Shown piece by piece: positions 1-64,000 of a stretch of DNA of 64,000 nt (its first letter is position 1; the number at the start of each line of letters is the position of its first letter). The notes under the pieces are model-generated. The model had not been told where the DNA came from. It ran no database searches and worked only from the letters and a program-made list of their open reading frames with translations. The position numbers were made by a program, and so were the translations under genes. Source of the stretch: Betaproteobacteria bacterium UKL13-2 (lineage in GTDB: Bacteria > Pseudomonadota > Gammaproteobacteria > Burkholderiales > Usitatibacteraceae); NCBI GenBank assembly GCA_001602455.1, contig CP012157.1, positions 181,733 through 245,732 on the forward strand. The letters are read 5' to 3'.

Positions 1-99
1 GCGCTTCTATCCGACTGTACGCTTTTGATCTCGGAAGATATGCAAGACCAGCAAGTGATCGAAAAAAAACTGACCATTCGAAATCCGTTTCGCAAATGA
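1..99 (+). CDS. PIN-domain protein, VapC-like toxin (3' end only)
   Basis: The first 32 codons of the window are open in frame 1 and end at a TGA at 97-99. The peptide has the closing strand pattern of PIN-domain ribonucleases: an acidic SED turn, then QVIE and a terminal RNPF-like segment, as in many VapC relatives (where it reads TEDLxxGQ...NPF). The start and the catalytic N-terminal part lie outside the window, so the antitoxin partner cannot be seen. The family assignment rests on this short C-terminal pattern only. Confidence 0.6.
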   Translation, partial: ALLSDCTLLISEDMQDQQVIEKKLTIRNPFRK

Positions 100-205
100 A
101 GCCTTCGCTTTGTAAGGAACTCTTCGGCTGTGCGACTACCCAACATCTAACAAATGATGATAAGCATATTGTCCTGTATGGATTGATTGATTGATACGAG
201 CCGCC

Positions 206-1207
206 ATGCATCAAACCCTTCACCTGCTGAAATCGCGCGGTTTTCCGCATATCCGCCGCAACACGCTGGATACCTTGCAAGTCAATCTTGGCTACAAGTG
301 TAATCAGGCGTGTTTTCATTGCCACGTCAACGCAAGCCCCGACCGCAAGGAAATGATGTCAGGCGAGACCGTTGACGATGTCATCGCCTTCATGCAGGCA
401 TCAAAGGTGACAACGCTGGATTTGACCGGTGGCGCGCCGGAAATGAACGACCACTTTCACCGTTTGGTCATCGCCGCGAGAAAGCTCGGGGTGCGCGTGA
501 TTGACCGCTGCAACCTCACCATCTTGTCGGAGCCAGGTTACGAAGCACTGGCGCAGTTGCTCGCCGAGCAGCAAGTCGAGGTATCAGCGTCGCTGCCGTG
601 TTATTCACAGGAGAACGTCGATAAGCAACGCGGCGAAGGCGTGTTTGATGCCTCCATTGCCGGCCTAAAAAAGCTCAACGCGCTCGGTTACGGCAAGCCC
701 GACAGCGGCTTGGTGTTGAACTTGGTGTACAACCCGCAGGGTGCAAAGTTGCCTCCACCACAAGAGGCGCTGGAGGCCGACTATCACCGTTTGCTGCAAG
801 CGAACTTTGGCATTGTCTTTAACCGCCTATTCACGATCACTAACATGCCAATCCAACGCTTCGGCTCAACGCTGGTGTCAAAGGGCGAGTTCGAGGGTTA
901 CATGGATTTGTTGGTCGCCAATTTTCAGCAGCACAATCTGGATCGCGTGATGTGTCGCTCGCTGTTATCAGTCGACTATCAGGGCTACGTTTACGACTGC
1001 GACTTCAATCAAATGCTCGACTTGCCGTTACAACACGGCGCAGGACTAAAGCCGCATCTGCGCGATTTAATGGCAGTGGATTTGCTCGGTAACCCGATTG
1101 TGGTGAAAGATCACTGTTACGGCTGCACGGCGGGACAAGGCTCGAGCTGCGGCGGCGCGCTCGACAACGATGGCGAGACATCGGCGGCTTTAATCGCGGC
1201 TGAATGA
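206..1207 (+). CDS. arsS: ArsS-type radical SAM protein (arsenosugar biosynthesis family)
   Basis: A protein of 333 residues from the ATG at 206; a TTG at 191 would add five residues. The radical SAM cluster motif CxxxCxxC is at about C32, C36 and C39 (KCNQACFHC), followed by the GGAPE segment expected for SAM binding. The C-terminal half carries further cysteines (MCRS, YDCDF, CYGC...SSCGG), as in ArsS proteins with the DUF3641 domain, probably binding an auxiliary iron-sulfur cluster. In characterised relatives the enzyme joins the SAM-derived 5'-deoxyadenosyl group to methylated arsenic. No arsenite methyltransferase is visible next to it. The following gene (membrane-reductase fusion) is on the same strand 312 bp downstream. 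Family call firm; the exact substrate here is inferred. Confidence 0.88.
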   Translation: MHQTLHLLKSRGFPHIRRNTLDTLQVNLGYKCNQACFHCHVNASPDRKEMMSGETVDDVIAFMQASKVTTLDLTGGAPEMNDHFHRLVIAARKLGVRVIDRCNLTILSEPGYEALAQLLAEQQVEVSASLPCYSQENVDKQRGEGVFDASIAGLKKLNALGYGKPDSGLVLNLVYNPQGAKLPPPQEALEADYHRLLQANFGIVFNRLFTITNMPIQRFGSTLVSKGEFEGYMDLLVANFQQHNLDRVMCRSLLSVDYQGYVYDCDFNQMLDLPLQHGAGLKPHLRDLMAVDLLGNPIVVKDHCYGCTAGQGSSCGGALDNDGETSAALIAAE

Positions 1208-1284
1208 GGTGAGCAGCCGCAAAGAGCGCGAAGGCGGGAACCGCAGATAAACGCAGATTTGTGCCGATTGCAAACATCAAAACT

Positions 1285-1365
1285 CTATTATCGACGGGCG
1301 TTTTGAGGCGAAATATGCTGGAGATGGCCGTCAATACTAGCTTCTTGTCTGCAAACAGCATATTG
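1285..1365. repeat. Palindromic repeat, family A copy 1, in the arsS-downstream gap
   Basis: The 312-bp gap after arsS (1208-1519) has no convincing gene. It contains an inverted repeat with arms at about 1285-1299 and 1326-1340 (core CGACGGGC / GCCGTCAATA). A second, perfect 9-bp pair, AATATGCTG at 1312-1320 and CAGCATATT at 1357-1365, is interleaved with the first, so the arms alternate. The core and the following TTTTGAGGCGAAA match the two other family A hairpins near 13971 and 42777. Confidence 0.6.
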
Positions 1366-1519
1366 GCAGCGCATAACGGAAGGGCTGGCTTACGCGCCAC
1401 CGCATGCGCTGGGTTTAGTGCGCACGCTATCAGTTTGCGCGTAATGTTTTGTACTTACCGCGACAAACCATACCAGCCGGTAGCCGATGCCGGAATGCAC
1501 GTATTTAGGGAGCTAAAAA

Positions 1520-3757
1520 ATGAATAAGCGCAAAGCGTTGCTAGTACTCGCGGTCATTGGGTTGATCGCAGCGTACCTTGTGTTCGATCTTGGGCGCTAC
1601 GCCAGCCTCGATTACGTCAAAACGCAGCAGGCCGCGCTGGCCAACCACTACCAAGCTCAGCCATGGCAGACCGCCGCCATCTTTTTTGCCGTCTATGTTG
1701 CGGTAACGGGACTATCGCTACCGGGTGCTGCGATCCTCACATTGGCCGCCGGTGCACTGTTCGGTATCGTCAAGGGGGTCATCGTTGTCTCGTTTGCATC
1801 GACCATCGGCGCAACACTAGCCTTTCTTGTGGCGCGTTTTATCTTGCGCGACAGTATTCAGGCCAAATTTGGTGACAAGCTGAAGTCGTTCAATGATGGT
1901 GTCGCCAAAGACGGCGCGTTTTATTTGTTCACGCTGCGCCTCGTGCCGGCGTTTCCATTTTTTCTCATCAACGTCGTGATGGGTCTCACCCCGATGCGGA
2001 CATGGACGTTTTTTTGGGTCTCACAGGTCGGCATGTTTTTAGGCACGTTGGTGTTTGTGAATGCCGGCACACAGTTAGCGGAAATCACGTCACTCAAAGG
2101 CATTCTTTCGCCCGGATTGCTTGGCGCGTTTGTGCTACTCGGTATCTTCCCGATCATCGCCAAAATGATCATCGATGGCATCAAGGCGCGCAAAGTCTAT
2201 GCGCTGTGGGCGGACAAAAAGCCCGCGCACTTTGATCGCAATGTGGTGGTGATTGGTGCAGGTTCGGCGGGTTTGGTCACCAGCTATATCGCCGCAGCGG
2301 TCAAAGCAAAGGTCACGCTGGTGGAACGACACAAAATGGGTGGCGATTGTCTTAACACTGGCTGTGTCCCATCGAAAGCGCTGATTCGATCCGCCAAGTT
2401 ACTCAGCCATATGTCACGCGCCAAAGAATTCGGTATCGAATCGGCCACCGCGAATTGGGATTTCGCCGACGTGATGGAGCGGGTTACGCGTGTGGTTGGC
2501 GAGATCGAGCCGCACGATTCTGTCGAGCGCTACACCGGACTCGGCGTCGATTGTGTTTCGGGAAGTGCGAGGATTCTCTCGCCATGGGAAGTCGAAATCA
2601 CCAAGACGGGCGGCGGCACGCAGCGGCTGACCACCAAAAACATCGTCATCGCCACCGGCGCACGGCCGTTTGTGCCACCGATTCCGGGCTTAGCTGAAAT
2701 CAATCCACTCACCTCTGACAACATCTGGAGTATTCGCAAGCTGCCCAAGCGCCTGGTGGTGCTCGGCGGTGGGCCCATCGGTTGTGAACTCACACAATGT
2801 TTTGCGCGCTTCGGGGCACAGGTGACGCAAGTCGAAATGGCGCCACGCATCATGATGCGCGAAGACGCGGAAGTCTCGGCCATCGTCAAACGTAAATTCG
2901 AATCCGAAGGTGTGTCTGTGTTGGTGAACCACAAAGCCAAACAAGTGGTGGTAGAAAACGGCGAGAAGTATCTCGTTGTTGAACACAACGGCGTAGATAA
3001 ACGCATCGCGTTTGACGAAATTCTTTGCGCTGTCGGTCGTGTGGCAAATCTGACTGGATTCGGACTGGAAGAACTCGGCATCCCCGCGAAAAAAGTGGTT
3101 GAAACCAACGAGTACCTCGAAACGATTTACCCGAATATTTTTGCGGTGGGCGACGTTGCCGGTCCGTATCAATTCACCCACACCGCCGCACATATGGCGT
3201 GGTACGCCGCAGTCAATGCACTATTCGGTAAATTCAGAAAATTCAAAGTCGATTATTCGGTGGTGCCGTGGGCGACCTTCACCGACCCTGAAGTTGCACG
3301 CGTGGGGCTGAATGAGCAAGAGGCGAAAGAAAAGGGTATCGCGTTTGATGTGCATGTGTATGGCATAGACGACCTCGATCGCGCCATTGCCGACGGCGAA
3401 GCGCATGGATTCGTGAAGGTCATCACGCCAAAAGGCTCGGACAAAATTCTCGGTGCGACCATCGTCGGTGAACACGCGGGGGACTCTCTCGTGGAATTTG
3501 TCGCGGCGATGAAACACGGGTTTGGACTCGAAGGCATTCTCAGCACCATCCACACCTACCCGACAATGGGTGAAGCCAACAAATTCGCAGCGGGTGTTTA
3601 CAAACGCTCAACCGCGACAGTTGGCAAACTCGCGGTTGGCAAAGCGCTAAACGATTGGACGCGTGGCGAAGGAAGTTTTGGCGCGTTGTTGGGGGCGATT
3701 GTCGCGCTGGGTGTCAAGCCGGATAACACCCCAGCGTATCCCAAGATAGGGCATTGA
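1520..3757 (+). CDS. TVP38/TMEM64 membrane domain fused to a mercuric-reductase-like FAD/NAD(P) oxidoreductase
   Basis: A protein of 745 residues; GGGAG lies just upstream of the ATG. Residues 1 to about 225 are a multi-helix TVP38/TMEM64 (DedA-related) domain. From about residue 240 there is a class I pyridine-nucleotide disulfide oxidoreductase: FAD motif GAGSAG, redox-active CLNTGC with VPSK after it, NAD(P) motif GGGPIG, FAD motif AVGDVAG, and a C-terminal dimerisation domain with HTYPTMGE. This matches dihydrolipoamide dehydrogenase and MerA relatives; no N-terminal HMA or C-terminal CC mercury motif is seen. Such fusions are known beside ArsS-type genes, so a redox role in that pathway is plausible but unproven. 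The last 45 codons and stop are duplicated at 6191-6368. Confidence 0.85.
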   Translation: MNKRKALLVLAVIGLIAAYLVFDLGRYASLDYVKTQQAALANHYQAQPWQTAAIFFAVYVAVTGLSLPGAAILTLAAGALFGIVKGVIVVSFASTIGATLAFLVARFILRDSIQAKFGDKLKSFNDGVAKDGAFYLFTLRLVPAFPFFLINVVMGLTPMRTWTFFWVSQVGMFLGTLVFVNAGTQLAEITSLKGILSPGLLGAFVLLGIFPIIAKMIIDGIKARKVYALWADKKPAHFDRNVVVIGAGSAGLVTSYIAAAVKAKVTLVERHKMGGDCLNTGCVPSKALIRSAKLLSHMSRAKEFGIESATANWDFADVMERVTRVVGEIEPHDSVERYTGLGVDCVSGSARILSPWEVEITKTGGGTQRLTTKNIVIATGARPFVPPIPGLAEINPLTSDNIWSIRKLPKRLVVLGGGPIGCELTQCFARFGAQVTQVEMAPRIMMREDAEVSAIVKRKFESEGVSVLVNHKAKQVVVENGEKYLVVEHNGVDKRIAFDEILCAVGRVANLTGFGLEELGIPAKKVVETNEYLETIYPNIFAVGDVAGPYQFTHTAAHMAWYAAVNALFGKFRKFKVDYSVVPWATFTDPEVARVGLNEQEAKEKGIAFDVHVYGIDDLDRAIADGEAHGFVKVITPKGSDKILGATIVGEHAGDSLVEFVAAMKHGFGLEGILSTIHTYPTMGEANKFAAGVYKRSTATVGKLAVGKALNDWTRGEGSFGALLGAIVALGVKPDNTPAYPKIGH

Positions 3758-3800
3758 CTTGCGGCGTGGGGAAGGCACGCTTCTCACCCGAAGCCGACAT
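3623..3800. repeat. 178-bp direct repeat, left copy (3' end of the membrane-reductase gene)
   Basis: This stretch recurs at 6191-6368 with only two mismatches noticed by eye. It covers the last 45 codons and the stop of the reductase fusion plus 43 bp downstream. The two copies flank 2.39 kb carrying a restriction-modification pair and a toxin-antitoxin pair. High identity points to a recent duplication or integration. Confidence 0.95.
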
Positions 3801-3834
3801 GACGATTGCCCGATAGCCGTCATTCGTTTGGATG

Positions 3835-3898
3835 CGGAACAGTCTATGCTGACTCAGATCAAATGGCTGTCGGCTGAAAACTATTTGACCCCTAGTGT
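3835..3898 (-). repeat. Possible divergent, inverted copy of the GGGGTCGGAGTC repeat (family C)
   Basis: Read on the minus strand, this segment gives CACTAGGGGTCAAATAG, then CATTTGATCTGAGTC. That resembles the order in the three clearer copies (CTAGGGGTCGGAGTCAC, then CATTTGATTCG), but in opposite orientation and with an insertion. It lies between the left 178-bp repeat and the methyltransferase stop. The match is partial. Confidence 0.35.
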
Positions 3899-3936
3899 TC
3901 CAGTTAGGCGGCACCTCTTATTTATTACAGGATCTG

Positions 3937-4860
3937 TCAGAAAAGCTGGGCAATCTTCTCTTTGGAAGAGTCTAGGGATGGAGCACCGATGAAACGTAGA
4001 TTACTTTGCGTCGCATAATCCTCGTTTAATTCAATGCTGATCCACTTGCGACGCAAACATTCCGCAACATAGCCCGTGGTATTGCTTCCAGCAAATGGGT
4101 CCAGCACTGTATCTCCCGGCGACGTGAGGAACTCGATAAAGAATCGAGGCAACTCGCTCGGGAAGCGAGCAGGATGCACTTTTTCTCCCGCTGCTTTCAC
4201 GCTTTTCATGTAGGAGCTATTGGACTCGTTGTTGCCGCATTGAATCAGGTTGGGAGGAATTGATCCGCCTTGGTCTGTTGCGAAGCTGCCCGTAATAACA
4301 TGGCCGCTTGGGCGAATGGTTTGCTTCACCCCTCGCTTGATAAGACGTTTCATATCCTCGCTATATGGCTGTAGGACATGCCGGTTGTCAGCCTTGGCCA
4401 TTGGGTCTTTCACAAGCCAGAAAATGTACTCAACGCTGTCCTTGACACGGATGCGCCTGACGTTTACCCATTCAGCCGGAGCAGGCATTTTTGCTGGGTT
4501 ATACCAGAAGAACTCCTGTGCAAGATCAAACCCAAGCTCATCAACAAGCACGAGCAGCATCCGATAGTGATACAGGCTCCGAACCGGTGCTCCAGGTTGC
4601 CAAGCGCCGCCCAGATTCAAGACAAAAGAGCCGGTTGGTTTCATTACCCTCTTGATCTCCGCCGCGAAGGGAAGAAGCCATTGCACGTAGTCTTTTTGAT
4701 CGGCGTTGCCGTACTCTTTCTTGAAATGTAGCGCGTACGGTGGGCTTGTTACGACGAGGTCGATTGACTCGTCTGGTAGATTTTTCATAAGCGAGAGACT
4801 GTCGGCGCAGTACATTGCGCCAAGCTCGGTTTTATACAGTGCTTTTTCTTCAATAGGCAT
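3937..4860 (-). CDS. Site-specific DNA methyltransferase, probably cytosine-N4
   Basis: A protein of 307 residues. The catalytic motif TSPPY is at residues 38-42 and the SAM-binding motif DPFAGSNTT is at about 254-262, so motif IV precedes motif I (beta-type order). TSPPY is more typical of N4-cytosine than of N6-adenine enzymes. The gene follows a PD-(D/E)XK nuclease gene on the same strand with a 52-bp gap, forming an R-then-M type II restriction-modification unit. That nuclease gene is frameshifted, so the methyltransferase may now act alone. It lies between the two 178-bp repeats. The recognition sequence cannot be read from the protein. Confidence 0.85.
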
Positions 4861-4912
4861 CGATCAAATCCTGAAACCGGCTGAACCAGTGTAGCTTTGA
4901 TCCATGGCCATC

Positions 4913-5396
4913 CTAGATCGAGTTCATAACTTGTAGCTTGTCGGGATAGTCTTTGTGAGTAGGAAGATCCCGCACAAGTACGTATCTAAACTCGCTCCAG
5001 TCGGCAGAGAATCGGCCCATACAAACAGCGACGACGTCAAAGTGGTTGCGTCCGTAGTAGCGGCTGCTCGGGTCGCCTTTGGCTGCTCGGGTCGCCTTTG
5101 GCTGCACGTGTCTTTTGGAGTTCGACCCTCGGCTTTGTACCGTTCCGAACAGTCTTAACCTCTACCTTGATAGAGATTCCGTCTCTTGTGACGACGGTGA
5201 AGTCATGCATCCCGTCCACGTCGTGGTCTTCATAGCTCTTGAGCCATCCTTCCCGACTGGCGATACTCAATTTGCGCTCAAAGTGCACTTCCGCTACTGC
5301 GCCTTCTAGGGCGACTTTGAGTCGGAAACGTCGGTCGATTGCGGTCAGCAGCTCTTGAGCTGTCAGGCCGTACTTGGCTTCTAGTGGATGCGGCAT
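4913..5396 (-). pseudogene. Type II restriction endonuclease, PD-(D/E)XK type, frameshifted
   Basis: From the ATG at 5396 the frame encodes about 105 sensible residues with a nuclease core: E40, D65 (HDF) and E79-V-K81. It then enters the run QKTRAAKGDPSS and goes out of frame, stopping at 5037. A 19-bp tandem duplication at 5062-5099 causes this. Removing one copy joins the frame to a second open stretch ending at 4913 (SSRYYGRNHFDVVAVC...), giving about 154 residues. The rejoined TRA-KGDPSSRYY...FDVVA segment is characteristic of restriction endonucleases. Slippage that loses one repeat would restore the gene, so it is either a recent pseudogene or a switchable one. Confidence 0.8.
5062..5099. 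repeat. 19-bp perfect tandem duplication inside the endonuclease gene
   Basis: Two adjacent copies of GGCTGCTCGGGTCGCCTTT, 5062-5080 and 5081-5099. The length is not a multiple of three and shifts the reading frame of the restriction gene. The intact frame is restored exactly if one copy is removed. Confidence 0.95.
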
Positions 5397-5423
5397 GCCC
5401 CATTGTTACATAGATCACCAACA

Positions 5424-5495
5424 CTACGGGTCAGAGTCAAACTGTTTTTCACTTGATTCGCTCGATCAAACTACGAAATCAGAAAGCACTCGCGA
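5424..5495 (+). repeat. Family C repeat, copy 1 (between the endonuclease start and HigA)
   Basis: It contains GGGTCAGAGTCAAAC, then TTTTTCACTTGATTCG, then GATCAAACTACGAAATCAG and CACTCGCGAA. The order matches copies at 7851-7930 and 9158-9230. The middle can pair (TTGAT / ATCAA, with TTTCA / GAAA outside). It sits upstream of the endonuclease start on the minus strand. Confidence 0.75.
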
Positions 5496-5545
5496 AGCGC
5501 GGCCAATGACCCGTTGCCGACAGATTGTATTGTCGGCGCGAGAAA

Positions 5546-5833
5546 TCAGGCAACGCGGAGAACAAGTCGCTTACCGCACGCCTTGACGTACTTGCGTAGT
5601 GTTGCGACGGAAGGCGAATGTTTCCCTGTCGACAGCGAGCGCTCAAGACGCGCCACGGCTGGTGCCTGTGTACCCATTCTTTCGGCAACCTGCGCTTGAG
5701 TTAGTCCCGCGTCCTGACGGGCTTTCAATAGGGCATCAAGCAGCGCAGATTCGTCGCGCTCAATCCGCTCTACCTCTCCCCGAACCCCTGGGCGACTCAT
5801 CAGCTTTTTTACGATTTGATCATGTGTGCGCAT
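5546..5833 (-). CDS. XRE-family antitoxin (HigA-like) of a toxin-antitoxin pair
   Basis: A 95-residue protein with a helix-turn-helix at about residues 40-65 (GLTQAQVAERMGTQAPAVAR) and a C-terminal extension ending in LVLRVA. It would bind and neutralise the toxin encoded upstream and repress the operon. Its start overlaps the toxin's end by 14 bp, and the toxin comes first, as in HigBA-type modules. It lies between the 178-bp repeats with the restriction-modification genes. Confidence 0.85.
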   Translation of the reverse strand: MRTHDQIVKKLMSRPGVRGEVERIERDESALLDALLKARQDAGLTQAQVAERMGTQAPAVARLERSLSTGKHSPSVATLRKYVKACGKRLVLRVA

Positions 5834-6152
5834 TCTTAACCTCTTTCATCCGTGTCTCCGCGATCCGCAGATCTTGGATTGGCGTTTTCGCCGACTTCTT
5901 GATAAAGCTGTGCAGCATAACAATCCGTCTTCCAACCAATGTGCAGAAGAAAACCCTAGCAATACGTTCTGCGCCTTTAAGCCTCAGCTCAAAAAGGCCT
6001 TCGCCAAAGGCGCTAGTGTGGGGCTCACCAAGATTGGGGCCTAGCGCAATCATTCGTCGGGTTAACACAACGTACCGCGCCGCCAGTGTGTCGGGCAATT
6101 CGAGGGTGTCTTCTTGCACTGCTTCGCTACAGTAAGTAATGGTGTAATCCAC
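5820..6152 (-). CDS. HigB/RelE-superfamily toxin (phage Gp49-like)
   Basis: The sequence from VDYTITYCSEAVQ onwards, with LPAxLAARY-like, RRM-LG-NLG-PH and FELRLKGAERIARVFFC segments, matches the Gp49-like HigB family, which are ribosome-dependent mRNA endonucleases. A longer frame starts at the ATG at 6188, but the 12 extra residues are unlike the family and are encoded over a perfect palindrome that looks like an operator. The GTG at 6152 is therefore preferred (110 residues). The frame ends with KKSAKTP and RMKEVKNA, as in relatives. It overlaps the antitoxin gene by 14 bp. Confidence 0.82.
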   Translation of the reverse strand: MDYTITYCSEAVQEDTLELPDTLAARYVVLTRRMIALGPNLGEPHTSAFGEGLFELRLKGAERIARVFFCTLVGRRIVMLHSFIKKSAKTPIQDLRIAETRMKEVKNAHT

Positions 6153-6163
6153 CTGCAAAATAA

Positions 6164-6177
6164 TAACAAATTTGTTA
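6164..6177. promoter_or_regulatory. Palindromic operator candidate for the 6.1-kb HigBA pair
   Basis: TAACAAATTTGTTA is a perfect 14-bp palindrome just upstream of the GTG chosen as the toxin start. Autoregulation by the antitoxin at such a site is usual for this module type. No binding data; inferred from position and symmetry. Confidence 0.5.
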
Positions 6178-6190
6178 CTACATTGCAAGG

Positions 6191-6368
6191 GGCAAACTCG
6201 CGGTTGGTAAAGCGCTAAACGATTGGACGCGTGGCGAAGGAAGTTTTGGCGCGTTGTTGGGGGCGATTGTCGCGCTGGGTGTCAAGCCGGATAACACCCC
6301 AGCGTATCCCAAGATAGGGCATTGACTTGCGGCGCGGGGAAGGCACGCTTCTCACCCGAAGCCGACAT
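6191..6368. repeat. 178-bp direct repeat, right copy
   Basis: Nearly identical to 3623-3800 (two mismatches seen) at an offset of 2568 bp. Here the reductase 3' end has no upstream gene body, so this copy is a fragment. It begins right after the start region of the HigB toxin and ends just before the mazEF promoter region. Confidence 0.95.
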
Positions 6369-6405
6369 CGAAGCCAAGCGCAACACTTGCGTTTATCCGT
6401 CACTG

Positions 6406-6428
6406 ATGTATAGTCATTATATATACAT
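6406..6428. promoter_or_regulatory. Inverted-repeat operator candidate upstream of mazE
   Basis: ATGTATA (6406-6412) and TATACAT (6422-6428) form a perfect 7-bp inverted repeat in an AT-rich stretch just before the ribosome binding site of mazE. MazE-type antitoxins repress their own promoters, so this is the likely operator. Inferred from symmetry and position. Confidence 0.5.
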
Positions 6429-6444
6429 AGGGAGGGTATTTTTG

Positions 6445-6690
6445 ATGTCAATTCAGTCAATCTCGAAGTGGGGCTCAAGTTTGGCGGTTCGCCTTCCTGC
6501 TGCCTTTGCAAAGCAAATGCGGTTAGGGGAAGGGTCGAAGGTCGAGATCGCGATCGACGGCAAGCGCCTAGTCGTCGTTGCGGTCGACGACGAACCTGAT
6601 TCAAAGAGCTTCTTTGCTGGGGTGAAGGCGAGTCAAGCGCAACACGGTCTTGTTGCCACAGGCAGACCACGGGGCAAGGAAATCCGATGA
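6445..6690 (+). CDS. mazE: MazE-family antitoxin (AbrB/SpoVT fold)
   Basis: An 81-residue protein from the ATG at 6445, preceded by GGAGGG at 6431. The frame is open further upstream, but the extra part runs through the 178-bp repeat. The N-terminal SISKWGSSLAVRLPAAFA is the swapped-hairpin DNA-binding signature of MazE/PemI; the acidic C-terminal part would wrap the toxin. It overlaps mazF by the ATGA at 6687-6690. Confidence 0.9.
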   Translation: MSIQSISKWGSSLAVRLPAAFAKQMRLGEGSKVEIAIDGKRLVVVAVDDEPDSKSFFAGVKASQAQHGLVATGRPRGKEIR

Positions 6691-7034
6691 GTGCGCCGAC
6701 TGCGGGCGACATCATTTCATTCAAGCCGGAGCTCGATGCAAAGGGCCACGAACAACAGGGGGCACGTCCGTGGTTGGTTGTCTCGGTTAAACCCTACAAC
6801 GAAGCGAGCAAACTTGTTATGGTTTGTCCGATCACCACTCACCAAGGGCGTGTCGAGCAAGCCAATCCCGCTGAAGTGTTGCTACCCCCTAACTGTGGGG
6901 CTATCGGCGTCGTGCTCACGTTTCAGTTGCAAACCATCGATTGGATGGCGCGAAGGGTAAAACCTCTTGGGACGCTCCCGCCCGCGACGCTAAAAGCGGT
7001 TCTGCGGAATCTAAAGATTTGTCTCGGCGTGTAG
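6687..7034 (+). CDS. mazF: MazF/PemK-family endoribonuclease toxin
   Basis: A 115-residue protein with the usual order: PTAGDIISF at the start, GHEQQGARPWLVVS in the substrate loop, MVCPITTH, and a C-terminal VLTFQLQTIDWMARRVKPLG segment. Known MazF toxins cut mRNA at short motifs when the antitoxin is degraded. It is translationally coupled to mazE. This is the only module of the island on the plus strand. It looks intact. Confidence 0.92.
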   Translation: MSAPTAGDIISFKPELDAKGHEQQGARPWLVVSVKPYNEASKLVMVCPITTHQGRVEQANPAEVLLPPNCGAIGVVLTFQLQTIDWMARRVKPLGTLPPATLKAVLRNLKICLGV

Positions 7035-7145
7035 GTCTTACCAGCACTAGGAGACGAAGTCGCACTGCTTTCAGCAATGACGAGATGCATTCTTCTAACT
7101 GGCAGGGTGCTGGAAATGTCCGCTTTTGGCCGATATCGCAAAAGT

Positions 7146-7427
7146 TTACGCCGCGATCTTACGCAAGATTGCAGGATGCTTCGTCGCGACTTTTAGAAGC
7201 ATTCGAGCAGCGCCGGTTGGCTCACGCCTTCCTTGCTCCCAATCTTGCAAAGTACGGGGTGAGACGCCCAATAGTTCGGCGAACTCGAGTTGAGACAACC
7301 CCATTTGGAGCCGCGCCGCCGCTGCAGCAGGAAGTTCAACTTTGGTAACGCGCATTGCCTCTCCTCGCCGCATTTGGCGTACAGACTCCAACAAATCTTT
7401 TTGGAAGGTCTTCATGTCAGTTGGCAT
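7146..7427 (-). CDS. XRE-family antitoxin (NadS/HigA2-like), partner of a broken toxin
   Basis: A 93-residue protein. Residues 25-40 (RVTKVELPAAAAAR) and the helix-turn-helix GLSQLEFAELLGVSPRTLQD match HigA2/NadS-type antitoxins. The ATG at 7427 has a good AGGAG at about 7435-7439, so it is preferred over the ATG at 7415. The partner toxin frame ends at 7417, overlapping by 11 bp, but only its C-terminal half survives. The antitoxin therefore looks intact without a functional partner here. Confidence 0.82.
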   Translation of the reverse strand: MPTDMKTFQKDLLESVRQMRRGEAMRVTKVELPAAAAARLQMGLSQLEFAELLGVSPRTLQDWEQGRREPTGAARMLLKVATKHPAILRKIAA

Positions 7428-7566
7428 CTTCTATCTCCTGTCTCAGTTGAGCCAAAAATGCTGTCGGCAAATTATCAAACTTGGCCTTTGTGTAGATGAT
7501 TAAAAGCCAAAGCTTCGTCTCGGTCGGATTAAAGTAGACGACGCGAATGCCGCTTGCTCGTCGCGT
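7417..7566 (-). pseudogene. HigB2/RelE-like toxin remnant (C-terminal part)
   Basis: About 47 codons reading RASGIRVVYFNPTETKLWLL, then YTKAKFDNLP, match the C-terminal half of HigB2-type toxins (GIRVIYYxxx...IYLLTIYAK). No matching N-terminal half exists upstream. That space is taken, in another frame, by the end of the 7529-7879 gene, so the toxin was probably cut by a rearrangement. The frame is open further upstream, but the peptide there is unlike any toxin. Confidence 0.65.
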
Positions 7567-7879
7567 TGGACCTAGGCTGCGGAACGTGGAGGAGGAAAGG
7601 CTCAATCCACACAAAGTGCCTACCGCGCTTTCCATTCGGATGTTGCATACGGAAACCAAACTCGGCACACCCATATTCGTCGAAAGCGGTGATTCGTTTG
7701 TATTTGCCCACCAGATACTCGAACGCAGGCAAGCATTCGGCGATGCTGTCCGGCGACATCCCCGAAAGATTGGGAACACCAACAATCCGCACATAGTCGC
7801 CTATCTTGATTCGTCTGCCGTTTCTATCAAATGGCTTGTGGCGTTTAACACTGGGGGTCGGAGTCACATCATCTTTCAT
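7529..7879 (-). CDS. Conserved hypothetical protein, possible small beta-barrel (KOW-like)
   Basis: A 116-residue frame from the ATG at 7879; a TTG at 7888 is possible. The central part, RIKIGDYVRIVGVPNLSGMS, then FEYLVGKYKRITAFDEYGCAEF and HFVWIEPFLL, reads as a coherent beta-rich protein and looks conserved rather than random. The last 14 residues (basic and Ser-rich) overlap the toxin remnant in another frame and may be a replaced C-terminus. Its start lies inside a family C repeat. Function unknown. Confidence 0.55.
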   Translation of the reverse strand: MKDDVTPTPSVKRHKPFDRNGRRIKIGDYVRIVGVPNLSGMSPDSIAECLPAFEYLVGKYKRITAFDEYGCAEFGFRMQHPNGKRGRHFVWIEPFLLHVPQPRSNATSKRHSRRLL

Positions 7880-7930
7880 CGAATTCAATGGGTCAATGTA
7901 TGAAATCAGAAAGAACCCGCGAACAGCGGC
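7851..7930 (+). repeat. Family C repeat, copy 2
   Basis: Carries GGGGGTCGGAGTCACAT, TTTCATCGAATTC, GGGTCAATGTATGAAATCAG, then GAACCCGCGAACAGCGGC. The central insert is less symmetrical than in copy 3, but the outer blocks are the same. It overlaps the start of the hypothetical gene at 7529-7879. Confidence 0.75.
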
Positions 7931-7939
7931 TTCTGGCCG

Positions 7940-8119
7940 TTAGCGTTCTGTACTCGCAGTAATGGCTTGGACTCTATCGGCACCTAGGGAGTTGGGGTCA
8001 CCACCTAGATTGCCGCCGGAAGCCGCATGATTGCCGCCACGGGTCAGAACCCAATAGAACAGCCAGACTGCGCCCCCAAATATTGCAAACAAGACGAGCG
8101 TGATGACGGTCTCAGTCAT
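7940..8119 (-). CDS. Small single-pass membrane protein, hypothetical
   Basis: Fifty-nine residues from the ATG at 8119, chosen because GGAG stands about seven bases before it; an upstream ATG at 8155 lacks this. Residues 5-24 (VITLVLFAIFGGAVWLFYWV) form one transmembrane helix, followed by a Gly/Ser/Asn-rich tail. It follows the phosphotransferase gene on the same strand after about 100 bp. No family recognised. Confidence 0.4.
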   Translation of the reverse strand: MTETVITLVLFAIFGGAVWLFYWVLTRGGNHAASGGNLGGDPNSLGADRVQAITASTER

Positions 8120-8221
8120 GGCGTTCTCCAGTAACCCCAATATAGCAGCCATCAACGCATGCCTCTAGTATCGCGTGGAAGGTCTGTTTTTATGTCAGCG
8201 CGCTAGCGCCGAAATGAGGGG

Positions 8222-9118
8222 CTAGGCCTCAATGCGATGATCATCGATTACCTTCTCAATGATGCTCTTCGGATTAGATGCCTCATAGGCGTTGCTGCTC
8301 GAAAGGCCAGATGCAAGGATAAGTGCCTTCCATAGAACCCAACCGCGACCTCGGGCCCAAGTGTCCGCGTCCAACGGTAGTTCATCACGGAAGGCTTCTC
8401 TGGCTTCAGCCGTGAAGACGGTCCAGTTCATTGCCAGATCACACGCCGGATCTCCCACCGCCAGGTTACCGAAATCGATGACTGCGCAAAGTTGACCTCT
8501 CTGCATCAGGAGATTACCAACGCTGACATCTCCGTGAACCCACACCGGCGGTCGCTGCCAGGTGCTGGTAAGCGATCTATCCCAGACCTCCAAGACCGCT
8601 GCGGCGTCGATGCTGCTGCCCAGGGCCGCAACGGCCTTTCGTGTCTCGGCGTCGTATGAGGCGAGTGGTCCGCCTCGGAAGAAACTGTGATTACCGGGTC
8701 GCGGACCATCTTCAGCGTAAACGCCGTGGAGTGCAGTCAGGAGGTTGGCCAGGTCTTGCGCAAAGCGGGCCATGTCGATGACGCGTTCCGGTTCTGCAAC
8801 CTCGCCGTCAATCCACCGACAGACTGACCACCGCCATGGGTAGTCCTCAGACGGTGCTCCTATGGCCAAAGGTTCGGGTACGGGGAGCGGCAGCCGTGGA
8901 GCCAGTTTTGGCAGCCAGTCGTATTCCTTCTTGATTTGGTCACTGTATGCCTGAAGTCGCGGGATGCGCAACACCATCTGCTCACCCAGACGAAAGGCCC
9001 GGTTGCACCACCCTTCATTTGCTACGGGTGTGACATCAAGGTCGGCCCAGCGCGGGAACTGGGATTTCACAAGCCGACGAGCGAGGGCAACGTCGATGTG
9101 CGGTGCTTCGGGATTCAT
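8222..9118 (-). CDS. Aminoglycoside phosphotransferase-family protein (APH)
   Basis: A protein of 298 residues from the ATG at 9118; a GTG at 9136 would add six. Kinase-fold motifs: the catalytic loop WVHGDVSVGNLL (Asp then Asn) and the metal-binding VIDFGNLAVGDPACD. The N-terminal NEGWCNRAFRLG is the nucleotide loop, with the conserved Lys position apparently RIPR. Family members phosphorylate aminoglycosides, macrolides or metabolites, and the true substrate cannot be read from sequence. It sits between two family C repeats and next to toxin-antitoxin genes, which fits acquired cargo. Confidence 0.83.
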   Translation of the reverse strand: MNPEAPHIDVALARRLVKSQFPRWADLDVTPVANEGWCNRAFRLGEQMVLRIPRLQAYSDQIKKEYDWLPKLAPRLPLPVPEPLAIGAPSEDYPWRWSVCRWIDGEVAEPERVIDMARFAQDLANLLTALHGVYAEDGPRPGNHSFFRGGPLASYDAETRKAVAALGSSIDAAAVLEVWDRSLTSTWQRPPVWVHGDVSVGNLLMQRGQLCAVIDFGNLAVGDPACDLAMNWTVFTAEAREAFRDELPLDADTWARGRGWVLWKALILASGLSSSNAYEASNPKSIIEKVIDDHRIEA

Positions 9119-9157
9119 TGACGCCAAGCCCGCCACGGCAGTGCTTTCTCAGGAGCG

Positions 9158-9230
9158 CTAGGGGTCGGAGTCACATAGTTTTTCATTTGATTCGCTGGAT
9201 CAAACCATGAAATCAGAAACCACTCGCATC
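9158..9230 (+). repeat. Family C repeat, copy 3 (best preserved)
   Basis: CTAGGGGTCGGAGTCACATA is followed by an imperfect hairpin, TTTCATTTGATTCG...GATCAAACCATGAAA, then ATCAGAAACCACTCGC. It separates the phosphotransferase gene from the HigBA pair. A short direct repeat, CCGCTTCCGG, follows directly. Confidence 0.8.
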
Positions 9231-9256
9231 CCGCCGCTTCCGGCCGCTTCCGGCCG

Positions 9257-9610
9257 CTAGGCGGCGATCAATACGTCAGCTGAAATACCAAAATCATTGT
9301 GCAATTTGCGAATCATTGCCAGCGATAACGGGCGCTTGCGGCTCAGAACTTCATAGGCGCGATTTGGTCGACCAAATACCGGCATCAAGTCTTGAATTGT
9401 CAGGCCACGTTGTTCCATGACGAATTTGATCGACTCAACAGGGTCCGGCGGCAGCATCGGGTAGTGCTTCGCCTCATAGGCCTGAATCAAAGTCACCAAC
9501 ACGTCGAGCGTATCGCCGTCAGCCGTGCCGACCTTGGCACCCATTAGACCTTCGACCGTCTTCAGCGCTTCGTTATAGTCGCGTTTCGAACGAATCGGCT
9601 TGATAGTCAT
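9257..9610 (-). CDS. higA: HigA-type antitoxin, helix-turn-helix
   Basis: A protein of 117 residues from the ATG at 9610, which has GGAGA eight to ten bases upstream; the frame is open further but lacks this. The region MTIKPIRSKRDYNEALKTVE, then LIQAYEAKHYP and a C-terminal helix-turn-helix (TIQDLMPVFGRPNRAYEVLS, KRPLSLAMIRKLH) are typical of HigA paired with HigB mRNA interferases. The toxin gene is just upstream with a 10-bp gap. Confidence 0.9.
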   Translation of the reverse strand: MTIKPIRSKRDYNEALKTVEGLMGAKVGTADGDTLDVLVTLIQAYEAKHYPMLPPDPVESIKFVMEQRGLTIQDLMPVFGRPNRAYEVLSRKRPLSLAMIRKLHNDFGISADVLIAA

Positions 9611-9620
9611 GGCGTCTCCT

Positions 9621-9923
9621 TCATATCGTTTGTGCATCAATTTGGTCATATTGCTTGTGCGTGCCAATGAAACGAACATACACCACACGAAATGGATAGT
9701 TGATCCATACGACAAGACGATATTTGTTGCCCGCTAAATTAAACACGACACGACCGTCTTTAAGAATGCTAGCCGTCCCGAGATCAGTTTTTACGTCTGC
9801 TGGACTTTTCCAGTCTGCGGAAGACGCATGCTGAAACCAAGCACGCGCAGGTTCCACAACATCCCGGTAGGCAGGGCTTGATTCTCCGAAATCTCGCAGT
9901 GTTCGATAGGCGATGACTCGCAT
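9621..9923 (-). CDS. higB: HigB-type mRNA interferase toxin
   Basis: A protein of 100 residues matching the HigB family: MRVIAYRTLRDF, AYRDVVEPARAWF, WKSPADVK, ILKDGRVVFNLAGNKYRL and YPFRVVYVRFIGTHKQYD. Family members cleave mRNA at the ribosome. Toxin first, antitoxin second. A palindrome stands just upstream of the start and is probably the operator. It looks complete and marks the right edge of the accessory region before gshB. Confidence 0.92.
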   Translation of the reverse strand: MRVIAYRTLRDFGESSPAYRDVVEPARAWFQHASSADWKSPADVKTDLGTASILKDGRVVFNLAGNKYRLVVWINYPFRVVYVRFIGTHKQYDQIDAQTI

Positions 9924-9933
9924 GCTTTAGTAT

Positions 9934-9950
9934 AGTCCCGTAATGGGACT
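9934..9950. promoter_or_regulatory. Operator candidate for higBA
   Basis: AGTCCCGTAATGGGACT is an inverted repeat with 6-bp arms, 11 bp upstream of the higB start. Autorepression by HigA at such palindromes is usual. Inferred. Confidence 0.55.
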
Positions 9951-10095
9951 AAATGCAAGAGTCAATAGTGCAAGGCTCGGAGAGGAATTAAAGCGGCCAG
10001 GCGCGATACATTAACGTCGCTGACCAGTGGGAAGTTGAAGTGGATCCCATGATTTAGCGGGTTTACATTCGTAATTCGTCTCAATCAACGGCAAA

Positions 10096-11028
10096 TCAGC
10101 CCCGGACGACCGCCTCGATCACCTTCGCCGCGATGTTCTCGCCCGTCTGTTCGAATATCTCGACCATACAAGTCGGTGAGGTGACATTCACTTCGGTTAA
10201 GTAATCGCCAATGATATCGAGGCCAACGATGGTGAGGCCATCACGTTTCAGTGTTGGCCCGAGTGCCTCAGCGATTTCGCGTTCACGTTTCGCGATCGGC
10301 ATGGCCACACCCGTACCACCCGCCGCCAAGTTGCCGCGTGTTTCGCCTGCCTTGGGAATGCGCGCCAAGGCGTGCTCGGCAACCTTGCCGTTGATCACCA
10401 AAACGCGCTTGTCACCCCTGGCAATTTCAGGAATGTAGCGCTGCGCCATGATGGTTGATTTGCCGTAGTCAGTTTGCACTTCAACAATTGCATTGCGGTT
10501 CGCATCCGTCGCGGTCACGCGGAAAATAGAGGTCCCACCCATCCCATCGAGCTTCTTCAAAATCACATCGCTGTGCTCATCGACGAACGCATGCACCTGC
10601 GCCATGTCGGAAGTGACCATCGTTGGTGAGGTGAATTCCGCAAACTTCAGAATGGCCAGCTTCTCGTTGTAGTCGCGCAGGGATGCGGGACGGTTGATGA
10701 TGCGTGCGCCTTGTGATTCCGCAAGACTCAAGAGCAGGGTCGCGTATAGATATTGCTGATCAAACGGCGGGTCTTTGCGCATGAGCACCGCATCAAACGA
10801 GGTCAACGACATGAGGCGCGATTGTTCAACGGTGTACCAATTTGCGTTATTCGCACTCACCGTAAGCTGGTGCGCAGTGGTCATCACAGCATCTCGCGAA
10901 AACATCTCGCTCGCTTCAAACGCCCAGATGGTATGGCCATGTTTGACCGCTTCGCGCATCATGAAAACAGATGAATCCTTATAGGGCTTAAGCCCCGCCA
11001 GCGGATCAACAATGAATGCAATATTCAT
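10096..11028 (-). CDS. gshB: Glutathione synthetase
   Basis: A protein of 310 residues, normal for proteobacterial GshB, an ATP-grasp ligase adding glycine to gamma-glutamylcysteine. Seen: IAFIVDPLAGLKPYKDSS at the start, MRKDPPFD, VILKKLDGMGGTSIFR (ATP-binding), GDKRVLVINGK and the metal-binding end DIIGDYLTEVNVTSPT. It overlaps the upstream gshA stop by 4 bp (ATGA at 11025-11028), so the two steps of glutathione synthesis are translationally coupled. Confidence 0.96.
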   Translation of the reverse strand: MNIAFIVDPLAGLKPYKDSSVFMMREAVKHGHTIWAFEASEMFSRDAVMTTAHQLTVSANNANWYTVEQSRLMSLTSFDAVLMRKDPPFDQQYLYATLLLSLAESQGARIINRPASLRDYNEKLAILKFAEFTSPTMVTSDMAQVHAFVDEHSDVILKKLDGMGGTSIFRVTATDANRNAIVEVQTDYGKSTIMAQRYIPEIARGDKRVLVINGKVAEHALARIPKAGETRGNLAAGGTGVAMPIAKREREIAEALGPTLKRDGLTIVGLDIIGDYLTEVNVTSPTCMVEIFEQTGENIAAKVIEAVVRG

Positions 11029-12377
11029 TTGCCCACCGCCATGGCCGGTTTGATCAGCGTTGGTGGCGACGATGGCGGCACACGCTTAGCTTCCTTGGTA
11101 TCAGCCATTTCACCCAGCGTCACCAGTTCTTTCGCCGCTGCCAACATGGCCAGACGTGCGACCACGCCATAGGTGTAAAAACGGTTCGGCGGCGAATCGG
11201 GCAGCCCGGCGCAGTCAGGCGTATGGCAATCGGTTTCAAAGGCGAGTGGCACAAAGCTCATGCCGCGCGAGTTGAGGTTTTCATCAATTCCACGGTCGGT
11301 ATTGACGCGGTAAAAACCACCGACGACGTATTGATCGATCATATACACCACTGGCTCGGCCACGGCGTCGTTGACTCTCTCGAAGGTATAGACGCCTTCC
11401 TGGATGATGACTTCGTTAACTTCCAAGCCCTCCTTAACCACCGCCATTTTATTACGCTCTTTGCGATTGAGGTCACGCACATCGTCGGGCGAACGCGCCG
11501 TCAGCACACCCATGCCGTAGGTACCGGCGTCGGCCTTAACGATGACGAATGGCTTTTCTTTGATGCTGTATTGGTCGTACTTCGTTTGGATTTCTTTGAG
11601 CACGGCGTCGACATTTGCGGCCAGACATTCTTCACCTTCTTTGGCGGAGAAATTGACACGGCCACACTGAGAAAACTCAGGGTTGATCATCCAGGGGTCA
11701 ATATTGATGAGCCTGGCAAACTCTTCCGCGACACGATCGTAGGCATGGAAATGGATGGTCTTACGCCGATTGGTCCAGCCAGAAAACAACGGCGGCACAA
11801 TCGGCTGCTCGATGTTTTCAAGGATCGCCGGTACACCCGCTGACAAATCGTTATTCAACAGCACCGCGCATGGGTCGAACCCGTCGACGCCGATGCGATG
11901 ACCAATTCTGACGACTGGCTCCAGCGTGAGCTTCTCACCGTTGGGCAAATCGAGCGTGGTGGCGGATGTAACTTCTGGATTGATCGAACCCACTCGCACA
12001 TCCAATCCAGCGCCCTCCAGAATCCGGCGGATTGCGGCGACGTTGGTGAGATAAAACAAGTTGCGTGTGTGGTTTTCCGGGATCAGCAAAAAGCGCTGTT
12101 TATCAGGGCAGATGCGTTGCACCGCCGACATGGCGGCGTGTACACAAAGCGGCAAAAATGCCGGGTTCAGGTTGTTAAAGCCGCCGGGAAACAAATTCGT
12201 ATCCACTGGCGCGAGTTTGAAGCCGGAATTGCGCAAATCTACGGACGAATAAAACGGCAGGGTGTGTGTCTGCCACTGGGCACGGAACCAGCGCTCGATG
12301 GTCGGCCTCGAATCGAGTATTTTTTGCTCTAACTCTAACAACGGGCCAGTCAGCGATGTGGTGAGATGTGGAACCAT
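11025..12377 (-). CDS. gshA: Glutamate-cysteine ligase, T. ferrooxidans-type family
   Basis: A protein of 450 residues. It matches the GshA family found in Acidithiobacillus and many betaproteobacteria, which is unrelated in sequence to E. coli GshA. Recognisable parts: RWFRAQWQTHTLPFYSSVDLRN near the start, NLNPAFLPLC, LIPENHTRN, and PFVIVKADAGTYGMGV, an ATP-grasp-like Gly loop. It catalyses the first step of glutathione synthesis. Coupled to gshB downstream; transcription starts in the 206-bp divergent gap with mpl. Confidence 0.93.
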   Translation of the reverse strand: MVPHLTTSLTGPLLELEQKILDSRPTIERWFRAQWQTHTLPFYSSVDLRNSGFKLAPVDTNLFPGGFNNLNPAFLPLCVHAAMSAVQRICPDKQRFLLIPENHTRNLFYLTNVAAIRRILEGAGLDVRVGSINPEVTSATTLDLPNGEKLTLEPVVRIGHRIGVDGFDPCAVLLNNDLSAGVPAILENIEQPIVPPLFSGWTNRRKTIHFHAYDRVAEEFARLINIDPWMINPEFSQCGRVNFSAKEGEECLAANVDAVLKEIQTKYDQYSIKEKPFVIVKADAGTYGMGVLTARSPDDVRDLNRKERNKMAVVKEGLEVNEVIIQEGVYTFERVNDAVAEPVVYMIDQYVVGGFYRVNTDRGIDENLNSRGMSFVPLAFETDCHTPDCAGLPDSPPNRFYTYGVVARLAMLAAAKELVTLGEMADTKEAKRVPPSSPPTLIKPAMAVGK

Positions 12378-12583
12378 GGAGAAACCTCTATTCGTTTTTT
12401 TTGACGCCAGACACTACATGCGAGGCCATGCCCACCAACTGCAACCGAATGCGCAAAATCCGCGACTTGCGGACAGGCTGAGAGTTTACTCCGACGCCGC
12501 TCGACTATTGTGACGTTTGATGCCTTCAGCCATTTGCATGGGAGAATCCAGCCAATTCGACATCTCACATCTCCTTACCTACT
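12378..12583. other. Divergent gshA / mpl intergenic region
   Basis: A 206-bp gap between divergent genes, so it must hold promoters for both. No clear -10/-35 pair stands out. A CTGAGAGTTTACTCCG stretch near 12478 can fold into a small hairpin but is not a complete riboswitch. Confidence 0.5.
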
Positions 12584-13978
12584 ATGCACTTACACATCCT
12601 CGGCATCTGCGGCACATTCATGGGTGGCCTTGCCGCATTGGCAAAGAACATGGGCCACACCGTCACCGGTTGTGACGCCAACGTGTATCCACCGATGTCC
12701 ACGCAGCTCGAAGCGATGGGCATCGGCTTACACGAGGGATTCGATGCAGAGCAACTCGAAAAGTATCCGGCCGATATTTACGTTGTCGGCAACGCGATGA
12801 CACGGGGCAAGCCCATCATCGAAGAAATCCTCAATCGCGGTTTGCGCTATATCTCGGGGCCGCAGTGGTTGGGTGAAAACGTCCTCCAAGGTAAATGGGT
12901 GTTGGCTGTCGCTGGGACTCACGGCAAAACCACCACGTCTTCCATGCTGGCATGGATACTTGACTATGCAGGCGTGGGGCCCGGGTTTCTGATCGGCGGT
13001 ATCGCGAAGAACTTCGGCGTTTCTGCGCGAATGCCGGTTGCCGAATCACCGTTTTTTGTGATTGAGGCGGACGAATACGACACCGCGTTTTTTGACAAGC
13101 GTTCGAAGTTCGTACACTACCGTTCGCGTACTGTCGTGCTCAATAACCTTGAATACGATCACGCGGATATCTTTCCGAATATCGAAACCATCGAGACGCA
13201 GTTTCACCATTTGGTTCGCACGGTGCCAGCAAACGGACTCATCGTGGCAAACGGTACTGAGCCACATCTCGCGAACGCGCTCGACAAAGGCAGTTGGACG
13301 CCGATTGAACACTTCGGCCCGGGTATGCAATGGGATTTTCGTCGTGGCCAGGAAGAGAACCAGTTTGAGGTACGTTGTGATGAAAAAAATCGGGGCACCG
13401 TCACTTGGGATCTCACCGGGACACACAACAAGATGAATGCACTTGCGGCAATTGCAGCGGCACGCCACGCCGGTGTGCCGGTCAAAATATCAATCGAAGC
13501 GCTAAACCAATTCAACGGTGTGGCACGTCGTATGGAAGTGCGCGGGATTGTAAAAGGCATTACCGTATACGACGACTTCGCACATCATCCAACGGCAATC
13601 GCCACTACCCTCGCCGGCCTTCGCCGCCATGTCGGCCAAGAGCGCATCATCGCGGTCTTGGAACCGCGCTCCAATACGATGAAACTTGGTTCGATGCGAA
13701 ATGCACTGCCCGCTTCGCTCGCCAATGCCGATCTGGTGATCATCCACGCCCACAATCTTGGCTGGGATGCGGGCGAGACGTTTACGCCGATTGGCACCAA
13801 AACGGGCGTCTTTGATAACTTGTCAAACTTGGTTGAAGCGGTGGTTGCGGTTGCGCTGCCGAACGACCATATTGTCGTCATGAGCAACGGCGGCTTTGGT
13901 GGCGTGCATGAGAAGATCTTGCGCGCACTCGAAGCCAAGACGAGCCAACAATCGAGAACAACAAAAGTGCAATATTGA
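12584..13978 (+). CDS. mpl: UDP-N-acetylmuramate:L-Ala-gamma-D-Glu-meso-diaminopimelate ligase
   Basis: A protein of 464 residues, usual for Mpl, the cytoplasmic ligase that reattaches the recycled murein tripeptide to UDP-MurNAc. MurC/Mpl signatures: HILGICGTFMGGLAALAKN at the start (nucleotide-binding Rossmann loop), the ATP loop AGTHGKTTTSSM, EADEYDTAFFDKRSKF, LNNLEYDHADIF and DDFAHHPTAI, typical of Mpl. The stop codon lies inside the left arm of a family A hairpin. The next gene starts 63 bp on. Confidence 0.96.
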   Translation: MHLHILGICGTFMGGLAALAKNMGHTVTGCDANVYPPMSTQLEAMGIGLHEGFDAEQLEKYPADIYVVGNAMTRGKPIIEEILNRGLRYISGPQWLGENVLQGKWVLAVAGTHGKTTTSSMLAWILDYAGVGPGFLIGGIAKNFGVSARMPVAESPFFVIEADEYDTAFFDKRSKFVHYRSRTVVLNNLEYDHADIFPNIETIETQFHHLVRTVPANGLIVANGTEPHLANALDKGSWTPIEHFGPGMQWDFRRGQEENQFEVRCDEKNRGTVTWDLTGTHNKMNALAAIAAARHAGVPVKISIEALNQFNGVARRMEVRGIVKGITVYDDFAHHPTAIATTLAGLRRHVGQERIIAVLEPRSNTMKLGSMRNALPASLANADLVIIHAHNLGWDAGETFTPIGTKTGVFDNLSNLVEAVVAVALPNDHIVVMSNGGFGGVHEKILRALEAKTSQQSRTTKVQY

Positions 13979-14022
13979 CGGGCAGTTTCAGCCGAAAACA
14001 GCTCAAACCGCCCGCCAATAAA
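13971..14022. repeat. Palindromic repeat, family A copy 2, at the mpl stop
   Basis: Arms AATATTGACGGGCAGTTT (13971-13988) and AAACCGCCCGCCAATAAA (14005-14022) pair with two or three mismatches, giving a stem of about 17 bp around CAGCCGAAAACAGCTC. No T-run follows, so it is not a standard Rho-independent terminator. Same core as the elements near 1285 and 42777. Confidence 0.75.
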
Positions 14023-14041
14023 CGACTTTCGAAAAATCCCG

Positions 14042-14635
14042 ATGAAGACTCTGGTTTATCTGCACGGTTTTCGGAGTAGTAGCCAGTCGCGTAAAGCACG
14101 CCTGTTGGGAGACGCGCTTCACGCACTGAAGAGCGATTGGGAGTACGTCACGCCGGATTTGTCGTTCGACCCCGCAATCGCGATGGGTCAAATTGAGACC
14201 ATCATCGCGCGGTCTGCGAAGTCGGCGCTAACGCTCATTGGATCATCGCTGGGCGGGTTTTACGCAGAAGTCTTTGCGGAGAGGTTTGGTTGTCGCGCTG
14301 TGTTGCTGAACCCGTCGCTCGCGCCTTACGAAACACTTGCAGCTCATGTTGGTCGCCAAACCAATTTGTATCGTCCCGACGAATCATTTGACTTCGCCAT
14401 CGAGCACCTTGAGGCGCTGCGTCGCGTTGATGTGGCCGAAATCAAATCGCCTGCGAACCACCTTGTGATCGTCGAGATGGGGGACTCACTCCTCGATCAC
14501 CGTCATACACTGGCAAAGTTCGCGGCGTCGCCTCAGATTATGATTGACGGCGGGAGTCACGATCTCGATTCGTTTCCGATTCATGTCGGGGCCATTTTGC
14601 AGCACGCGGGTCTCATCAATCTCCCAAACCGATAG
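14042..14635 (+). CDS. YqiA/YcfP-family alpha/beta hydrolase (esterase)
   Basis: A 197-residue protein. The start LVYLHGFRSSSQSRKA holds the oxyanion HGF motif of the YqiA family, and GSSLGGFYAEVFAERFG is the nucleophile elbow with the catalytic Ser. The C-terminal GGSHDLDSFPIH carries the likely catalytic His. E. coli YqiA is a small intracellular esterase, but the natural substrate is unknown. It lies between mpl and the RNase gene on the same strand; no ribosome binding site is obvious. Confidence 0.85.
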   Translation: MKTLVYLHGFRSSSQSRKARLLGDALHALKSDWEYVTPDLSFDPAIAMGQIETIIARSAKSALTLIGSSLGGFYAEVFAERFGCRAVLLNPSLAPYETLAAHVGRQTNLYRPDESFDFAIEHLEALRRVDVAEIKSPANHLVIVEMGDSLLDHRHTLAKFAASPQIMIDGGSHDLDSFPIHVGAILQHAGLINLPNR

Positions 14636-14679
14636 CCCACAGGGGCGGCAGCCGCCCTGCGATGGCACCCCCTCCCGCT

Positions 14680-14685
14680 ATAATC
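14680..14685 (+). promoter_or_regulatory. Candidate -10 box for the RNase II-like gene
   Basis: TATAAT lies 69 bp before the ATG at 14754, in a gap preceded by a GC-rich short inverted repeat (GGGCGGC...GCCGCCC, about 14643-14657) that could end upstream transcription. A convincing -35 box is lacking. Confidence 0.4.
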
Positions 14686-14753
14686 TGGCCTCATGCGTCC
14701 CATGGGGCGCAGCATCTCCCTAACGCACTCGAATACCGGAAGCTTGCCTGACC

Positions 14754-16646
14754 ATGAATGTGTTTTACGAAGAAGATGGCGGCTTCAAAGTTGCCCGCGT
14801 GATGGAGGACATCGGCACCTCGATGCAAATTGAGGCGAGCAGCGGGAAGCGCAGCAAGATCAAAGCGAATGTTGTTCTGTTGCGATTCGATTCAGCGCTG
14901 AGCGATCTCATGCCGCAGGCTGACAAACTCGCCGCAGATATCGATACCGATTTCCTGTACGAAGTATGCGGCCCCAGCGAGTTTGGCTTCGATGAACTCG
15001 CCCTCGACTACTTCGGCCATAAACCCTCAGCTCCTGAGGCTGCGGCTTGTGCAATCAAGCTACATGCTGCGCCGATGTATTTTTATAAGCGCGGCAAAGG
15101 GCGCTACCAGAAGGCACCGGAAGAAAATCTGAAGGCTGCACTTGCCTCAATCGAGCGCAAACAACGCGAAGCCGCTGAGATGGAAGCATGGGTCAATGAA
15201 TTGAAATCAGGCGTCATGCCGGAGGCAATGCGACCGCATATCAACCAACTGTTGTTCAAGCCTGATCGCAACACGTTAATTGCAAAAGCATGCGAGAGGG
15301 CAGTAGAGGAGTCGGGTAAAAACTTACCCACGCTGTTTCATGACGCAGGCGCATGGGCGCATCGCGCGAGTGCGCCGCATATGGCGCAGCACGACTTTCA
15401 TCTCGGCAAGTTTCTCGCCGAATATTTTCCTAGGGGTGTGTCGCCCACCATTAAAATTTCGCTCACCGCGCCTGCGGATTTGCCCGTAACGGGACGCCAA
15501 GCCTATTCCATCGATGACGCCGCAACGGTTGAAATCGACGATGCATTTTCGTTCGTGTATTTACCTGACGGAAACATCGAAGTGGGCGTGCATATCGCGG
15601 CACCGTCGTTATTTTTTTCACCCGATAGTACGCTCGATGCCTACGCCAAGTCGCGACTGTCCACGGTCTACTATCCTGGGGCCAAAATTACAATGCTGCC
15701 CGACGAAGTCGTTGCGGCTACGACCCTCAAAGAAGGACATGACTGCCCTGTTGTATCCCTCTATGGGTTGTTCGATGCCCATTCGTCAGCATTGATCTCT
15801 ACTCGTTCCGCAGTTGATACCGTACACATCGCTAAGAATCTGCGGTTACATTCACTTGAAACTTGGCTCACCAGTGACGCCGTTTCTGGCCAGACGCCGA
15901 TTCCGGCTGGCGAGCCGTTTGGCGTCGAGCTTGTGCGATTGCACGAAATTGCCAACGTACTTAAACAAAGACGCAGCGCAAAAGACAATATCGACTATAT
16001 CGATTACAACTTCGAGATCGTGGACGACGGCGCAAATGTCGATATCTCGCAACGCGCTCGTGGTAGCCCGATTGATACCATCGTCGCGGAATTCATGATC
16101 TTTGCTAATAGCGAGTGGGGCAAGCTACTCGCGGAAAATAGTGTGGCTGGCATTTATCGTACGCAGCAGAACATGAAAACGCGAATGACGACTGACGCGC
16201 TTCCGCATGAGGGGCTGGGCGTAGCCTACTACGCTTGGTCATCGTCACCGCTTCGTCGCTATGTGGATTTAGTCAACCAGCGGCAGTTGGTTGCCCTCCT
16301 TGGCAGAGAAACGCCGCTCTATCCTCGTCGTTCGCCTGCGTTGAACGAAATTGCGCGTACATTTGATCTAACCTACGACGCATATGCCGAATTCCAACGC
16401 AATATGGAGCGCTTCTGGTGTCTTCGTTGGCTGGAGCAGCGTGGCCATACATCGTTTGATGCCAGCATCATCCGCGATGAGCTTGTGCGCGGCCGTGACT
16501 TGCCCCTCGTTGTGCGTTTGAAGGCCACCGCCAACCTTCCGCCGAAGACGGCTGTGACGGTCAATATTGAGGCCATTGACTATTGGTCGATTGGAGGCGT
16601 GTTTGCTTTGGCCGAAGGAGCCACGGATTTACCGAAAGCTGAATAA
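14754..16646 (+). CDS. RNB-domain exoribonuclease (RNase II family)
   Basis: A protein of 630 residues with a short N-terminal region and a central RNB catalytic domain from about residue 240. The acidic active-site run reads YSIDDAATVEIDDAFSF. Aligned with E. coli RNase II, D201, D209 and D210 are kept, while the D207 position is Glu. The later SSSPLRRYVDLVNQRQL supplies the conserved Arg that drives hydrolysis. Members degrade RNA 3' to 5'. The N-terminus lacks a plain cold-shock pair, and an S1 domain is not obvious at the end. It stands alone with its own probable promoter. Confidence 0.88.
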   Translation: MNVFYEEDGGFKVARVMEDIGTSMQIEASSGKRSKIKANVVLLRFDSALSDLMPQADKLAADIDTDFLYEVCGPSEFGFDELALDYFGHKPSAPEAAACAIKLHAAPMYFYKRGKGRYQKAPEENLKAALASIERKQREAAEMEAWVNELKSGVMPEAMRPHINQLLFKPDRNTLIAKACERAVEESGKNLPTLFHDAGAWAHRASAPHMAQHDFHLGKFLAEYFPRGVSPTIKISLTAPADLPVTGRQAYSIDDAATVEIDDAFSFVYLPDGNIEVGVHIAAPSLFFSPDSTLDAYAKSRLSTVYYPGAKITMLPDEVVAATTLKEGHDCPVVSLYGLFDAHSSALISTRSAVDTVHIAKNLRLHSLETWLTSDAVSGQTPIPAGEPFGVELVRLHEIANVLKQRRSAKDNIDYIDYNFEIVDDGANVDISQRARGSPIDTIVAEFMIFANSEWGKLLAENSVAGIYRTQQNMKTRMTTDALPHEGLGVAYYAWSSSPLRRYVDLVNQRQLVALLGRETPLYPRRSPALNEIARTFDLTYDAYAEFQRNMERFWCLRWLEQRGHTSFDASIIRDELVRGRDLPLVVRLKATANLPPKTAVTVNIEAIDYWSIGGVFALAEGATDLPKAE

Positions 16647-16697
16647 AATAAGCCCATGCTATCTATGCAATTCCGACGCACACGCTAGCGACGCACG

Positions 16698-17669
16698 ATG
16701 CTTTCGTTTTTAACGCGGCCCCGGCAAGTCGCTCTCGCGATCAGTACACGCATCGACGAAAAGCTCGATGCGGTGGCTGCTTTCCCTCCGCCACCAGTGG
16801 CGATCTCGATTCAAAAGGTACTGGCCGTCTCAATCGCCATGCAGTCAGCAGCGGTGGCGTCCATTAGCCTTCATGCTTTTGTTTTGCTGGCCGTTGGATT
16901 CACAATTTTCGATCCAAGTCGATTTGCAACACCGCATAACGTGATGGATGTGGTGCTCGTCAACTCAAAGAGTCAGTCTCGCCCAACCAGCGCCGACGCG
17001 CTCGCGCAGGCGAATCTAGACGGTGGCGGCAATACCGATGAGAAACGTCGTGCCAAGACGCCGTTACCGGCGATGGCGCAATCGTCCGTCGCCGATGAAG
17101 TGCAGGCAGCGCAAGAGCGCGTGAAACAACTCGAAGCCGAATTGAAAAGCTTACTCACGCAAGCCCAAGCTGCGGCGAAAATTGCGCAGGGACAGGTCAA
17201 CCCGAACGCCGGCTCGCCGCCTGTTTTGGCCTCAGATTTGCTGCAAAAGTCGAACGAGATTGCAGCACTCGAAGCCCAGCTTGCGAAAGACTATGAAACG
17301 TATCAACAGCGCCCCAAGCGTAAGTTCATTGGTGCACGCGTTGCGGAGTACCGCTTTGCCCAGTACGTTGATAATTGGCGCCTCAAAATTGAGCATGTTG
17401 GCAATCTGAATTACCCCACCGCCGCCAAGGCACAGGGCATCTATGGGCAGTTGCAATTGACCGTCGCGATCAAGGCCAATGGCGAAGTCGAATCCATCGA
17501 GATCAATCGCTCATCGGGAAAACGCGTGCTGGATAATGCGGCCAAGCGCATTGTGCAGCTCGCGGCACCGTATGACAAATTTCCGGACTACATCAAGCGC
17601 GACACGGACGTCATCCACATCACCCGCACATGGATGTTCATGAAGGGCGAAACGCTCGCCACAAAGTAG
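16698..17669 (+). CDS. TonB-family protein (energy transducer, C-terminal TonB domain)
   Basis: A 323-residue protein. An N-terminal cytoplasmic stretch precedes one transmembrane helix (about residues 55-73, SISLHAFVLLAVGFTIF). A linker and coiled-coil follow (AQERVKQLEAELKSLLTQAQ, about 135-160), then a C-terminal TonB-like domain (QLQLTVAIKANGEVESIEIN, then SSGKRVLDNAAKRIVQLAAPY). The proline-rich spacer of classical TonB is absent and is replaced by the coiled coil, so it may act as a TonB/TolA-like periplasmic link. No ExbB/ExbD in the window. It converges with the zinc-ribbon gene. Confidence 0.82.
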   Translation: MLSFLTRPRQVALAISTRIDEKLDAVAAFPPPPVAISIQKVLAVSIAMQSAAVASISLHAFVLLAVGFTIFDPSRFATPHNVMDVVLVNSKSQSRPTSADALAQANLDGGGNTDEKRRAKTPLPAMAQSSVADEVQAAQERVKQLEAELKSLLTQAQAAAKIAQGQVNPNAGSPPVLASDLLQKSNEIAALEAQLAKDYETYQQRPKRKFIGARVAEYRFAQYVDNWRLKIEHVGNLNYPTAAKAQGIYGQLQLTVAIKANGEVESIEINRSSGKRVLDNAAKRIVQLAAPYDKFPDYIKRDTDVIHITRTWMFMKGETLATK

Positions 17670-17673
17670 GTCG

Positions 17674-18810
17674 CTAAGCAGGGTAGAACAGACGCAACCC
17701 GTAGCCTGCGGCTGGTACGTTACCGACCAACTCAAGACTCAGGTTCACGTCTAGCGCCACATTCGGCGCAAGCCCCTCTTCTGGCGCGGGCTTGCGACCC
17801 AGATACTCGGCTGGCATCAACACCCGGCTGGATAAAACGTTGTTACGAACATCGGTGAGTGTGACCTCAAGTGCTGGAAAGTCTTGCATGGTGGCACCGC
17901 GATTAACCAACGACGCCGTGAGAAGAACGCGGCTGGGGTCGCCGGGGCGCTCAATCAAGTCTGATGCTTCAATCTTGAGCGCCTCTTGGGTTTGCCCCCA
18001 CGGCACGCGACAGCCAATCACACCGCAAGCCGCAACGAAATGTGGCCGCAGTTGCGGATATTGCTGCACGATTACACTGCGGAAGTAGTACAAGGTCTGC
18101 ACCAGAAAAATGACCGCCGCAAGCACAGCGAGCCAGCGCCATGCGAATGACGGTGGTGATTGCTGTGGCAGCGTACCGCTAATCAATGGGTTGTGGCGCG
18201 ACGCGGTATTCGTGGGCGTGTCTGGGGGCGTGTTTGAAGATGTTTCTGCGGGTGTTTCTGCGGGTGGGTCTATGGGTGGGTCTATGGGTGGGTCTAATGC
18301 GGCCAAGGTTGGTGCCAGCAGTACGTCAGCGACGACTTCAGTTCGCTGCGGCTCGCTCGCCGTGTTGGCGGCGGTTTGCGACAAGGACGCGATAGCATCA
18401 CTCTCGGCGAAATCGCGTAAATCAACCGGCGACCGCACGGGCTCCGCGCGCGCAAATTTCTTTAGCCGTTCATCATCACCATTAAATGGATGCTGCGTAG
18501 CTTCTTCTTCCATCGCTGGCGCACTAGGTGCCTGCGGCGCGGCAGGTGACTCAACCGCGGGAGCCACTTCACGAATTGACTCAGCCGGCACCGTTAGCTC
18601 ACCCGGCGCACTACCTTCGCTGCGATGCGAAGCGACCACCGAATAATCGATTGGCTCACCCACTTCGGCGTCTTGAATGCGCTCTAACGCTTCAAATGCG
18701 TTGAACACATGGCGACAACTGCCGCACATGACGCGTCCTTGACGGACGTTCAACTGTTCAGGGGAAACTTTGTATTTCGCGCCACAATTAGGGCAGGTGG
18801 TCAGCAACAT
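17674..18810 (-). CDS. Zinc-ribbon, DUF3426 membrane protein
   Basis: A protein of 378 residues with three parts. First, an N-terminal MJ0042-type zinc finger with C6, C9, C29 and C32 (TCPNCGAKYKV, MCGSCRHVFNAF). Second, a long acidic Pro/Thr-rich linker holding a DPPIDPPIDPPAETPAETS repeat coded by 12-bp tandem repeats near 18262-18296. Third, one transmembrane helix (WLAVLAAVIFLVQTLYYF, about 225-242) followed by the DUF3426 domain. The family is common next to prmA in betaproteobacteria; its role is unknown, though a part in sensing or in regulating envelope functions has been suggested by its layout. Confidence 0.88.
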   Translation of the reverse strand: MLLTTCPNCGAKYKVSPEQLNVRQGRVMCGSCRHVFNAFEALERIQDAEVGEPIDYSVVASHRSEGSAPGELTVPAESIREVAPAVESPAAPQAPSAPAMEEEATQHPFNGDDERLKKFARAEPVRSPVDLRDFAESDAIASLSQTAANTASEPQRTEVVADVLLAPTLAALDPPIDPPIDPPAETPAETSSNTPPDTPTNTASRHNPLISGTLPQQSPPSFAWRWLAVLAAVIFLVQTLYYFRSVIVQQYPQLRPHFVAACGVIGCRVPWGQTQEALKIEASDLIERPGDPSRVLLTASLVNRGATMQDFPALEVTLTDVRNNVLSSRVLMPAEYLGRKPAPEEGLAPNVALDVNLSLELVGNVPAAGYGLRLFYPA

Positions 18811-18820
18811 ACGGCGATTC

Positions 18821-18870
18821 TAGCCTGAACATTTCATGCGGGCACGTTCGCTCTCGGGTGAGTGGACGGC
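18821..18870 (+). repeat. Family B repeat, copy 1 (zinc-ribbon gene / prmA gap)
   Basis: It begins TAGCCTGAACATTTCATG, continues GGGCACGTTCGCTCTCGGGTG and ends AGTGGACGGC. It fills the gap between the zinc-ribbon gene start and the prmA stop almost completely. Same order as the copies at 19790, 28181, 28327, 56896 and 62339. Confidence 0.8.
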
Positions 18871-18874
18871 TTTT

Positions 18875-19783
18875 TTAGTTTTGCGCTGAGATACGTCGCC
18901 CGGCAATGCACGCCCAGCCGTCGGCATTGCGCCACACGGCCAAATCAAAGTACGGGCGGTAGATGGCGATGATGTCGTCCGATTGTTCATCGAGGATGCC
19001 CGCCAGAACCAGTGCCCCCCCCTCACGCGTATGACTTGCCAAGAGTGGTGCGAGTACCTTAAGTGGGTTCGCCAAGATGTTTGCCGCAGTGACATCGGCA
19101 ACGTATTGAAGTGGGCGGTCAGTCGTCGAAAACTTAATGTCGACGTGATTTTGCTGCGCGTTATAGGCTGCCGCCTCAACAGCGGCAGGGTCAATATCGA
19201 CCCCAACCGCATCCGAAGCACCGAGTTTGATGGCGGCAATCGCCAAAATACCTGAACCAGTACCGTAGTCCAACACCTGCGGCTGCTGGTATCGACCTAA
19301 ATGCGTCTCCAGCCACTGCAAACAAAGCCGAGTGGTGGGATGGCTACCTGTTCCAAAGGCCGCCCCAGGGTCCAGAATGATGTTGATCGCATCCTTGGCG
19401 TGATTGCTCGCCTCATGCCAAGTGGGGACGATGGTGATACGGTCGGACACTTGAATCGGCGGAAATTGTGCTTGGTTTTCACGCACCCAGTCGGTGTCGT
19501 CGATTGTCGATTGTGCGAAGTTTAGCGTCTCGATATCGAGATGTGCCGCCACGCGCCACATCGCTTCGACGCCATCAGCGCCGTCCATAAACAGGGCCGT
19601 CAATTGGCACCGATCCCAAAGTCCACTGGTGGCACCAGGTTCACCAAAAATTGCCCGCTCGGCTGGGGTGCCTTCGTCGGCATCAACGACCGATACCGAA
19701 ATCGCGCCTTCTTCCATGAGTAAGTCGCCGAATACATCGGCCTGCTCACGCATCAGCGCGGTTGTGATGGACAAAAATGGCAT
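18875..19783 (-). CDS. prmA: Ribosomal protein L11 methyltransferase
   Basis: A protein of 302 residues, typical for PrmA, which trimethylates ribosomal protein L11. Seen: an N-terminal substrate-recognition domain with TDWVRENQAQFPPI, LDPGAAFGTGSHPTTRL, SAM motif VLDYGTGSGILAIAA, VDIDPAAVEAA and the post-I motif TAANILANPL. Part of the conserved accC-prmA neighbourhood. A family B repeat lies at each end. Confidence 0.96.
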   Translation of the reverse strand: MPFLSITTALMREQADVFGDLLMEEGAISVSVVDADEGTPAERAIFGEPGATSGLWDRCQLTALFMDGADGVEAMWRVAAHLDIETLNFAQSTIDDTDWVRENQAQFPPIQVSDRITIVPTWHEASNHAKDAINIILDPGAAFGTGSHPTTRLCLQWLETHLGRYQQPQVLDYGTGSGILAIAAIKLGASDAVGVDIDPAAVEAAAYNAQQNHVDIKFSTTDRPLQYVADVTAANILANPLKVLAPLLASHTREGGALVLAGILDEQSDDIIAIYRPYFDLAVWRNADGWACIAGRRISAQN

Positions 19784-19789
19784 CGCGGT

Positions 19790-19926
19790 TAGCCTGAATA
19801 TTTGATGGGTCGCTTGCCGCTTCGAAGCACGTTACCTGCGGGCGATTGGCAAACCAGTTTGGATCGTTTCTCGTTGGTGGTGAACACAGGCTGCGCGTAC
19901 GCTCTCGGGCGTGACTGGTTCAGGCT
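19790..19926. repeat. Family B repeat copy 2 and an opposed partial copy filling the accC-prmA gap
   Basis: The left end, TAGCCTGAATATTTGATGGG, continues with CGAAGCACGTT, then GGGCGATTGGC, ending near 19849. The right end, at 19902-19926, is CTCTCGGGCGTGACTGGTTC then AGGCTAG, the reverse complement of the same start. The 137-bp gap is therefore bounded by inverted TAGCCTGAA ends, the right one overlapping the accC stop. Confidence 0.7.
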
Positions 19927-21292
19927 AGTTCGCGTCGCCCGATATCTTCTTCAGTCGCGCCATTCGCTCTTCAAGAAAATGAATCGACGTGCTGCCCCGG
20001 ATAAACGCGGCATCGTTCATCAATTCTTGGTGAAGTGGAAGGTTGGTTTGAATCCCCTCAACAACCATTTCTGACAACGCAACACGCATACGCGCGAACG
20101 CTTGCTCCCTCGTGTCGCCATGTGCGATTACCTTGCCAATAAGCGAATCGTAGTGCGGTGGAACAAAGTAATCCGCATAGACATGCGAATCAACGCGAAT
20201 GCCAGGCCCGCCTGGCACATGAAACCGCGTAATTCGTCCGGGCGACGGAACGAAGCTCACGGGATTCTCAGCATTGATTCGGCACTCGATGGCGTGTCCG
20301 CGCAACTGAATATCTTTTTGTCGGTAGCGTAGTTTGTATCCGGCCGCGATTCTGACTTGCTCTTGTACGATGTCCACGCCGGTGATCATTTCTGTGACCG
20401 GGTGCTCAACCTGTACGCGTGTGTTCATTTCGATGAAGTAGAACTCATCGTTTTCGAACAAGAATTCAAACGTGCCTGCGCCTCGATAGCCCATCTTGAC
20501 GCATGCCTCAGCGCAGCGCTCGCCAATACGGTCACGGATACGTGCCTTCAGTCCAGGCGCTGGGGCTTCTTCAATAATCTTTTGGTGGCGACGCTGCATT
20601 GAGCAGTCGCGCTCCCAGAGGAAAATGGCGCTCTTATGTTCATCCGCGAGAATTTGAATCTCAATATGGCGTGGGTTTTCGAGGAATTTCTCCATGTAAA
20701 CCATCGGATTGCCGAAGGCCGTCTGCGCTTCCGCTTTGGTCATCTGCACGGCATTGACTAGCGCAGCCTCGGTGTGTACCACGCGCATTCCGCGCCCGCC
20801 ACCACCGCCGGCCGCTTTAATAATCACGGGATAACCGACTTCGCTCGCGATGCGGCGAATCTCTTTTGGGTCATCCGGAAGGGCGCCATCCGACCCCGGC
20901 ACACAAGGTACGCCGAATTTCTTCATCGCGGCCTTCGCCTGCACCTTGTCGCCCATCATGCGGATGTTCTCTGGCTTGGGTCCGATGAAGACAAAACCAG
21001 AGTTTTCGACACGCTCAGCAAAGTCGGCGTTTTCAGATAAGAATCCATATCCCGGATGAATCGCTTGTGCGTCCGTGACCTCGGCCGCACTAATGATCGC
21101 TGGAATATTGAGGTAACTTTCCTTCGATGGCGCGGGGCCGATACACACTGATTCATCCGCGAGCATGACGTACTTCGCGTCGGCGTCGGCCTCCGAATGC
21201 ACTGCAACTGTCTTGATGCCCATTTCTCGACAAGCACGCTGAATGCGCAGCGCGATCTCGCCACGATTGGCAATTAGAATTTTTTCAAACAT
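19925..21292 (-). CDS. accC: Acetyl-CoA carboxylase, biotin carboxylase subunit
   Basis: A protein of 455 residues from the ATG at 21292, giving the conserved [17 protein letters not shown] start; an upstream ATG at 21328 would add twelve residues unlike the family. ATP-grasp features: [59 protein letters not shown]. It carboxylates the biotin on AccB for fatty acid synthesis. accB lies 51 bp upstream on the same strand; together they form the usual accBC operon. Confidence 0.97.
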
Positions 21293-21343
21293 GCCCCCCG
21301 GCCGGGGACCAGAGCCGAAAACTGCCATAGCAAACCCTCGCGT

Positions 21344-21808
21344 TTATTCGATGATAAACAGAGGTTGGCCGTATTCAACCGGCTGACCGTTCTCGACCAA
21401 AATGGCCTTGACCACGCCTGCAGCATCAGATTCGATTTCGTTCAGGAGTTTCATCGCCTCAATGATGCAAAGTGTTTGCCCTTTAGTGACGACCGCACCT
21501 ACTTCGATGAAGGCGGCAGTGCCGGGTGAGGGCGAGCGATAGAACGTTCCGACCATTGGCGACTTTAAGGTGTGACCGGTCGGCTCGGCAGGTGCGGGGG
21601 CGGCGGCGGCGGCAGCGGGGGCGGCAGCGGCAGCGGGCGCAGTAGGCACACTGAACTGAGCTGGTGCCGAGTGAATGTATTGCGGCGCCGCGACGGCGGA
21701 ACCATGGCGGCTGATGCGTACCTTCTCTTCGCCTTCAGTGATTTCAAGTTCGGCGATTCCGGATTCCTGAACCAAGTCAATCAGCGTTTTAATCTTTCGC
21801 AAATCCAT
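21344..21808 (-). CDS. accB: Biotin carboxyl carrier protein of acetyl-CoA carboxylase
   Basis: A protein of 154 residues: an N-terminal helix ([18 protein letters not shown]), an Ala/Pro-rich flexible linker (about 60-78) and a C-terminal biotinyl domain whose EAMKL has the biotin-accepting Lys at residue 120. The Ala-rich linker is encoded by a run of GCN codons. Co-transcribed with accC. Confidence 0.97.
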
Positions 21809-21927
21809 GTACGTCGTCTCCTGCTGCTAATTGTTGGCCCGCCCCTTGGGCTGGCGTCTTTAATTGGACTGATCGGCAGGGGTCGCGCCCCAACGTCGTT
21901 GATTGAATTGCTGGCGAATCCGATGCA

Positions 21928-22389
21928 CTAACTTACCGGAAACAGCGTTGAAATGGCTGCTTCTACGGCGAATTCATAGCCTTTTGCACCTAAACCGCAA
22001 ATCACGCCGACCGCTTTATCCGACAGATATGAATGTTTCCTGAATGGCTCGCGGGCGTGTACGTTAGACAAATGCACTTCAATAAACGGTATCTCCACTG
22101 CCAGCAAGGCATCTCGCAACGCAATGCTTGTATGCGTGAATGCGCCGGGATTAATCACAATAAACCGCACGCCGTCAACTTTCGCCCCGTGTATCCGATC
22201 AATCAGCGCCCCCTCAGCGTTTGATTGAAACGTCTCAAGCATGACATTGGCGACGGCGGCTTGCCTCTTGAGCCGATTGTCGATGTCGATCAGGGTATCT
22301 CGCCCATAAACCTCCGGCTCGCGGCTGCCCAGCAAATTCAGGTTAGGCCCGTGAACGACGAGAATGCGGTGTGCGATCATGCTTTGCAT
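21928..22389 (-). CDS. aroQ: 3-dehydroquinate dehydratase, type II
   Basis: A protein of 153 residues, usual for the dodecameric type II enzyme of the shikimate pathway. Signatures: [48 protein letters not shown] and [20 protein letters not shown], which hold the active-site Tyr, Asn, His and Arg. The ATG at 22380 would give the more usual short N-terminus. It lies upstream of accB on the same strand, the common betaproteobacterial order. Confidence 0.95.
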
Positions 22390-22606
22390 GGCGCTAGTTT
22401 GCCAGAAATTACGCGAAGTTGCGTATTTTTTAACGCAGTTTGCGGACTTGCCCGTCTGCGATCAACAGGATGACGGTGTAAGACATCGGCGAATCCGCAT
22501 ATTTGTCTATATTTCAAGCAATCGTTTACTCATGCCCGTGTTTCGCCCTGATTGAATTACTTTATCTGTTGTGAAATTGCCGAAGATGCGGCAAATTAGC
22601 GACATT

Positions 22607-23176
22607 TCACCCTTTTGGAAGTTGTTTTTCCAACAACTCTGCCAATTCTACTTTTTGGAAGACGCCAAGCTTTGTCATCACAATTTCGCCTGCTGGATTG
22701 ATCACGATGGTGAATGGTAATAGCCCCAAACGATTACCGACTCTTTTTGAAAAAGTGATCGCCCCGCTTTCATCTACAAGTATAGGATAGTTAATCTGTA
22801 GCTTTTTGGCGAAATTACCTGCATTTAAAGAAGAATCAGCGGCAATCCCGACGATTTGGAGTCCCCTTTGGCCGTATTTAGACTGGGCTTCCACAAGCAT
22901 CGGAATCTCTTCGAGGCACGGCGCACACCAACTCGCCCAAAAATTAATCACAAGTAACTGCGTGCTCCACTGCGCGAGCGGCTGCGGACGTCCTTGCAGA
23001 TCAGGAATTGAGGCGGCGTAAATGACGGCTGAGGTTGCTTGCGACCCTCGATTCACGGCGTTTGTGACCGGCGGCTCCGCCTCCAGTTGACCCACCCACC
23101 AAGCCGCCGCGAAAAGCGCGACTAATAAAGTCGCGGCGGTCGCCGCAAAAATAAGCAGGCTGCGGCGATGACTCAC
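22607..23176 (-). CDS. TlpA-family thiol:disulfide oxidoreductase
   Basis: A protein of 189 residues. An N-terminal hydrophobic helix (LLIFAATAATLLVALFAAAW) anchors or exports it. The thioredoxin domain has the active site NFWASWCAPCLEEIP (CxxC), with the cis-Pro region LPFTIVINPAG. It should act in the periplasm, passing electrons for thiol reduction, for example in cytochrome c maturation. Only 4 bp separate it from the upstream DsbD-alpha-like gene, so the two are probably translated together. Confidence 0.9.
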   Translation of the reverse strand: MSHRRSLLIFAATAATLLVALFAAAWWVGQLEAEPPVTNAVNRGSQATSAVIYAASIPDLQGRPQPLAQWSTQLLVINFWASWCAPCLEEIPMLVEAQSKYGQRGLQIVGIAADSSLNAGNFAKKLQINYPILVDESGAITFSKRVGNRLGLLPFTIVINPAGEIVMTKLGVFQKVELAELLEKQLPKG

Positions 23177-23180
23177 AAAC

Positions 23181-23882
23181 TCAGCGTCCGGTGAACGATT
23201 TCGGACGTCCGAACCCTAACGCCGTCGCGCCGACCGGCAACACCCAAGGATTTTCGGTCGCGGCGTCAGCCTGAGAAAAACTCGCTGCCGCAGGTAATGA
23301 AAATTCGTGCTGTAGCGGCGGAAAGCATACGCCCGCAGCGGCACATCCTTGCGAAGTCACCACCAACTTGGCAGCAGACTTTATCGCCTGCCGCCCTTTC
23401 CCTTTCCCTATCCCTGTCCCTATCCCTAAACCCTCGGCACCGCCCGTCGGCGCAAAGTCCAAGTCCACGTCAAAACTCACCGAACGATCAAAAATCTCGA
23501 CATGTCCGAACGTGGGGTCATCGACAAACCTGCCTTGCGGGAGACGTATTGCCATCACACTCCCGGCGGCCTTGGACGCTTGGCTCGCCGTGACACGCTC
23601 CGTCGGCGGTGATAATGCCGCTGCACTGTACCCCTCGACGCGGATACGGCCCTGATAGAGATAGTAGCCAGGCGCAATATCAAACTTCACTTCCGCGGTT
23701 TTGGCATCTTTGCGGCGAATGCGCGGCTGGAAAGCGCGTTCTGGCTCCAGCAGTTGCCCGGTCGCGGGAACCGCAAGCACAGTGCCGGCAGTTGCGCTTG
23801 AAGTTGATGGCGTGCTGATTGGATTTGCATAAGCTGATGATGCAATTTGGTAAAGCGCGATAGCGAGCACTAACTTTTTCAT
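23181..23882 (-). CDS. Stand-alone DsbD alpha-type (N-terminal) domain protein, periplasmic
   Basis: A protein of 233 residues with a signal peptide (MKKLVLAIALYQIASSAYA). The domain matches the N-terminal alpha domain of DsbD: LEPERAFQP...KFDIAPGYYLYQGRI, and near the end SQGCAAAGVCFPP, which holds both cysteines that exchange disulfides in DsbD-alpha. Full DsbD continues with eight transmembrane helices and a thioredoxin domain. Here the frame stops about 40 residues later with no membrane part. The adjacent TlpA-like gene could supply the thioredoxin step, but no transmembrane CcdA-like unit is present in the window. Confidence 0.8.
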   Translation of the reverse strand: MKKLVLAIALYQIASSAYANPISTPSTSSATAGTVLAVPATGQLLEPERAFQPRIRRKDAKTAEVKFDIAPGYYLYQGRIRVEGYSAAALSPPTERVTASQASKAAGSVMAIRLPQGRFVDDPTFGHVEIFDRSVSFDVDLDFAPTGGAEGLGIGTGIGKGKGRQAIKSAAKLVVTSQGCAAAGVCFPPLQHEFSLPAAASFSQADAATENPWVLPVGATALGFGRPKSFTGR

Positions 23883-24195
23883 TGGCGGTATCGGTCGGCG
23901 CTTGTTGGATAAGTTGAGTTTCGGCGTGAGATGTCGTGAAGTATCGCAGGATATTGATCTTGCGCGGTCAGGTGATGAGCAGCCCCACTCAGGATCACAG
24001 AAACACTGCCGATGATAAGGGTGGGGTAGAACAATTGTGCGATGGGTGCTGTCTACCTGACGATACGATTAGTGTGGAAAATGCGTTTCAGGTTCACCGA
24101 TAGAAGCATTTACTCGTCGCCGCTGTTGTAAATACCACGATTGCACGCATTTAGATGTTGTCACGTTTATTCTTGCTGTTCACAATAAGGTCGTC
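23883..24195. other. Intergenic region between the DsbD-alpha gene and fxsA
   Basis: About 310 bp between divergent genes. I see no gene remnant, including none of cutA or of the DsbD membrane domain, which often lie here in relatives. It should hold promoters in both directions; AT-rich stretches near 24120-24180 precede fxsA, but no clear box is seen. Confidence 0.45.
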
Positions 24196-24624
24196 ATGCG
24201 CTTACTCATTCTCGCCATTGTCATGGGCTTCCCTCTCATTGAAGGGGCGCTACTATTCAAGCTCGCCTCCGGTCAACACGGCAGCGGCGCTTGGGTGCTC
24301 GCGTGGCTTGTATTTGCGGCTGTTGCAGGCGTGGTGCTGATCAAGCAAGCGAGGTTTTCGCTGATTGCAAGGCTGGGGCAAGCGCTATCGCAAGGTCAGT
24401 TTTCTATCGCAGCGCTCATCGATAGTTTCAGGACGGTGATTGCGGGCCTCCTGCTCATTTTCCCGGGCTTCATTTCGGACGTGATGGCGCTTGTGATTTT
24501 GTTGATTCCAATTCGGGAACCAGCATTCGCGAGGTCAGGGGCGCCACGCGCACCGTCCCGCCATTCAACCGACGCCCCATTTCGCCGCGCTAGCGTGATC
24601 GAGGGCGAATTCCGCCGCGATTAG
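24196..24624 (+). CDS. fxsA: FxsA-family membrane protein
   Basis: A 142-residue inner membrane protein. AAGGT stands upstream of the ATG. FxsA hallmarks: LLILAIVMGFPLIEGALLFK in the first helix, further helices at about 33-50 and 82-105 (VIAGLLLIFPGFISDVMALV), and a basic cytoplasmic tail. E. coli FxsA affects exclusion of T7 by the F plasmid; the cellular role is unknown. Its stop overlaps the convergent oxidoreductase gene by 4 bp. Confidence 0.88.
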   Translation: MRLLILAIVMGFPLIEGALLFKLASGQHGSGAWVLAWLVFAAVAGVVLIKQARFSLIARLGQALSQGQFSIAALIDSFRTVIAGLLLIFPGFISDVMALVILLIPIREPAFARSGAPRAPSRHSTDAPFRRASVIEGEFRRD

Positions 24625-25568
24625 CGACTGGGCAATTCTGCCAAGAAACCACCAACCGTCGGATACCGAAGTTGGTAACCAAGACTGGTTTTCATTTTGT
24701 TGTTCCGAATTCGCCGCGACTCGCGCATAAACGAGAGCATTGCAGGCGACACCTGCGACTCAGCTTCTCGTCTTGTCAAACGTGGCGGACGCGGCATACC
24801 GAAATGATCCGCAACCAAATCAAAGTAGTCGCCCATCTTCAGCACGCTGTCGTCAACAATGTTGACAATCATCGGTTGCGCGAAGTCGGCGGGATGCGCG
24901 ATTTGTAAATCCAGCGCTCGAACGCAGGCTCGTGCCAAGTCCTCCGCATGAATATGGTTACTCCACGAATCCTCCACGGCTCTGATCGCCGGGGTATGCG
25001 CATGAATGCGGTCAATGGGTAAACGATCTGCCGCATAGATACCCGGTGCTCGGAGAATGGTCAATGCCGCTTGCTCGTCCTGCGCCCATGCGGCAAGACA
25101 GGTCTCGGCGTCAACTCGGCGCCTGGCGCGATCCGACTCGGGATTCAATGGTGTCGACTCATCAACCCATCGCCCGCCACAGTCGCCATAGACGCCCGTG
25201 GTGCTGATATAGACCAGATGCCGAACGCGATGGTTTGTACTGCGATAAAGCACCGCAATCAGGTTTTTGGTCCGCACATCGTCGGTAGCACCCATGGCGG
25301 GCGGCGCGAAGTGAAGCACGGCGTGAAACACGGCGCTGGTGCGCCCGACGATTTCAGCCAAACTCTCGGCGTCATCAAGGTCGCCAATCACGGCCACGGC
25401 GCCGTCGCTCGCCACGGCGGCCGCGCGTGCGGGATTACGGATCAGCGCATAGACGGACCGCGTCGAACGCAATAATCTTGCAACGCGTGCGCCGACATCA
25501 CCATAACCTACGATCAATACTGCTTGCTTAAGATCATCAGACACCACGCCGAGATTTCCTTTCGTCAT
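24621..25568 (-). CDS. NAD(P)-dependent epimerase/dehydratase (extended SDR)
   Basis: A 315-residue protein. The Rossmann loop reads VLIVGYGDVGARVARLL; later VYISTTGVYGDCGGRWVDES has the conserved Thr/Ser and Tyr of the extended SDR family, although the usual YxxxK is not plain. The sequence resembles YeeZ-type sugar-nucleotide epimerase-like proteins of unknown substrate. It ends on the fxsA stop and starts 66 bp from the divergent flavin reductase gene. Confidence 0.8.
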   Translation of the reverse strand: MTKGNLGVVSDDLKQAVLIVGYGDVGARVARLLRSTRSVYALIRNPARAAAVASDGAVAVIGDLDDAESLAEIVGRTSAVFHAVLHFAPPAMGATDDVRTKNLIAVLYRSTNHRVRHLVYISTTGVYGDCGGRWVDESTPLNPESDRARRRVDAETCLAAWAQDEQAALTILRAPGIYAADRLPIDRIHAHTPAIRAVEDSWSNHIHAEDLARACVRALDLQIAHPADFAQPMIVNIVDDSVLKMGDYFDLVADHFGMPRPPRLTRREAESQVSPAMLSFMRESRRIRNNKMKTSLGYQLRYPTVGGFLAELPSR

Positions 25569-25634
25569 AGCGGCAAAGTATAGTGGAGGTCTTTTTTCAG
25601 CCGCGCACTCCGCAGCGGCGACAACTTTCGAATC

Positions 25635-26651
25635 ATGGCAACTGAATTCACCGTCACACTTAAACCCTCCGGCAATACCTTCAAGGTTGCAGCCGACGAA
25701 ACCATTCTCGACGCAGCGCTACGCCAAGGTATCGGACTACCTTATGGTTGTCGCAACGGCGCGTGCGGATCATGCAAGGGAACATTGCTCTCAGGCGACT
25801 TTGACTACGGCAACTACCAGGATCGCACACTGCGACCCGAAGAAAAAGCGTCGGGCAAGGCGCTGTTTTGTGTTGGCAAGGCGTGTTCCGATGTCACGCT
25901 GGAGATCAAGGAAATCGGCGGCACTGGCGACATCCAAATCCGCACCTTACCATGCCGCGTTGAGAAGGTAGAGAAGCCGGTTGCTGATGTCGCCATTCTT
26001 TACCTCAAACTTCCAGCGCAGGAGCGCATGCAGTTTCTCGCCGGACAGTACATCGATATCCTGCTGAAGGATGGCAAGCGGCGCAGTTTTTCAATTGCAA
26101 ACGCACCGCATCGAGATCAGTATGTTGAACTCCACATCCGCCACGTACCCGACGGACAATTCACCAGTTTTGTCTTCAACGAAATGCGTGACCGTGCGAT
26201 TCTGCGATTTGAAGGCCCGCTCGGTTCGTTTTTCCTGCGCGAAGATTCCGATAAACCGATCATCCTAGTCGCCGGCGGCACCGGTTTTGCGCCAATCAAG
26301 GCAGTGCTAGAGCACGCTTTCTTCACACACGTTGACCGTGAAATGGTGCTCTATTGGGGATGTCGTTCCCGCGCTGATTTATACATGCCCGACCTTCCTG
26401 CACAATGGGCGAAGGAGTATCCCAACTTCACCTTCATCCCGGTCCTCTCTGAGGCCAAAGCAACGGATAATTGGCAAGGGCGCACGGGCTTCGTGCATCA
26501 AGCGGTGCTCGACGATTTCGATAGCCTTGCCGGGTATCAGGTCTACGCGTGTGGTGCGCCGCCGATGATCGACGCCGCCAAATCTTCATTCTTGCAGCAA
26601 GGTCTGCCAGAAGATGAGTTCTTCGCAGATTCGTTTACGTATTCCACTTAG
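25635..26651 (+). CDS. 2Fe-2S ferredoxin / FAD / NAD(P)H reductase (CDP-6-deoxyglucoseen-reductase-like)
   Basis: A 338-residue protein. Residues 1-90: plant-type ferredoxin with CRNGACGSCKGTLL and a later C (FCVGKAC). Residues 100-200: FAD-binding barrel with RSFSIANAP (RxxS). Residues 225-338: NAD(P) domain with LVAGGTGFAPIKAV and a terminal CGAPPMIDAAK and FADSF. This is the layout of Fre/Asc-type reductases that pass electrons from NAD(P)H to a partner. In betaproteobacteria such genes are often annotated as CDP-6-deoxy-delta-3,4-glucoseen reductase without proof; no sugar-dehydrase partner is present here. Confidence 0.88.
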   Translation: MATEFTVTLKPSGNTFKVAADETILDAALRQGIGLPYGCRNGACGSCKGTLLSGDFDYGNYQDRTLRPEEKASGKALFCVGKACSDVTLEIKEIGGTGDIQIRTLPCRVEKVEKPVADVAILYLKLPAQERMQFLAGQYIDILLKDGKRRSFSIANAPHRDQYVELHIRHVPDGQFTSFVFNEMRDRAILRFEGPLGSFFLREDSDKPIILVAGGTGFAPIKAVLEHAFFTHVDREMVLYWGCRSRADLYMPDLPAQWAKEYPNFTFIPVLSEAKATDNWQGRTGFVHQAVLDDFDSLAGYQVYACGAPPMIDAAKSSFLQQGLPEDEFFADSFTYST

Positions 26652-26691
26652 CACAATAGATTTATCAACATACCTCATATAGGAGAACAGC

Positions 26692-27192
26692 ATGGTCAAA
26701 GTCGGTGACAAAATCCCAAGTGGCGCACTCAGCGAGTTCATCGCGGTTGAAACTGAGGGCTGCGCATTAGGCCCAAATACATTCCAAGTCGAAGATCTGG
26801 TCAAAGGCAAAAAAATCGTAATCTTTGGCCTTCCCGGCGCATTCACACCGACTTGTTCAGCACAACACGTTCCGGGATACTTGAAGCACTATGCCGATTT
26901 CAAAGCCAAAGGTGTTGACGAAATTTGGTGCGTGTCGGTGAATGATCCATTCGTCATGGGAGCCTGGGCCAAGGACCAGGGCAGCGAAGGCAAGATCCGC
27001 ATGTTTGGTGATGGCTCCGCAACTTGGGCAAAAGCGCTCGGCCTCGAACTCGATCTTACCGCTCGTAACTTCGGCGTTCGTATGCAGCGCTGTGCACTCA
27101 TCGTCGACGACGGTGTTGTTAAGTTGGTCAACGTCGAAGGTCCCGGCAAATTTGAAGTCTCGAATGCCGAAACACTGTTAGCCGCTGTCTAA
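26692..27192 (+). CDS. Peroxiredoxin, Prx5/AhpE-like thioredoxin-dependent peroxidase
   Basis: A 166-residue protein; AGGAGAACAG precedes the ATG. The peroxidatic Cys is C55 in [17 protein letters not shown], the Prx5 signature. The conserved Arg is later, in [16 protein letters not shown], which also carries a second cysteine. It reduces peroxides in the cytoplasm using thioredoxin or glutathione. It sits 40 bp after the reductase gene and 14 bp before argC, all on the plus strand. Confidence 0.93.
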
Positions 27193-27206
27193 GGAACGTA
27201 TCTGCC

Positions 27207-28127
27207 ATGACTACACCACGCGTATTTATCGATGGCGAGCACGGCACAACGGGTCTATTGATTCGTGAGTTGTTACTCGCCCGTGGTGATGTTGAAGTGG
27301 TCAGCATTGCCCCGGAAAAACGCAAAAACGTAGCCGAACGCAAACGACTCTTGAACGCTGTTGATATTGCTGTGCTTTGCCTGCCGGACGACGCGGCGCG
27401 CGAATCAGTGGCAATGATTGAGAATGGCAATACCAAAGTGCTGGATGCGTCCACCGCACATCGTGTGTTGCCCGACTGGACATTCGGCTTTCCAGAAATG
27501 GACAAAGGTCAAGCACAGCGGATTCGCCAATCAAGGCGCGTGGCAAACCCTGGGTGTTGGTCAACGTGTTTCATCGCATTAGTGCGTCCGCTGGTCGAAG
27601 CGGAATTGGTGCCGGCGGATTTTCCGATATCCACTTGGGGGGTCTCTGGCTACTCGGGTGGTGGTCGACAGATGATCGAGCGTTTTGAAGCCCCTGAAAA
27701 TCAGACGCGGTTCATCGACTATGGGTTGCAGTTGAATCATAAACATCTGGCCGAAATGACCCGTTATTGCAAGCTGACTCGACCGCCGCTATTCACGCCG
27801 TCCGTTGGCGATTTCAAGCAGGGTATGCTGCTGCAAATTCCACTCATTCTCTGGTCGCTGCCCAACCGATTGACTGGGTTGGCTCTGCGCGATAGCCTCG
27901 CCGCGCACTATGCCGGCTCGTCGATCATTGATGTGAAGCCGTACACGGCGGAGCCACCCGCGGAACTCAATCCCGAAGCGCTGAACAATACCAATCGTCT
28001 TGAGTTGTTCGTGTTCGACAATCCAAAAGCTGAACAAGCCGTGTTAGTCGCGCGGCTCGACAATCTGGGCAAGGGCGCGGGTCGCGCTGCCATGCAAAAT
28101 ATTGAGTTGATGCTGGGGCTGGCGTAA
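27207..28127 (+). CDS. argC: N-acetyl-gamma-glutamyl-phosphate reductase, short type
   Basis: A 306-residue protein, matching the shorter ArgC class (type 2). It reduces N-acetylglutamyl phosphate in arginine synthesis. Seen: [19 protein letters not shown] nucleotide loop, [20 protein letters not shown], catalytic Cys C117 in [13 protein letters not shown], and [14 protein letters not shown]. It follows the peroxiredoxin by 14 bp. A repeat-rich gap lies downstream. Confidence 0.95.
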
Positions 28128-28180
28128 CCCAGCGCCCAATTGCGCGGTGCATTCGCCCTAAATCAACAGGCTATCTTCTG

Positions 28181-28262
28181 TGACTAGCCTTGCCTGAACA
28201 TTTCATGGGGGCGCGTTCGAAAGCGAGTGAGCGAGTGAGCGAGTGAGCAAGTGAGCAAGTAA
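28181..28262 (+). repeat. Family B repeat copy 3 with an 8-bp tandem repeat
   Basis: ACTAGCCTTGCCTGAACATT then TCATGGGGGCGCGTTCGAAAGC is a family B start. From 28223 it gives way to about five units of GAGCGAGT (later GAGCAAGT). It forms the left end of the 28.2-28.4 kb gap; an inverted copy closes the gap at 28391. The gap from argC to the transposase (28128-28413) holds no gene. Confidence 0.7.
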
Positions 28263-28326
28263 AAGGGGCGAGCGATTGTTTGCCGAACCGACAACAGAAT
28301 AGCAGGCCGTGTTTGTCAAACCCGGA

Positions 28327-28391
28327 GCCGTCCAATGGCCAAGAGGCAACGCCCTCCGGCGCAGCGGGCGACCGATGAAGTATTCAGGCTA
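28327..28391 (-). repeat. Family B repeat copy 4, inverted
   Basis: On the minus strand it begins TAGCCTGAATACTTCATCGG, continues through CGCCCGCTGCGCCGGAGG and ends CCATTGGACGGC. It closely matches the copy at 62339-62404 and is opposed to copy 3. Confidence 0.8.
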
Positions 28392-28413
28392 GATATTCCA
28401 TGCGCCGTGGGTT

Positions 28414-29493
28414 TTAAGAATAGCATTCGACGGATTCGGGCAGAAGCGTGGGCAACGACGCAGGCAACGACGCAGGCAACGGCGCGGGCAAGGACGCACG
28501 ATTTGTCATATGCTCAGTCGCGACGATTTTAAGTTTGTCCTTTGCTTGGGCTGGCACCCTCGCGCCGAGCCCGATCGCGTTCCTGAGATCCGTGTGCAGA
28601 CGCCTCGCTGGATTGAGTGCTTGGCTAGCGCTAGGCAAATAGAACACTTCAATCTGATTGGCATGCGCAGCCTGCCACGCCTTGACCAGCTTGCAGTGAT
28701 GAACGCGAAGGTTATCGAGAATCAGAAATACCTTGCGCTTGGCATCTTTAATCAGCGCCGCCAGAAACACAATTAGTTGATCCGCATTGATAGACTTATC
28801 AATCATCATCCATCGCGCCTTCCCTTGATTGGTCACCGCCGCAATCATCAACCGCTTCGGGCGGGGTTCTCCGGCGGCATAGGTCCCCGGCGCGTTACCA
28901 ACAAGCGTATTACCAACAAGCATATCGGAGCGACCGCACACATCGATATCAACCCATGCGGTTTCATCGCCCCAATGAATCTCGGCATCCTCCGCTTTGG
29001 CGCGTGCAGCGATCACCGGATATTGCTCCCCTAGCCATGCCCGCACCGCTTCTGACTGCTTGGCATAGCGGCGCTTGATTGGCGTTGGCGAGTTAAAGCC
29101 CCAGCGTACCGAATACATGCCGACGGCGCGAACCGACAAGCTAACGCCGCACTCTTGTTCGATGAGTTTCTTCAACGCAGCGCGACTCCACAGCGCAAAG
29201 TTCATCTGCAACTGCTCGGGCCTTTTTTCGCAGATGATTTGCCGAATTTTCCGCTCTTGATCTTCGGTCAGGCTGCGCCCATTCCCGACACTTTTACCGC
29301 GTGGGCGAGGTCTGATTGCGGCCATCCCACCTCGTTCAAAGGCATCGATGGCGGCGCGAACTGTCGGGTACGATAGTCCACTGCATTCAACAATTTGCAT
29401 CACGCCCAATCCGTTGCAATGCAATCGCACGACTCGCTTGCGACGTTCATGTAATTGTTCTAGCGTGTGAAATCTCGCATCTTCTTTGAACAT
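28414..29493 (-). mobile_element. IS630-family transposase, probably inactive
   Basis: A frame of about 359 residues from the likely ATG at 29493 (MFKEDARFHTLEQLHERRKR); an upstream in-frame start adds 18 residues. An N-terminal helix-turn-helix (VMQIVECSGLSYPTVRAAID) and a DDE domain are present: first Asp in IHWGDETAWVD, second in LILDNLRVHHCK. The third motif, normally PELNPxE, reads SQALNPARRLHTDL, so the catalytic Glu is replaced by Arg. The C-terminus ends in a Leu-Pro-Ala-Ser repeat coded by a 12-bp tandem repeat (about 28446-28496). Terminal inverted repeats were not found by eye. It is probably a relic. Confidence 0.8.
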
Positions 29494-30178
29494 ATGTATT
29501 GGCCCGGAAAAAAACAAAATTAGCGCAACCATGATCGGGATAAACAATAAGCTGCGAGGCTCATTTATCCCACCGCGATACCCCTTTGATTTCCACCCTT
29601 CATCGCCACCGACTTTTTACGTTTCCCTTCATCGCGAGAATGCATTTTTTTGACTGTTCAATTTCCCCCTTAAATGAAGTTACGCGTCCCACCTCATCCA
29701 AGTCGTACTGCCGCACCCGCCCCCCCACTCGCCCCCCCCACTCGGCCCCCACACCCGCCCGTTTTATGCGCTCCAAACGCCTCCGTGTTTGCTGGGCACC
29801 GCCACCCGATTGGGCAAATGCCGCTTCGGTGTTAAAAGGTGACGCCATCGCACAAGAAAAATGGCCGCATGAGACTTAACAACATTTTTATGTGAGTATT
29901 TCTTAAAATTAACATAAGCAATGTTATTGGCTCTTTCCCCAATCTGTCAAGCGGCCTCCCACCGTGACCTGAACTCACCCAAAAATCGACAATGCGCCCA
30001 GTGGGAGCGTAAACAGACTCAGCGTGCCAGCGACGACCGCGTTTTAATCTTGTCCGAGGGGAGTAAGACTGAGCCGGGAATACTGTTGATGTTGCCAGTC
30101 GATTCACTACCTAGTTTGTCAACGAGCAGGGATTCTGCTTAAGGTAGCGTGCGTTCGGGGTGGCGCGAGTATGACCTT
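29494..30178. other. Gene-poor region with poly-C tracts, upstream of the transposase relic
   Basis: Nearly 700 bp without a clearly supported gene. It holds C-runs of seven and eight near 29720-29745, an AT-rich stretch at 29880-29930 and several weak frames on both strands. The composition differs from the flanking genes, and it looks like decayed mobile DNA. Confidence 0.5.
29600..29848 (-). CDS. Hypothetical short protein, doubtful
   Basis: An 82-codon frame, basic at its centre (TRRRLERIKRAG) and acidic later (DLDEVG). The Gly-rich middle is coded across the C-tracts near 29720-29745, so a slip there would break it. No ribosome binding site is seen. A TTGACA near 29945 on the minus strand could be part of a promoter. 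No family recognised. Confidence 0.2.
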   Translation of the reverse strand: MASPFNTEAAFAQSGGGAQQTRRRLERIKRAGVGAEWGGRVGGRVRQYDLDEVGRVTSFKGEIEQSKKCILAMKGNVKSRWR

Positions 30179-30252
30179 GCACCTCTTGCGCGTCTCGTGC
30201 GTCTTGTGCGTCTTGCGCGTCTTGCGCGTCTTGCGCGTCTTGTGCGTCTTGC
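30179..30252. repeat. 9-bp tandem repeat, about seven units
   Basis: Units of GCGTCTTGC or GCGTCTTGT in tandem with small changes. On the minus strand one frame reads as repeated Asp-Ala-Gln, but its surroundings do not look coding. Confidence 0.85.
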
Positions 30253-30283
30253 ACACCTTCGCTTTGCACAGGCTGCCAAAGCA

Positions 30284-30428
30284 CCCTTAGGGGAACTTCT
30301 CGAAACCGTCGCGAGCGGGCGAAGTTCGTGCCGACGGGCTTGGCAAACACGGGACACGTACCCAGTGTACGGCGAGCACCGCAGGCGCGAAATTCGCCCA
30401 CGCAGCAGGTTTATAGAAGTGCCCTTAG
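30284..30428. mobile_element. Small inverted-repeat element (MITE-like), copy 1
   Basis: About 145 bp bounded by imperfect inverted repeats of roughly 36 bp. The left end is CTTAGGGGAACTTCTCGAAA, then CCGTCGCGAGCGGGCGAA. The right end, read backwards, is CTAAGGGCACTTCTATAAAC, then CTGCTGCGTGGGCGAA. The core holds ACACGTACCCAGTGTACGG, a small hairpin. A second copy is at 42622-42774. The right end supplies or overlaps the xth stop codon. No protein coded. Confidence 0.8.
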
Positions 30429-31189
30429 CGTAGCTGGGTAACGACGGGGGTGTGATCCGATGGCCGTTCAAGCTTGCGCGGCTCAACATCGATGACCGAG
30501 CTGGATGCTTCCGCCGCAAGATTCTTAGTCAGCAAGATGTGATCGATACGCAATCCCAGATTGCGTTTGAAGCCATTCATGCGGTAATCCCACCAAGTGA
30601 AGCTTTTGTCGGCTTGTTCGAACAGTCGAAAGCTATCAACCAATCCAAGCGCGACCAACGCCTCGAAGTGTTCACGTTCTGGCGCTGACACCAACACCTG
30701 GCCCTCCCACGCCTTAGGATCATGCACGTCGCGATCTTCTGGTGCAATGTTGTAGTCGCCGAGTAGCGCAACGTCACCAAATTCCGCGATGGCGTTTGCC
30801 ATATAGCCCCGCAGCGCAGTCAGCCACGCCATTTTGTATTGATACTTGTCTGACTCAAGTGATTGGCCGTTCACGATATAAACGTTGACGACACGCACGC
30901 CATCAATGGTTGCGGCAATCACACGCTTTTGTTCGTCCACATAACCCGGCATGTCCTTGGTGACATCTTCGGGTTTGCTGCGCGAGAGTATTGCCACGCC
31001 GTTATAGGTTTTTTGGCCGTTGAATACCGCGTGATACCCGGCATCTTCAATGGCCTCCAGTGGAAACTTGGCATCCTCGAGCTTTAACTCTTGCAGACAG
31101 AGTACATCGACGGGTGAAGTCTTGAGCCATTCCAACACATGCGGCAGGCGCACGTTGAGTGAATTGACGTTCCAAGTGGCGAGTTTCAT
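30425..31189 (-). CDS. xth: Exodeoxyribonuclease III (AP endonuclease)
   Basis: A 254-residue protein. Motifs of the exonuclease III/APE family: MKLATWNVNSLNVRLPHV, LCLQELKLEDAKFP (metal-binding Glu), LLGDYNIAPEDRDVHDP, FTWWDYRMNGFKRNLGLRID and the terminal SDHTPVV (catalytic Asp-His). It cuts DNA at abasic sites and trims 3' ends. Its stop lies in the end of the MITE-like element. Confidence 0.96.
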   Translation of the reverse strand: MKLATWNVNSLNVRLPHVLEWLKTSPVDVLCLQELKLEDAKFPLEAIEDAGYHAVFNGQKTYNGVAILSRSKPEDVTKDMPGYVDEQKRVIAATIDGVRVVNVYIVNGQSLESDKYQYKMAWLTALRGYMANAIAEFGDVALLGDYNIAPEDRDVHDPKAWEGQVLVSAPEREHFEALVALGLVDSFRLFEQADKSFTWWDYRMNGFKRNLGLRIDHILLTKNLAAEASSSVIDVEPRKLERPSDHTPVVTQLR

Positions 31190-31207
31190 CGACGTTCTCC
31201 AGCCGTC

Positions 31208-31303
31208 TTAAATCCCCCATTCGCCAATCTGCGATGGCTCATTGCCCCATTTAGAAAAGGGGGCGGCGCCACGTCGCAAGACGAGGTGCGGGGGATTTTC
31301 CAA
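31208..31303. repeat. Inverted repeat with AAATCCCCC ends in the xth / prlC gap
   Basis: TTAAATCCCCCATTCGCC on the left and GTGCGGGGGATTTTCC on the right are opposed, with an internal GAAAAGGGGGCGGCGCC. This AAATCCCCC type of palindrome resembles dispersed repeats of many proteobacterial genomes. Only one copy seen here. Confidence 0.5.
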
Positions 31304-31337
31304 AGCCTTGCTTTAAGAGTACCCAGTAGATTTCGGC

Positions 31338-33407
31338 TCATGCGGCGAGCTTCATCCCATTGTGGCGGAGCAGATGTTCGATCTCAGGCTTGCGCCCACG
31401 GAACGCGATAAACGATTCCATCGCAGGTCGGCTGCCGCCGCGTGCCAGCACCTCGCGCCGGAACTTCGCACCCGTCTCTTGATTAAGCACACCACTTTCC
31501 TCAAAAGCAGCGTATGCATCGGCCGATAACACCTCTGCCCATTTGTAGCTGTAGTAGCCGGCGGCATACCCGCCACCAAAAATGTGACTGAAAGCGTGTG
31601 GCATTCGGTTGAAACTTGGATATTGCACAACGGCAACTTGCTCACGGACGCGTCGCACCAGCGCGATGATGTCCTCGTTTGTCGGATCGAAATCGATGTG
31701 CGATTGCATATCAAACAGCGCAAATTCAATCTGCCGCAGAAACTGCATGCCGGCCTGAAAATTCTTGGCGGCAATCATCTTGTCAAACAATGCTCGTGGT
31801 AACGCTTCGCCCGTTTCAACGTGCGCAGTCATGTGGCGCAGCACATCCCATTCCCAGCAAAAATTTTCCATGAATTGTGAAGGTAGCTCGACGGCATCCC
31901 ACTCCACGCCGTTGATGCCCGACACGCCCAGCTCGTCGACTTCCGTGAGCAACTGGTGCAACCCGTGACCAAATTCGTGAAACAGCGTGATGACATCGTC
32001 ATGCGTGAATAGCGCCGCGCGCCCACCGACGGGTGCCGGAAAATTACACGTCATGAACGCCACTGGATGCTGTAACTTTCCGTGTGCGCGACGGCGGTTA
32101 ATCGCATCGTCCATCCATGCGCCACCACGTTTGTTCTCGCGTGCGTACAGATCAAAATAAAACTGCCCGATCAGCGTACCGTCTTTGTCTCGAACGTCGT
32201 AGAACTGCACGTCAGCGTGCCACGTCTCCGCAGAAGCCTTGGCAAATGTCACACCGTAGATGGACTCGACGACGCGAAATAGACCCGCGATCACCTTGCT
32301 CTCGGGGAAATACTGCTTAACGTCGTTATCCGAAAACGCATACCGCTGTTGACGCAGCTTTTCCGAGACATATCCCACATCCCAAGCATTGACCTCCGCC
32401 ATATTGAACTGCTCACGCGCAAACATTTTCAACTCTTGCCAGTCCTGTTCGGCAAATGGCCGTGACTTCGCCGCCATCTCGTTCAAGAAATTGACGACAT
32501 CGTTTGGCGTTTCTGCCATCTTTGCCGCCAGTGAGACCTCCGCGTAGCTGTTATAGCCCAACAGGGCAGCAGACTCTTTGCGTCGCTCGAGAATACGTTT
32601 GATCACCGCGCTGTTGTCCCACTCAATTTTTGCGCCAAGCTCAGATGCTCTTGTGACATAGGCACGGTACATCAACTCCCGCAGCGGCTGATGGTCGGCG
32701 TACTGCATCACCGGCATGTAAGACGGCGCCTGCAATGTGAACTTCCAACCGGCCTGACCATCGGCTTTGGCAGACTCGCGTGCCGCCTCGATTGCATCGG
32801 CGGGCAGTCCCGCCAACTCGGATTGGTCAACGACCACATATGCAAACGCATTCGTTGCATCCAGTACGTTATCGTTGAACTTCGACATGAGTGTCGAGAG
32901 CTCTTCCTGAATGGCTTGGAACTGTGTCTTCTTTTCGGCGCTCAACTCAGCACCACCTAAGCGAAAGTCACGAATCTCGTTGTCGAGAGATCGAATTTGC
33001 GCTGCGGTGAGGGCACCGCCAAAGTCGCCTACTGGCGTGCCGTTCGCGGCAAAAGTGTCTGAAGACGCCCGTATTTGCTTGTATTTTGCAAACAGCGCTT
33101 CGTTTTGCGAAAGCTGCGTCCAGAACTGTGTGATGGTCGGCAACATGCCGTTGTACACGTCGCGCAGCGCGGGAGAATTCACCACGGCGTTTAGGTGCCC
33201 CACCACGCCCCATGCACGCCCCAATCTCTCGGTGACATCGTCGATCGGTGTGACAACGTTCGCCCACGTCGGCGCCTCATTCGCGCCCGTTACCTTAGCC
33301 ACTACTCGCTCAGCGTCGGCGATCAATTCCTCGATGGCCGGTTTCACGATCTCAGGTGTAATCGCGTGAAATTTTGGTAGCCCTGCAAAATCGAGAAGTG
33401 GGTTCAT
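31338..33407 (-). CDS. prlC: Oligopeptidase A (M3 metallopeptidase)
   Basis: A 689-residue protein, standard for PrlC/OpdA, a cytoplasmic zinc oligopeptidase that degrades peptides including cleaved signal peptides. The zinc motif HEFGHGLHQ is at about residues 475-483, with the third-ligand Glu in the following NGVEWDAVELPSQ. Also seen: LPKFHAITPE at the start and FGGGYAAGYYSYKWAE near the end. It is the last gene of the minus-strand run that begins at algH; the methyltransferase gene ends 33 bp upstream. Confidence 0.96.
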   Translation of the reverse strand: MNPLLDFAGLPKFHAITPEIVKPAIEELIADAERVVAKVTGANEAPTWANVVTPIDDVTERLGRAWGVVGHLNAVVNSPALRDVYNGMLPTITQFWTQLSQNEALFAKYKQIRASSDTFAANGTPVGDFGGALTAAQIRSLDNEIRDFRLGGAELSAEKKTQFQAIQEELSTLMSKFNDNVLDATNAFAYVVVDQSELAGLPADAIEAARESAKADGQAGWKFTLQAPSYMPVMQYADHQPLRELMYRAYVTRASELGAKIEWDNSAVIKRILERRKESAALLGYNSYAEVSLAAKMAETPNDVVNFLNEMAAKSRPFAEQDWQELKMFAREQFNMAEVNAWDVGYVSEKLRQQRYAFSDNDVKQYFPESKVIAGLFRVVESIYGVTFAKASAETWHADVQFYDVRDKDGTLIGQFYFDLYARENKRGGAWMDDAINRRRAHGKLQHPVAFMTCNFPAPVGGRAALFTHDDVITLFHEFGHGLHQLLTEVDELGVSGINGVEWDAVELPSQFMENFCWEWDVLRHMTAHVETGEALPRALFDKMIAAKNFQAGMQFLRQIEFALFDMQSHIDFDPTNEDIIALVRRVREQVAVVQYPSFNRMPHAFSHIFGGGYAAGYYSYKWAEVLSADAYAAFEESGVLNQETGAKFRREVLARGGSRPAMESFIAFRGRKPEIEHLLRHNGMKLAA

Positions 33408-33440
33408 GGTTATGCAATTCCTATTAGTCGCGTTCTCGCT

Positions 33441-34466
33441 CTAACCCAATCCGGTTAGATGATGAATGATCGCCCTGCCATGCTTATGAATAAAGGGAGG
33501 CGGGAGCGCATTGCCTATCATCAATGAAATTGCTCCCTTGCCATGAGTGATATCAAAGCAGTACGACTGTGGAAAGCCTTGAAGCATGGCTGCTTCTCGC
33601 AACGAGATTGCACGATTCTCAGTAGGGTGCACGTACCTTCCCTTCGAAGGATTATTACACCCACTCGTTATGGTTGGGGCTACGTCATCCCACCTCATGC
33701 GCCCGTAAACATCTCTAAAACCGTCAGTCTTTCTGTGACATTTGAGTTGTAGATGCTGGGGCAAATCCGAGCGGCTGCCTCCGTCCTTTGGCAATGAACT
33801 TAGAATTCTGAGTACTTTCGGTGAGCGAATTTGCGGCATGTCATGGAGCTGATCACCTGATTCGCCGTGTGCAGGAAGATTCCCAATACAATCACGAACG
33901 CTTACTCTCTTTGGAATTGGCTTTGCAAGCTCGATAGCACCCAAGAGTGAGGCAACATAAATCAGCCGAGTTCTTCGTTGGGCAACGCCGTAGTCTGCAA
34001 CGTTCAGTACGGCGAACTGGTCAACGTAACCAATGGCTGCCAACTGTTTGCGAAATTTCTTAAAAACGCTAGTTTTGGCAAGCTGAGGAACGTTCTCCAG
34101 CATCAAGGTTTTGGGTCGCAGCGAAGTTGCAAACCGAACAAATTCAAAGAGTAAACCGTTCCGTTCATCGCGGTTTGGCCGTGCGCCGTTGTTTGTACGA
34201 AGGCGTGAGAACCCCTGGCATGGCGGGCAGCCAGCAAGAAGGTCAAGCTCACCCGCTCTTAGACCCAGCGTATTCAACAACGTTCGGGGCTCTACTTCCA
34301 CGATATCCTCACAAATCAGGAGTGTCTTTGGATGATTCAGTGCATAGGTCGAAGCAGCTTTGGCATCAATCTCGATCGCTGACAAAACGCAAAATCCTGC
34401 TTCCGTTAACCCTTGCGACAAACCGCCGCAACCTGCAAACAGATCTATCGCTGTGAGTTTTTTCAT
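33441..34466 (-). CDS. DNA cytosine-5 methyltransferase (Dcm family)
   Basis: A protein of 341 residues from the ATG at 34466 (MKKLTAIDLFAGCGGLSQGL); a start five codons earlier exists. C5-methyltransferase motifs in order: I DLFAGCGG (8-15), IV PPCQGFS with catalytic C83, VI ENVPQL (124-129), VIII QRRTRL and X GNALPPP. The target-recognition region between VIII and IX is short. It lies 27 bp downstream of the TOPRIM-ATPase gene on the same strand, and both are wedged between pyrC' and prlC. It probably protects the host DNA from a partner nuclease. No classical restriction endonuclease is next to it. Confidence 0.92.
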   Translation of the reverse strand: MKKLTAIDLFAGCGGLSQGLTEAGFCVLSAIEIDAKAASTYALNHPKTLLICEDIVEVEPRTLLNTLGLRAGELDLLAGCPPCQGFSRLRTNNGARPNRDERNGLLFEFVRFATSLRPKTLMLENVPQLAKTSVFKKFRKQLAAIGYVDQFAVLNVADYGVAQRRTRLIYVASLLGAIELAKPIPKRVSVRDCIGNLPAHGESGDQLHDMPQIRSPKVLRILSSLPKDGGSRSDLPQHLQLKCHRKTDGFRDVYGRMRWDDVAPTITSGCNNPSKGRYVHPTENRAISLREAAMLQGFPQSYCFDITHGKGAISLMIGNALPPPFIHKHGRAIIHHLTGLG

Positions 34467-34493
34467 GATCTTGGACTTCACAAATAAAATTGG

Positions 34494-36338
34494 TCAGTGG
34501 GTTAGATTAGTGATCCGCTTTTTGATTTCGTCAGCAACTTGCGTAAGCTCGGCGGTGATATGAGTGCGCTGCTGTTTCATGTAGTGCTTGATAAGACTAT
34601 GTAGCTCTGCCGAATTCTCAATGTCTTCAGTTGAGCGCCCCAATTTCGCAAGGAGCATGTTCTTGGCCTCCATTGCAGAGATGTCGTAGTTGACAGACTC
34701 TCCCGCGGATGAAAGTAAGCCCTTGAGAAGAACATGTTCGGGGCAGGACATCGGCAAAAATCGAACGTTCTCGAAACACCAGTCCATATAGAGTCTTTGC
34801 AGTTCGGTCTTTTGGGCCAAACTCACTTGCCCGCCGGACCCGCTTGCAACTAGCTGGGGTTCACAGTTTGTAGCCGCAGCTATTTTTGCGCCGATCTGTG
34901 AGTCTAGCGCGGTAGGGATGGTGTTTGATTTGACGAAATCTTCTGATGCGGACGGTTTCTTGTCGCCGTCCAGAAAAACCAAACTTTGCGCATTTGGGGT
35001 CAGCATCCACGTCGGAATGCGGTATTTGTAGATTCCCTCTGCGCCGCCAGGAATGGGAACGATGTCAACCAGCTTCGCTTCTTCTTGGTCAATAAGCGTG
35101 AGCGCTTCGCGAACCAAAATTTGTGCAGCCTTATCTTCCACGAATACGCTCAATCTGCCCAGAGTCGGGGCACCTATGGCAGCAAACGCCATTGTTGGCG
35201 AGATATTTTCGACCACTGCGAACTTTCCATCAGGAGCTTCGGAAAGCACTTTTACCGCTGAAGGCGGTAACCCCCGAATAATTTCCGACGAATGAGTTGA
35301 GACGATTACCTGATGTTTATGCTTCTTAATCTGGTTTAGAAGAAACTCTAGTAACCTCCGTTGCGCTAGTGGATGCAACGACACCTCAGGCTCGTCAAGC
35401 AATATAAGCGTAAACGGCTTCGCTGCAAGTACCTGCACTACCGCACTAACTACTGCAACTTCGCCACTGCCAGCCTGCGCTTCTGAATACTTCGCGTTAG
35501 TACGTTTAAAAATTACGCTCAACCCATCCCCGGGGTCCTGCCCACCATACAGACGATGGCGAACTATCCTTGCCTCAACATATTGCCGCCCCAGGATCAT
35601 GCTCACTGCTGCTAGTTCGACACTCGACAGTAGCCGATTTTCGGCGGTTACTCTTCGGCCATAGTATTTATACGATTGAAGGTCTTGGCCGACAACGTGA
35701 GCAACCTGTTTGGAGTCACGCCGAATCACATCTTGTTTGCTCTTCAGCGATATCAACTTTGGGTCACGCCCGAAGTACATGAATTTGTCGTAAGCGCTTA
35801 GCTCGCTCTTAAAGTTCAGAAACAAAACATCGCGGTCAACCGCATTCCAACGGTCTTTAGTTCGCCCAGCAACAGCCTGTCCCGCGGCTAGCTTTGGCAT
35901 TTTGGGCATTCCGTCGGTCAGCGTTGCCTTGGTCGGCTCCCAGTAGTCGTAGCCACGATCCGTTTTTGTCACTCGTGCTTTTCTCGTATGAACGACCGCG
36001 TTTTGAGACGCAAGCCAGTGACCATATACAAATCGATGTTGCCCGTCCTCGACTCCGCCCTCTTCGATTGCATCAATGCTCGTTGAAAACCAGAACACTT
36101 CAAGTGATTTTCCCTCGGGCATTCCCCAGAAGGCCTGCAAAAGCGACGACTTTCCCATCCCATTGGGACCGGTCAACACCGTAATTGGATACGTCAAGTT
36201 GAGTTGAACTCCGCGAGAAAGATTCTTGTACCTCGGAAATCTCGCGTAGGTGATGAATTTGTCGAGCGGCGCACCAGGCCGGTAGCTCTTCAAACTCTCA
36301 ACAAGTTCGGCGATTCGCTGCTCAGTCTCCGGGCTCAT
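34494..36338 (-). CDS. ABC-type ATPase with OLD-like TOPRIM nuclease region
   Basis: A protein of 614 residues from the ATG at 36338; the frame is open to 36467 but would run into pyrC'. ATPase parts: Walker A TGPNGMGKSS (56-65), signature-like QAGSGEVAVV (288-297), Walker B LILLDEPEVS (311-320) and the H-loop STHSS (347-351). A TOPRIM-like region follows: Glu401 in VFVEDKAAQ and Asp457/Asp459 in LVFLDGDKK. This is the layout of OLD-family nucleases and related defence ATPases such as Gabija GajA or PARIS AriA. It is paired with a cytosine-5 methyltransferase, which suggests a two-gene defence system. The target and exact type are unknown. Confidence 0.85.
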   Translation of the reverse strand: MSPETEQRIAELVESLKSYRPGAPLDKFITYARFPRYKNLSRGVQLNLTYPITVLTGPNGMGKSSLLQAFWGMPEGKSLEVFWFSTSIDAIEEGGVEDGQHRFVYGHWLASQNAVVHTRKARVTKTDRGYDYWEPTKATLTDGMPKMPKLAAGQAVAGRTKDRWNAVDRDVLFLNFKSELSAYDKFMYFGRDPKLISLKSKQDVIRRDSKQVAHVVGQDLQSYKYYGRRVTAENRLLSSVELAAVSMILGRQYVEARIVRHRLYGGQDPGDGLSVIFKRTNAKYSEAQAGSGEVAVVSAVVQVLAAKPFTLILLDEPEVSLHPLAQRRLLEFLLNQIKKHKHQVIVSTHSSEIIRGLPPSAVKVLSEAPDGKFAVVENISPTMAFAAIGAPTLGRLSVFVEDKAAQILVREALTLIDQEEAKLVDIVPIPGGAEGIYKYRIPTWMLTPNAQSLVFLDGDKKPSASEDFVKSNTIPTALDSQIGAKIAAATNCEPQLVASGSGGQVSLAQKTELQRLYMDWCFENVRFLPMSCPEHVLLKGLLSSAGESVNYDISAMEAKNMLLAKLGRSTEDIENSAELHSLIKHYMKQQRTHITAELTQVADEIKKRITNLTH

Positions 36339-36346
36339 ATCGCTCG

Positions 36347-37633
36347 CTACCCAGCGTACACCAAACGTCCCGCACAAATTGTATGCGTGACTTTGCCCTG
36401 CATTTCGCGTGCCAAATAGGGCGTGTTCTTTCCCTGCGACACCAAGGTTTCGCGGGTAACCGCCCAAAATGCGCGCGGATCAAAAATACACACGTCGGCT
36501 GGTGCCCCTGCAACAAAACGCCCTTGCGACTTACCGAGCACCTCTGCGGCATTGACGGTGATTCGCGCGAGCGCGGTTGGCAACGGAACGTTTGCATGCT
36601 CAGCCCACTTTAGCGTCAGCGGCAGCAGCATTTCCAGCCCCGATGCACCGGGGGTCGCCTCGCCGAAAGGTACGTTCTTCTCATCCTCGTCCGTTGGCGT
36701 GTGATCCGAGCAGATGGCATTGATGGTGCCGTCGATAACGCCAGCCGACAAGGCATCCCGATCCGACGGTGAGCGAAGCGGCGGCGAGAAACGATACTGC
36801 GAATCAAAGTAACCAATATCCCGATCAGTGAGCAGCAGGTGGTGGATACCCACGTCGGCCGTCACGGGCAATCCGTCGGCCTTGGCACGGCGGACCAGTT
36901 CGACGCCCGCTGAGGAAGAAAGCCGCGCCAGATGCACCCGTGCCCCGGTTTCACGCATCAGTGTCGCAATGGTGGCGATGGCCACTGACTCTGCACTGGA
37001 CGGGATTCCCGCGAGGCCCAAGCGCGAGGCCACTTCGCCATCGTGCGCGATGCCGCCACGCGCGAGAAACGCATCCTCGGGCCGCAGCCAGATGGTAAAA
37101 CCGTAAGTTGCAGCGTACTGCATCGTGCGATACAACACACTCGTATCAACAATCGGTCGATCCGCTTGAAAGAAGCCGATACAGCCAGCCTCGGCCAGCT
37201 CGAGCATTTCGGCCAAGGTTTCGCCCTTCAGACCCGCCGTCAGCGCACCAAGCGGGTAGATGCGGGCTTGGTTCAGCGTCCAGCCGCGACGTTTCAGCAT
37301 TTCCACCAACCCCGGCTCATCGAGCACCGGCTCGGTGTCGGGTGGACACACCAGCGAAGTGACACCGCCAGCAGAAGCCGCCATGAGTTCCGACTCAAGC
37401 GTTGCCTTGTGTTCATAACCAGGCTCTCTGAGCCGCGCACACAAATCGACCAAACCGGGAGCGACAATCTTGCCCGCCGCATCAATGACTTTATCGGCCA
37501 CAAAACCGTTCGGCGCTTCCTGACCTACCGAACAAACAACGGTGTCCTCGATATACAAATTGACGTGTTCATCACGGCCATTGATACCAACGGAGGGATC
37601 AATCAGGCGTCCATTTCGAATCTCTAGTTTCAT
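36347..37633 (-). CDS. pyrX: Dihydroorotase-like protein PyrC' (probably non-catalytic)
   Basis: A protein of 428 residues of the dihydroorotase fold. Active enzymes have the metal-binding HxH in a DxHxHLREPG motif. Here the matching place reads [11 protein letters not shown], so both His are lost; the later [11 protein letters not shown] is present. This is the pattern of the inactive PyrC' subunit, which in Pseudomonas and relatives binds PyrB to form an active aspartate transcarbamoylase complex. The 4-bp overlap with pyrB fits that partnership. A working dihydroorotase should be encoded elsewhere. Confidence 0.85.
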
Positions 37634-38607
37634 GCGGCATCTCCCCGGCCAGCGCCGACCATCGACATCACCGCCATCCGTACCGCAATGCCAAACGTGA
37701 CTTGCGGCAGGATCACCGCCTGCCTGCCATCCGCAATGGTGGATTCAATTTCCACCCCCCGGTTCATTGGGCCAGGATGCATCACGATCGCATCGGCCTT
37801 GGCGCGTGCAAGTTTTTCCGCAGTCAATCCATAACTCTTGAAGAACTCCTGCGCACTCGGTAGCAGCGGGCCTTCCATCCGTTCGTTTTGCAGTCGCAGC
37901 ATCATCACTACGTCACACCCCTCGATGCCGCGCAGCATGTCGTGATGCACCGATACACCCATCCGCTCACATTCGGTTGGGATTAGTGTTTTCGGTCCGA
38001 TCACCCGCACATCGGGGCAGCCGAGTGTCGTCAGCGCATGAATTCCCGAACGCGCAACTCGCGAGTGAAGAATGTCGCCGACAATGGCAACGCTTAGGTT
38101 GTGAAAGGATTTTTTGTAGTGCCGGATCGTGTACATATCGAGCAGGCCCTGCGTCGGGTGGGCGTGGCGACCATCACCAGCGTTAATGACCGCGACATTG
38201 GGGCGGACCGCGTTAACGTGTTTGGCGATTAAGTGTGCCGCGCCAGACTGCGCATGTCGCACCACAAACATATCGGCATCCATCGCGATCAGATTATCGA
38301 TCGTGTCCACCAACGATTCGCCTTTGGAAGTAGACGACGCGTTGATGTTTAGGTTGATGACATCGGCGGATAACCGCTTGGCCGCGATTTCAAATGTCGT
38401 GCGGGTACGTGTGGAGTTTTCAAAAAACAAATTGAAGACCGACTTACCGCGCAATAGCGGTACCTTTTTGACGTCGCGATCGCCGACCGAGACAAACTGC
38501 GCAGCCGTATCAAGAATGTTCTCAATGAGAGATTTTGGCAATCCCTCGGTGGTGAGCAAGTGCCTGAGTTTTTTGTCTGGCGTTAGTTGGGGGTTCGCAG
38601 TCAACAT
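37630..38607 (-). CDS. pyrB: Aspartate carbamoyltransferase catalytic subunit
   Basis: A protein of 325 residues. Carbamoyl phosphate binding motif [13 protein letters not shown], then [43 protein letters not shown], and [12 protein letters not shown] near the end. It makes carbamoyl aspartate for UMP synthesis. Overlaps pyrC' by 4 bp; pyrR lies 17 bp upstream. Confidence 0.97.
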
Positions 38608-38624
38608 CCGGTCTACCTTATTGT

Positions 38625-39107
38625 TCAGCCTTCAAGAATTTCGAACCGCAGATCATCACCGCTATTGATGAGCTCAAGTTTCTGTGCGCCATCGAGCGGC
38701 ATGGTGATCGCAATGTAATCGGCCTGCATTGGTAGCTCACGCCCACCACGATCAACCAGCACCGCGAGCTTCACGCTGGCCGGCCGCCCAAAATCAAATA
38801 GCTCGTTGATGGCAGCGCGAATGGTGCGCCCGGATTGAATGACGTCATCGACCAGCAATATGTGTCGCCCGTTGATATCAACTCCGATCTCCGTCTTATT
38901 CTTCTGCGGATGTAAACCACGCATGGCGTAGTCATCGCGGTGTAATGTGACGGCAATCCGACCGATCTTGGTTGCACCAATCTTCGCTGCCAACTTATCC
39001 GCAACCCATACGCCGCCGGTGTGAATACCGACAACACCAATATCTGGCGAGGTATTGCCGATTTTCTCGGCGAGCACACTGATCAGCGGTTCGGCATCAA
39101 GCTGCAT
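38625..39107 (-). CDS. pyrR: PyrR, pyrimidine operon regulator / uracil phosphoribosyltransferase
   Basis: A protein of 160 residues with the phosphoribosyltransferase PRPP motif [17 protein letters not shown] and the [13 protein letters not shown] loop. PyrR proteins bind UMP and regulate pyr mRNA in Gram-positives; in proteobacteria both the regulatory and the enzymatic roles have been proposed. It overlaps ruvX by 11 bp. Confidence 0.92.
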
Positions 39108-39600
39108 GGTTAGCTTTCGTTTCGTTGTTTGCAGTGGCCGTTAGCGCGTACTCATTCATCCATGATTGCAGGATCACCGCTGCGGCAAACGCGTCCAGTT
39201 TGTCTTTTTGTTCACGCCCGCTGATGCCGCGCTCGACCAACAGCCGCGCCGCCTCTGTGGAGCTTAATGTCTCATCAATGTAGACCACCGGTCGCTTGAA
39301 ATTCTCTTGCAAGCGATTGCCGAATTTTTTGGCGAGATGTGCGATTTCGTGCGGCTGATCGTCGGCGTGACGCGGCTGCCCGACCACAAACTGCGCTGGC
39401 TGCCATTCAGTAAAGAGTTTTGCGATTGCCGCGAGCCGATCGACATTTGATGCCGCGTGGATCGTCGTCAACGGCGCCGCAAGCCCAATGCTGAGGTTTC
39501 CGGTCGCGACGCCAATACGTTTCTCGCCAAAATCGAAACCCATGATTGTCGAATGCTTGGTCAGCGCGGACTGTTTTGCCAACTGCGCCGCGCTGCTCAA
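39097..39600 (-). CDS. ruvX: Holliday junction resolvase-like RuvX (YqgF)
   Basis: A protein of 167 residues with the RNase H-like fold motifs MGFDFGEKRIGVATG, VVGQPRH, VYIDETLSSTEAARLL and KDKLDAFAAAVILQ (catalytic Asp). Members act in 16S rRNA 5' processing or DNA recombination. The first 19 residues are an extension before the family start (IMGFDFG). It overlaps algH by 4 bp, the common algH-ruvX-pyrR order. Confidence 0.93.
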   Translation of the reverse strand: MSSAAQLAKQSALTKHSTIMGFDFGEKRIGVATGNLSIGLAAPLTTIHAASNVDRLAAIAKLFTEWQPAQFVVGQPRHADDQPHEIAHLAKKFGNRLQENFKRPVVYIDETLSSTEAARLLVERGISGREQKDKLDAFAAAVILQSWMNEYALTATANNETKANHAA

Positions 39601-40160
39601 GCGTGCCCCACCGTGTCCGACAACATCGCCGGATGGACCCCTAGCTTTTGCATTGCCGCCAGCAGCTTCTCTTCAGCGGGAAGGTCGAAAATCAATTTCG
39701 CATCCGCTTCAACCGTCAGCCAACCGTTACGCTTAATTTCGTCTTCAAGCTGGCCTGGCGACCATCCGGCGTAACCTAACGTCACGAGGACACGATTGGG
39801 GCCTTCGCCGCGAGCGATGGCTTCCAAGATATCCTTCGACGTTGTCATACCGATATCCTCACCAATCTTTAGGGTTGAGTTCCAAGCACCCAATGGCTGG
39901 TGCAGAACAAAACCACATTCAACCTTAACCGGGCCGCCGAAAAACACGGCATCGTGCCGCAGGGCATCGTCTTCGAGCGCAATATTGACCTGCTCAAATA
40001 GATGGCCGACGGTGATATCGATCGGTTTGTTGATGACCAACCCAATCGCGCCCTTTTCCGAATGCTCACAGACGTAGGTAAGCGTTTTGGAAAAGTGGGG
40101 ATCAGCCATACCGGGCATGGCGATCAAAAAGTGGTTGGTCAAATTGATGGTTTGCATCAA
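39597..40160 (-). CDS. algH: YqgE/AlgH family protein
   Basis: A protein of 187 residues. Family signatures: NHFLIAMPGMADPHFSKTLT, YVCEHSEKGAIGLVINKP, FFGGPV and LGYAGWSPGQLEDEI. The function is unsettled; in Pseudomonas it was linked to alginate control. First gene of the operon algH-ruvX-pyrR-pyrB-pyrC', with the nuclease/methyltransferase pair and prlC at the end. Divergent from the photolyase gene. Confidence 0.95.
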   Translation of the reverse strand: MMQTINLTNHFLIAMPGMADPHFSKTLTYVCEHSEKGAIGLVINKPIDITVGHLFEQVNIALEDDALRHDAVFFGGPVKVECGFVLHQPLGAWNSTLKIGEDIGMTTSKDILEAIARGEGPNRVLVTLGYAGWSPGQLEDEIKRNGWLTVEADAKLIFDLPAEEKLLAAMQKLGVHPAMLSDTVGHA

Positions 40161-40228
40161 AATGAAATTTTACGTGAATCCCCCTCTACGCGCCAGCGTT
40201 TTGGCGCATTGCTGACAAGAAATCTCCT

Positions 40229-41653
40229 ATGAAAAGTGTCTTGTTCTGGTTTCGGCGCGATCTGCGTGTAGCTGACAATGCGGGGCTGTATCGTGCGCTG
40301 GAATCGGGCGGGCGGGTTTACTGCACGTTTATCTTTGACCGCGACATCTTGGACAAACTGCCGTCAACGTCGGATCGGCGCGTCGAATTTATTTGGGAGT
40401 CGTTGCAAGAAGTTCACCAACGGCTCGTCGCCAATGGTGGCGGGCTCATTGTTCGTCACGCGTCGGCCAAGAGCGAAATTCCCAAGCTTGCCGTAGCGCT
40501 TGGGGTCGATGCGGTCTATACCAACACGGACTACGAGCCGTCGGCAATCGTGCGTGATCGCGCAGTTGCCGCCGAACTCAACAAACATTCCATCGGCTTC
40601 GAAGCGTTTAAGGACACGGTGGTTTTTGAAAAGAGCGAAGTGCTGACGTTGGCGGGAAAACCGTTTAGCGTGTTCACACCCTATAAAAATGCTTGGCTGA
40701 AAAAGGTTAGTGACGCGGATCTCAAGCCTTTCCCCAGCGAGCAGCTCCTCGATCGACTCGCCCCCATTGACTCGCCCGCCGCCATGCCCTCATTAGCATC
40801 GATGGGTTTCGAGACGACTAACATCAAATCGATACTGACCTGCGGCATGTCGGGTGCTGCGCAACTTCGGGACGACTTCATTGACCGCATGGTGGACTAC
40901 AAAGATACGCGCGACTTTCCAGCCGTCAAAGGCGTGTCGTATCTGAGCACGCATAATCGCTTTGGCACGATCTCGATTCGTGAACTGGCAACCATCGCGC
41001 ACACAGAAACGCTACGTCGCACAAACTTGGGCGCGCAGACATGGCTGGCAGAGCTCATTTGGCGCGACTTTTACTTCCAAATACTATGGCACTCGCCACA
41101 CGCGGCTGTCAGCGCCTACAAACCTGAATATGATCGCCTGAATTGGGAAAACGACAAGGAACTTTTCGCCGCGTGGTGCGAAGCTCGCACCGGGTATCCG
41201 ATCATCGACGCCGCCATGCGTCAGCTCAACCAAACAGGTTATATGCACAACCGGCTGCGAATGATCGTCGCAAGCTTTTTGACCAAGGATTTGTTGATTG
41301 ATTGGCGCTGGGGCGAAAAATACTTCGCCGACAACCTCAACGACTTTGATCTTTCGGCAAACAACGGCGGCTGGCAGTGGGCGGCTTCGACAGGTTGTGA
41401 TGCGCAGCCTTACTTTCGGATATTCAACCCGATCACGCAGAGTGAGCGGTTCGATCCAAAGGGCAAATTCATCCGTCGCTACATCCCTGAGCTTTCCAAG
41501 CTGCCGGATAAATTTATCCACGCGCCTTGGACGCTGCCCCCGCTGGAGGCACAAACAACCAACTTTGTCGTCGGCCGCGACTACCCCGCGCCGATTGTCG
41601 ATCACGCCGTGCAGCGCGAACAGGCGTTGGCGATGTATAAGAAGATCCGCTGA
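40229..41653 (+). CDS. phrB: Deoxyribodipyrimidine photolyase
   Basis: A protein of 474 residues: an N-terminal antenna-binding domain (VLFWFRRDLRVADNAGLYRA) and a C-terminal FAD domain with TGYPIIDAAMRQL, GYMHNRLRMIVASFL, LIDWRWGEKYFADNL and NNGGWQWAASTGCDAQPYFR, the class I CPD photolyase signature. It repairs UV dimers using blue light. Monocistronic, with a 100-bp gap to the next gene. Confidence 0.96.
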   Translation: MKSVLFWFRRDLRVADNAGLYRALESGGRVYCTFIFDRDILDKLPSTSDRRVEFIWESLQEVHQRLVANGGGLIVRHASAKSEIPKLAVALGVDAVYTNTDYEPSAIVRDRAVAAELNKHSIGFEAFKDTVVFEKSEVLTLAGKPFSVFTPYKNAWLKKVSDADLKPFPSEQLLDRLAPIDSPAAMPSLASMGFETTNIKSILTCGMSGAAQLRDDFIDRMVDYKDTRDFPAVKGVSYLSTHNRFGTISIRELATIAHTETLRRTNLGAQTWLAELIWRDFYFQILWHSPHAAVSAYKPEYDRLNWENDKELFAAWCEARTGYPIIDAAMRQLNQTGYMHNRLRMIVASFLTKDLLIDWRWGEKYFADNLNDFDLSANNGGWQWAASTGCDAQPYFRIFNPITQSERFDPKGKFIRRYIPELSKLPDKFIHAPWTLPPLEAQTTNFVVGRDYPAPIVDHAVQREQALAMYKKIR

Positions 41654-41753
41654 GGCGTACCGCTGGGGCCATTCGTTAAGCACGGCACCCTCGTTCCTTG
41701 TACCATGATCGTTACGGTTCACTTTTCTTTACGAGTCATTCTTTAAGGCAACT

Positions 41754-42614
41754 ATGGCGTCTACCTCCGGTAATGAAATTCAGAACATGGCCTTGTTCTG
41801 CGATTTTGAGAACGTGGCTCTCGGCGTACGCGACGCGAAATATGCCGAGTTCGATATCCGCAAGGTTCTCGAACGCCTGCTGGTGAAAGGCGACATCGTC
41901 GTCAAAAAAGCCTATTGCGACTGGGAGCGCTACAAAGACTTCAAACGCAGCATGCATGAGGCGGCATTTGAGCTCATCGAGATTCCGCATATTCGACAAT
42001 CAGGCAAGAACTCCGCGGATATTCGTATGGTCGTCGATGCGCTCGATCTTTGTTACACCAAGGCACACGTCGATGCGTTTGTCATTATCAGTGGCGACTC
42101 GGACTTCTCGCCACTGGTCAGCAAACTTCGCGAGAACAACAAGATCGTGATCGGCGTTGGTGTACGCAGCTCAACGTCCGACTTGCTGGTGGGGAACTGC
42201 GACGAGTTTATTTTTTACGATGACTTGGTGAAGGCTGAGGAGGCACGCAAAAAAGCCTCTGCCAAAAAGGTGGGTGAGGCAAACGCGAAGAAACAGCAGG
42301 CCAAGCGCTCACCCGACAAGAAGGCCGCAACCGATGACATGTCAGCGCAGGATGTGACCGATGACGCACGCAAGCAAGACGCAATAGAAATGGTGCTGGA
42401 TACGGTTGAGGCGCTGATGAGCGAGAAAAATCTTGACGCGGTACACGCCTCAAACGTAAAGATTGCGCTGAAGCGACGCCGTCCTGACTTCGTCGAATCC
42501 GCGTACGGCTACAAAGCGTTCGGCAAAATTTTGGAAGACGCCGAGAAGCGGGGCCTGCTCGAAAGACATATGCAAGGCCAAGCCCTGACGGTTTGTTTGC
42601 CGCGGTCGCAATAG
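41754..42614 (+). CDS. NYN-domain ribonuclease-like protein with C-terminal OST-HTH/LOTUS domain
   Basis: A protein of 286 residues. The N-terminal NYN (PIN-like) domain has the acidic positions ALFCDFENVALG, SADIRMVVDALDL and FVIISGDSDFSPLV (about 105-118), as in LabA/DUF88 proteins thought to be RNases. A Lys/Ala-rich linker (about 162-195) leads to a C-terminal OST-HTH/LOTUS-like RNA-binding domain (ALKRRRPDF...YGYKAFGKIL). The target RNA is unknown. It is followed at once by the second MITE-like element. Confidence 0.88.
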   Translation: MASTSGNEIQNMALFCDFENVALGVRDAKYAEFDIRKVLERLLVKGDIVVKKAYCDWERYKDFKRSMHEAAFELIEIPHIRQSGKNSADIRMVVDALDLCYTKAHVDAFVIISGDSDFSPLVSKLRENNKIVIGVGVRSSTSDLLVGNCDEFIFYDDLVKAEEARKKASAKKVGEANAKKQQAKRSPDKKAATDDMSAQDVTDDARKQDAIEMVLDTVEALMSEKNLDAVHASNVKIALKRRRPDFVESAYGYKAFGKILEDAEKRGLLERHMQGQALTVCLPRSQ

Positions 42615-42621
42615 GGATAAT

Positions 42622-42774
42622 TCTGGGAACTTCTGGGAGCTTCTAAAAACCGTCGCGAGCGGGTGAAGTTGGCAGTGAGGAACGGACACGTACCCAGTGT
42701 ACGGCGACGAATTTGACACACGCGGGAACTGACAGATTCGCCCGCGCAGTAGGTTTTTAGATGTTCCCTTCTCA
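42622..42774. mobile_element. Small inverted-repeat element (MITE-like), copy 2
   Basis: The left end is GGGAACTTCTGGGAGCTTCT (itself a small direct repeat), then AAAAACCGTCGCGAGCGGGT. The right end, read backwards, is GAAGGGAACATCTAAAAACC, then TACTGCGCGGGCGAA. The core again has ACACGTACCCAGTGTACGG. It matches copy 1 at 30284-30428 in both ends and centre. Confidence 0.8.
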
Positions 42775-42776
42775 CA

Positions 42777-42841
42777 AACTCGCCTATTGGCGGTCGTCTT
42801 CACACGTTTTTGTCTGAAGATGCCCGTCAATAGGCGAGTTT
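42777..42841. terminator. Long hairpin between convergent genes (family A copy 3), probable bidirectional terminator
   Basis: AAACTCGCCTATTGGCGG and CCCGTCAATAGGCGAGTTT pair over about 18 bp with one mismatch; inside, TCTTCA and TGAAGA extend the stem. A-rich and T-rich ends suit termination for the NYN gene and for modC, which converge here. On the minus strand the sequence shares the TATTGACGGGC...TTCAG...AAAAC core with family A copies near 1285 and 13971. Confidence 0.75.
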
Positions 42842-43932
42842 TATGCGAAGGCCAAACTCTTTTTATCCAGCGAAATAGTCTTCAGCAGAAGGTAAACCGG
42901 CAGCTCGGCACGAAGCGCCAATTTGTCTGCCGACAGCCGCGTGATGCGGGCGAGGATGAGGGCATCGCCAACCTGTACTTGCAAGTCGACGATTGGCCCG
43001 GTTTCGCGACGAATATCACGCACCACGCCATGCAGCACGTTGTTGATGCTGATGTCAGTCGGCGCTGTTAATGCCACCGAGACATCGCGTGCCCGAATAC
43101 GCGCCGTCGCCACATCCCCTACCGCCGCGTCGATCTTCGGCACGAGCAACGTTCCACCCGTGAATGCGAGTGTGGTGAGCGCGTATTGATCGTCGTGCGC
43201 CGCGACTGTTGCGCGAATCACCGATCCGGCTTCGAAGCGTCCGGTTAAGGGGCTCAAGTCCAATCGGCTCATGATGTCCTCGACCGCGCCGGTCTGGATC
43301 ACACGCCCGTCCGAGATGAGCACCATTTCTTCGGCGAGTCGCGCAACTTCGTCGTGTGAATGACTGACCAGCACCATCGGAATGCCAAATTCATCACGCA
43401 GCCGTTCGATGTACTGCATCACATCGCGCTTACGCTGATCGTCGAGTGATGCGAGCGGCTCGTCGAGCAATAGCATGCGGGGGTTAGCAAGCAATGCACG
43501 CCCAATCGCCACGCGCTGCCGCTCGCCGCCTGACAAATTGGCCGGATGGCGTGATAGCAGATCGCGCAGGCCAAGCACCGCGATGACCTTGTCGGCATCA
43601 ATCCGTTCCGTTCCCTCTATGCCGACGGCCGCCTGACCATAGGTGAGATTTTTCGCCACCGTCATGTGCGGGAATAGCAGACCATCCTGAAACACATAGC
43701 CGACCCGTCGCTTCTCGGGTGGCACCCATATGCCGCGTGTTTGATCGAACAACACCGTATCATCGATGCGAATCGCGCCTGCTGTCGGGCGACTCACGCC
43801 CGCGATGGCATTGACGATGCTGGTTTTGCCGCTGCCCGATCGGCCAAATAACGCGATCACTTTCGCCTTCGAGACGAACTGTACATCGAGCGAAAACGCG
43901 CCAAGACGCTGCTTAATATCAACGCTAAGCAT
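42841..43932 (-). CDS. modC: Molybdate ABC transporter ATP-binding protein
   Basis: A protein of 363 residues from the ATG at 43932; a longer frame runs 36 residues upstream but is out of character. Walker A FGRSGSGKTS, signature LSGGERQRVAIGRALL, Walker B MLLLDEPLASLD and H-loop VSHSHDE. The C-terminal part (about 290-360) is a MOP/TOBE molybdate-binding domain (NVLHGVVRDIRR, LVQVGD-like). It overlaps modB by 8 bp. Its stop lies in the terminator hairpin. Confidence 0.95.
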   Translation of the reverse strand: MLSVDIKQRLGAFSLDVQFVSKAKVIALFGRSGSGKTSIVNAIAGVSRPTAGAIRIDDTVLFDQTRGIWVPPEKRRVGYVFQDGLLFPHMTVAKNLTYGQAAVGIEGTERIDADKVIAVLGLRDLLSRHPANLSGGERQRVAIGRALLANPRMLLLDEPLASLDDQRKRDVMQYIERLRDEFGIPMVLVSHSHDEVARLAEEMVLISDGRVIQTGAVEDIMSRLDLSPLTGRFEAGSVIRATVAAHDDQYALTTLAFTGGTLLVPKIDAAVGDVATARIRARDVSVALTAPTDISINNVLHGVVRDIRRETGPIVDLQVQVGDALILARITRLSADKLALRAELPVYLLLKTISLDKKSLAFA

Positions 43933-44614
43933 GATTGCGCCGCACGGTCGCCTTTCTGACCAACCACTCAGATGTGGCCAGCGCCGCGATCGACAGCAGC
44001 ACCGCAACGATGGACAACTTCCATGCCACCGCGTCACCACCGGGGACTTGCGTCAGGTTGTAAATCGCCAGTGGCAAGGTTTGCGTTTGGCCTGGAATGT
44101 TAGAGACGAATGTGATCGTCGCGCCAAATTCGCCGAGGCTACGCGCAAAGGCGAGCATCGCGCCCGCGATAACTCCCGGAAGCGACAAGGGCAGGGTGAT
44201 CGTTGCAAAAACGCGCAGCGGCGATGCGCCCAGTGTTCGTGCGGCCGTTTCGAGTCGGGCATCAATTTCGGACAGTGACAGTCGAATCGCTCGCACCAAC
44301 AACGGAAAACCCATGATGGCCGAGGCGAGTGCGGCACCGGTCCAGCGGAAGGCGAAACTAACACCAAACCAGCTCTCAAGCCATGCGCCGATCACGCCGT
44401 TACGCCCAAACGCGGCCAGCAGGAAAAATCCGATCACCACTGGCGGCAGCACAAGGGGCAGATGCACGATGGCATCGACCAAGGTCTTGCCACGAAAGTG
44501 CCGTCGTGCAAGCAGCCACGCCACTGCGTATCCGAGCGGCAGGCTGAGCACCACACTCCAACAGGCCACCTTGAGGCTCAGCAATATTGCCGCAGACTCG
44601 TCAGCCGATAGCAT
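43925..44614 (-). CDS. modB: Molybdate ABC transporter permease
   Basis: A protein of 229 residues with about five transmembrane helices and the permease EAA-like loop (LETAARTLGASPLRVFATIT). Also VHLPLVLPPVVIGFFLL, typical for ModB. Lies 15 bp after modA and overlaps modC. Confidence 0.95.
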   Translation of the reverse strand: MLSADESAAILLSLKVACWSVVLSLPLGYAVAWLLARRHFRGKTLVDAIVHLPLVLPPVVIGFFLLAAFGRNGVIGAWLESWFGVSFAFRWTGAALASAIMGFPLLVRAIRLSLSEIDARLETAARTLGASPLRVFATITLPLSLPGVIAGAMLAFARSLGEFGATITFVSNIPGQTQTLPLAIYNLTQVPGGDAVAWKLSIVAVLLSIAALATSEWLVRKATVRRNHA

Positions 44615-44629
44615 GATTATCTGACCACA

Positions 44630-45391
44630 TTATCTGACCATAAATCCATATTTTTCCCAAGCCTTGCGCGCGCGCGCGGACGTCAAAAAATGCAAGAAGG
44701 CAGCGGCATATTCAGACTTGGTATTCGCGGTAAGCGCAACCGGATAGACAATTGGCGGGTGGGTAGCCGGCGCGAAAGTATCGACGATGCGCACGCGCTT
44801 TTCGGCAAGCGCATCTGTCTTGTAAACCACGCCGAGCGGCGCTTCACCTCTTGCGACGAATGAAAGTGCGGCGCGGACATTTTCGGCGGGCGCTAACTTG
44901 GCCTCGATGCTTCCCCAGACGCCAAGCACCTCTAGTGCCGACTTGGCGTACTTTCCGGCCGGAACAGACTTGGGGTCAGCAATGGCTAAGCGACCGTGAC
45001 CAAGCGCTTGCGACAAAGGAAAGTTCGGCTGGATGGTGAGTACCATTTGAGTCGCTGAGGGCGCCACCAAGACGATGCTGTTGCCCAGCAAATCCACCCG
45101 CGAATCCGCCCTAATCATTTTCTTATCAGCGAGATAGTCCATCCAATCGGTATCGGCTGAAAAGAAAACATCCGCTGGCGCACCGCGTTCGATTTGCCGT
45201 GCGAGCGCGGAACTTGCCGCATAGGCCACAACAACCTGATGCCCGGTTGATTGCTCAAAGGTCTTGGCGAGATCGTCGATTGACTCTTTCAAACTCGCCG
45301 CTGCAAAGACGGTGACTGTTCCCGCATACACCGGAGAAGTCGCGCATACGATGAAGGTAGCAAATCGAGCACAAAGTTGGTGGAACTTCAT
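44630..45391 (-). CDS. modA: Molybdate ABC transporter periplasmic binding protein
   Basis: A protein of 253 residues from the ATG at 45391, where a signal peptide begins (MKFHQLCARFATFIVCATSPVYA); a longer frame upstream lacks one. ModA signatures: VTVFAAASLKESIDDLAKTF, SSALARQIERGAPADVFFSAD, LAIADPKSVPAGKYAK and VYKTDALAEKRVRIVD. It captures molybdate or tungstate. First gene of modABC. The 257-bp gap to ridA (45392-45648) holds the promoter; no ModE site was recognised. Confidence 0.93.
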   Translation of the reverse strand: MKFHQLCARFATFIVCATSPVYAGTVTVFAAASLKESIDDLAKTFEQSTGHQVVVAYAASSALARQIERGAPADVFFSADTDWMDYLADKKMIRADSRVDLLGNSIVLVAPSATQMVLTIQPNFPLSQALGHGRLAIADPKSVPAGKYAKSALEVLGVWGSIEAKLAPAENVRAALSFVARGEAPLGVVYKTDALAEKRVRIVDTFAPATHPPIVYPVALTANTKSEYAAAFLHFLTSARARKAWEKYGFMVR

Positions 45392-45648
45392 CGAAACGCG
45401 AAATAAGCAGGCAATGGTGGCGTAATGGAAATGGTGGCGATCGGTCGAACGACTGGAATACAACTGAATTGTCTTCGATTTTGAGGTGGTTTGCCTCATT
45501 TTTGTCTTCGTCCGCACGCTGCGAACCGATCGATTGAATCGTGCGAAGGCGTTCACCTGCATCAATTCCGCAGCCGCCTTCAGTCACGAGTCGCGCAGGA
45601 AACCCAAACGGACTTCATGGATCGCGCATTGGACTTTTCTGGCGACGG

Positions 45649-46056
45649 CTATCCACCCACCGAAGCATCCCGCTCCACCACCATCACCCCTTCAATCTCA
45701 ATCTCCGACCCTCTCGGTAGCCCCGCCACGGCCACTGCGGCGCGTGCCGGATACGGCGCTTCAATATACGTCGCCATAATTTCATTGACCTTCGCGAAGT
45801 GCGCGAGGTCAAGCAAATACACATTCACCTTAACAAGATGGTTGAGTGAGCCACCTGCCGCTTCACACACGGCTCGCAGGTTTTCGAAAACCTGTTTGAC
45901 TTGATTATCAAACCCGCTCACCAACTGCATGGTCTTGGGGTCAAGCGGAATCTGGCCGGAGAGATAAGTCGTTGCGATCGAACCGCGAAGCGTGACCGCT
46001 TGGGAGTAGGTGCCGATGGCGGCAGGCGCGTTTGGGGTGGAGACGATTGTTTTCAT
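45649..46056 (-). CDS. ridA: RidA family enamine/imine deaminase
   Basis: A protein of 135 residues with [40 protein letters not shown] and [21 protein letters not shown], the YjgF/YER057c signature with the conserved Arg and Glu. It hydrolyses reactive 2-aminoacrylate-type intermediates. It overlaps spoT by 4 bp, a common order. Confidence 0.96.
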
Positions 46057-48374
46057 TTGGCGGTTGGTTTGTGATCGGGTTTATTGTCTTTAAAAATACC
46101 GGATTTTAGTCGGCTGATTCGCACGACTTCCGGGAGTTGCCGCATCAGGCGCAGGACGCGCGCGAGATGTTGGCGGTGGCTGACTTCTATGGTGAATTGC
46201 AGCATGGAGAATTTCTCATCTCGCTGCGCGTCATCCATCCGAATGTGAAAGATGTTTGAATTCGCGCTGGCAATTTCGGCGGCGAGGCGCGCCAGTACAC
46301 CGCGTGCATCGCTGACGACCAGCTTGATGTCGACCTTGAAAAGTTTATTGATGTTGGGGTCCCAGGTAACATCAACCCACTTTTCAGGGTCAAACTTGAA
46401 CGAGCCGGACGAACGGATCGACGGGCAGTCATGCGTATGGACCACCAACCCCTGGCCACCTTTCATTTGTGCGATGATCGGGTCGCCGGGGATGGGACGG
46501 CAGCATTGTGCAAACTGAACCGCCATGTTTTCGGTGCCGCGGATAACAATGGCATCCTTTGGCCGATGCTGGGGTTGTTCGAGCTCGGCGATGTCAAACA
46601 ATTTCCGCGCGGCGACAATCGCTAAACGTTTGCCAAGGCCTATTTCTTCCAACACTTCTTCCTTACTTTTGGCGCTATCGCCTTTCAATAGGCGCTTCCA
46701 ATGCGTTTTGCCGATTTCGTTGGGGTCGAAATTGAGTGTGCTCACCGCTTGAATTAACAATAGCTCGCCTAACTCGACTGACTCGGCGTGTTGTGTGGTC
46801 TTGAGGTAGTGGCGTATCTGGGCGCGTGCGCGACCAGTTGCCGCATAGTTGAGCCACGCGGGATTGGGGCGGCCAGTTGCGGCGGTGACAATTTCGACAC
46901 GGTCACCATTTTTTAGCGCGTGCGAAAGTGGAACAGACTCATCATTGACCTTGGCGCTGACCGCACGGTTTCCCACATCCGAGTGAATAGCGTAGGCAAA
47001 ATCGACTGGCGTGGCGCTTCGCGGCAGCGAAATGATTTTTCCTTTGGGGGAAAACACATACACCGCATCCGGAAAAAGATCGACTTTGATATGTTCTAAA
47101 AATTCCAGCGCGTCGCCGGTACCCGACTGAATTTCGAGCAACGATTGCAGCCATTGGTGGGTCTGTTGCTGCATATTCGAGACTTCGGCATCGAGTGTTT
47201 TATACAACCAATGCGACGCAACGCCAGCCTCAGCGATCTTGTGCATATTGGCGGTGCGGATTTGCAACTCAACCGGCGTGCCGAACGGGCCAAATAGCGT
47301 CGTGTGTAACGACTGGTAACCGTTGTTTTTCGGAATCGCGATGTAGTCCTTGAACTTGCCCGGAAAGGGCTTATACAAGGTGTGCAAGGCACCGAGCGCG
47401 ACATAACATGACGAAATGTCTTCGACAATGATGCGAAAGCCATAAATATCCAACACCTCCGAAAAAGAGATGTTTTTTTCCTGCATCTTCTTGTAGATCG
47501 ACGAGATGTGCTTTTCGCGCCCCGTCACCGTGGCGTTAACCTTAAATTCGGCAAGTCGAGCCTTAATCGCGTCTGAGATTTTGTTGACGACTTCACGTCG
47601 ATTGCCACGAGCCGATTTGACCGCTTTGTCGAGAACTTGAAAGCGATTGGGGTGCAAATACTTAAATCCCAAATCCTCAAATTCGTAATACACCGCATTT
47701 AAGCCGAGTCGGTTTGCGATGGGTGAGTAAATATCGAGCGTCTCGCGTGCGACGCGCTCCTGCTTTACCTGGTGTACAGAACCTAAGGTACGCATATTGT
47801 GCAGCCGGTCAGCGAGCTTGATCAAAATGACTCGCACATCCCGCGCCATGGCCAGCAACATCTTACGGAAGTTCTCTGCTTGCGCTTCCTCTAAGGTGGC
47901 GAACTGTAGCTTGTCGAGCTTCGAGACGCCATCGACCAGATCGGCAACAGCCTTACCAAATTGCTGCGCGATGTCGTCTTTTGTCGTCGGTGTATCTTCG
48001 ACGACATCATGAAGGATTGCCGCGATGAGCGCTTGCGCGTCCAAGTGCCACTGCGCGAGCAGAGTCGCGACGGCGAGTGGATGGGTGATGTAGGGTTCGC
48101 CCGATTGGCGTGTCTGGCCTTCATGTGCCAGACGTGCCATTTCAAACGCCACTTCGACTTTGGCGATGTCAGCGGGTTTGAGGTACGCCGACATGATTGA
48201 TTTCAGCGAAGCGGCATGAGACATCCTGAGCTGTCCTATTTCAGGCGGCTCGATGACGTTTACGGATGACGGCGATGCGGTGCCGCTGCTGTGGTTCGAT
48301 GGGCTGTTTAGCGCAGCACTGGGAGGGCGTTGTGCCTCAGCCGGCACAGGATGCGAAGGATTGGTGTTCGGCAT
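46053..48374 (-). CDS. spoT: Bifunctional (p)ppGpp synthetase/hydrolase (SpoT-type)
   Basis: A protein of 773 residues. Hydrolase HD domain: [20 protein letters not shown] and [10 protein letters not shown] (about residues 85-130). Synthetase: [34 protein letters not shown] domain (about 450-510, [20 protein letters not shown]), a zinc-finger/helical part with CCRPIPGD and a C-terminal ACT domain follow. Both HD and synthetase residues are kept, so it may make and break (p)ppGpp. The N-terminal 50 residues are low-complexity; an ATG at 48224 gives the core only. In the conserved gmk-rpoZ-spoT-ridA run. Confidence 0.95.
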
Positions 48375-48402
48375 ATCGAATCAGCATCCTTCGCAAAGAG
48401 AA

Positions 48403-48636
48403 TTACATATCAGCAGGCACCGTCGGCAGGCTCGGTACTTGCGGCTTCAGAATATCTACTTTGATATGACCAGCCGCAATTTCACGTAGCGCGACGACGG
48501 TCGGCTTGTCCTTGCCGGCATCAACATAGGGCGCCGAACCAAGCGCTAACTGACGGGCGCGGGTGGTTGCGGCGAGTGTGAGTTCGAAGCGGTTAGGGAT
48601 CAGTTTGATGCAATCGTCAACGGTGATACGGGCCAT
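48403..48636 (-). CDS. rpoZ: DNA-directed RNA polymerase omega subunit
   Basis: A protein of 77 residues from the ATG at 48636 ([20 protein letters not shown]); an upstream start would add eight residues. The omega signature [12 protein letters not shown] and [15 protein letters not shown] are present. It stabilises RNA polymerase and contributes to the ppGpp site, fitting its position before spoT. Confidence 0.95.
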
Positions 48637-48721
48637 CTTGGAACTCCAGACTTCAATCAAAAACGGTGGGGAAACACATCCAACGCCACCCGGCGGGTGG
48701 CGGCAGATAAAACGCGGTTGG

Positions 48722-49321
48722 CTATTTCAGCAATTTGGCGTTTAAGGCAATTTGCCGCGAAGCGGTCAATTGGCACGCCCGCGTGACGGCGGAGAGATCA
48801 TCCAAAGCCACGCCAAAGTCTTCGTTGATAATAACATAATCGGCCTTATGGACATGCTTTAGGTCTTCGCGCGCCTCGGAAAGTCGGCGCTCAATGATGG
48901 CGGCCGAGTCTTTTCCGCGCTTGATTAAACGACGGCGTAATTCGTCGATCGACGGCGGCAGGATGTAGATATAGACCATGTCGGGGAAGATCTTTTTGAC
49001 CGATCTTGCGCCTTGCCAGTCGATTTCGAGCAACACATGCGAGCCTTGCGTGCGGCGTGACTCAATCCAACGGCGCGAGGTGCCATAAAGGTTGCCATAA
49101 ACCTCAGCGTGCTCCAAAAACTCGTCGGCGTCGATTAGTGCCTTGAATTTCTCCCGCGTCACAAAGTGATACTCGCGGCCGTCGACTTCCCCAGCACGCG
49201 GCGAGCGTGTTGTATAGGAAACTGATAACTCAATACCCGTATCGCGCTCGAGCAGGCCAGCAACCAGACTGGACTTACCCGCACCAGAGGGAGCAACAAC
49301 AGTAAACAGGCAGCCGGACAT
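48722..49321 (-). CDS. gmk: Guanylate kinase
   Basis: A protein of 199 residues. P-loop [33 protein letters not shown] (GMP binding), [12 protein letters not shown] and [17 protein letters not shown]. It converts GMP to GDP. The yicC gene lies 6 bp upstream on the same strand. Confidence 0.97.
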
Positions 49322-49327
49322 GGTCGC

Positions 49328-50200
49328 CTACTCGATGTTCTGGATTTGTTCACGCATCTGTTCGATGAGAACTTTGAGCTCGATAGATACGTTGGTGGAT
49401 TCGGTCGACACTGATTTAGAACCAAGCGTGTTGGATTCACGGTTGAGTTCTTGCATCAGAAAATCGAGCCGCTTGCCGATCGCGCCACCAGCCTTTAGAA
49501 CACGCCGAACTTCCCCGGTGTGAGCGACTAAGCGGTTGAGCTCTTCGGCGACGTCGATGCGAGAAGCAAATAGCACCACTTCCTGCTTGAGCCGGTCGTC
49601 ACTTGCCGCATTGAGATGGGCGTCGGCGATTTTCTGTTTCAGCTTTTCTTCGTATGCCGCGACCATTTTTGGCACCAGCGGTGCGATGTGTTTGACCAAT
49701 TGATCGATAGCGTCGAGGCGCTCGAACAGCATTTGTGCAAGCTTTGCGCCTTCGCGTGCACGCGTCGCACTCAGCTCATCGACGGCCTTGCTAAACAATG
49801 CAAGCAGCGGCTCTTTTAGCGTTTCGGCGGTCATTTCTGCGCTCGCCATCACACCAGGCGCGTGCATGATTTCCCAGACAGACAATTTGTGCGCGTCAAA
49901 CTTTGCCAGAATGCCGTCTTGGGTTTGCGCGAGGAGCGCTAAGGCTTCGGCATTCGGCTCACCGCCAACCTGCTTTGTATCAGCGGTGAGCGTGACGCGG
50001 CAATCCACTTTGCCGCGGGTGATTGTGGCGGCGACTTGCTCGCGCATCGCGCCTTCTAGGCTACGAATTTCTTCGCCCATCCGCGTCTGGAACTCCAGAT
50101 AGCGATGGTTGACCGACTTCAGCTCAATCGCAATTCGTCCACTGACAACATCACCAGTAACAGATGCGAAGCCGGTCATGCTTTTGACAGGTTGTGCCAT
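49328..50200 (-). CDS. yicC: YicC-family endoribonuclease
   Basis: A protein of 290 residues with the family start SMTGFASVTGD, RIAIELKSVNHRYLEFQTRM and the end KRLDFLMQELNRESNTLGSKS. Members are hexameric RNases involved in small-RNA decay. In an operon with gmk; divergent from the kinase gene. Confidence 0.95.
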   Translation of the reverse strand: MAQPVKSMTGFASVTGDVVSGRIAIELKSVNHRYLEFQTRMGEEIRSLEGAMREQVAATITRGKVDCRVTLTADTKQVGGEPNAEALALLAQTQDGILAKFDAHKLSVWEIMHAPGVMASAEMTAETLKEPLLALFSKAVDELSATRAREGAKLAQMLFERLDAIDQLVKHIAPLVPKMVAAYEEKLKQKIADAHLNAASDDRLKQEVVLFASRIDVAEELNRLVAHTGEVRRVLKAGGAIGKRLDFLMQELNRESNTLGSKSVSTESTNVSIELKVLIEQMREQIQNIE

Positions 50201-50364
50201 GGCGAGAGAAAAAATTTCTTGGGTTTACCGGGGCTGAGGAAATCCACGGCTGGATCGACTCAAGCCTCGCAGGCACTACATATCTAATGCGGCGGCGGGC
50301 GACAGTTTAAGGCACAATTATAGCTCACCCATATAGCCAACAGGCCTCGGGCCACAGACGAGAT

Positions 50365-50382
50365 CACAGTTGTCAAACTGTG
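50365..50382. promoter_or_regulatory. Inverted repeat upstream of the Ser/Thr kinase gene
   Basis: CACAGTTGTCAAACTGTG has 7-bp perfect arms around TGTC-like loop bases. It stands 25 bp before the kinase ATG in the yicC divergent gap (50201-50407) and could be an operator. No regulator can be named. Confidence 0.35.
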
Positions 50383-50407
50383 GTGATTACATTCGCTGAT
50401 AAACCAA

Positions 50408-51370
50408 ATGGCAACACAATCGAATCAGCCGCTGCCTCAAGGCTATCAGCTACATGACTACACGATCGACAAGGTTCTGTCGTCGGGTGGCTTTTCGATT
50501 GTTTACTTAGCGCATGACGAAGCTGGCTCGCCGTATGCCATCAAGGAGTATCTACCTGCGGCGCTGGCGGTGCGTGCCAAAGGTGCAGATGTCAGCATCA
50601 ATTCAGTCGAAAACTTGGCGGTATTTCGGCATGGCCTGAAATGCTTCTTCGAAGAAGGCCGTTCGCTGGCGATGATTTCGCACGCCAACATCATTCGCGT
50701 TGAAAACTTTTTCCGTGCGAATGAAACGGTTTACATGGTGATGCAATACATGCGTGGGCGCACGTTGCAGTTTCATATTCAACGTCATCGACATGAGTTT
50801 TCAGAGGCGTTTATTCGGCGAACGTTCACCCATCTGTTAAATGGACTACGCGAAGTGCACGCCAACAAATTGTTGCACCTTGACATCAAGCCCGCCAATA
50901 TCTATATCACCATGGAAGGTAAGCCGGTGTTACTCGACTTTGGTGCGGCGCGGCAGGCGCTGACGAAAGACGCCCCTAAGCTGAGGCCGATGTATACCGC
51001 AGGTTACGCGGCCACGGAACAATATACCAACCAGGATCAGATGGGGCCATGGACGGACATCTATGCTGTCGGGGCGACCATGTACACCTGTATCGGCGGC
51101 ATACACCCCCAACCGGCCAACGAACGATTGCAAAACGACGAGATGGTGCCGCTGCGCAGTCTCGCCAGTGGCACATTTTCTGAAGATCTCTACGACGTCA
51201 TTGAATGGTGCCTACAGCTCGATCCTCTATCGCGACCACAATCGGCCTTTGAGTTGCAAAAAGCGCTGATGAAAGATTCGATCGAATGGCGCGTGGATGT
51301 GCAGGCGACGGATGTTGAGTCGACCTTGACTAACCGCATAAAAGCGACACTCAACAAGAAACTTTTTTAA
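50408..51370 (+). CDS. Hanks-type serine/threonine protein kinase
   Basis: A protein of 320 residues. Kinase motifs: Gly loop VLSSGGFSIVY, Lys in YAIKEYLP, catalytic LLHLDIKPANIYIT (HLD in place of HRD), DFGAARQ, and an APE-like AATEQY. No transmembrane segment is seen, so it is cytoplasmic. A PP2C phosphatase gene lies 13 bp downstream, and rph after that; the same trio occurs in other betaproteobacteria. Targets unknown. Confidence 0.92.
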   Translation: MATQSNQPLPQGYQLHDYTIDKVLSSGGFSIVYLAHDEAGSPYAIKEYLPAALAVRAKGADVSINSVENLAVFRHGLKCFFEEGRSLAMISHANIIRVENFFRANETVYMVMQYMRGRTLQFHIQRHRHEFSEAFIRRTFTHLLNGLREVHANKLLHLDIKPANIYITMEGKPVLLDFGAARQALTKDAPKLRPMYTAGYAATEQYTNQDQMGPWTDIYAVGATMYTCIGGIHPQPANERLQNDEMVPLRSLASGTFSEDLYDVIEWCLQLDPLSRPQSAFELQKALMKDSIEWRVDVQATDVESTLTNRIKATLNKKLF

Positions 51371-51383
51371 CGATGATGAATAG

Positions 51384-52310
51384 ATGAGATTCAAGGTGTT
51401 TCAGGATAGTCGAATCGGTGGCCGCAAGGTGAACCAAGACCGGCTTGCCTATTCCTACTCAAAAGATACACTCATGATGGTCATCGCCGACGGAATGGGC
51501 GGACACGCCCGTGGCGAGATTGCGGCAGAAATTGCTGTCAACACAATCAATAATCGCTTTCAAGCCGAAGCGCGTCCGGTATTGAGGAAGCCAAAAGATT
51601 TTCTCGATACAGCCATTCATGCGGCGCATCGTGCGATCGTGGCTTTTGCCGACAAACACGACATGCTGGAGTGCCCGCGCACTACGATCGTCGCCGTTAT
51701 TTTGCAAAATGGCAAAGCGCAGTGGGCGCATGTTGGCGACTCGCGTCTCTACTACTTCCGAAGTGGACGGCTTGAAATTGCCACGCTGGATCACTCGCGC
51801 GTCCAGCAAATGATTGATGTCGGTATTCTGACGCCTGCGCAGGCAGCGATACATCCTGAGCGTAACAAGATATACAACTGCTTGGGAGGCGTACTGCCGC
51901 CGATCATCACGCATTCAGATGAATGGTCGTTGCAGGTCGGTGACAGCATCCTGATTTCCACTGACGGTTTTTGGAGTCAACTCGATGCCAATGTCATTGC
52001 CCAAACATTGGAACGAGAAGACATCTTGGCGCTGGTGCCAGCACTCATGGAAGAAGCCGAACAAAAAGCCGGTGCCGAATCAGACAACCTCTCGGTAGTC
52101 GCGCTCACTTGGGAAAAGCAGGAAGATGATGCGTTAGATCCCACCGGCAACACGACGATCACGGAGCAAATCGCCGGATTTAGCTCGTTTATGAATACGA
52201 CCCAGAATACGATCGAGCAGTTTGCCACGATGAAAGACGAGATTTCGGATGACGAAATCGAAAGGGCGATCGCCGAAATTCAAAACGCGATCAAAAAAGT
52301 TAGCCGTTAA
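51384..52310 (+). CDS. PP2C-type Ser/Thr protein phosphatase
   Basis: A protein of 308 residues with PPM motifs: [28 protein letters not shown] (metal Asp and Gly), [27 protein letters not shown] and [12 protein letters not shown]. It should reverse the phosphorylation by the kinase just upstream. The C-terminal 60 residues are an extension, acidic then basic. Its end lies 28 bp before the rph start, so all three are likely co-transcribed. Confidence 0.93.
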
Positions 52311-52338
52311 TCGAACCTTAATTGAAAGACCATGCCGC

Positions 52339-53058
52339 ATGACACGTTCATACCAGCGTACTGCCAACGACCTTCGCCCGATCAAACTTACGCGCCGCTA
52401 CACCAAACACGCGGAGGGCTCGGTCCTGATTGAAATGGGAGACACCAAGGTGCTTTGTACGGCGAGTGTGGAGGAGCGAGTTCCGCCACACAAAAAGAAC
52501 TCGGGTGAGGGCTGGGTCACTGCCGAGTACGGCATGCTGCCACGCTCTACCAACACACGCAGTGATCGAGAGGCCGCGCGCGGAAAACAAACCGGCCGTA
52601 CGCAAGAAATTCAACGCCTCATCGGTCGCAGCCTGCGTGCGGTTGTGGATCTGAAGAAGTTGGGTGAAAGACAAATTACGTTGGACTGTGATGTCTTGCA
52701 GGCTGACGGCGGCACACGCTGTGCGTCCATCACCGGGGCATTCGTTGCGTTGCACGACGCAATCTCAACTTTGATGGAAAAAGGGGCAATCAAACAAACG
52801 CCCATCCGCGATTTTGTTGCGGCAGTGTCGGTGGGTATTGGTGACGCGGTCGCTATTCTTGACCTTGACTACGTTGAAGATTCATCGTGCGAAACCGATA
52901 TGAATGTTGTCATGACCGGCTCTGGAACATTCATTGAAATTCAGGGAACGGCAGAGGGCGTGCCCTTTACCCGTACCCAGTCCGATCAGTTGTTAGCACT
53001 TGCCGAGAGCGGTATCGCGCAGCTCATTGCGGCACAGCGCGCCGCGTTGGCTGGGTAA
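52339..53058 (+). CDS. rph: Ribonuclease PH
   Basis: A protein of 239 residues from the ATG at 52339 ([21 protein letters not shown]). A longer in-frame start would overlap the phosphatase gene. RNase PH signatures: [44 protein letters not shown] and [20 protein letters not shown]. It trims tRNA 3' ends with phosphate. rdgB and hemW, which usually follow in relatives, are absent. Confidence 0.95.
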
Positions 53059-53168
53059 TCCTAGCACCGGCCATTCGCATGTCGTTTGCAAATCGATTGT
53101 AGGTTGCGACCTCAGGCGATGTCCGTATTGTTGTTTTAGCGGCGGCGGATATTCCCGCTATCCAACGA

Positions 53169-53669
53169 TTGTACGAGGCGAACCCCGAATACAGTTTGCT
53201 GGTGATGGGCCGACCACCAAAGCCCAATGATGCGCACGACGATTTCCACGATCTGCCGCCGACTGATATTCCATTACGCGAGCAGTGGATGTGGGGGTTT
53301 GTCGATTCGCGTGATGAGCTGATCGGTGTGGCCGGCATTGTTGCAGATTTGTTTGCGCCGACGGTTTGGCATATCGGCTATTTCATGATCGAAACAAAAC
53401 AGCATGGCGCTGGTCTTGCCCGCGCGATTTATGACGCATCAGAGGCGTATATCCGCGACCAAGGCGCGGTCTGGTTGAGGCTTGGTATCGTTGTCGGAAA
53501 TGAGCGTGCAGAAAAGTTCTGGGGGCGATGCGGGTACATTGAAGTTCGAACACGCGACAACTATGTGTTGGGCGACAAGACCCACGTCGTACGTGTGATG
53601 GTCAAACCGCTCCGTGAGGCAACCATTGAGCAGTACTTGTCACTGGTCGCGAGGGATCGCCCCGACTAA
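53169..53669 (+). CDS. GNAT-family N-acetyltransferase
   Basis: The frame from the TTG at 53169 gives 166 residues. The acetyl-CoA motif lies in FMIETKQHGAGLARAIYDAS (Q-x-x-G-x-A form), and later NERAEKFWGRCGYIEV is the usual C-terminal strand. The natural N-terminus is probably longer: frame 3 stays open back to 53103 and reads VRIVVLAAADIPAIQRL, but has no ATG there, and an amber TAG at 53100 cuts it from an in-frame ATG at 53079. Start codon therefore uncertain. Substrate unknown. It converges with the flavoprotein gene (4-bp overlap). Confidence 0.75.
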   Translation: MYEANPEYSLLVMGRPPKPNDAHDDFHDLPPTDIPLREQWMWGFVDSRDELIGVAGIVADLFAPTVWHIGYFMIETKQHGAGLARAIYDASEAYIRDQGAVWLRLGIVVGNERAEKFWGRCGYIEVRTRDNYVLGDKTHVVRVMVKPLREATIEQYLSLVARDRPD

Positions 53670-54784
53670 AGAATCGGGCGATTAGCACCGGGCTTGCGGT
53701 ACTTGGCCATAAACGTGCGGTCGATGCGATCCTTCCATCGCCAGACCCATTCGCCTTCCCAACTGACTCGCCCCCAAGAACCGATGGCGTATTTATTGCC
53801 AGTAGAAATCAAGTAAAGCGATCGCGTTTGTGGCACATAGCGGGTGAGCGGACGGCTAGTGAGCGCGGCGCGCAAATTTTGCTCAAGTGGTGGTCCGGCG
53901 CGGACAGCATATACACCCGACTTAGGTCGAGGGTACGCCTCGATGCTTGCACAGTCACCGGCTGCAAACACAAACTCATGCGAGATCGACTGTAAGAAAT
54001 TGTTTGTCACCAGATAGCCGCTCGGGTCACAAGCAAGTCCCGTCATGGCGAGCCAGGAGGGTGCGCTGGCACCAAGTGCGACAATCGTTTGCTCAGATTC
54101 AATCACGCGGTCATCCGCGAGGGTGACATTGTTTGGACCAATCTCGATGGCGGGGCTGCCCGCAAAAACCGCGACGCCTGCACGGTTGAGTGCGTTGGCA
54201 ATGCGTGGGGCGATGTTCCCCGGTAGCGTGTTCGCACCTGACACGAGTGACACTTGTAATTCTGCGCGGCGGTGTTTCAATGCGAGCGCGACCTCCACAC
54301 CGCCTGCGCCAGCGCCGATGACGGTGATGTGCATTGGGGTGGCACGCCGTTGACGCACCTCCACTAATGTCGTCATGTGTTCAATGAAGGTTTCGATGGG
54401 GCGTATCGCGATGGCGTGATCCGCGGCGCCGACAATCGCTGCATATTGCGGTGCAGAACCGATGTCAATCGAGAGCACGTCAAATTCAACTAAATCGCCG
54501 TTAGCACAAAGTATCTGCTTGCGCGTGGCATCGATTTTCGTGGCCGCCGTCTGCAAATAGTGCGCGTCAGCGGCGCGAGCGAGAGGTTTGAGTGGCAGGA
54601 CACATTGCTCAATATCGTAGTGGCCGGCGATCCACCCCGGCAGCATGCCTGAGTAAACTTGGCGATCAAACGGCGAAATGAGTGTGATAGAAACATTGGG
54701 CAGGCGATTTTTGCTAAGCGCGTTTAGCACATGCACATGGGCATGTCCGCCACCAAGCAGCACTAGTCGCTTGAGCCGATTCAT
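53666..54784 (-). CDS. FAD-dependent pyridine nucleotide-disulfide oxidoreductase family (SelD N-terminal-fusion type)
   Basis: A protein of 372 residues. FAD loop LVLLGGGHAHVHVLNAL, ISPFDRQVYSGMLPGWIAGHY, DIGSAPQ, second nucleotide loop VIGAGAGGVEVALAL and the FAD motif FAAGDCASIE. The GGGHAHVHV start and VYSGMLPG match the NDH-like proteins that in some bacteria are fused to the N-terminus of selenide,water dikinase; here it stands alone. Relatives are found beside ArsS-type and sugar-transferase genes. It is the last gene of the minus-strand run that starts at 56887. Confidence 0.85.
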   Translation of the reverse strand: MNRLKRLVLLGGGHAHVHVLNALSKNRLPNVSITLISPFDRQVYSGMLPGWIAGHYDIEQCVLPLKPLARAADAHYLQTAATKIDATRKQILCANGDLVEFDVLSIDIGSAPQYAAIVGAADHAIAIRPIETFIEHMTTLVEVRQRRATPMHITVIGAGAGGVEVALALKHRRAELQVSLVSGANTLPGNIAPRIANALNRAGVAVFAGSPAIEIGPNNVTLADDRVIESEQTIVALGASAPSWLAMTGLACDPSGYLVTNNFLQSISHEFVFAAGDCASIEAYPRPKSGVYAVRAGPPLEQNLRAALTSRPLTRYVPQTRSLYLISTGNKYAIGSWGRVSWEGEWVWRWKDRIDRTFMAKYRKPGANRPIL

Positions 54785-54799
54785 GCGTCTTGGCGGCGG

Positions 54800-55570
54800 C
54801 TAGTTGGCATAGAACCCGATATCACCGAACCAAACCGTCGCTGCTTCATGGGTTTGATCTGTATCGTTTCCCACGGCAATACCCATGATCTTGGGTGCGC
54901 TGGTACCAAATGCCGCCCGAAAATCAGCCGCGACGTCATGCTTTTCATCGACCCACTGGTTGGCGTGCGTGGCACCCGATTGCAGCGTCACAATTTGAAC
55001 GCGGGACGTATATGGACTCCAGTGCCGGGTACCAATGGGGGCACGATTGCCCCATACGTAACACAGCGCTGCTGTTGGAACGTCGTTGCCGCTGACAAGG
55101 CGCGCAATCCGAATTTTGCTGCGCTCGACGAAGGAGAGCTTCTCCAGTGGGACATCAAAAAAAACATATAGCCGCGCCGCATAGTCATCACCCGACTTTA
55201 ATGTGGTGTCTGCGGATTGAATCGTACGATCAATTTTCCAGCGCCAACCAAGCATGGGGGTTTGTTTGGGATCAACCTCAATGTTGAGGCCAACACTGCT
55301 TGCCGAATCGTTTGACCGCACCTGCAATACCGTGAGTTGACGATCCGTCACGAGGGAAAATTGGTTAGGCTTGATGTTCGGTAGCGTGATGATGCGAAAA
55401 TTTGTCGGCAGGCTTGAAGTTGGCGCATATGCGGAGAACGTCATCGTCGCCTGCGTACCACCCGTCGCCACGCTGAAGGCCACTGCGGAAAGTGTCGAGA
55501 ACGCAAATAATGCTATTCGCGCGATGAGCGCCGCACTGAATCGTCGCCTCTTAAAGCGAGCGTTGATCAT
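54800..55570 (-). CDS. DUF3047 protein, exported
   Basis: A protein of 256 residues with an N-terminal signal or anchor (LIARIALFAFSTLSAVAFSVA). The later MLGWRWKIDRTIQSADTTLKSGDDYAARLYV, LCYVWGNRAP and VGNDTDQTHEAATVWFGDIGF belong to the DUF3047 family, of unknown function, mostly periplasmic. It overlaps the upstream transferase gene by 4 bp and lies 15 bp from the flavoprotein gene. Confidence 0.82.
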   Translation of the reverse strand: MINARFKRRRFSAALIARIALFAFSTLSAVAFSVATGGTQATMTFSAYAPTSSLPTNFRIITLPNIKPNQFSLVTDRQLTVLQVRSNDSASSVGLNIEVDPKQTPMLGWRWKIDRTIQSADTTLKSGDDYAARLYVFFDVPLEKLSFVERSKIRIARLVSGNDVPTAALCYVWGNRAPIGTRHWSPYTSRVQIVTLQSGATHANQWVDEKHDVAADFRAAFGTSAPKIMGIAVGNDTDQTHEAATVWFGDIGFYAN

Positions 55571-56202
55571 TCGAAACGACGCGGCAATGTAAATGGTAGC
55601 GGGGGCTTTAGTTCAGCAAGACGCGCCAAATCCTCAGGCCGGTCAATATCCCAAAGTGGCGCAAGCACGGCGTAGCGCAGGCCGACCTTTCCCAGGGCCT
55701 CACATTGCTGGTGAAAAACCTCGTCGCTTCCCCAATTGATCCCAGTAAACATCTCAGGGTGTGTTTTCATCGCGGCGATCAATACATAGCCGCCGTCCTC
55801 AGCCGGGATGATTGCCACGTCGTTGCGATCAAGTTTCGCCATCGCCTCGCGTATGTGTTTGTGTGAGACAGCGGGGCAATCTGCGCCGACAATGGCCACG
55901 CCGGAAAACTCACTCAGCAATTCATCGAGGGTTCGCAGCATACGCTCACCGAGGCCGCCGAACCCTTGATCACTCAACACGCAATCCCATGTGTCAGCAC
56001 AGTCCTCGAAGAACGCGGCATCGGCATTGGGTGCACAGCAAAGTTCAACCGTGTATTTAGTTTGCACAGCATTTTCGAGCGCGCGCTCGATGAGGGCTGC
56101 ATGGAGCATTGCCGCATTTTCTGCGCCAATCGCAGGAATCAGCCGCGTCTTGGCTTCGCCGGGGATTGGTGCCTTCGCGTACACCACGACGCATTGAGAC
56201 AT
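55567..56202 (-). CDS. Transferase 1 of the rSAM/selenodomain-associated type (CofC-like, DUF2064)
   Basis: A protein of 211 residues from the ATG at 56202, chosen because a GGGA stands just before it; an ATG at 56214 is also open. Family pattern: CVVVYAKAPIPGEAKTRL, VAIVGADCPAVSHKHI and IIPAEDGGYVLIAAM, a nucleotidyl/glycosyltransferase-like fold. Proteins of this type travel with ArsS-type radical SAM genes in many bacteria, and a sugar-nucleotide role is assumed. The preceding transferase 2 gene ends one base upstream. Confidence 0.82.
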   Translation of the reverse strand: MSQCVVVYAKAPIPGEAKTRLIPAIGAENAAMLHAALIERALENAVQTKYTVELCCAPNADAAFFEDCADTWDCVLSDQGFGGLGERMLRTLDELLSEFSGVAIVGADCPAVSHKHIREAMAKLDRNDVAIIPAEDGGYVLIAAMKTHPEMFTGINWGSDEVFHQQCEALGKVGLRYAVLAPLWDIDRPEDLARLAELKPPLPFTLPRRFE

Positions 56203-56203
56203 T

Positions 56204-56887
56204 TCATTTCCCATAGTAAGCCATGTATAAATCGTCGGGTGAGGCGCCGCACCAATATCGGAACCGGAGCTGCCACATCAACAAGATCGTACGCAGTACG
56301 CCGTGTTTTTCCCACCGGCGCCCGGAGGTGGTGATTTTTTCGCTCAGGCACGCAGGGCGACGGGACACCACTTGCTTCAGACGCCGACAAATTTCGATGT
56401 CTTCCATCAGAGGCTGCGCCGGGAATCCGCTGACGGCTGCATATGCCTGTCGAGTCATGAAGAGTCCTTGGTCGCCCGTCGCAATCCCGCTCAAGCGCGA
56501 GCGCTGATTCATCATCCACGCTACGACCTTGAGTAGATGGGCTTGGCCATGAATATGAACGTCGAATCGTCCCCACGCCGCACCGCGTGCAATCGCATCA
56601 GCGATCAATATGTCTGCATCATCAGGTGCCATGGAATCAGCGTGCAAGAACAGTAGAACACTGCCTTTTGCATGCTGTGCGCCAGCGTTCATTTGCCGAG
56701 CACGACCGTGCGCCGATGGAACAACTTGATCAACCAGTGGTGCGGCGATGGATTTTGTTGCGTCGGCGCTACCGCCATCAACAAGCACTACCTCAACGCC
56801 ACGCTGACGCATGGCTTGCAGCGGGGCGAGGGTCTGCGCCAAATTCTCAGCTTCGTTTAACGCCGGAATAATGATCGACAACGACAT
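56204..56887 (-). CDS. Transferase 2 of the rSAM/selenodomain-associated type (GT2-like)
   Basis: A protein of 227 residues. Family 2 glycosyltransferase motifs: LSIIIPALNEAENLAQTL, EVVLVDGGSADATK, LLFLHADSMAPDDAD (DxD-like), FMTRQAYAAVSGFP and MEDIEICRRLK. It starts the four-gene run transferase 2, transferase 1, DUF3047, flavoprotein. Sugar donor and acceptor unknown. A family B repeat lies upstream. Confidence 0.87.
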   Translation of the reverse strand: MSLSIIIPALNEAENLAQTLAPLQAMRQRGVEVVLVDGGSADATKSIAAPLVDQVVPSAHGRARQMNAGAQHAKGSVLLFLHADSMAPDDADILIADAIARGAAWGRFDVHIHGQAHLLKVVAWMMNQRSRLSGIATGDQGLFMTRQAYAAVSGFPAQPLMEDIEICRRLKQVVSRRPACLSEKITTSGRRWEKHGVLRTILLMWQLRFRYWCGASPDDLYMAYYGK

Positions 56888-56895
56888 GCGAGCAT

Positions 56896-56942
56896 TCTAT
56901 CGCGAACATTTCACGGGGCGCGTTCGAAAGCGGGCGAATGGG
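56896..56942 (+). repeat. Family B repeat, copy 5
   Basis: CTATCGCGAACATTTCACGG, then GGCGCGTTCGAAAGCGGGCG and AATGGG. Shorter and more divergent than the others, in the gap between the transferase 2 start and the HIT gene end. Confidence 0.6.
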
Positions 56943-56998
56943 CAGCCCCCGCGCGACGACAGCACGGATGACACGATGAGCCCAGCGCAATCGAGCTA

Positions 56999-57421
56999 TC
57001 AAGCGCTGAGGGCGCAGCGAACGGCTTCTTTCCAATCTGGATGACTTTGTTGCGTGGTGTCGGACGCCATCTCTTGGGAAGTAAACGCGTGTGCCCAGAT
57101 CGGTTTGGGGAACGTGGCGTCGTCATGAAAACGGGGGATTACGTGCCAATGCAAATGTGGCGTCATGTTGCCAAGGCTGGCGATGTTCATTTTGTCGGGA
57201 TCTAGCGACGACCTGAGCGCTGTTTCCAATCGATAGACCGCGTCCATGAATCGATTGCGATCATCGCGCGTCAGATCGGTGATTTCTTTAGTGTGTGCGT
57301 TCCAAATCACACGGCAGAAGCCGCGATACACGGCTTCTGCGCCAGTGACGGCAACCACACGCAGCTTGGCATCGCGAAACAGCACTTCGCCACCGTCACC
57401 ATCACATAGGTCGCAGGCCAT
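56999..57421 (-). CDS. HIT-family nucleotide hydrolase/transferase
   Basis: A protein of 140 residues. The histidine triad is seen in MTPHLHWHVIPRF (HxHxH). The start MACDLCDGDGG holds two Cys, and NMNIASLGN is the usual preceding segment. Members hydrolyse AMP-linked or dinucleoside phosphates. The next gene upstream on the strand ends 10 bp away. Confidence 0.92.
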   Translation of the reverse strand: MACDLCDGDGGEVLFRDAKLRVVAVTGAEAVYRGFCRVIWNAHTKEITDLTRDDRNRFMDAVYRLETALRSSLDPDKMNIASLGNMTPHLHWHVIPRFHDDATFPKPIWAHAFTSQEMASDTTQQSHPDWKEAVRCALSA

Positions 57422-57431
57422 TCAGCGTCAC

Positions 57432-60400
57432 TTATTGCAGCGGTATTGGCTTGGTTGATACCGGTGCAGTACCTGCGTTGTTGACGATAGTCGGAATTGC
57501 GCTCGCATTCATCAGCCACAAGGTAAGGGTGCCATCGGGTCGTTTCCACACAATATCGAAAATACCGTCACCGTTGAAGTCACCGCTGGCATAGTAAGTC
57601 CACGTTGGGTCAGTGTTGATATTGACTCCAACGCCCACGTAAGCATAGGCCGACTGCTGTACGGTCAAGGTCGAGCTTGTGCAAGAGGCGTTCTGGTCGT
57701 CTGGGTCGCCGGTATAAGTCGGCAGTGTGATACCCGTTGCATCGAGGCTGATGATGCGCACTTCGCCAGTCGTGGCATTACGAATGAGCACGTCTCCGCG
57801 GCGGCGGCCCGTGAAGTCGGCAAGCTTGAGTGCGGTGAACCCGGTTGGTAGCGAACCGGCTGACAAGTTGGCACACGTACGTGCCTGCGTGGCCATCAGT
57901 GCACGCATTGCGTTTGCGGGACTCACATAAATCATGTCCATCGCGCCATCGAGATTCAAATCCGCCGCGCCGAGCAGCGTCCAAGTGAGTGGTGCGCCGC
58001 CACGTTTTCGTAACTGCGCGAAGCCGGTGCCGTTCGTAAACCAAATGTAGGAAACACCCTGATCGTCGATGTTTGCACTCTGGCCTTGAAAGCGCCAGAC
58101 GAGATCACCGAAACCATCGCCGTCAAGATCGCCAACCGCTTGTACATCCCACGCCGGTTTCACATCGCGCAAAAAGACAGGTGACGTGCCGACAAAATCC
58201 GGCCAGAACTGCGCCACGCCTTGACCATTGGCATTGAGTAGCGCTTGGTTATCGCGCAACATCGGCAGGTCAGATTTGCCGTTACCGGCAAAATCCAGTG
58301 GGGCGATTAAACGATAGTCCGGCCCTGGGTCGGCCATATTGGTCCACTGAAAAACGTTATTAGCCAACCGACCGGCTTGCAATTGATTGTTGCTGGCCGC
58401 ACGCACGACCAGTGTACTTTTCCCTTGGCCGTCGAGGTCGATGCCGCCACGGCGCGAAAGGCTTGCCAGTGTGGGAAGCGTCGAGAACGTGACGCTCACT
58501 GTTTTGCTGCTATCGGCGGTGATTTGGCAGGTGGTCGCGGTGGTTGTTCCGGTGTCGCAGCCGCCCCATACGGATACATAAGAGCCATTTGCGGGTACCG
58601 CAGTCAGCGTGACAAGCTGCGAGCTGAATGTGGCGACGCACGTCGCCCCGCAATTGATGCCAGCCGGGGAGGAGGTCACCGTCCCCGAGCCACTTCCTAA
58701 CTTGGAAATAGTGAGTGTCGATTGGCTCGCAGACACGGGCATTGAAAGGTTGTCGATCCATGCTGTGTCGAGTCCTTCAATCGTGTTGTCATCTTTTTCA
58801 TACGACCATGTCAAGGTATGGGTGCCGGCGGTGATCGGAAAGCTCACGCTTCCCCAAGGCACGTCACCCGACGCGCCCACCAAGCCTGCGCCAGAACAAT
58901 TGCTGCCTAAGTTTTGCGCAACGCCGTCGATTAAGAAGCGCAAGCAGTCATAGGTCGCTTCGCTTGACACGCGCCGATCAAAACGAATGGTGCCGGCAGT
59001 GAAAGTGCCTGTGAAGGCGATTTGTGCTTTTGCGTTATCGCCAATCGGGCTGCTCTTCAAGCTGCAAATTCCTTCAGAGGCGCTATCGGTCGCGACCTGC
59101 CAACCCGCCGCTGCGCCGGTCGGCACCGACCAGCCGGTGGTCGGCAAGACACAGCTCGGCGGAAACACCCCTTGTTCGTTGTCGGTAATCGTCACCGTGG
59201 CAACCGATGTGCCGAGCGTGGTTCCCACCGGATTGCTCAGTGTGACGGTAAACGTCTCCGCGCCTTCAGCGATGGCATCGTCGATAATCGGCACCGCGAT
59301 GACTTTGGTCGCGCCGTCACCCGCAGGCCAGCTCAAGGTTCCCGATGTCGTGGTGTAGTCTGCGCCGGCAGTCGCCGTGCCTGCCGTGGTGGTGTAGCTT
59401 ACCGACGCCGCACCGGTGATACTGCCTTGGCGCCGGACGGTGATATTTGCGGTGCCTGCACCTTCGCCGGCCGTGTAGCTGCTCGCTTGGAATGACACTA
59501 AACCAGTATCAGGTAACGTGGTGGCCTTAAAGAAGCCACGACCGAAAGTGACCGCGACGAGCGTGAGCTTGTCGTACCAAAAAAGTTCGCGTACCCGCAC
59601 ACTGTTCGGGCCGTCGTTGGTTGAGGTCCACGACGCACCGGCGTCCTCCGAGGTGTAGACACCGTTGGCCGCGGCGACATACAGCCAATTACCTTGCGTC
59701 GGGTGCCGCTTGACATCGTGGAGCGTCACTGCGGGTAAGCCATTCGAAATACTGCGCCAAGTGGTTCCGCCGTTTTCCGTCACCCATAGGCGATTGGCTG
59801 AGAAGCCCGAATAGGCGACCCACACGCGGTCAGGGTTATCGGGGTCAACCGTAATCCGGTTAATGGCAGAGGTTGGCATTCCGGTCGCCGCCACATTGGT
59901 CCACGTTGGCGTTGCTGATAGCCCATCGGTGGTCTTGAAAATATGCGTTGGTACGCCGCTGGTGAATGAGGCATTGTGGCCCACCCAAATCACGTTAGAG
60001 TTACCGCGCTGAACCTCGACGGCGTTGATGAAATAGTCGGAATTACCCGTTGTGGTTAGGGGAGGCTTGACGGCACGCCATACCGGAGCCGCAACGGTCC
60101 GTACGTCATCGCTTACCCAAAGTGAATTTGCCCCGACCAACATTCTGTCGCGGCTATTCGGGTCGAGGATAAAAGGCGAGATGAAATTTGTCCTCTCTGT
60201 TGCGGAAGGTCCGCAGTAGGTGATGTTGGATTCGTCTTTTTTGCCTTCTGAAATACCATTGCAAATCATGCCATTCCCCGCGCCACCATAGCGGCGAACC
60301 GAGGCATAAACATATTCGCCGTAGTAGGTTGAATCATCGACCGGGTCCACGGCAGCGTAGCCACCGTCACCGCCACCGACGCGCGACCATGTGGTACCGG

Positions 60401-62066
60401 CATTAAAGCGAAGGTCACCATTGTCTTGCGTGCCGCCGATGATTTTTCCGCCAGCAGCCACAGAGCCTGCGCCACCATAAAACTGGGTGATGCCAAGTTC
60501 GTTATTCAGGTTCTGCCAGGTCGACGTGCCATTCCCTGTCGCCGTGAAAATATTGGTCGAGCGATACAAACCGCCATCATTGCCGATGTACACCATCGGG
60601 TTGGCACCACTAAAGTTTGGCGGTGACACAATTTGATGATTGTCCGCGTGTGGCTGCGGAAGGCCGGGGCCTGCTGTTTGCCAGGTGCTGATCTTTGTCC
60701 ATGTCACGCCCCCGTCGATGGAGCGATGTAAGTCTATGCCGCCGATGACGATGTTTTGGGAGTTCGATGGGTCAATCCAAATACTGTTGTTGTACCAACC
60801 TTGCGAAGAAAGGTGCTTGGGAGAAGACACAAGCGTCCACGTCTGTCCGGCATCTTCTGACTTGTAGATTTCGCCAAAGGCACCTGTCGTTTGATCTGAG
60901 TTATCGACCGAGGCATACACGAGGCTAGGCGTGGCAGGAGCCCATGCAAGCTCGGAGCGAGCGGTGCCGCTGCTACCACGAGGCGTATTTGAGAAGTATT
61001 TCGGCGCATCGGTCCATGTGGCACCCGCATCGGTGGAGTAGTACGCGAAGCCGCCGTTACCCGAAGCGATAATGCGCTCTGCGTTGTTCGGGTCGAAGCT
61101 AATGTCGCGAGTATTACCAGTTTTCACCCGCACCCAGGTGTTGCCAGCATTAGTTGACCGATAGATACCGCCAAAATTAGCGGCCAGAACAAGGTTCGAG
61201 TTAGTTGGGTGAATGGCGATTCTGTTGGTGTAAATCCAATCATTACCGCTGGAATTGACTTGGGTATCGGTTGATGTCGACTGAAGCAAGTTCCAAGTCA
61301 GGCCGCTGTCGGTGCTCTTGAAGATACCCATGCCGATGTAGCCAGTCCCCCATTCACCAGTACCCGCGTACATCACATCTGGGTTCTGTGGACTCACTGC
61401 CATCGAACCGATTGCGAGGTTGCCGCTGAAATCGGCAACGGGGGTGATGGTTTGCCCTGCGTTAGTCGTCAGCCAGATGCCCCCGGTCGCACCGCCGATG
61501 AAAAAGCGATTGCTGTTTCTTGGGTCGAAGACAATGGCGCGAATGCGTCCGCCGACGTTTCCTGGGCCGAGAAAAGTCCAATCGCTTTGACGAATGCCGG
61601 CGGCCTTGGTTATTCCATTGCGGCCATTTGCGGCAAGCTGTTTACGCTTTGTTTCCGCTTGCAGTCTTTGGGTGCTGTTCGGCGCGTTGCCATTGTCGTC
61701 TGCATCCCAACCACGGATATATTTTTCGGATGGAGCGCGGAGGGCCTTGCGATTCGGATTCTTCAGCGAATTTCGATGCGCCAACATGATCCTGTTGCGT
61801 TCATCCCATGACATTGCACACACGCCGGCGTTGTCGGTATTGCCGAACTTCTTAATGGCAGCCAACATGACCAACTCCATATCGAGTGCCTTAGCGAGTG
61901 TTTTGTCGTCCGCCGACTTAAGCTGGCCGCACTCAATTGGTGCCATCGCACTTGCACTCGGCGCGTTGGATGTTGGCGGAGTCTGGTAGGCGCAGCCGCC
62001 TAGCCACATGAGGGCGGCAACAAGTCCGTATTGGCGTGCGCGCACGATCGAGACCGGAAATGACAT
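57432..62066 (-). CDS. Giant exported beta-propeller protein with Calx-beta and FG-GAP/VCBS repeats
   Basis: A protein of 1544 residues from the ATG at 62066, where a lipoprotein signal starts (VAALMWLGGC, Cys25); an earlier in-frame ATG has no signal. Order: low-complexity N-terminus; sialidase/BNR-like propeller blades, about 150-850, with repeats such as STDSGLTWNLL and TTNAGQTITPV; a Calx-beta domain, about 853-965 (AGTATAGADYTTTSGTL, ETFTVTLSNP); a carbohydrate-binding-like stretch; a repeat domain GSGTVTSSPAGINCGATC; and a C-terminal FG-GAP/VCBS part (GDLDGDGFGDLVWRF). Probably a surface-anchored protein. The end is paralogous to the next gene's end. Confidence 0.85.
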   Translation of the reverse strand: MSFPVSIVRARQYGLVAALMWLGGCAYQTPPTSNAPSASAMAPIECGQLKSADDKTLAKALDMELVMLAAIKKFGNTDNAGVCAMSWDERNRIMLAHRNSLKNPNRKALRAPSEKYIRGWDADDNGNAPNSTQRLQAETKRKQLAANGRNGITKAAGIRQSDWTFLGPGNVGGRIRAIVFDPRNSNRFFIGGATGGIWLTTNAGQTITPVADFSGNLAIGSMAVSPQNPDVMYAGTGEWGTGYIGMGIFKSTDSGLTWNLLQSTSTDTQVNSSGNDWIYTNRIAIHPTNSNLVLAANFGGIYRSTNAGNTWVRVKTGNTRDISFDPNNAERIIASGNGGFAYYSTDAGATWTDAPKYFSNTPRGSSGTARSELAWAPATPSLVYASVDNSDQTTGAFGEIYKSEDAGQTWTLVSSPKHLSSQGWYNNSIWIDPSNSQNIVIGGIDLHRSIDGGVTWTKISTWQTAGPGLPQPHADNHQIVSPPNFSGANPMVYIGNDGGLYRSTNIFTATGNGTSTWQNLNNELGITQFYGGAGSVAAGGKIIGGTQDNGDLRFNAGTTWSRVGGGDGGYAAVDPVDDSTYYGEYVYASVRRYGGAGNGMICNGISEGKKDESNITYCGPSATERTNFISPFILDPNSRDRMLVGANSLWVSDDVRTVAAPVWRAVKPPLTTTGNSDYFINAVEVQRGNSNVIWVGHNASFTSGVPTHIFKTTDGLSATPTWTNVAATGMPTSAINRITVDPDNPDRVWVAYSGFSANRLWVTENGGTTWRSISNGLPAVTLHDVKRHPTQGNWLYVAAANGVYTSEDAGASWTSTNDGPNSVRVRELFWYDKLTLVAVTFGRGFFKATTLPDTGLVSFQASSYTAGEGAGTANITVRRQGSITGAASVSYTTTAGTATAGADYTTTSGTLSWPAGDGATKVIAVPIIDDAIAEGAETFTVTLSNPVGTTLGTSVATVTITDNEQGVFPPSCVLPTTGWSVPTGAAAGWQVATDSASEGICSLKSSPIGDNAKAQIAFTGTFTAGTIRFDRRVSSEATYDCLRFLIDGVAQNLGSNCSGAGLVGASGDVPWGSVSFPITAGTHTLTWSYEKDDNTIEGLDTAWIDNLSMPVSASQSTLTISKLGSGSGTVTSSPAGINCGATCVATFSSQLVTLTAVPANGSYVSVWGGCDTGTTTATTCQITADSSKTVSVTFSTLPTLASLSRRGGIDLDGQGKSTLVVRAASNNQLQAGRLANNVFQWTNMADPGPDYRLIAPLDFAGNGKSDLPMLRDNQALLNANGQGVAQFWPDFVGTSPVFLRDVKPAWDVQAVGDLDGDGFGDLVWRFQGQSANIDDQGVSYIWFTNGTGFAQLRKRGGAPLTWTLLGAADLNLDGAMDMIYVSPANAMRALMATQARTCANLSAGSLPTGFTALKLADFTGRRRGDVLIRNATTGEVRIISLDATGITLPTYTGDPDDQNASCTSSTLTVQQSAYAYVGVGVNINTDPTWTYYASGDFNGDGIFDIVWKRPDGTLTLWLMNASAIPTIVNNAGTAPVSTKPIPLQ

Positions 62067-62266
62067 GGGAAACCCTACTGGTGTAAATGACGAGAGGATT
62101 CTAGCGTTCCTTTTGCGCGTGTGAGTGATTTTTTTGTCAAAAATTCGCGTCTGTTTGCACCCATGAGGCTGCAAATCCCACCAAATGGACGCGCCAAGTT
62201 GTTACGGCACACCAAAGCATCGCAGGCCGCGTTTTGCCAAACGCGTTTGGGACGAAGGCGCGGATC

Positions 62267-62320
62267 TTTCAAACGCGGCATCAAACGCGGCATCAAACGC
62301 GGCATCAAACGCAGGTCAAA
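62267..62320. repeat. 12-bp tandem repeat in the gap between the two large genes
   Basis: Three perfect units of GGCATCAAACGC (62277-62312), preceded by one partial unit and followed by a degenerate one. The rest of the gap (62067-62430) shows no gene. Confidence 0.9.
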
Positions 62321-62338
62321 CACGATGACAAGTACAGT

Positions 62339-62404
62339 GCCGTCCAATCGCCCGAGAGGGAACGTGCCTCGAAGCAGCGGGCGCACTGTGAAATATTCAG
62401 GCTA
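62339..62404 (-). repeat. Family B repeat, copy 6, inverted
   Basis: On the minus strand it begins TAGCCTGAATATTTCACAGT, continues GCGCCCGCTGCTTCGAGGCA, then CGTTCCCTCTCGGGCGATTG and ends GACGGC. This is the fullest copy and served as the reference for the family. Confidence 0.85.
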
Positions 62405-62430
62405 GCGCCCTGCCCCACCAAGCGATTTGT

Positions 62431-64000
62431 TTACTGCAGAGGCAATACCACGCTGCTCGACGATACATTGCCCGCATTCGTGATGACGGTGGGATTTATC
62501 CCGCTTGGGTTCATCAGCCATACCGCAAGAGTGCCGTCTGTTTTCTGCCAGACGACGTCGGAGACGCCATCACCGTTAAAGTCCCCGCTGGCAATCAACT
62601 TCCACGTTGGATCGGCAGTTCCTACCGCACTGGCAGCCTGTGACACCGTCAACGCGCTCGCCGTGCATGAGGCGTTTTGATCGTCTGGCGCACCCGTGTA
62701 GTTGGGCAGGATGAGTCCCGCCGCGTCCAGTTGCAATAAGCGCACCTCGCCTGAGGCCTCATTCCGAATCAACACGTCACCTTTACGTCGCCCAGAAAAG
62801 TCGCCTAACTTGAGCGCGACAAATCCGCCCGGGATAACGCCGCCAGACAAATTCGCACAGGTTCGGTTAGGCGTGGCCATCAATGCGCGGATAGCGTTGT
62901 CAGGACTTACGTACAACATATCGGCCGCGCCATCGCTGTTGAGGTCGAAGGCGCCGAGCAGTTTCCAATTGAGCGGCGCACCGCCGCGCTTCCGGACCTG
63001 AGAGACACCTTGTCCGTTGCTAAACCAGATATACGAGACCCCGGTGTCGGGCGATTCGCTGACCACATAGCGCCAGACGAGGTCCGTATTGCCATCGCCA
63101 TCGAGGTCGCCTATCGCCTGCACGTCCCAGACTTTTTTGACTTGCCGCCACAACACACTCTTGGTTTGATCGAAGGTTTTCCAACTGCGCACGTCGCCGA
63201 AAACGGGATCCTGCACCATGTTCTGAAAGGCAATATCGGACAAGCCATCACCGTCAAAATCGCCAATACCGAGCAGTCTCGAATCCATCGCTGGACCGGC
63301 TGCCGCCGTGAATACAAATTCGTTATTGATCAGTCGCCCGACTTGCAGTTGACCGAACGAATCGCGCAGCAACAGGGGGCTTTTTCCTGTGCCATCGAGA
63401 TCAGCCACACCGCGTTTTGCATTCGGCGGCAGCAGGTTCGCCACGCTACCATTATTGGCGAACGCAATCACGCTATTCGCGGCATTCGCCGTCACCCAAA
63501 GGTTTCCGGCGGTATCACTCACCAATCCTGTCGGCGCGCTGCCCGCAGTCGGCATACGGTACTCGGTGATTTGGCCATTCGCGACGTCGATGCGGCCAAT
63601 GCGACTCGCACTCGAGCCGGTGTACCACATGCTGTTGCCGGGCCCAGCGGTAATGCCAAGCGGGGCGGTACCCGCCCTCGGCAAGGCGAACGCAGTCATG
63701 CTGCCAGTTAAGGTGACCCGACCCAAGCGGTTGCCGGTACTTTCTACAAACCACATGTTGCCGTCAGGGCCTGGCTGAATGGCGCGTGCGTTGTCGGACG
63801 ACCATGGAATGGAAAAACTGGTGAATGACCCGGATGGTGTAACTCGTCCAATAACTCTTGCGCCAGAATCAGTGAACCATAAATTGCCATCCGGCCCGGC
63901 GGCAATGCCGCGCGGGGCTGCGGATGACCACGGGATCGTGAATTCGGTAATAACGCCAGACGGGGTGATGCGACCGATCTTGGCCCCGGCAATCTGGGTA
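62431..64000 (-). CDS. Exported Vgb-like propeller / FG-GAP protein (start outside the window)
   Basis: Open to the window end; the visible 522 residues start inside a repeat domain. The N-terminal half is virginiamycin-B-lyase-like (streptogramin lyase) propeller blades, with repeats such as AAGPDGNLWFTDSGARVIG and MWFVESTGNRLGRVTL. The C-terminal 330 residues are FG-GAP/VCBS repeats (GDFDGDGLSDIAFQ, GDLDGDGNTDLVWRY). This half closely resembles the end of the upstream neighbour, and both end in LQ. The propeller lacks visible lyase residues, so it may bind rather than cut. Confidence 0.82.
   Translation of the reverse strand, partial: TQIAGAKIGRITPSGVITEFTIPWSSAAPRGIAAGPDGNLWFTDSGARVIGRVTPSGSFTSFSIPWSSDNARAIQPGPDGNMWFVESTGNRLGRVTLTGSMTAFALPRAGTAPLGITAGPGNSMWYTGSSASRIGRIDVANGQITEYRMPTAGSAPTGLVSDTAGNLWVTANAANSVIAFANNGSVANLLPPNAKRGVADLDGTGKSPLLLRDSFGQLQVGRLINNEFVFTAAAGPAMDSRLLGIGDFDGDGLSDIAFQNMVQDPVFGDVRSWKTFDQTKSVLWRQVKKVWDVQAIGDLDGDGNTDLVWRYVVSESPDTGVSYIWFSNGQGVSQVRKRGGAPLNWKLLGAFDLNSDGAADMLYVSPDNAIRALMATPNRTCANLSGGVIPGGFVALKLGDFSGRRKGDVLIRNEASGEVRLLQLDAAGLILPNYTGAPDDQNASCTASALTVSQAASAVGTADPTWKLIASGDFNGDGVSDVVWQKTDGTLAVWLMNPSGINPTVITNAGNVSSSSVVLPLQ

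Follow-up and report, generated by a model that had tools for sequence, protein, structure and literature searches.

A 64,000-nt stretch of the genome of Betaproteobacteria bacterium UKL13-2 (the window) carries, between pyrC' and prlC, a C5-cytosine DNA methyltransferase gene beside the gene of a protein assigned, by sequence motifs and a structure model, to the OLD family, with an intact ABC head and an intact TOPRIM motif set. Relatives of this ATPase are found with a C5-methyltransferase at nearly all loci of the family, and the pair in the window was acquired horizontally, as a cassette inserted between the two flanking genes relative to close relatives. The pair is probably a little-known anti-phage system, and its OLD-family protein has the defining context of none of the OLD classes 1 to 4. 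Our favoured reading, held at about even odds, is a restriction-modification-like defence unit, with the OLD-family protein as the nuclease arm and marked DNA being spared.

Both reading frames are intact and located on the minus strand (Table 1), in agreement with the complete methyltransferase and the 614-residue ATPase described in an earlier note on this DNA, from which the gene names pyrC' and prlC were taken. The placement between these genes on one strand with small gaps was borne out: 8 bp separate the end of pyrC' from the ATPase start codon, 12 bp lie between the ATPase gene and the GTG of the methyltransferase gene, and 33 bp between the methyltransferase stop codon and the start of prlC. 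The 27-bp spacing and the catalytic cysteine C83 given in that note are correct if counted from the later in-frame ATG; with the GTG as start they become 12 bp and C88. Given the gaps of 8 bp and 33 bp, co-transcription of the pair with the pyr genes is plausible.

Table 1. Features of the ATPase-methyltransferase locus (positions in the window; conservation refers to 79 aligned family proteins).
Feature	Position	Strand	Remarks
OLD-like ABC-ATPase/TOPRIM gene (P0001)	36338..34494	-	ATG start, 614 aa, frame intact
C5-cytosine DNA methyltransferase gene (P0002)	34481..33441	-	346 aa from GTG; in-frame ATG at 34466
pyrC' (amidohydrolase family)	36347..37633	-	upstream flank of the insertion; Pfam
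prlC (M3 peptidase)	31338..33407	-	downstream flank of the insertion; Pfam
PCQGFS with presumed catalytic C88 (C83 from ATG)	34206..34223	-	motif IV
Walker A GPNGMGKSS	36144..36170	-	residues 57-65; G57 and K63 in 79/79
ABC signature GSGE	35460..35471	-	residues 290-293; G290 and G292 in 79/79, S291 in 77/79
Walker B LILLDEPE	35385..35408	-	residues 311-318; D315 and E316 invariant
TOPRIM and C-terminal helical region	34494..35165	-	residues 392-614 and stop codon
TOPRIM glutamate E401	35136..35138	-	79/79
TOPRIM DGD, D457-D459	34962..34970	-	79/79
E534, helical region, candidate second-metal ligand	34737..34739	-	79/79
K559, candidate catalytic lysine	34662..34664	-	79/79

Elsewhere in the window, a DDE_3 transposase gene, which we take to be IS630-like, is located at 28414-29547 (minus strand), some 4 kb away from the pair, with prlC and an exonuclease-like gene lying in between. 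Beside the latter, at 30176-30252, a 9-bp unit (CTTGCGCGT) is repeated 8.6 times in an array. A protein of 1580 aa encoded at 57432-62174 (minus strand) matches Sortilin-Vps10, Calx-beta and FG-GAP.

The methyltransferase was assigned by its Pfam domain DNA_methylase (PF00145; 1.8e-57), for which it is the sole match in the 3.39-Mb genome, and by the sequences FAGCGG, PCQGFS, ENV, QRR and GNALPP at positions 15, 87, 129, 168 and 323, which we take to be motifs I, IV, VI, VIII and X of C5-methyltransferases, the cysteine of PCQGFS presumably being catalytic. No Vsr gene was found in the window's own genome.

For the ATPase, Pfam revealed an AAA_21 domain (3e-21), and among the 25 NCBIfam matches listed no model reached its cut-off. 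The TOPRIM residues Glu401 and Asp457/459 were found at the positions claimed in the earlier note, which had also mentioned Walker A and B motifs and had named missing conservation of the acidic residues as evidence against its reading. In an alignment of 79 full-length proteins, comprising the 87 family proteins minus 8 left out for length, the TOPRIM residues E401, G432, D457 and D459 are invariant (79/79), and Walker A, signature and Walker B are invariant or nearly so, so that the ABC head motifs and the E, G and DxD of OLD-family TOPRIM domains are all present. By analogy with E508 and K562 of BpOLD, as described in excerpts of PMC6755086, E534 is a candidate second-metal ligand and K559 a candidate catalytic lysine; the K559 column is invariant in the 79-row alignment, and an alignment of the C-terminal part places the near-invariant lysine one residue off in the window sequence. 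An AlphaFold model of the TOPRIM and C-terminal region (residues 392-614) has a pLDDT of 91.9, and its best PDB match is the C-terminal region of the B. pseudomallei OLD protein. A Foldseek match to TsOLD has an E-value of 2.4e-14, but a TM-score of just 0.35-0.40 over the two-domain chain.

Members of the family were searched with a profile from three aligned sequences, the window protein and two relatives. Species genomes yielded 78 loci, and viral contigs another 15. Seven of the latter were counted as family, and the other eight (L109-L116) were excluded because of profile scores of 40 to 117 bits, below those kept (at least 175 bits); one of these (L113) has a weak methyltransferase-like match (679 aa), the other seven none. 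Another seven loci (L017-L023) were set apart as HEC-04-like. Together with the window and the two relatives, and after removal of one duplicate (L062, the same as L016), the family amounts to 87 loci, which form 66 clusters when grouped at 70% identity. A search with the window ATPase as a single sequence gave no match in the genome and viral contigs; in 33 plasmid records and one phage record it gave partial matches with less than 60% identity, each spanning less than 80% of the query.

According to the tree labels, the family spans about 15 phylum-level groups (Pseudomonadota, Bdellovibrionota, Actinomycetota, Bacteroidota, Bacillota, Cyanobacteriota, Verrucomicrobiota, Planctomycetota, Gemmatimonadota, Spirochaetota, Fibrobacterota, Lentisphaerota, Campylobacterota, Thermodesulfobacteriota, Melainabacteria and a Patescibacteria record). 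In the window's phylum, taken to be Pseudomonadota because L016 equals the Zetaproteobacteria record L062, it is rare: counting that of the window, 3 of 398 genomes have a match with an E-value of 1e-80 or lower. A quick tree, in which some outgroup branches are long, separates the 79 full-length members with a support of 99 from nine HEC-04-like rows, which were chosen by similarity to the ATPase family and bear our own label, not a PADLOC call. At five loci (L031, L079, L100, L101, L108) the ATPase frame is in two pieces and the methyltransferase frame is open, by decay of the nuclease arm or by sequence errors.

The earlier note had proposed a joint search for conserved pairing and would have been contradicted by genes that never co-occur. 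A C5-methyltransferase was detected within 6.5 kb of the ATPase in 84 of the 87 family loci. In 51 loci it is less than 150 bp away, with gaps of -73 to 98 bp (25 upstream, 22 downstream, 3 convergent and, in L088, across an N gap); in the remaining 33 it is further off, in many cases with partner genes in between. For L073 and L074, contig numbers and coordinates place a methyltransferase at a distance of about 8 kb, and L077 is located at a contig edge. The search involved no selection for methyltransferases, since ATPase peptides were the only queries, yet all three seeds adjoin one. Among control loci, a methyltransferase was found for 1 of 11 other AAA proteins and, in a 16-kb stretch, for 0 of 7 HEC-04-like proteins. 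In the reverse direction, a family ATPase is present at 2 of 30 loci of related methyltransferases from the same phylum (about 1.5 kb on each side) and, with wider flanks, at none of the 14 such loci examined. Pairwise distances of ATPases and methyltransferases are correlated (r 0.62, 0 of 2000 permutations, 75 pairs, with 12 of the 87 loci left out), also for the adjacent pairs alone (r 0.61, 48 pairs); shared descent may add to this correlation.

An apparent ATPase-methyltransferase fusion in L088 (a chain of 1879 aa) was rejected, since 1061 of its residues are X, translated from a run of N in the deposited sequence. The stretch of locus L161 (G343) encodes, at about 1000-2580, a methyltransferase 54% identical to that of the window and holds no ATPase; a Vsr-like ORF follows and a protease-like ORF is near, both named by eye.

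The acquisition of the pair was examined at the pyrC loci of relatives. In 20 of 29 fetched stretches prlC follows pyrC, in 18 of these within about 120 bp, and in the other nine prlC was not seen; neither the ATPase nor the methyltransferase is present in any of the 29. The two nearest relatives (pyrC 95% and 91% identical) have a pyrC-prlC gap of about 60 bp. The family ATPase was absent from 12 genomes of the same genus and 15 of the same family, several of them incomplete, where weak AAA matches alone were obtained. The G + C content of the pair is 0.501, and an equally low value occurs in 1 of 306 sliding windows of the same length across the 64 kb (mean 0.546, sd 0.014). The pair is regarded as acquired DNA on two grounds, the immediate succession of pyrC and prlC in close relatives and its own unusually low G + C content. 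A target duplication was not seen by eye in comparison with the empty site, where the intergenic DNA differs.

At many family loci no more than the two genes are seen, and at others further genes join them. Clustering of neighbour proteins revealed restriction-enzyme-like genes at at least 9 loci other than the window, and HpaII-, SmaI- or BsaWI-like enzymes are among these companions. The earlier note's statement that no classical restriction enzyme is next to the pair is borne out by those neighbours in the window that were typed, but does not extend to the whole family. Clusters of MORC-like GHKL proteins, HEF_HK GHKL proteins (both labels our own) and Vsr occur in 8, 15 and 17 of the 87 loci, respectively, counts limited by short stretches, as just 51 of the 87 loci have at least 5 kb on both sides. 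Response_reg_2 genes and small HTH_3 genes were found at some loci. Along the tree, partner genes are swapped and the methyltransferase is constant.

Some loci have individual features. In L039, L080, L087 and L090, HTH_3 genes of about 80 aa precede the pair, in size like restriction-modification controllers. Among the neighbours typed, UvrD-like genes lie directly upstream of the ATPase in L026, L028 and L030, reminiscent of Gabija's helicase partner; these loci are near the window protein in the tree, and the L028 gene has a PD-(D/E)XK domain, that of L030 being clustered with it. In the viral contigs L104, L105 and L106 the methyltransferase is on the opposite strand to the ATPase and three neighbour families (c9, c16, c17) are common; they are perhaps one phage group carrying the pair.

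OLD proteins are divided into four classes, with class definitions in excerpts of PMC10568477 and PMC12796447, the latter also describing a 2025 tree with 11 uncharacterised clades. The best structural matches of the window ATPase are classes 1 and 2 (TsOLD, BpOLD, GajA), which share its N-terminal ABC head, C-terminal TOPRIM and helical region and conserved E and DxD, whereas E404 of BpOLD is unmatched. Class 1 is described, in the excerpts, as stand-alone and class 2 as linked to a UvrD-like helicase, whereas the constant partner here is a C5-methyltransferase; in place of the GajB of Gabija (class 2), the window ATPase adjoins pyrC' and the methyltransferase. No reverse transcriptase, as in the retrons of class 3, was found among the adjacent typed genes. 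PARIS (AriA/AriB, class 4) likewise combines an ABC ATPase with TOPRIM, but on separate, sometimes fused genes as far as excerpts describe it, whereas the window has a single chain of 614 aa of which the AriAB model matched residues 311-356 alone. To our knowledge, PARIS does not include a methyltransferase.

The ATPase is neither Gabija nor PARIS, which the earlier note had cited as examples of OLD-family effectors; it belongs to a separate clade and has HEC-04 as its best PADLOC match (1.4e-32, residues 234-467). For each of the 10 family proteins scanned, HEC-04 is the top match, spanning about 225 to 305 residues, and PADLOC has no model that covers the family well. HEC-04/IbfA also carries ABC ATPase and TOPRIM in a single chain. 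The HEC-04-like relatives, however, are shorter (483-516 aa versus about 600 aa), form their own clade in the quick tree and had no C5-methyltransferase in the 16-kb stretches examined, whereas the window ATPase falls outside that clade and belongs to a family that is not stand-alone.

The pair resembles type II restriction-modification in having a C5-methyltransferase beside a putative nuclease, which, however, is an ATP-binding TOPRIM protein and not a classical restriction enzyme. Operons with HEF_HK/Response_reg_2 and with MORC share C5-methyltransferase, GHKL, Response_reg_2 and Vsr genes with part of the family loci, but the family is wider than these; the main text of the 2021 HEF_HK paper mentions neither AAA nor TOPRIM (PMC8011034). 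Literature searches found no paper on the pairing, which is no proof of absence; a 2020 ABC-ATPase survey, which an excerpt of a later paper credits with OLD-linked restriction-modification-like systems, is a likely prior source. According to excerpts of PMC6945700, the P. aeruginosa OLD protein PA1939 was found not to depend on the methyltransferase PA2735, which argues against a general requirement of OLD proteins for a methyltransferase.

In the restriction-modification-like reading, the methyltransferase, as strongly predicted from its sequence, would mark a fixed motif of the host DNA with 5-methylcytosine, and its partner would be an OLD-family protein with intact ABC head and TOPRIM motifs, as sequence and predicted structure suggest. 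The ABC head would engage DNA and the ATP-gated TOPRIM site would nick or degrade unmarked DNA (e.g., entering phage DNA), host DNA being spared because it is marked; where a HpaII-, SmaI- or BsaWI-like enzyme is encoded as well, the OLD protein would act as an additional nuclease arm. The methylation motif, cleavage, discrimination by 5-methylcytosine, self-protection and phage defence are inferred. The earlier note had raised a modification-dependent logic, which was judged less likely since the nuclease-like protein always travels with a methyltransferase, suggesting that the mark protects self as in restriction-modification. A type IV-like attack on the DNA marked by the methyltransferase, one way to understand the note's phrase, would hit the host itself beside an active enzyme, and this reading, or a role of both proteins in gene regulation, to which the Response_reg_2 and small HTH_3 genes could point, is very unlikely. 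Defence islands often contain methyltransferases as well as AAA ATPases, and the two could be independent genes and chance neighbours there; 84 of 87 loci against 1 of 11 controls, the narrow gaps of the 51 adjacent cases and the spread over about 15 phylum-level groups make this most improbable.

The main rival is a guard or abortive-infection effector, in which the OLD protein, instead of reading the unmarked motif itself, would watch the methylation or methylation-restriction machinery and fire when a phage inhibits it, perhaps at host DNA or RNA. It agrees with the restriction-enzyme-like genes in at least 9 loci, with PARIS and PrrC being described as guardians of restriction systems and PARIS as responding to anti-restriction proteins (excerpts of PMC12707154), and with the defence by abortive infection reported for IbfA/HEC-04, which has no methyltransferase (excerpts of PMC12111858); we consider it rather doubtful. 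An accessory ATPase of 5-methylcytosine restriction-modification systems that, alongside Vsr and MutL-like (MORC-like) ATPases, would loop, degrade or repair DNA once it is cleaved or mismatched is suggested by the nearby MORC-like, HEF_HK and Vsr genes and by a proposal that MORC operons loop DNA in restriction systems (excerpts of PMC2292703). It is unlikely, as the pair occurs alone at many loci and these partners are exchanged along the tree while the methyltransferase is kept. Returning to the restriction-modification-like reading, we tentatively raise the possibility of a fifth, methylation-coupled OLD class, in which an ATP-gated TOPRIM nuclease would be the restriction arm for a C5-methyltransferase, self and non-self would be told apart by 5-methylcytosine, and classical restriction enzymes and GHKL ATPases would be optional.

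In the absence of a well-covering PADLOC model, annotation would likely label the two genes separately, as an orphan methylase and an "AAA family ATPase". For Gabija, excerpts of PMC12407980 treat the means by which OLD nucleases spare host DNA as an open question, and the link of an OLD lineage to a C5-methyltransferase suggests an answer that can be tested directly, namely that the mark protects self. The pair is widespread, its smallest form consists of two genes, and, if the reading is true, a TOPRIM protein would serve as the endonuclease in this type of restriction-modification.
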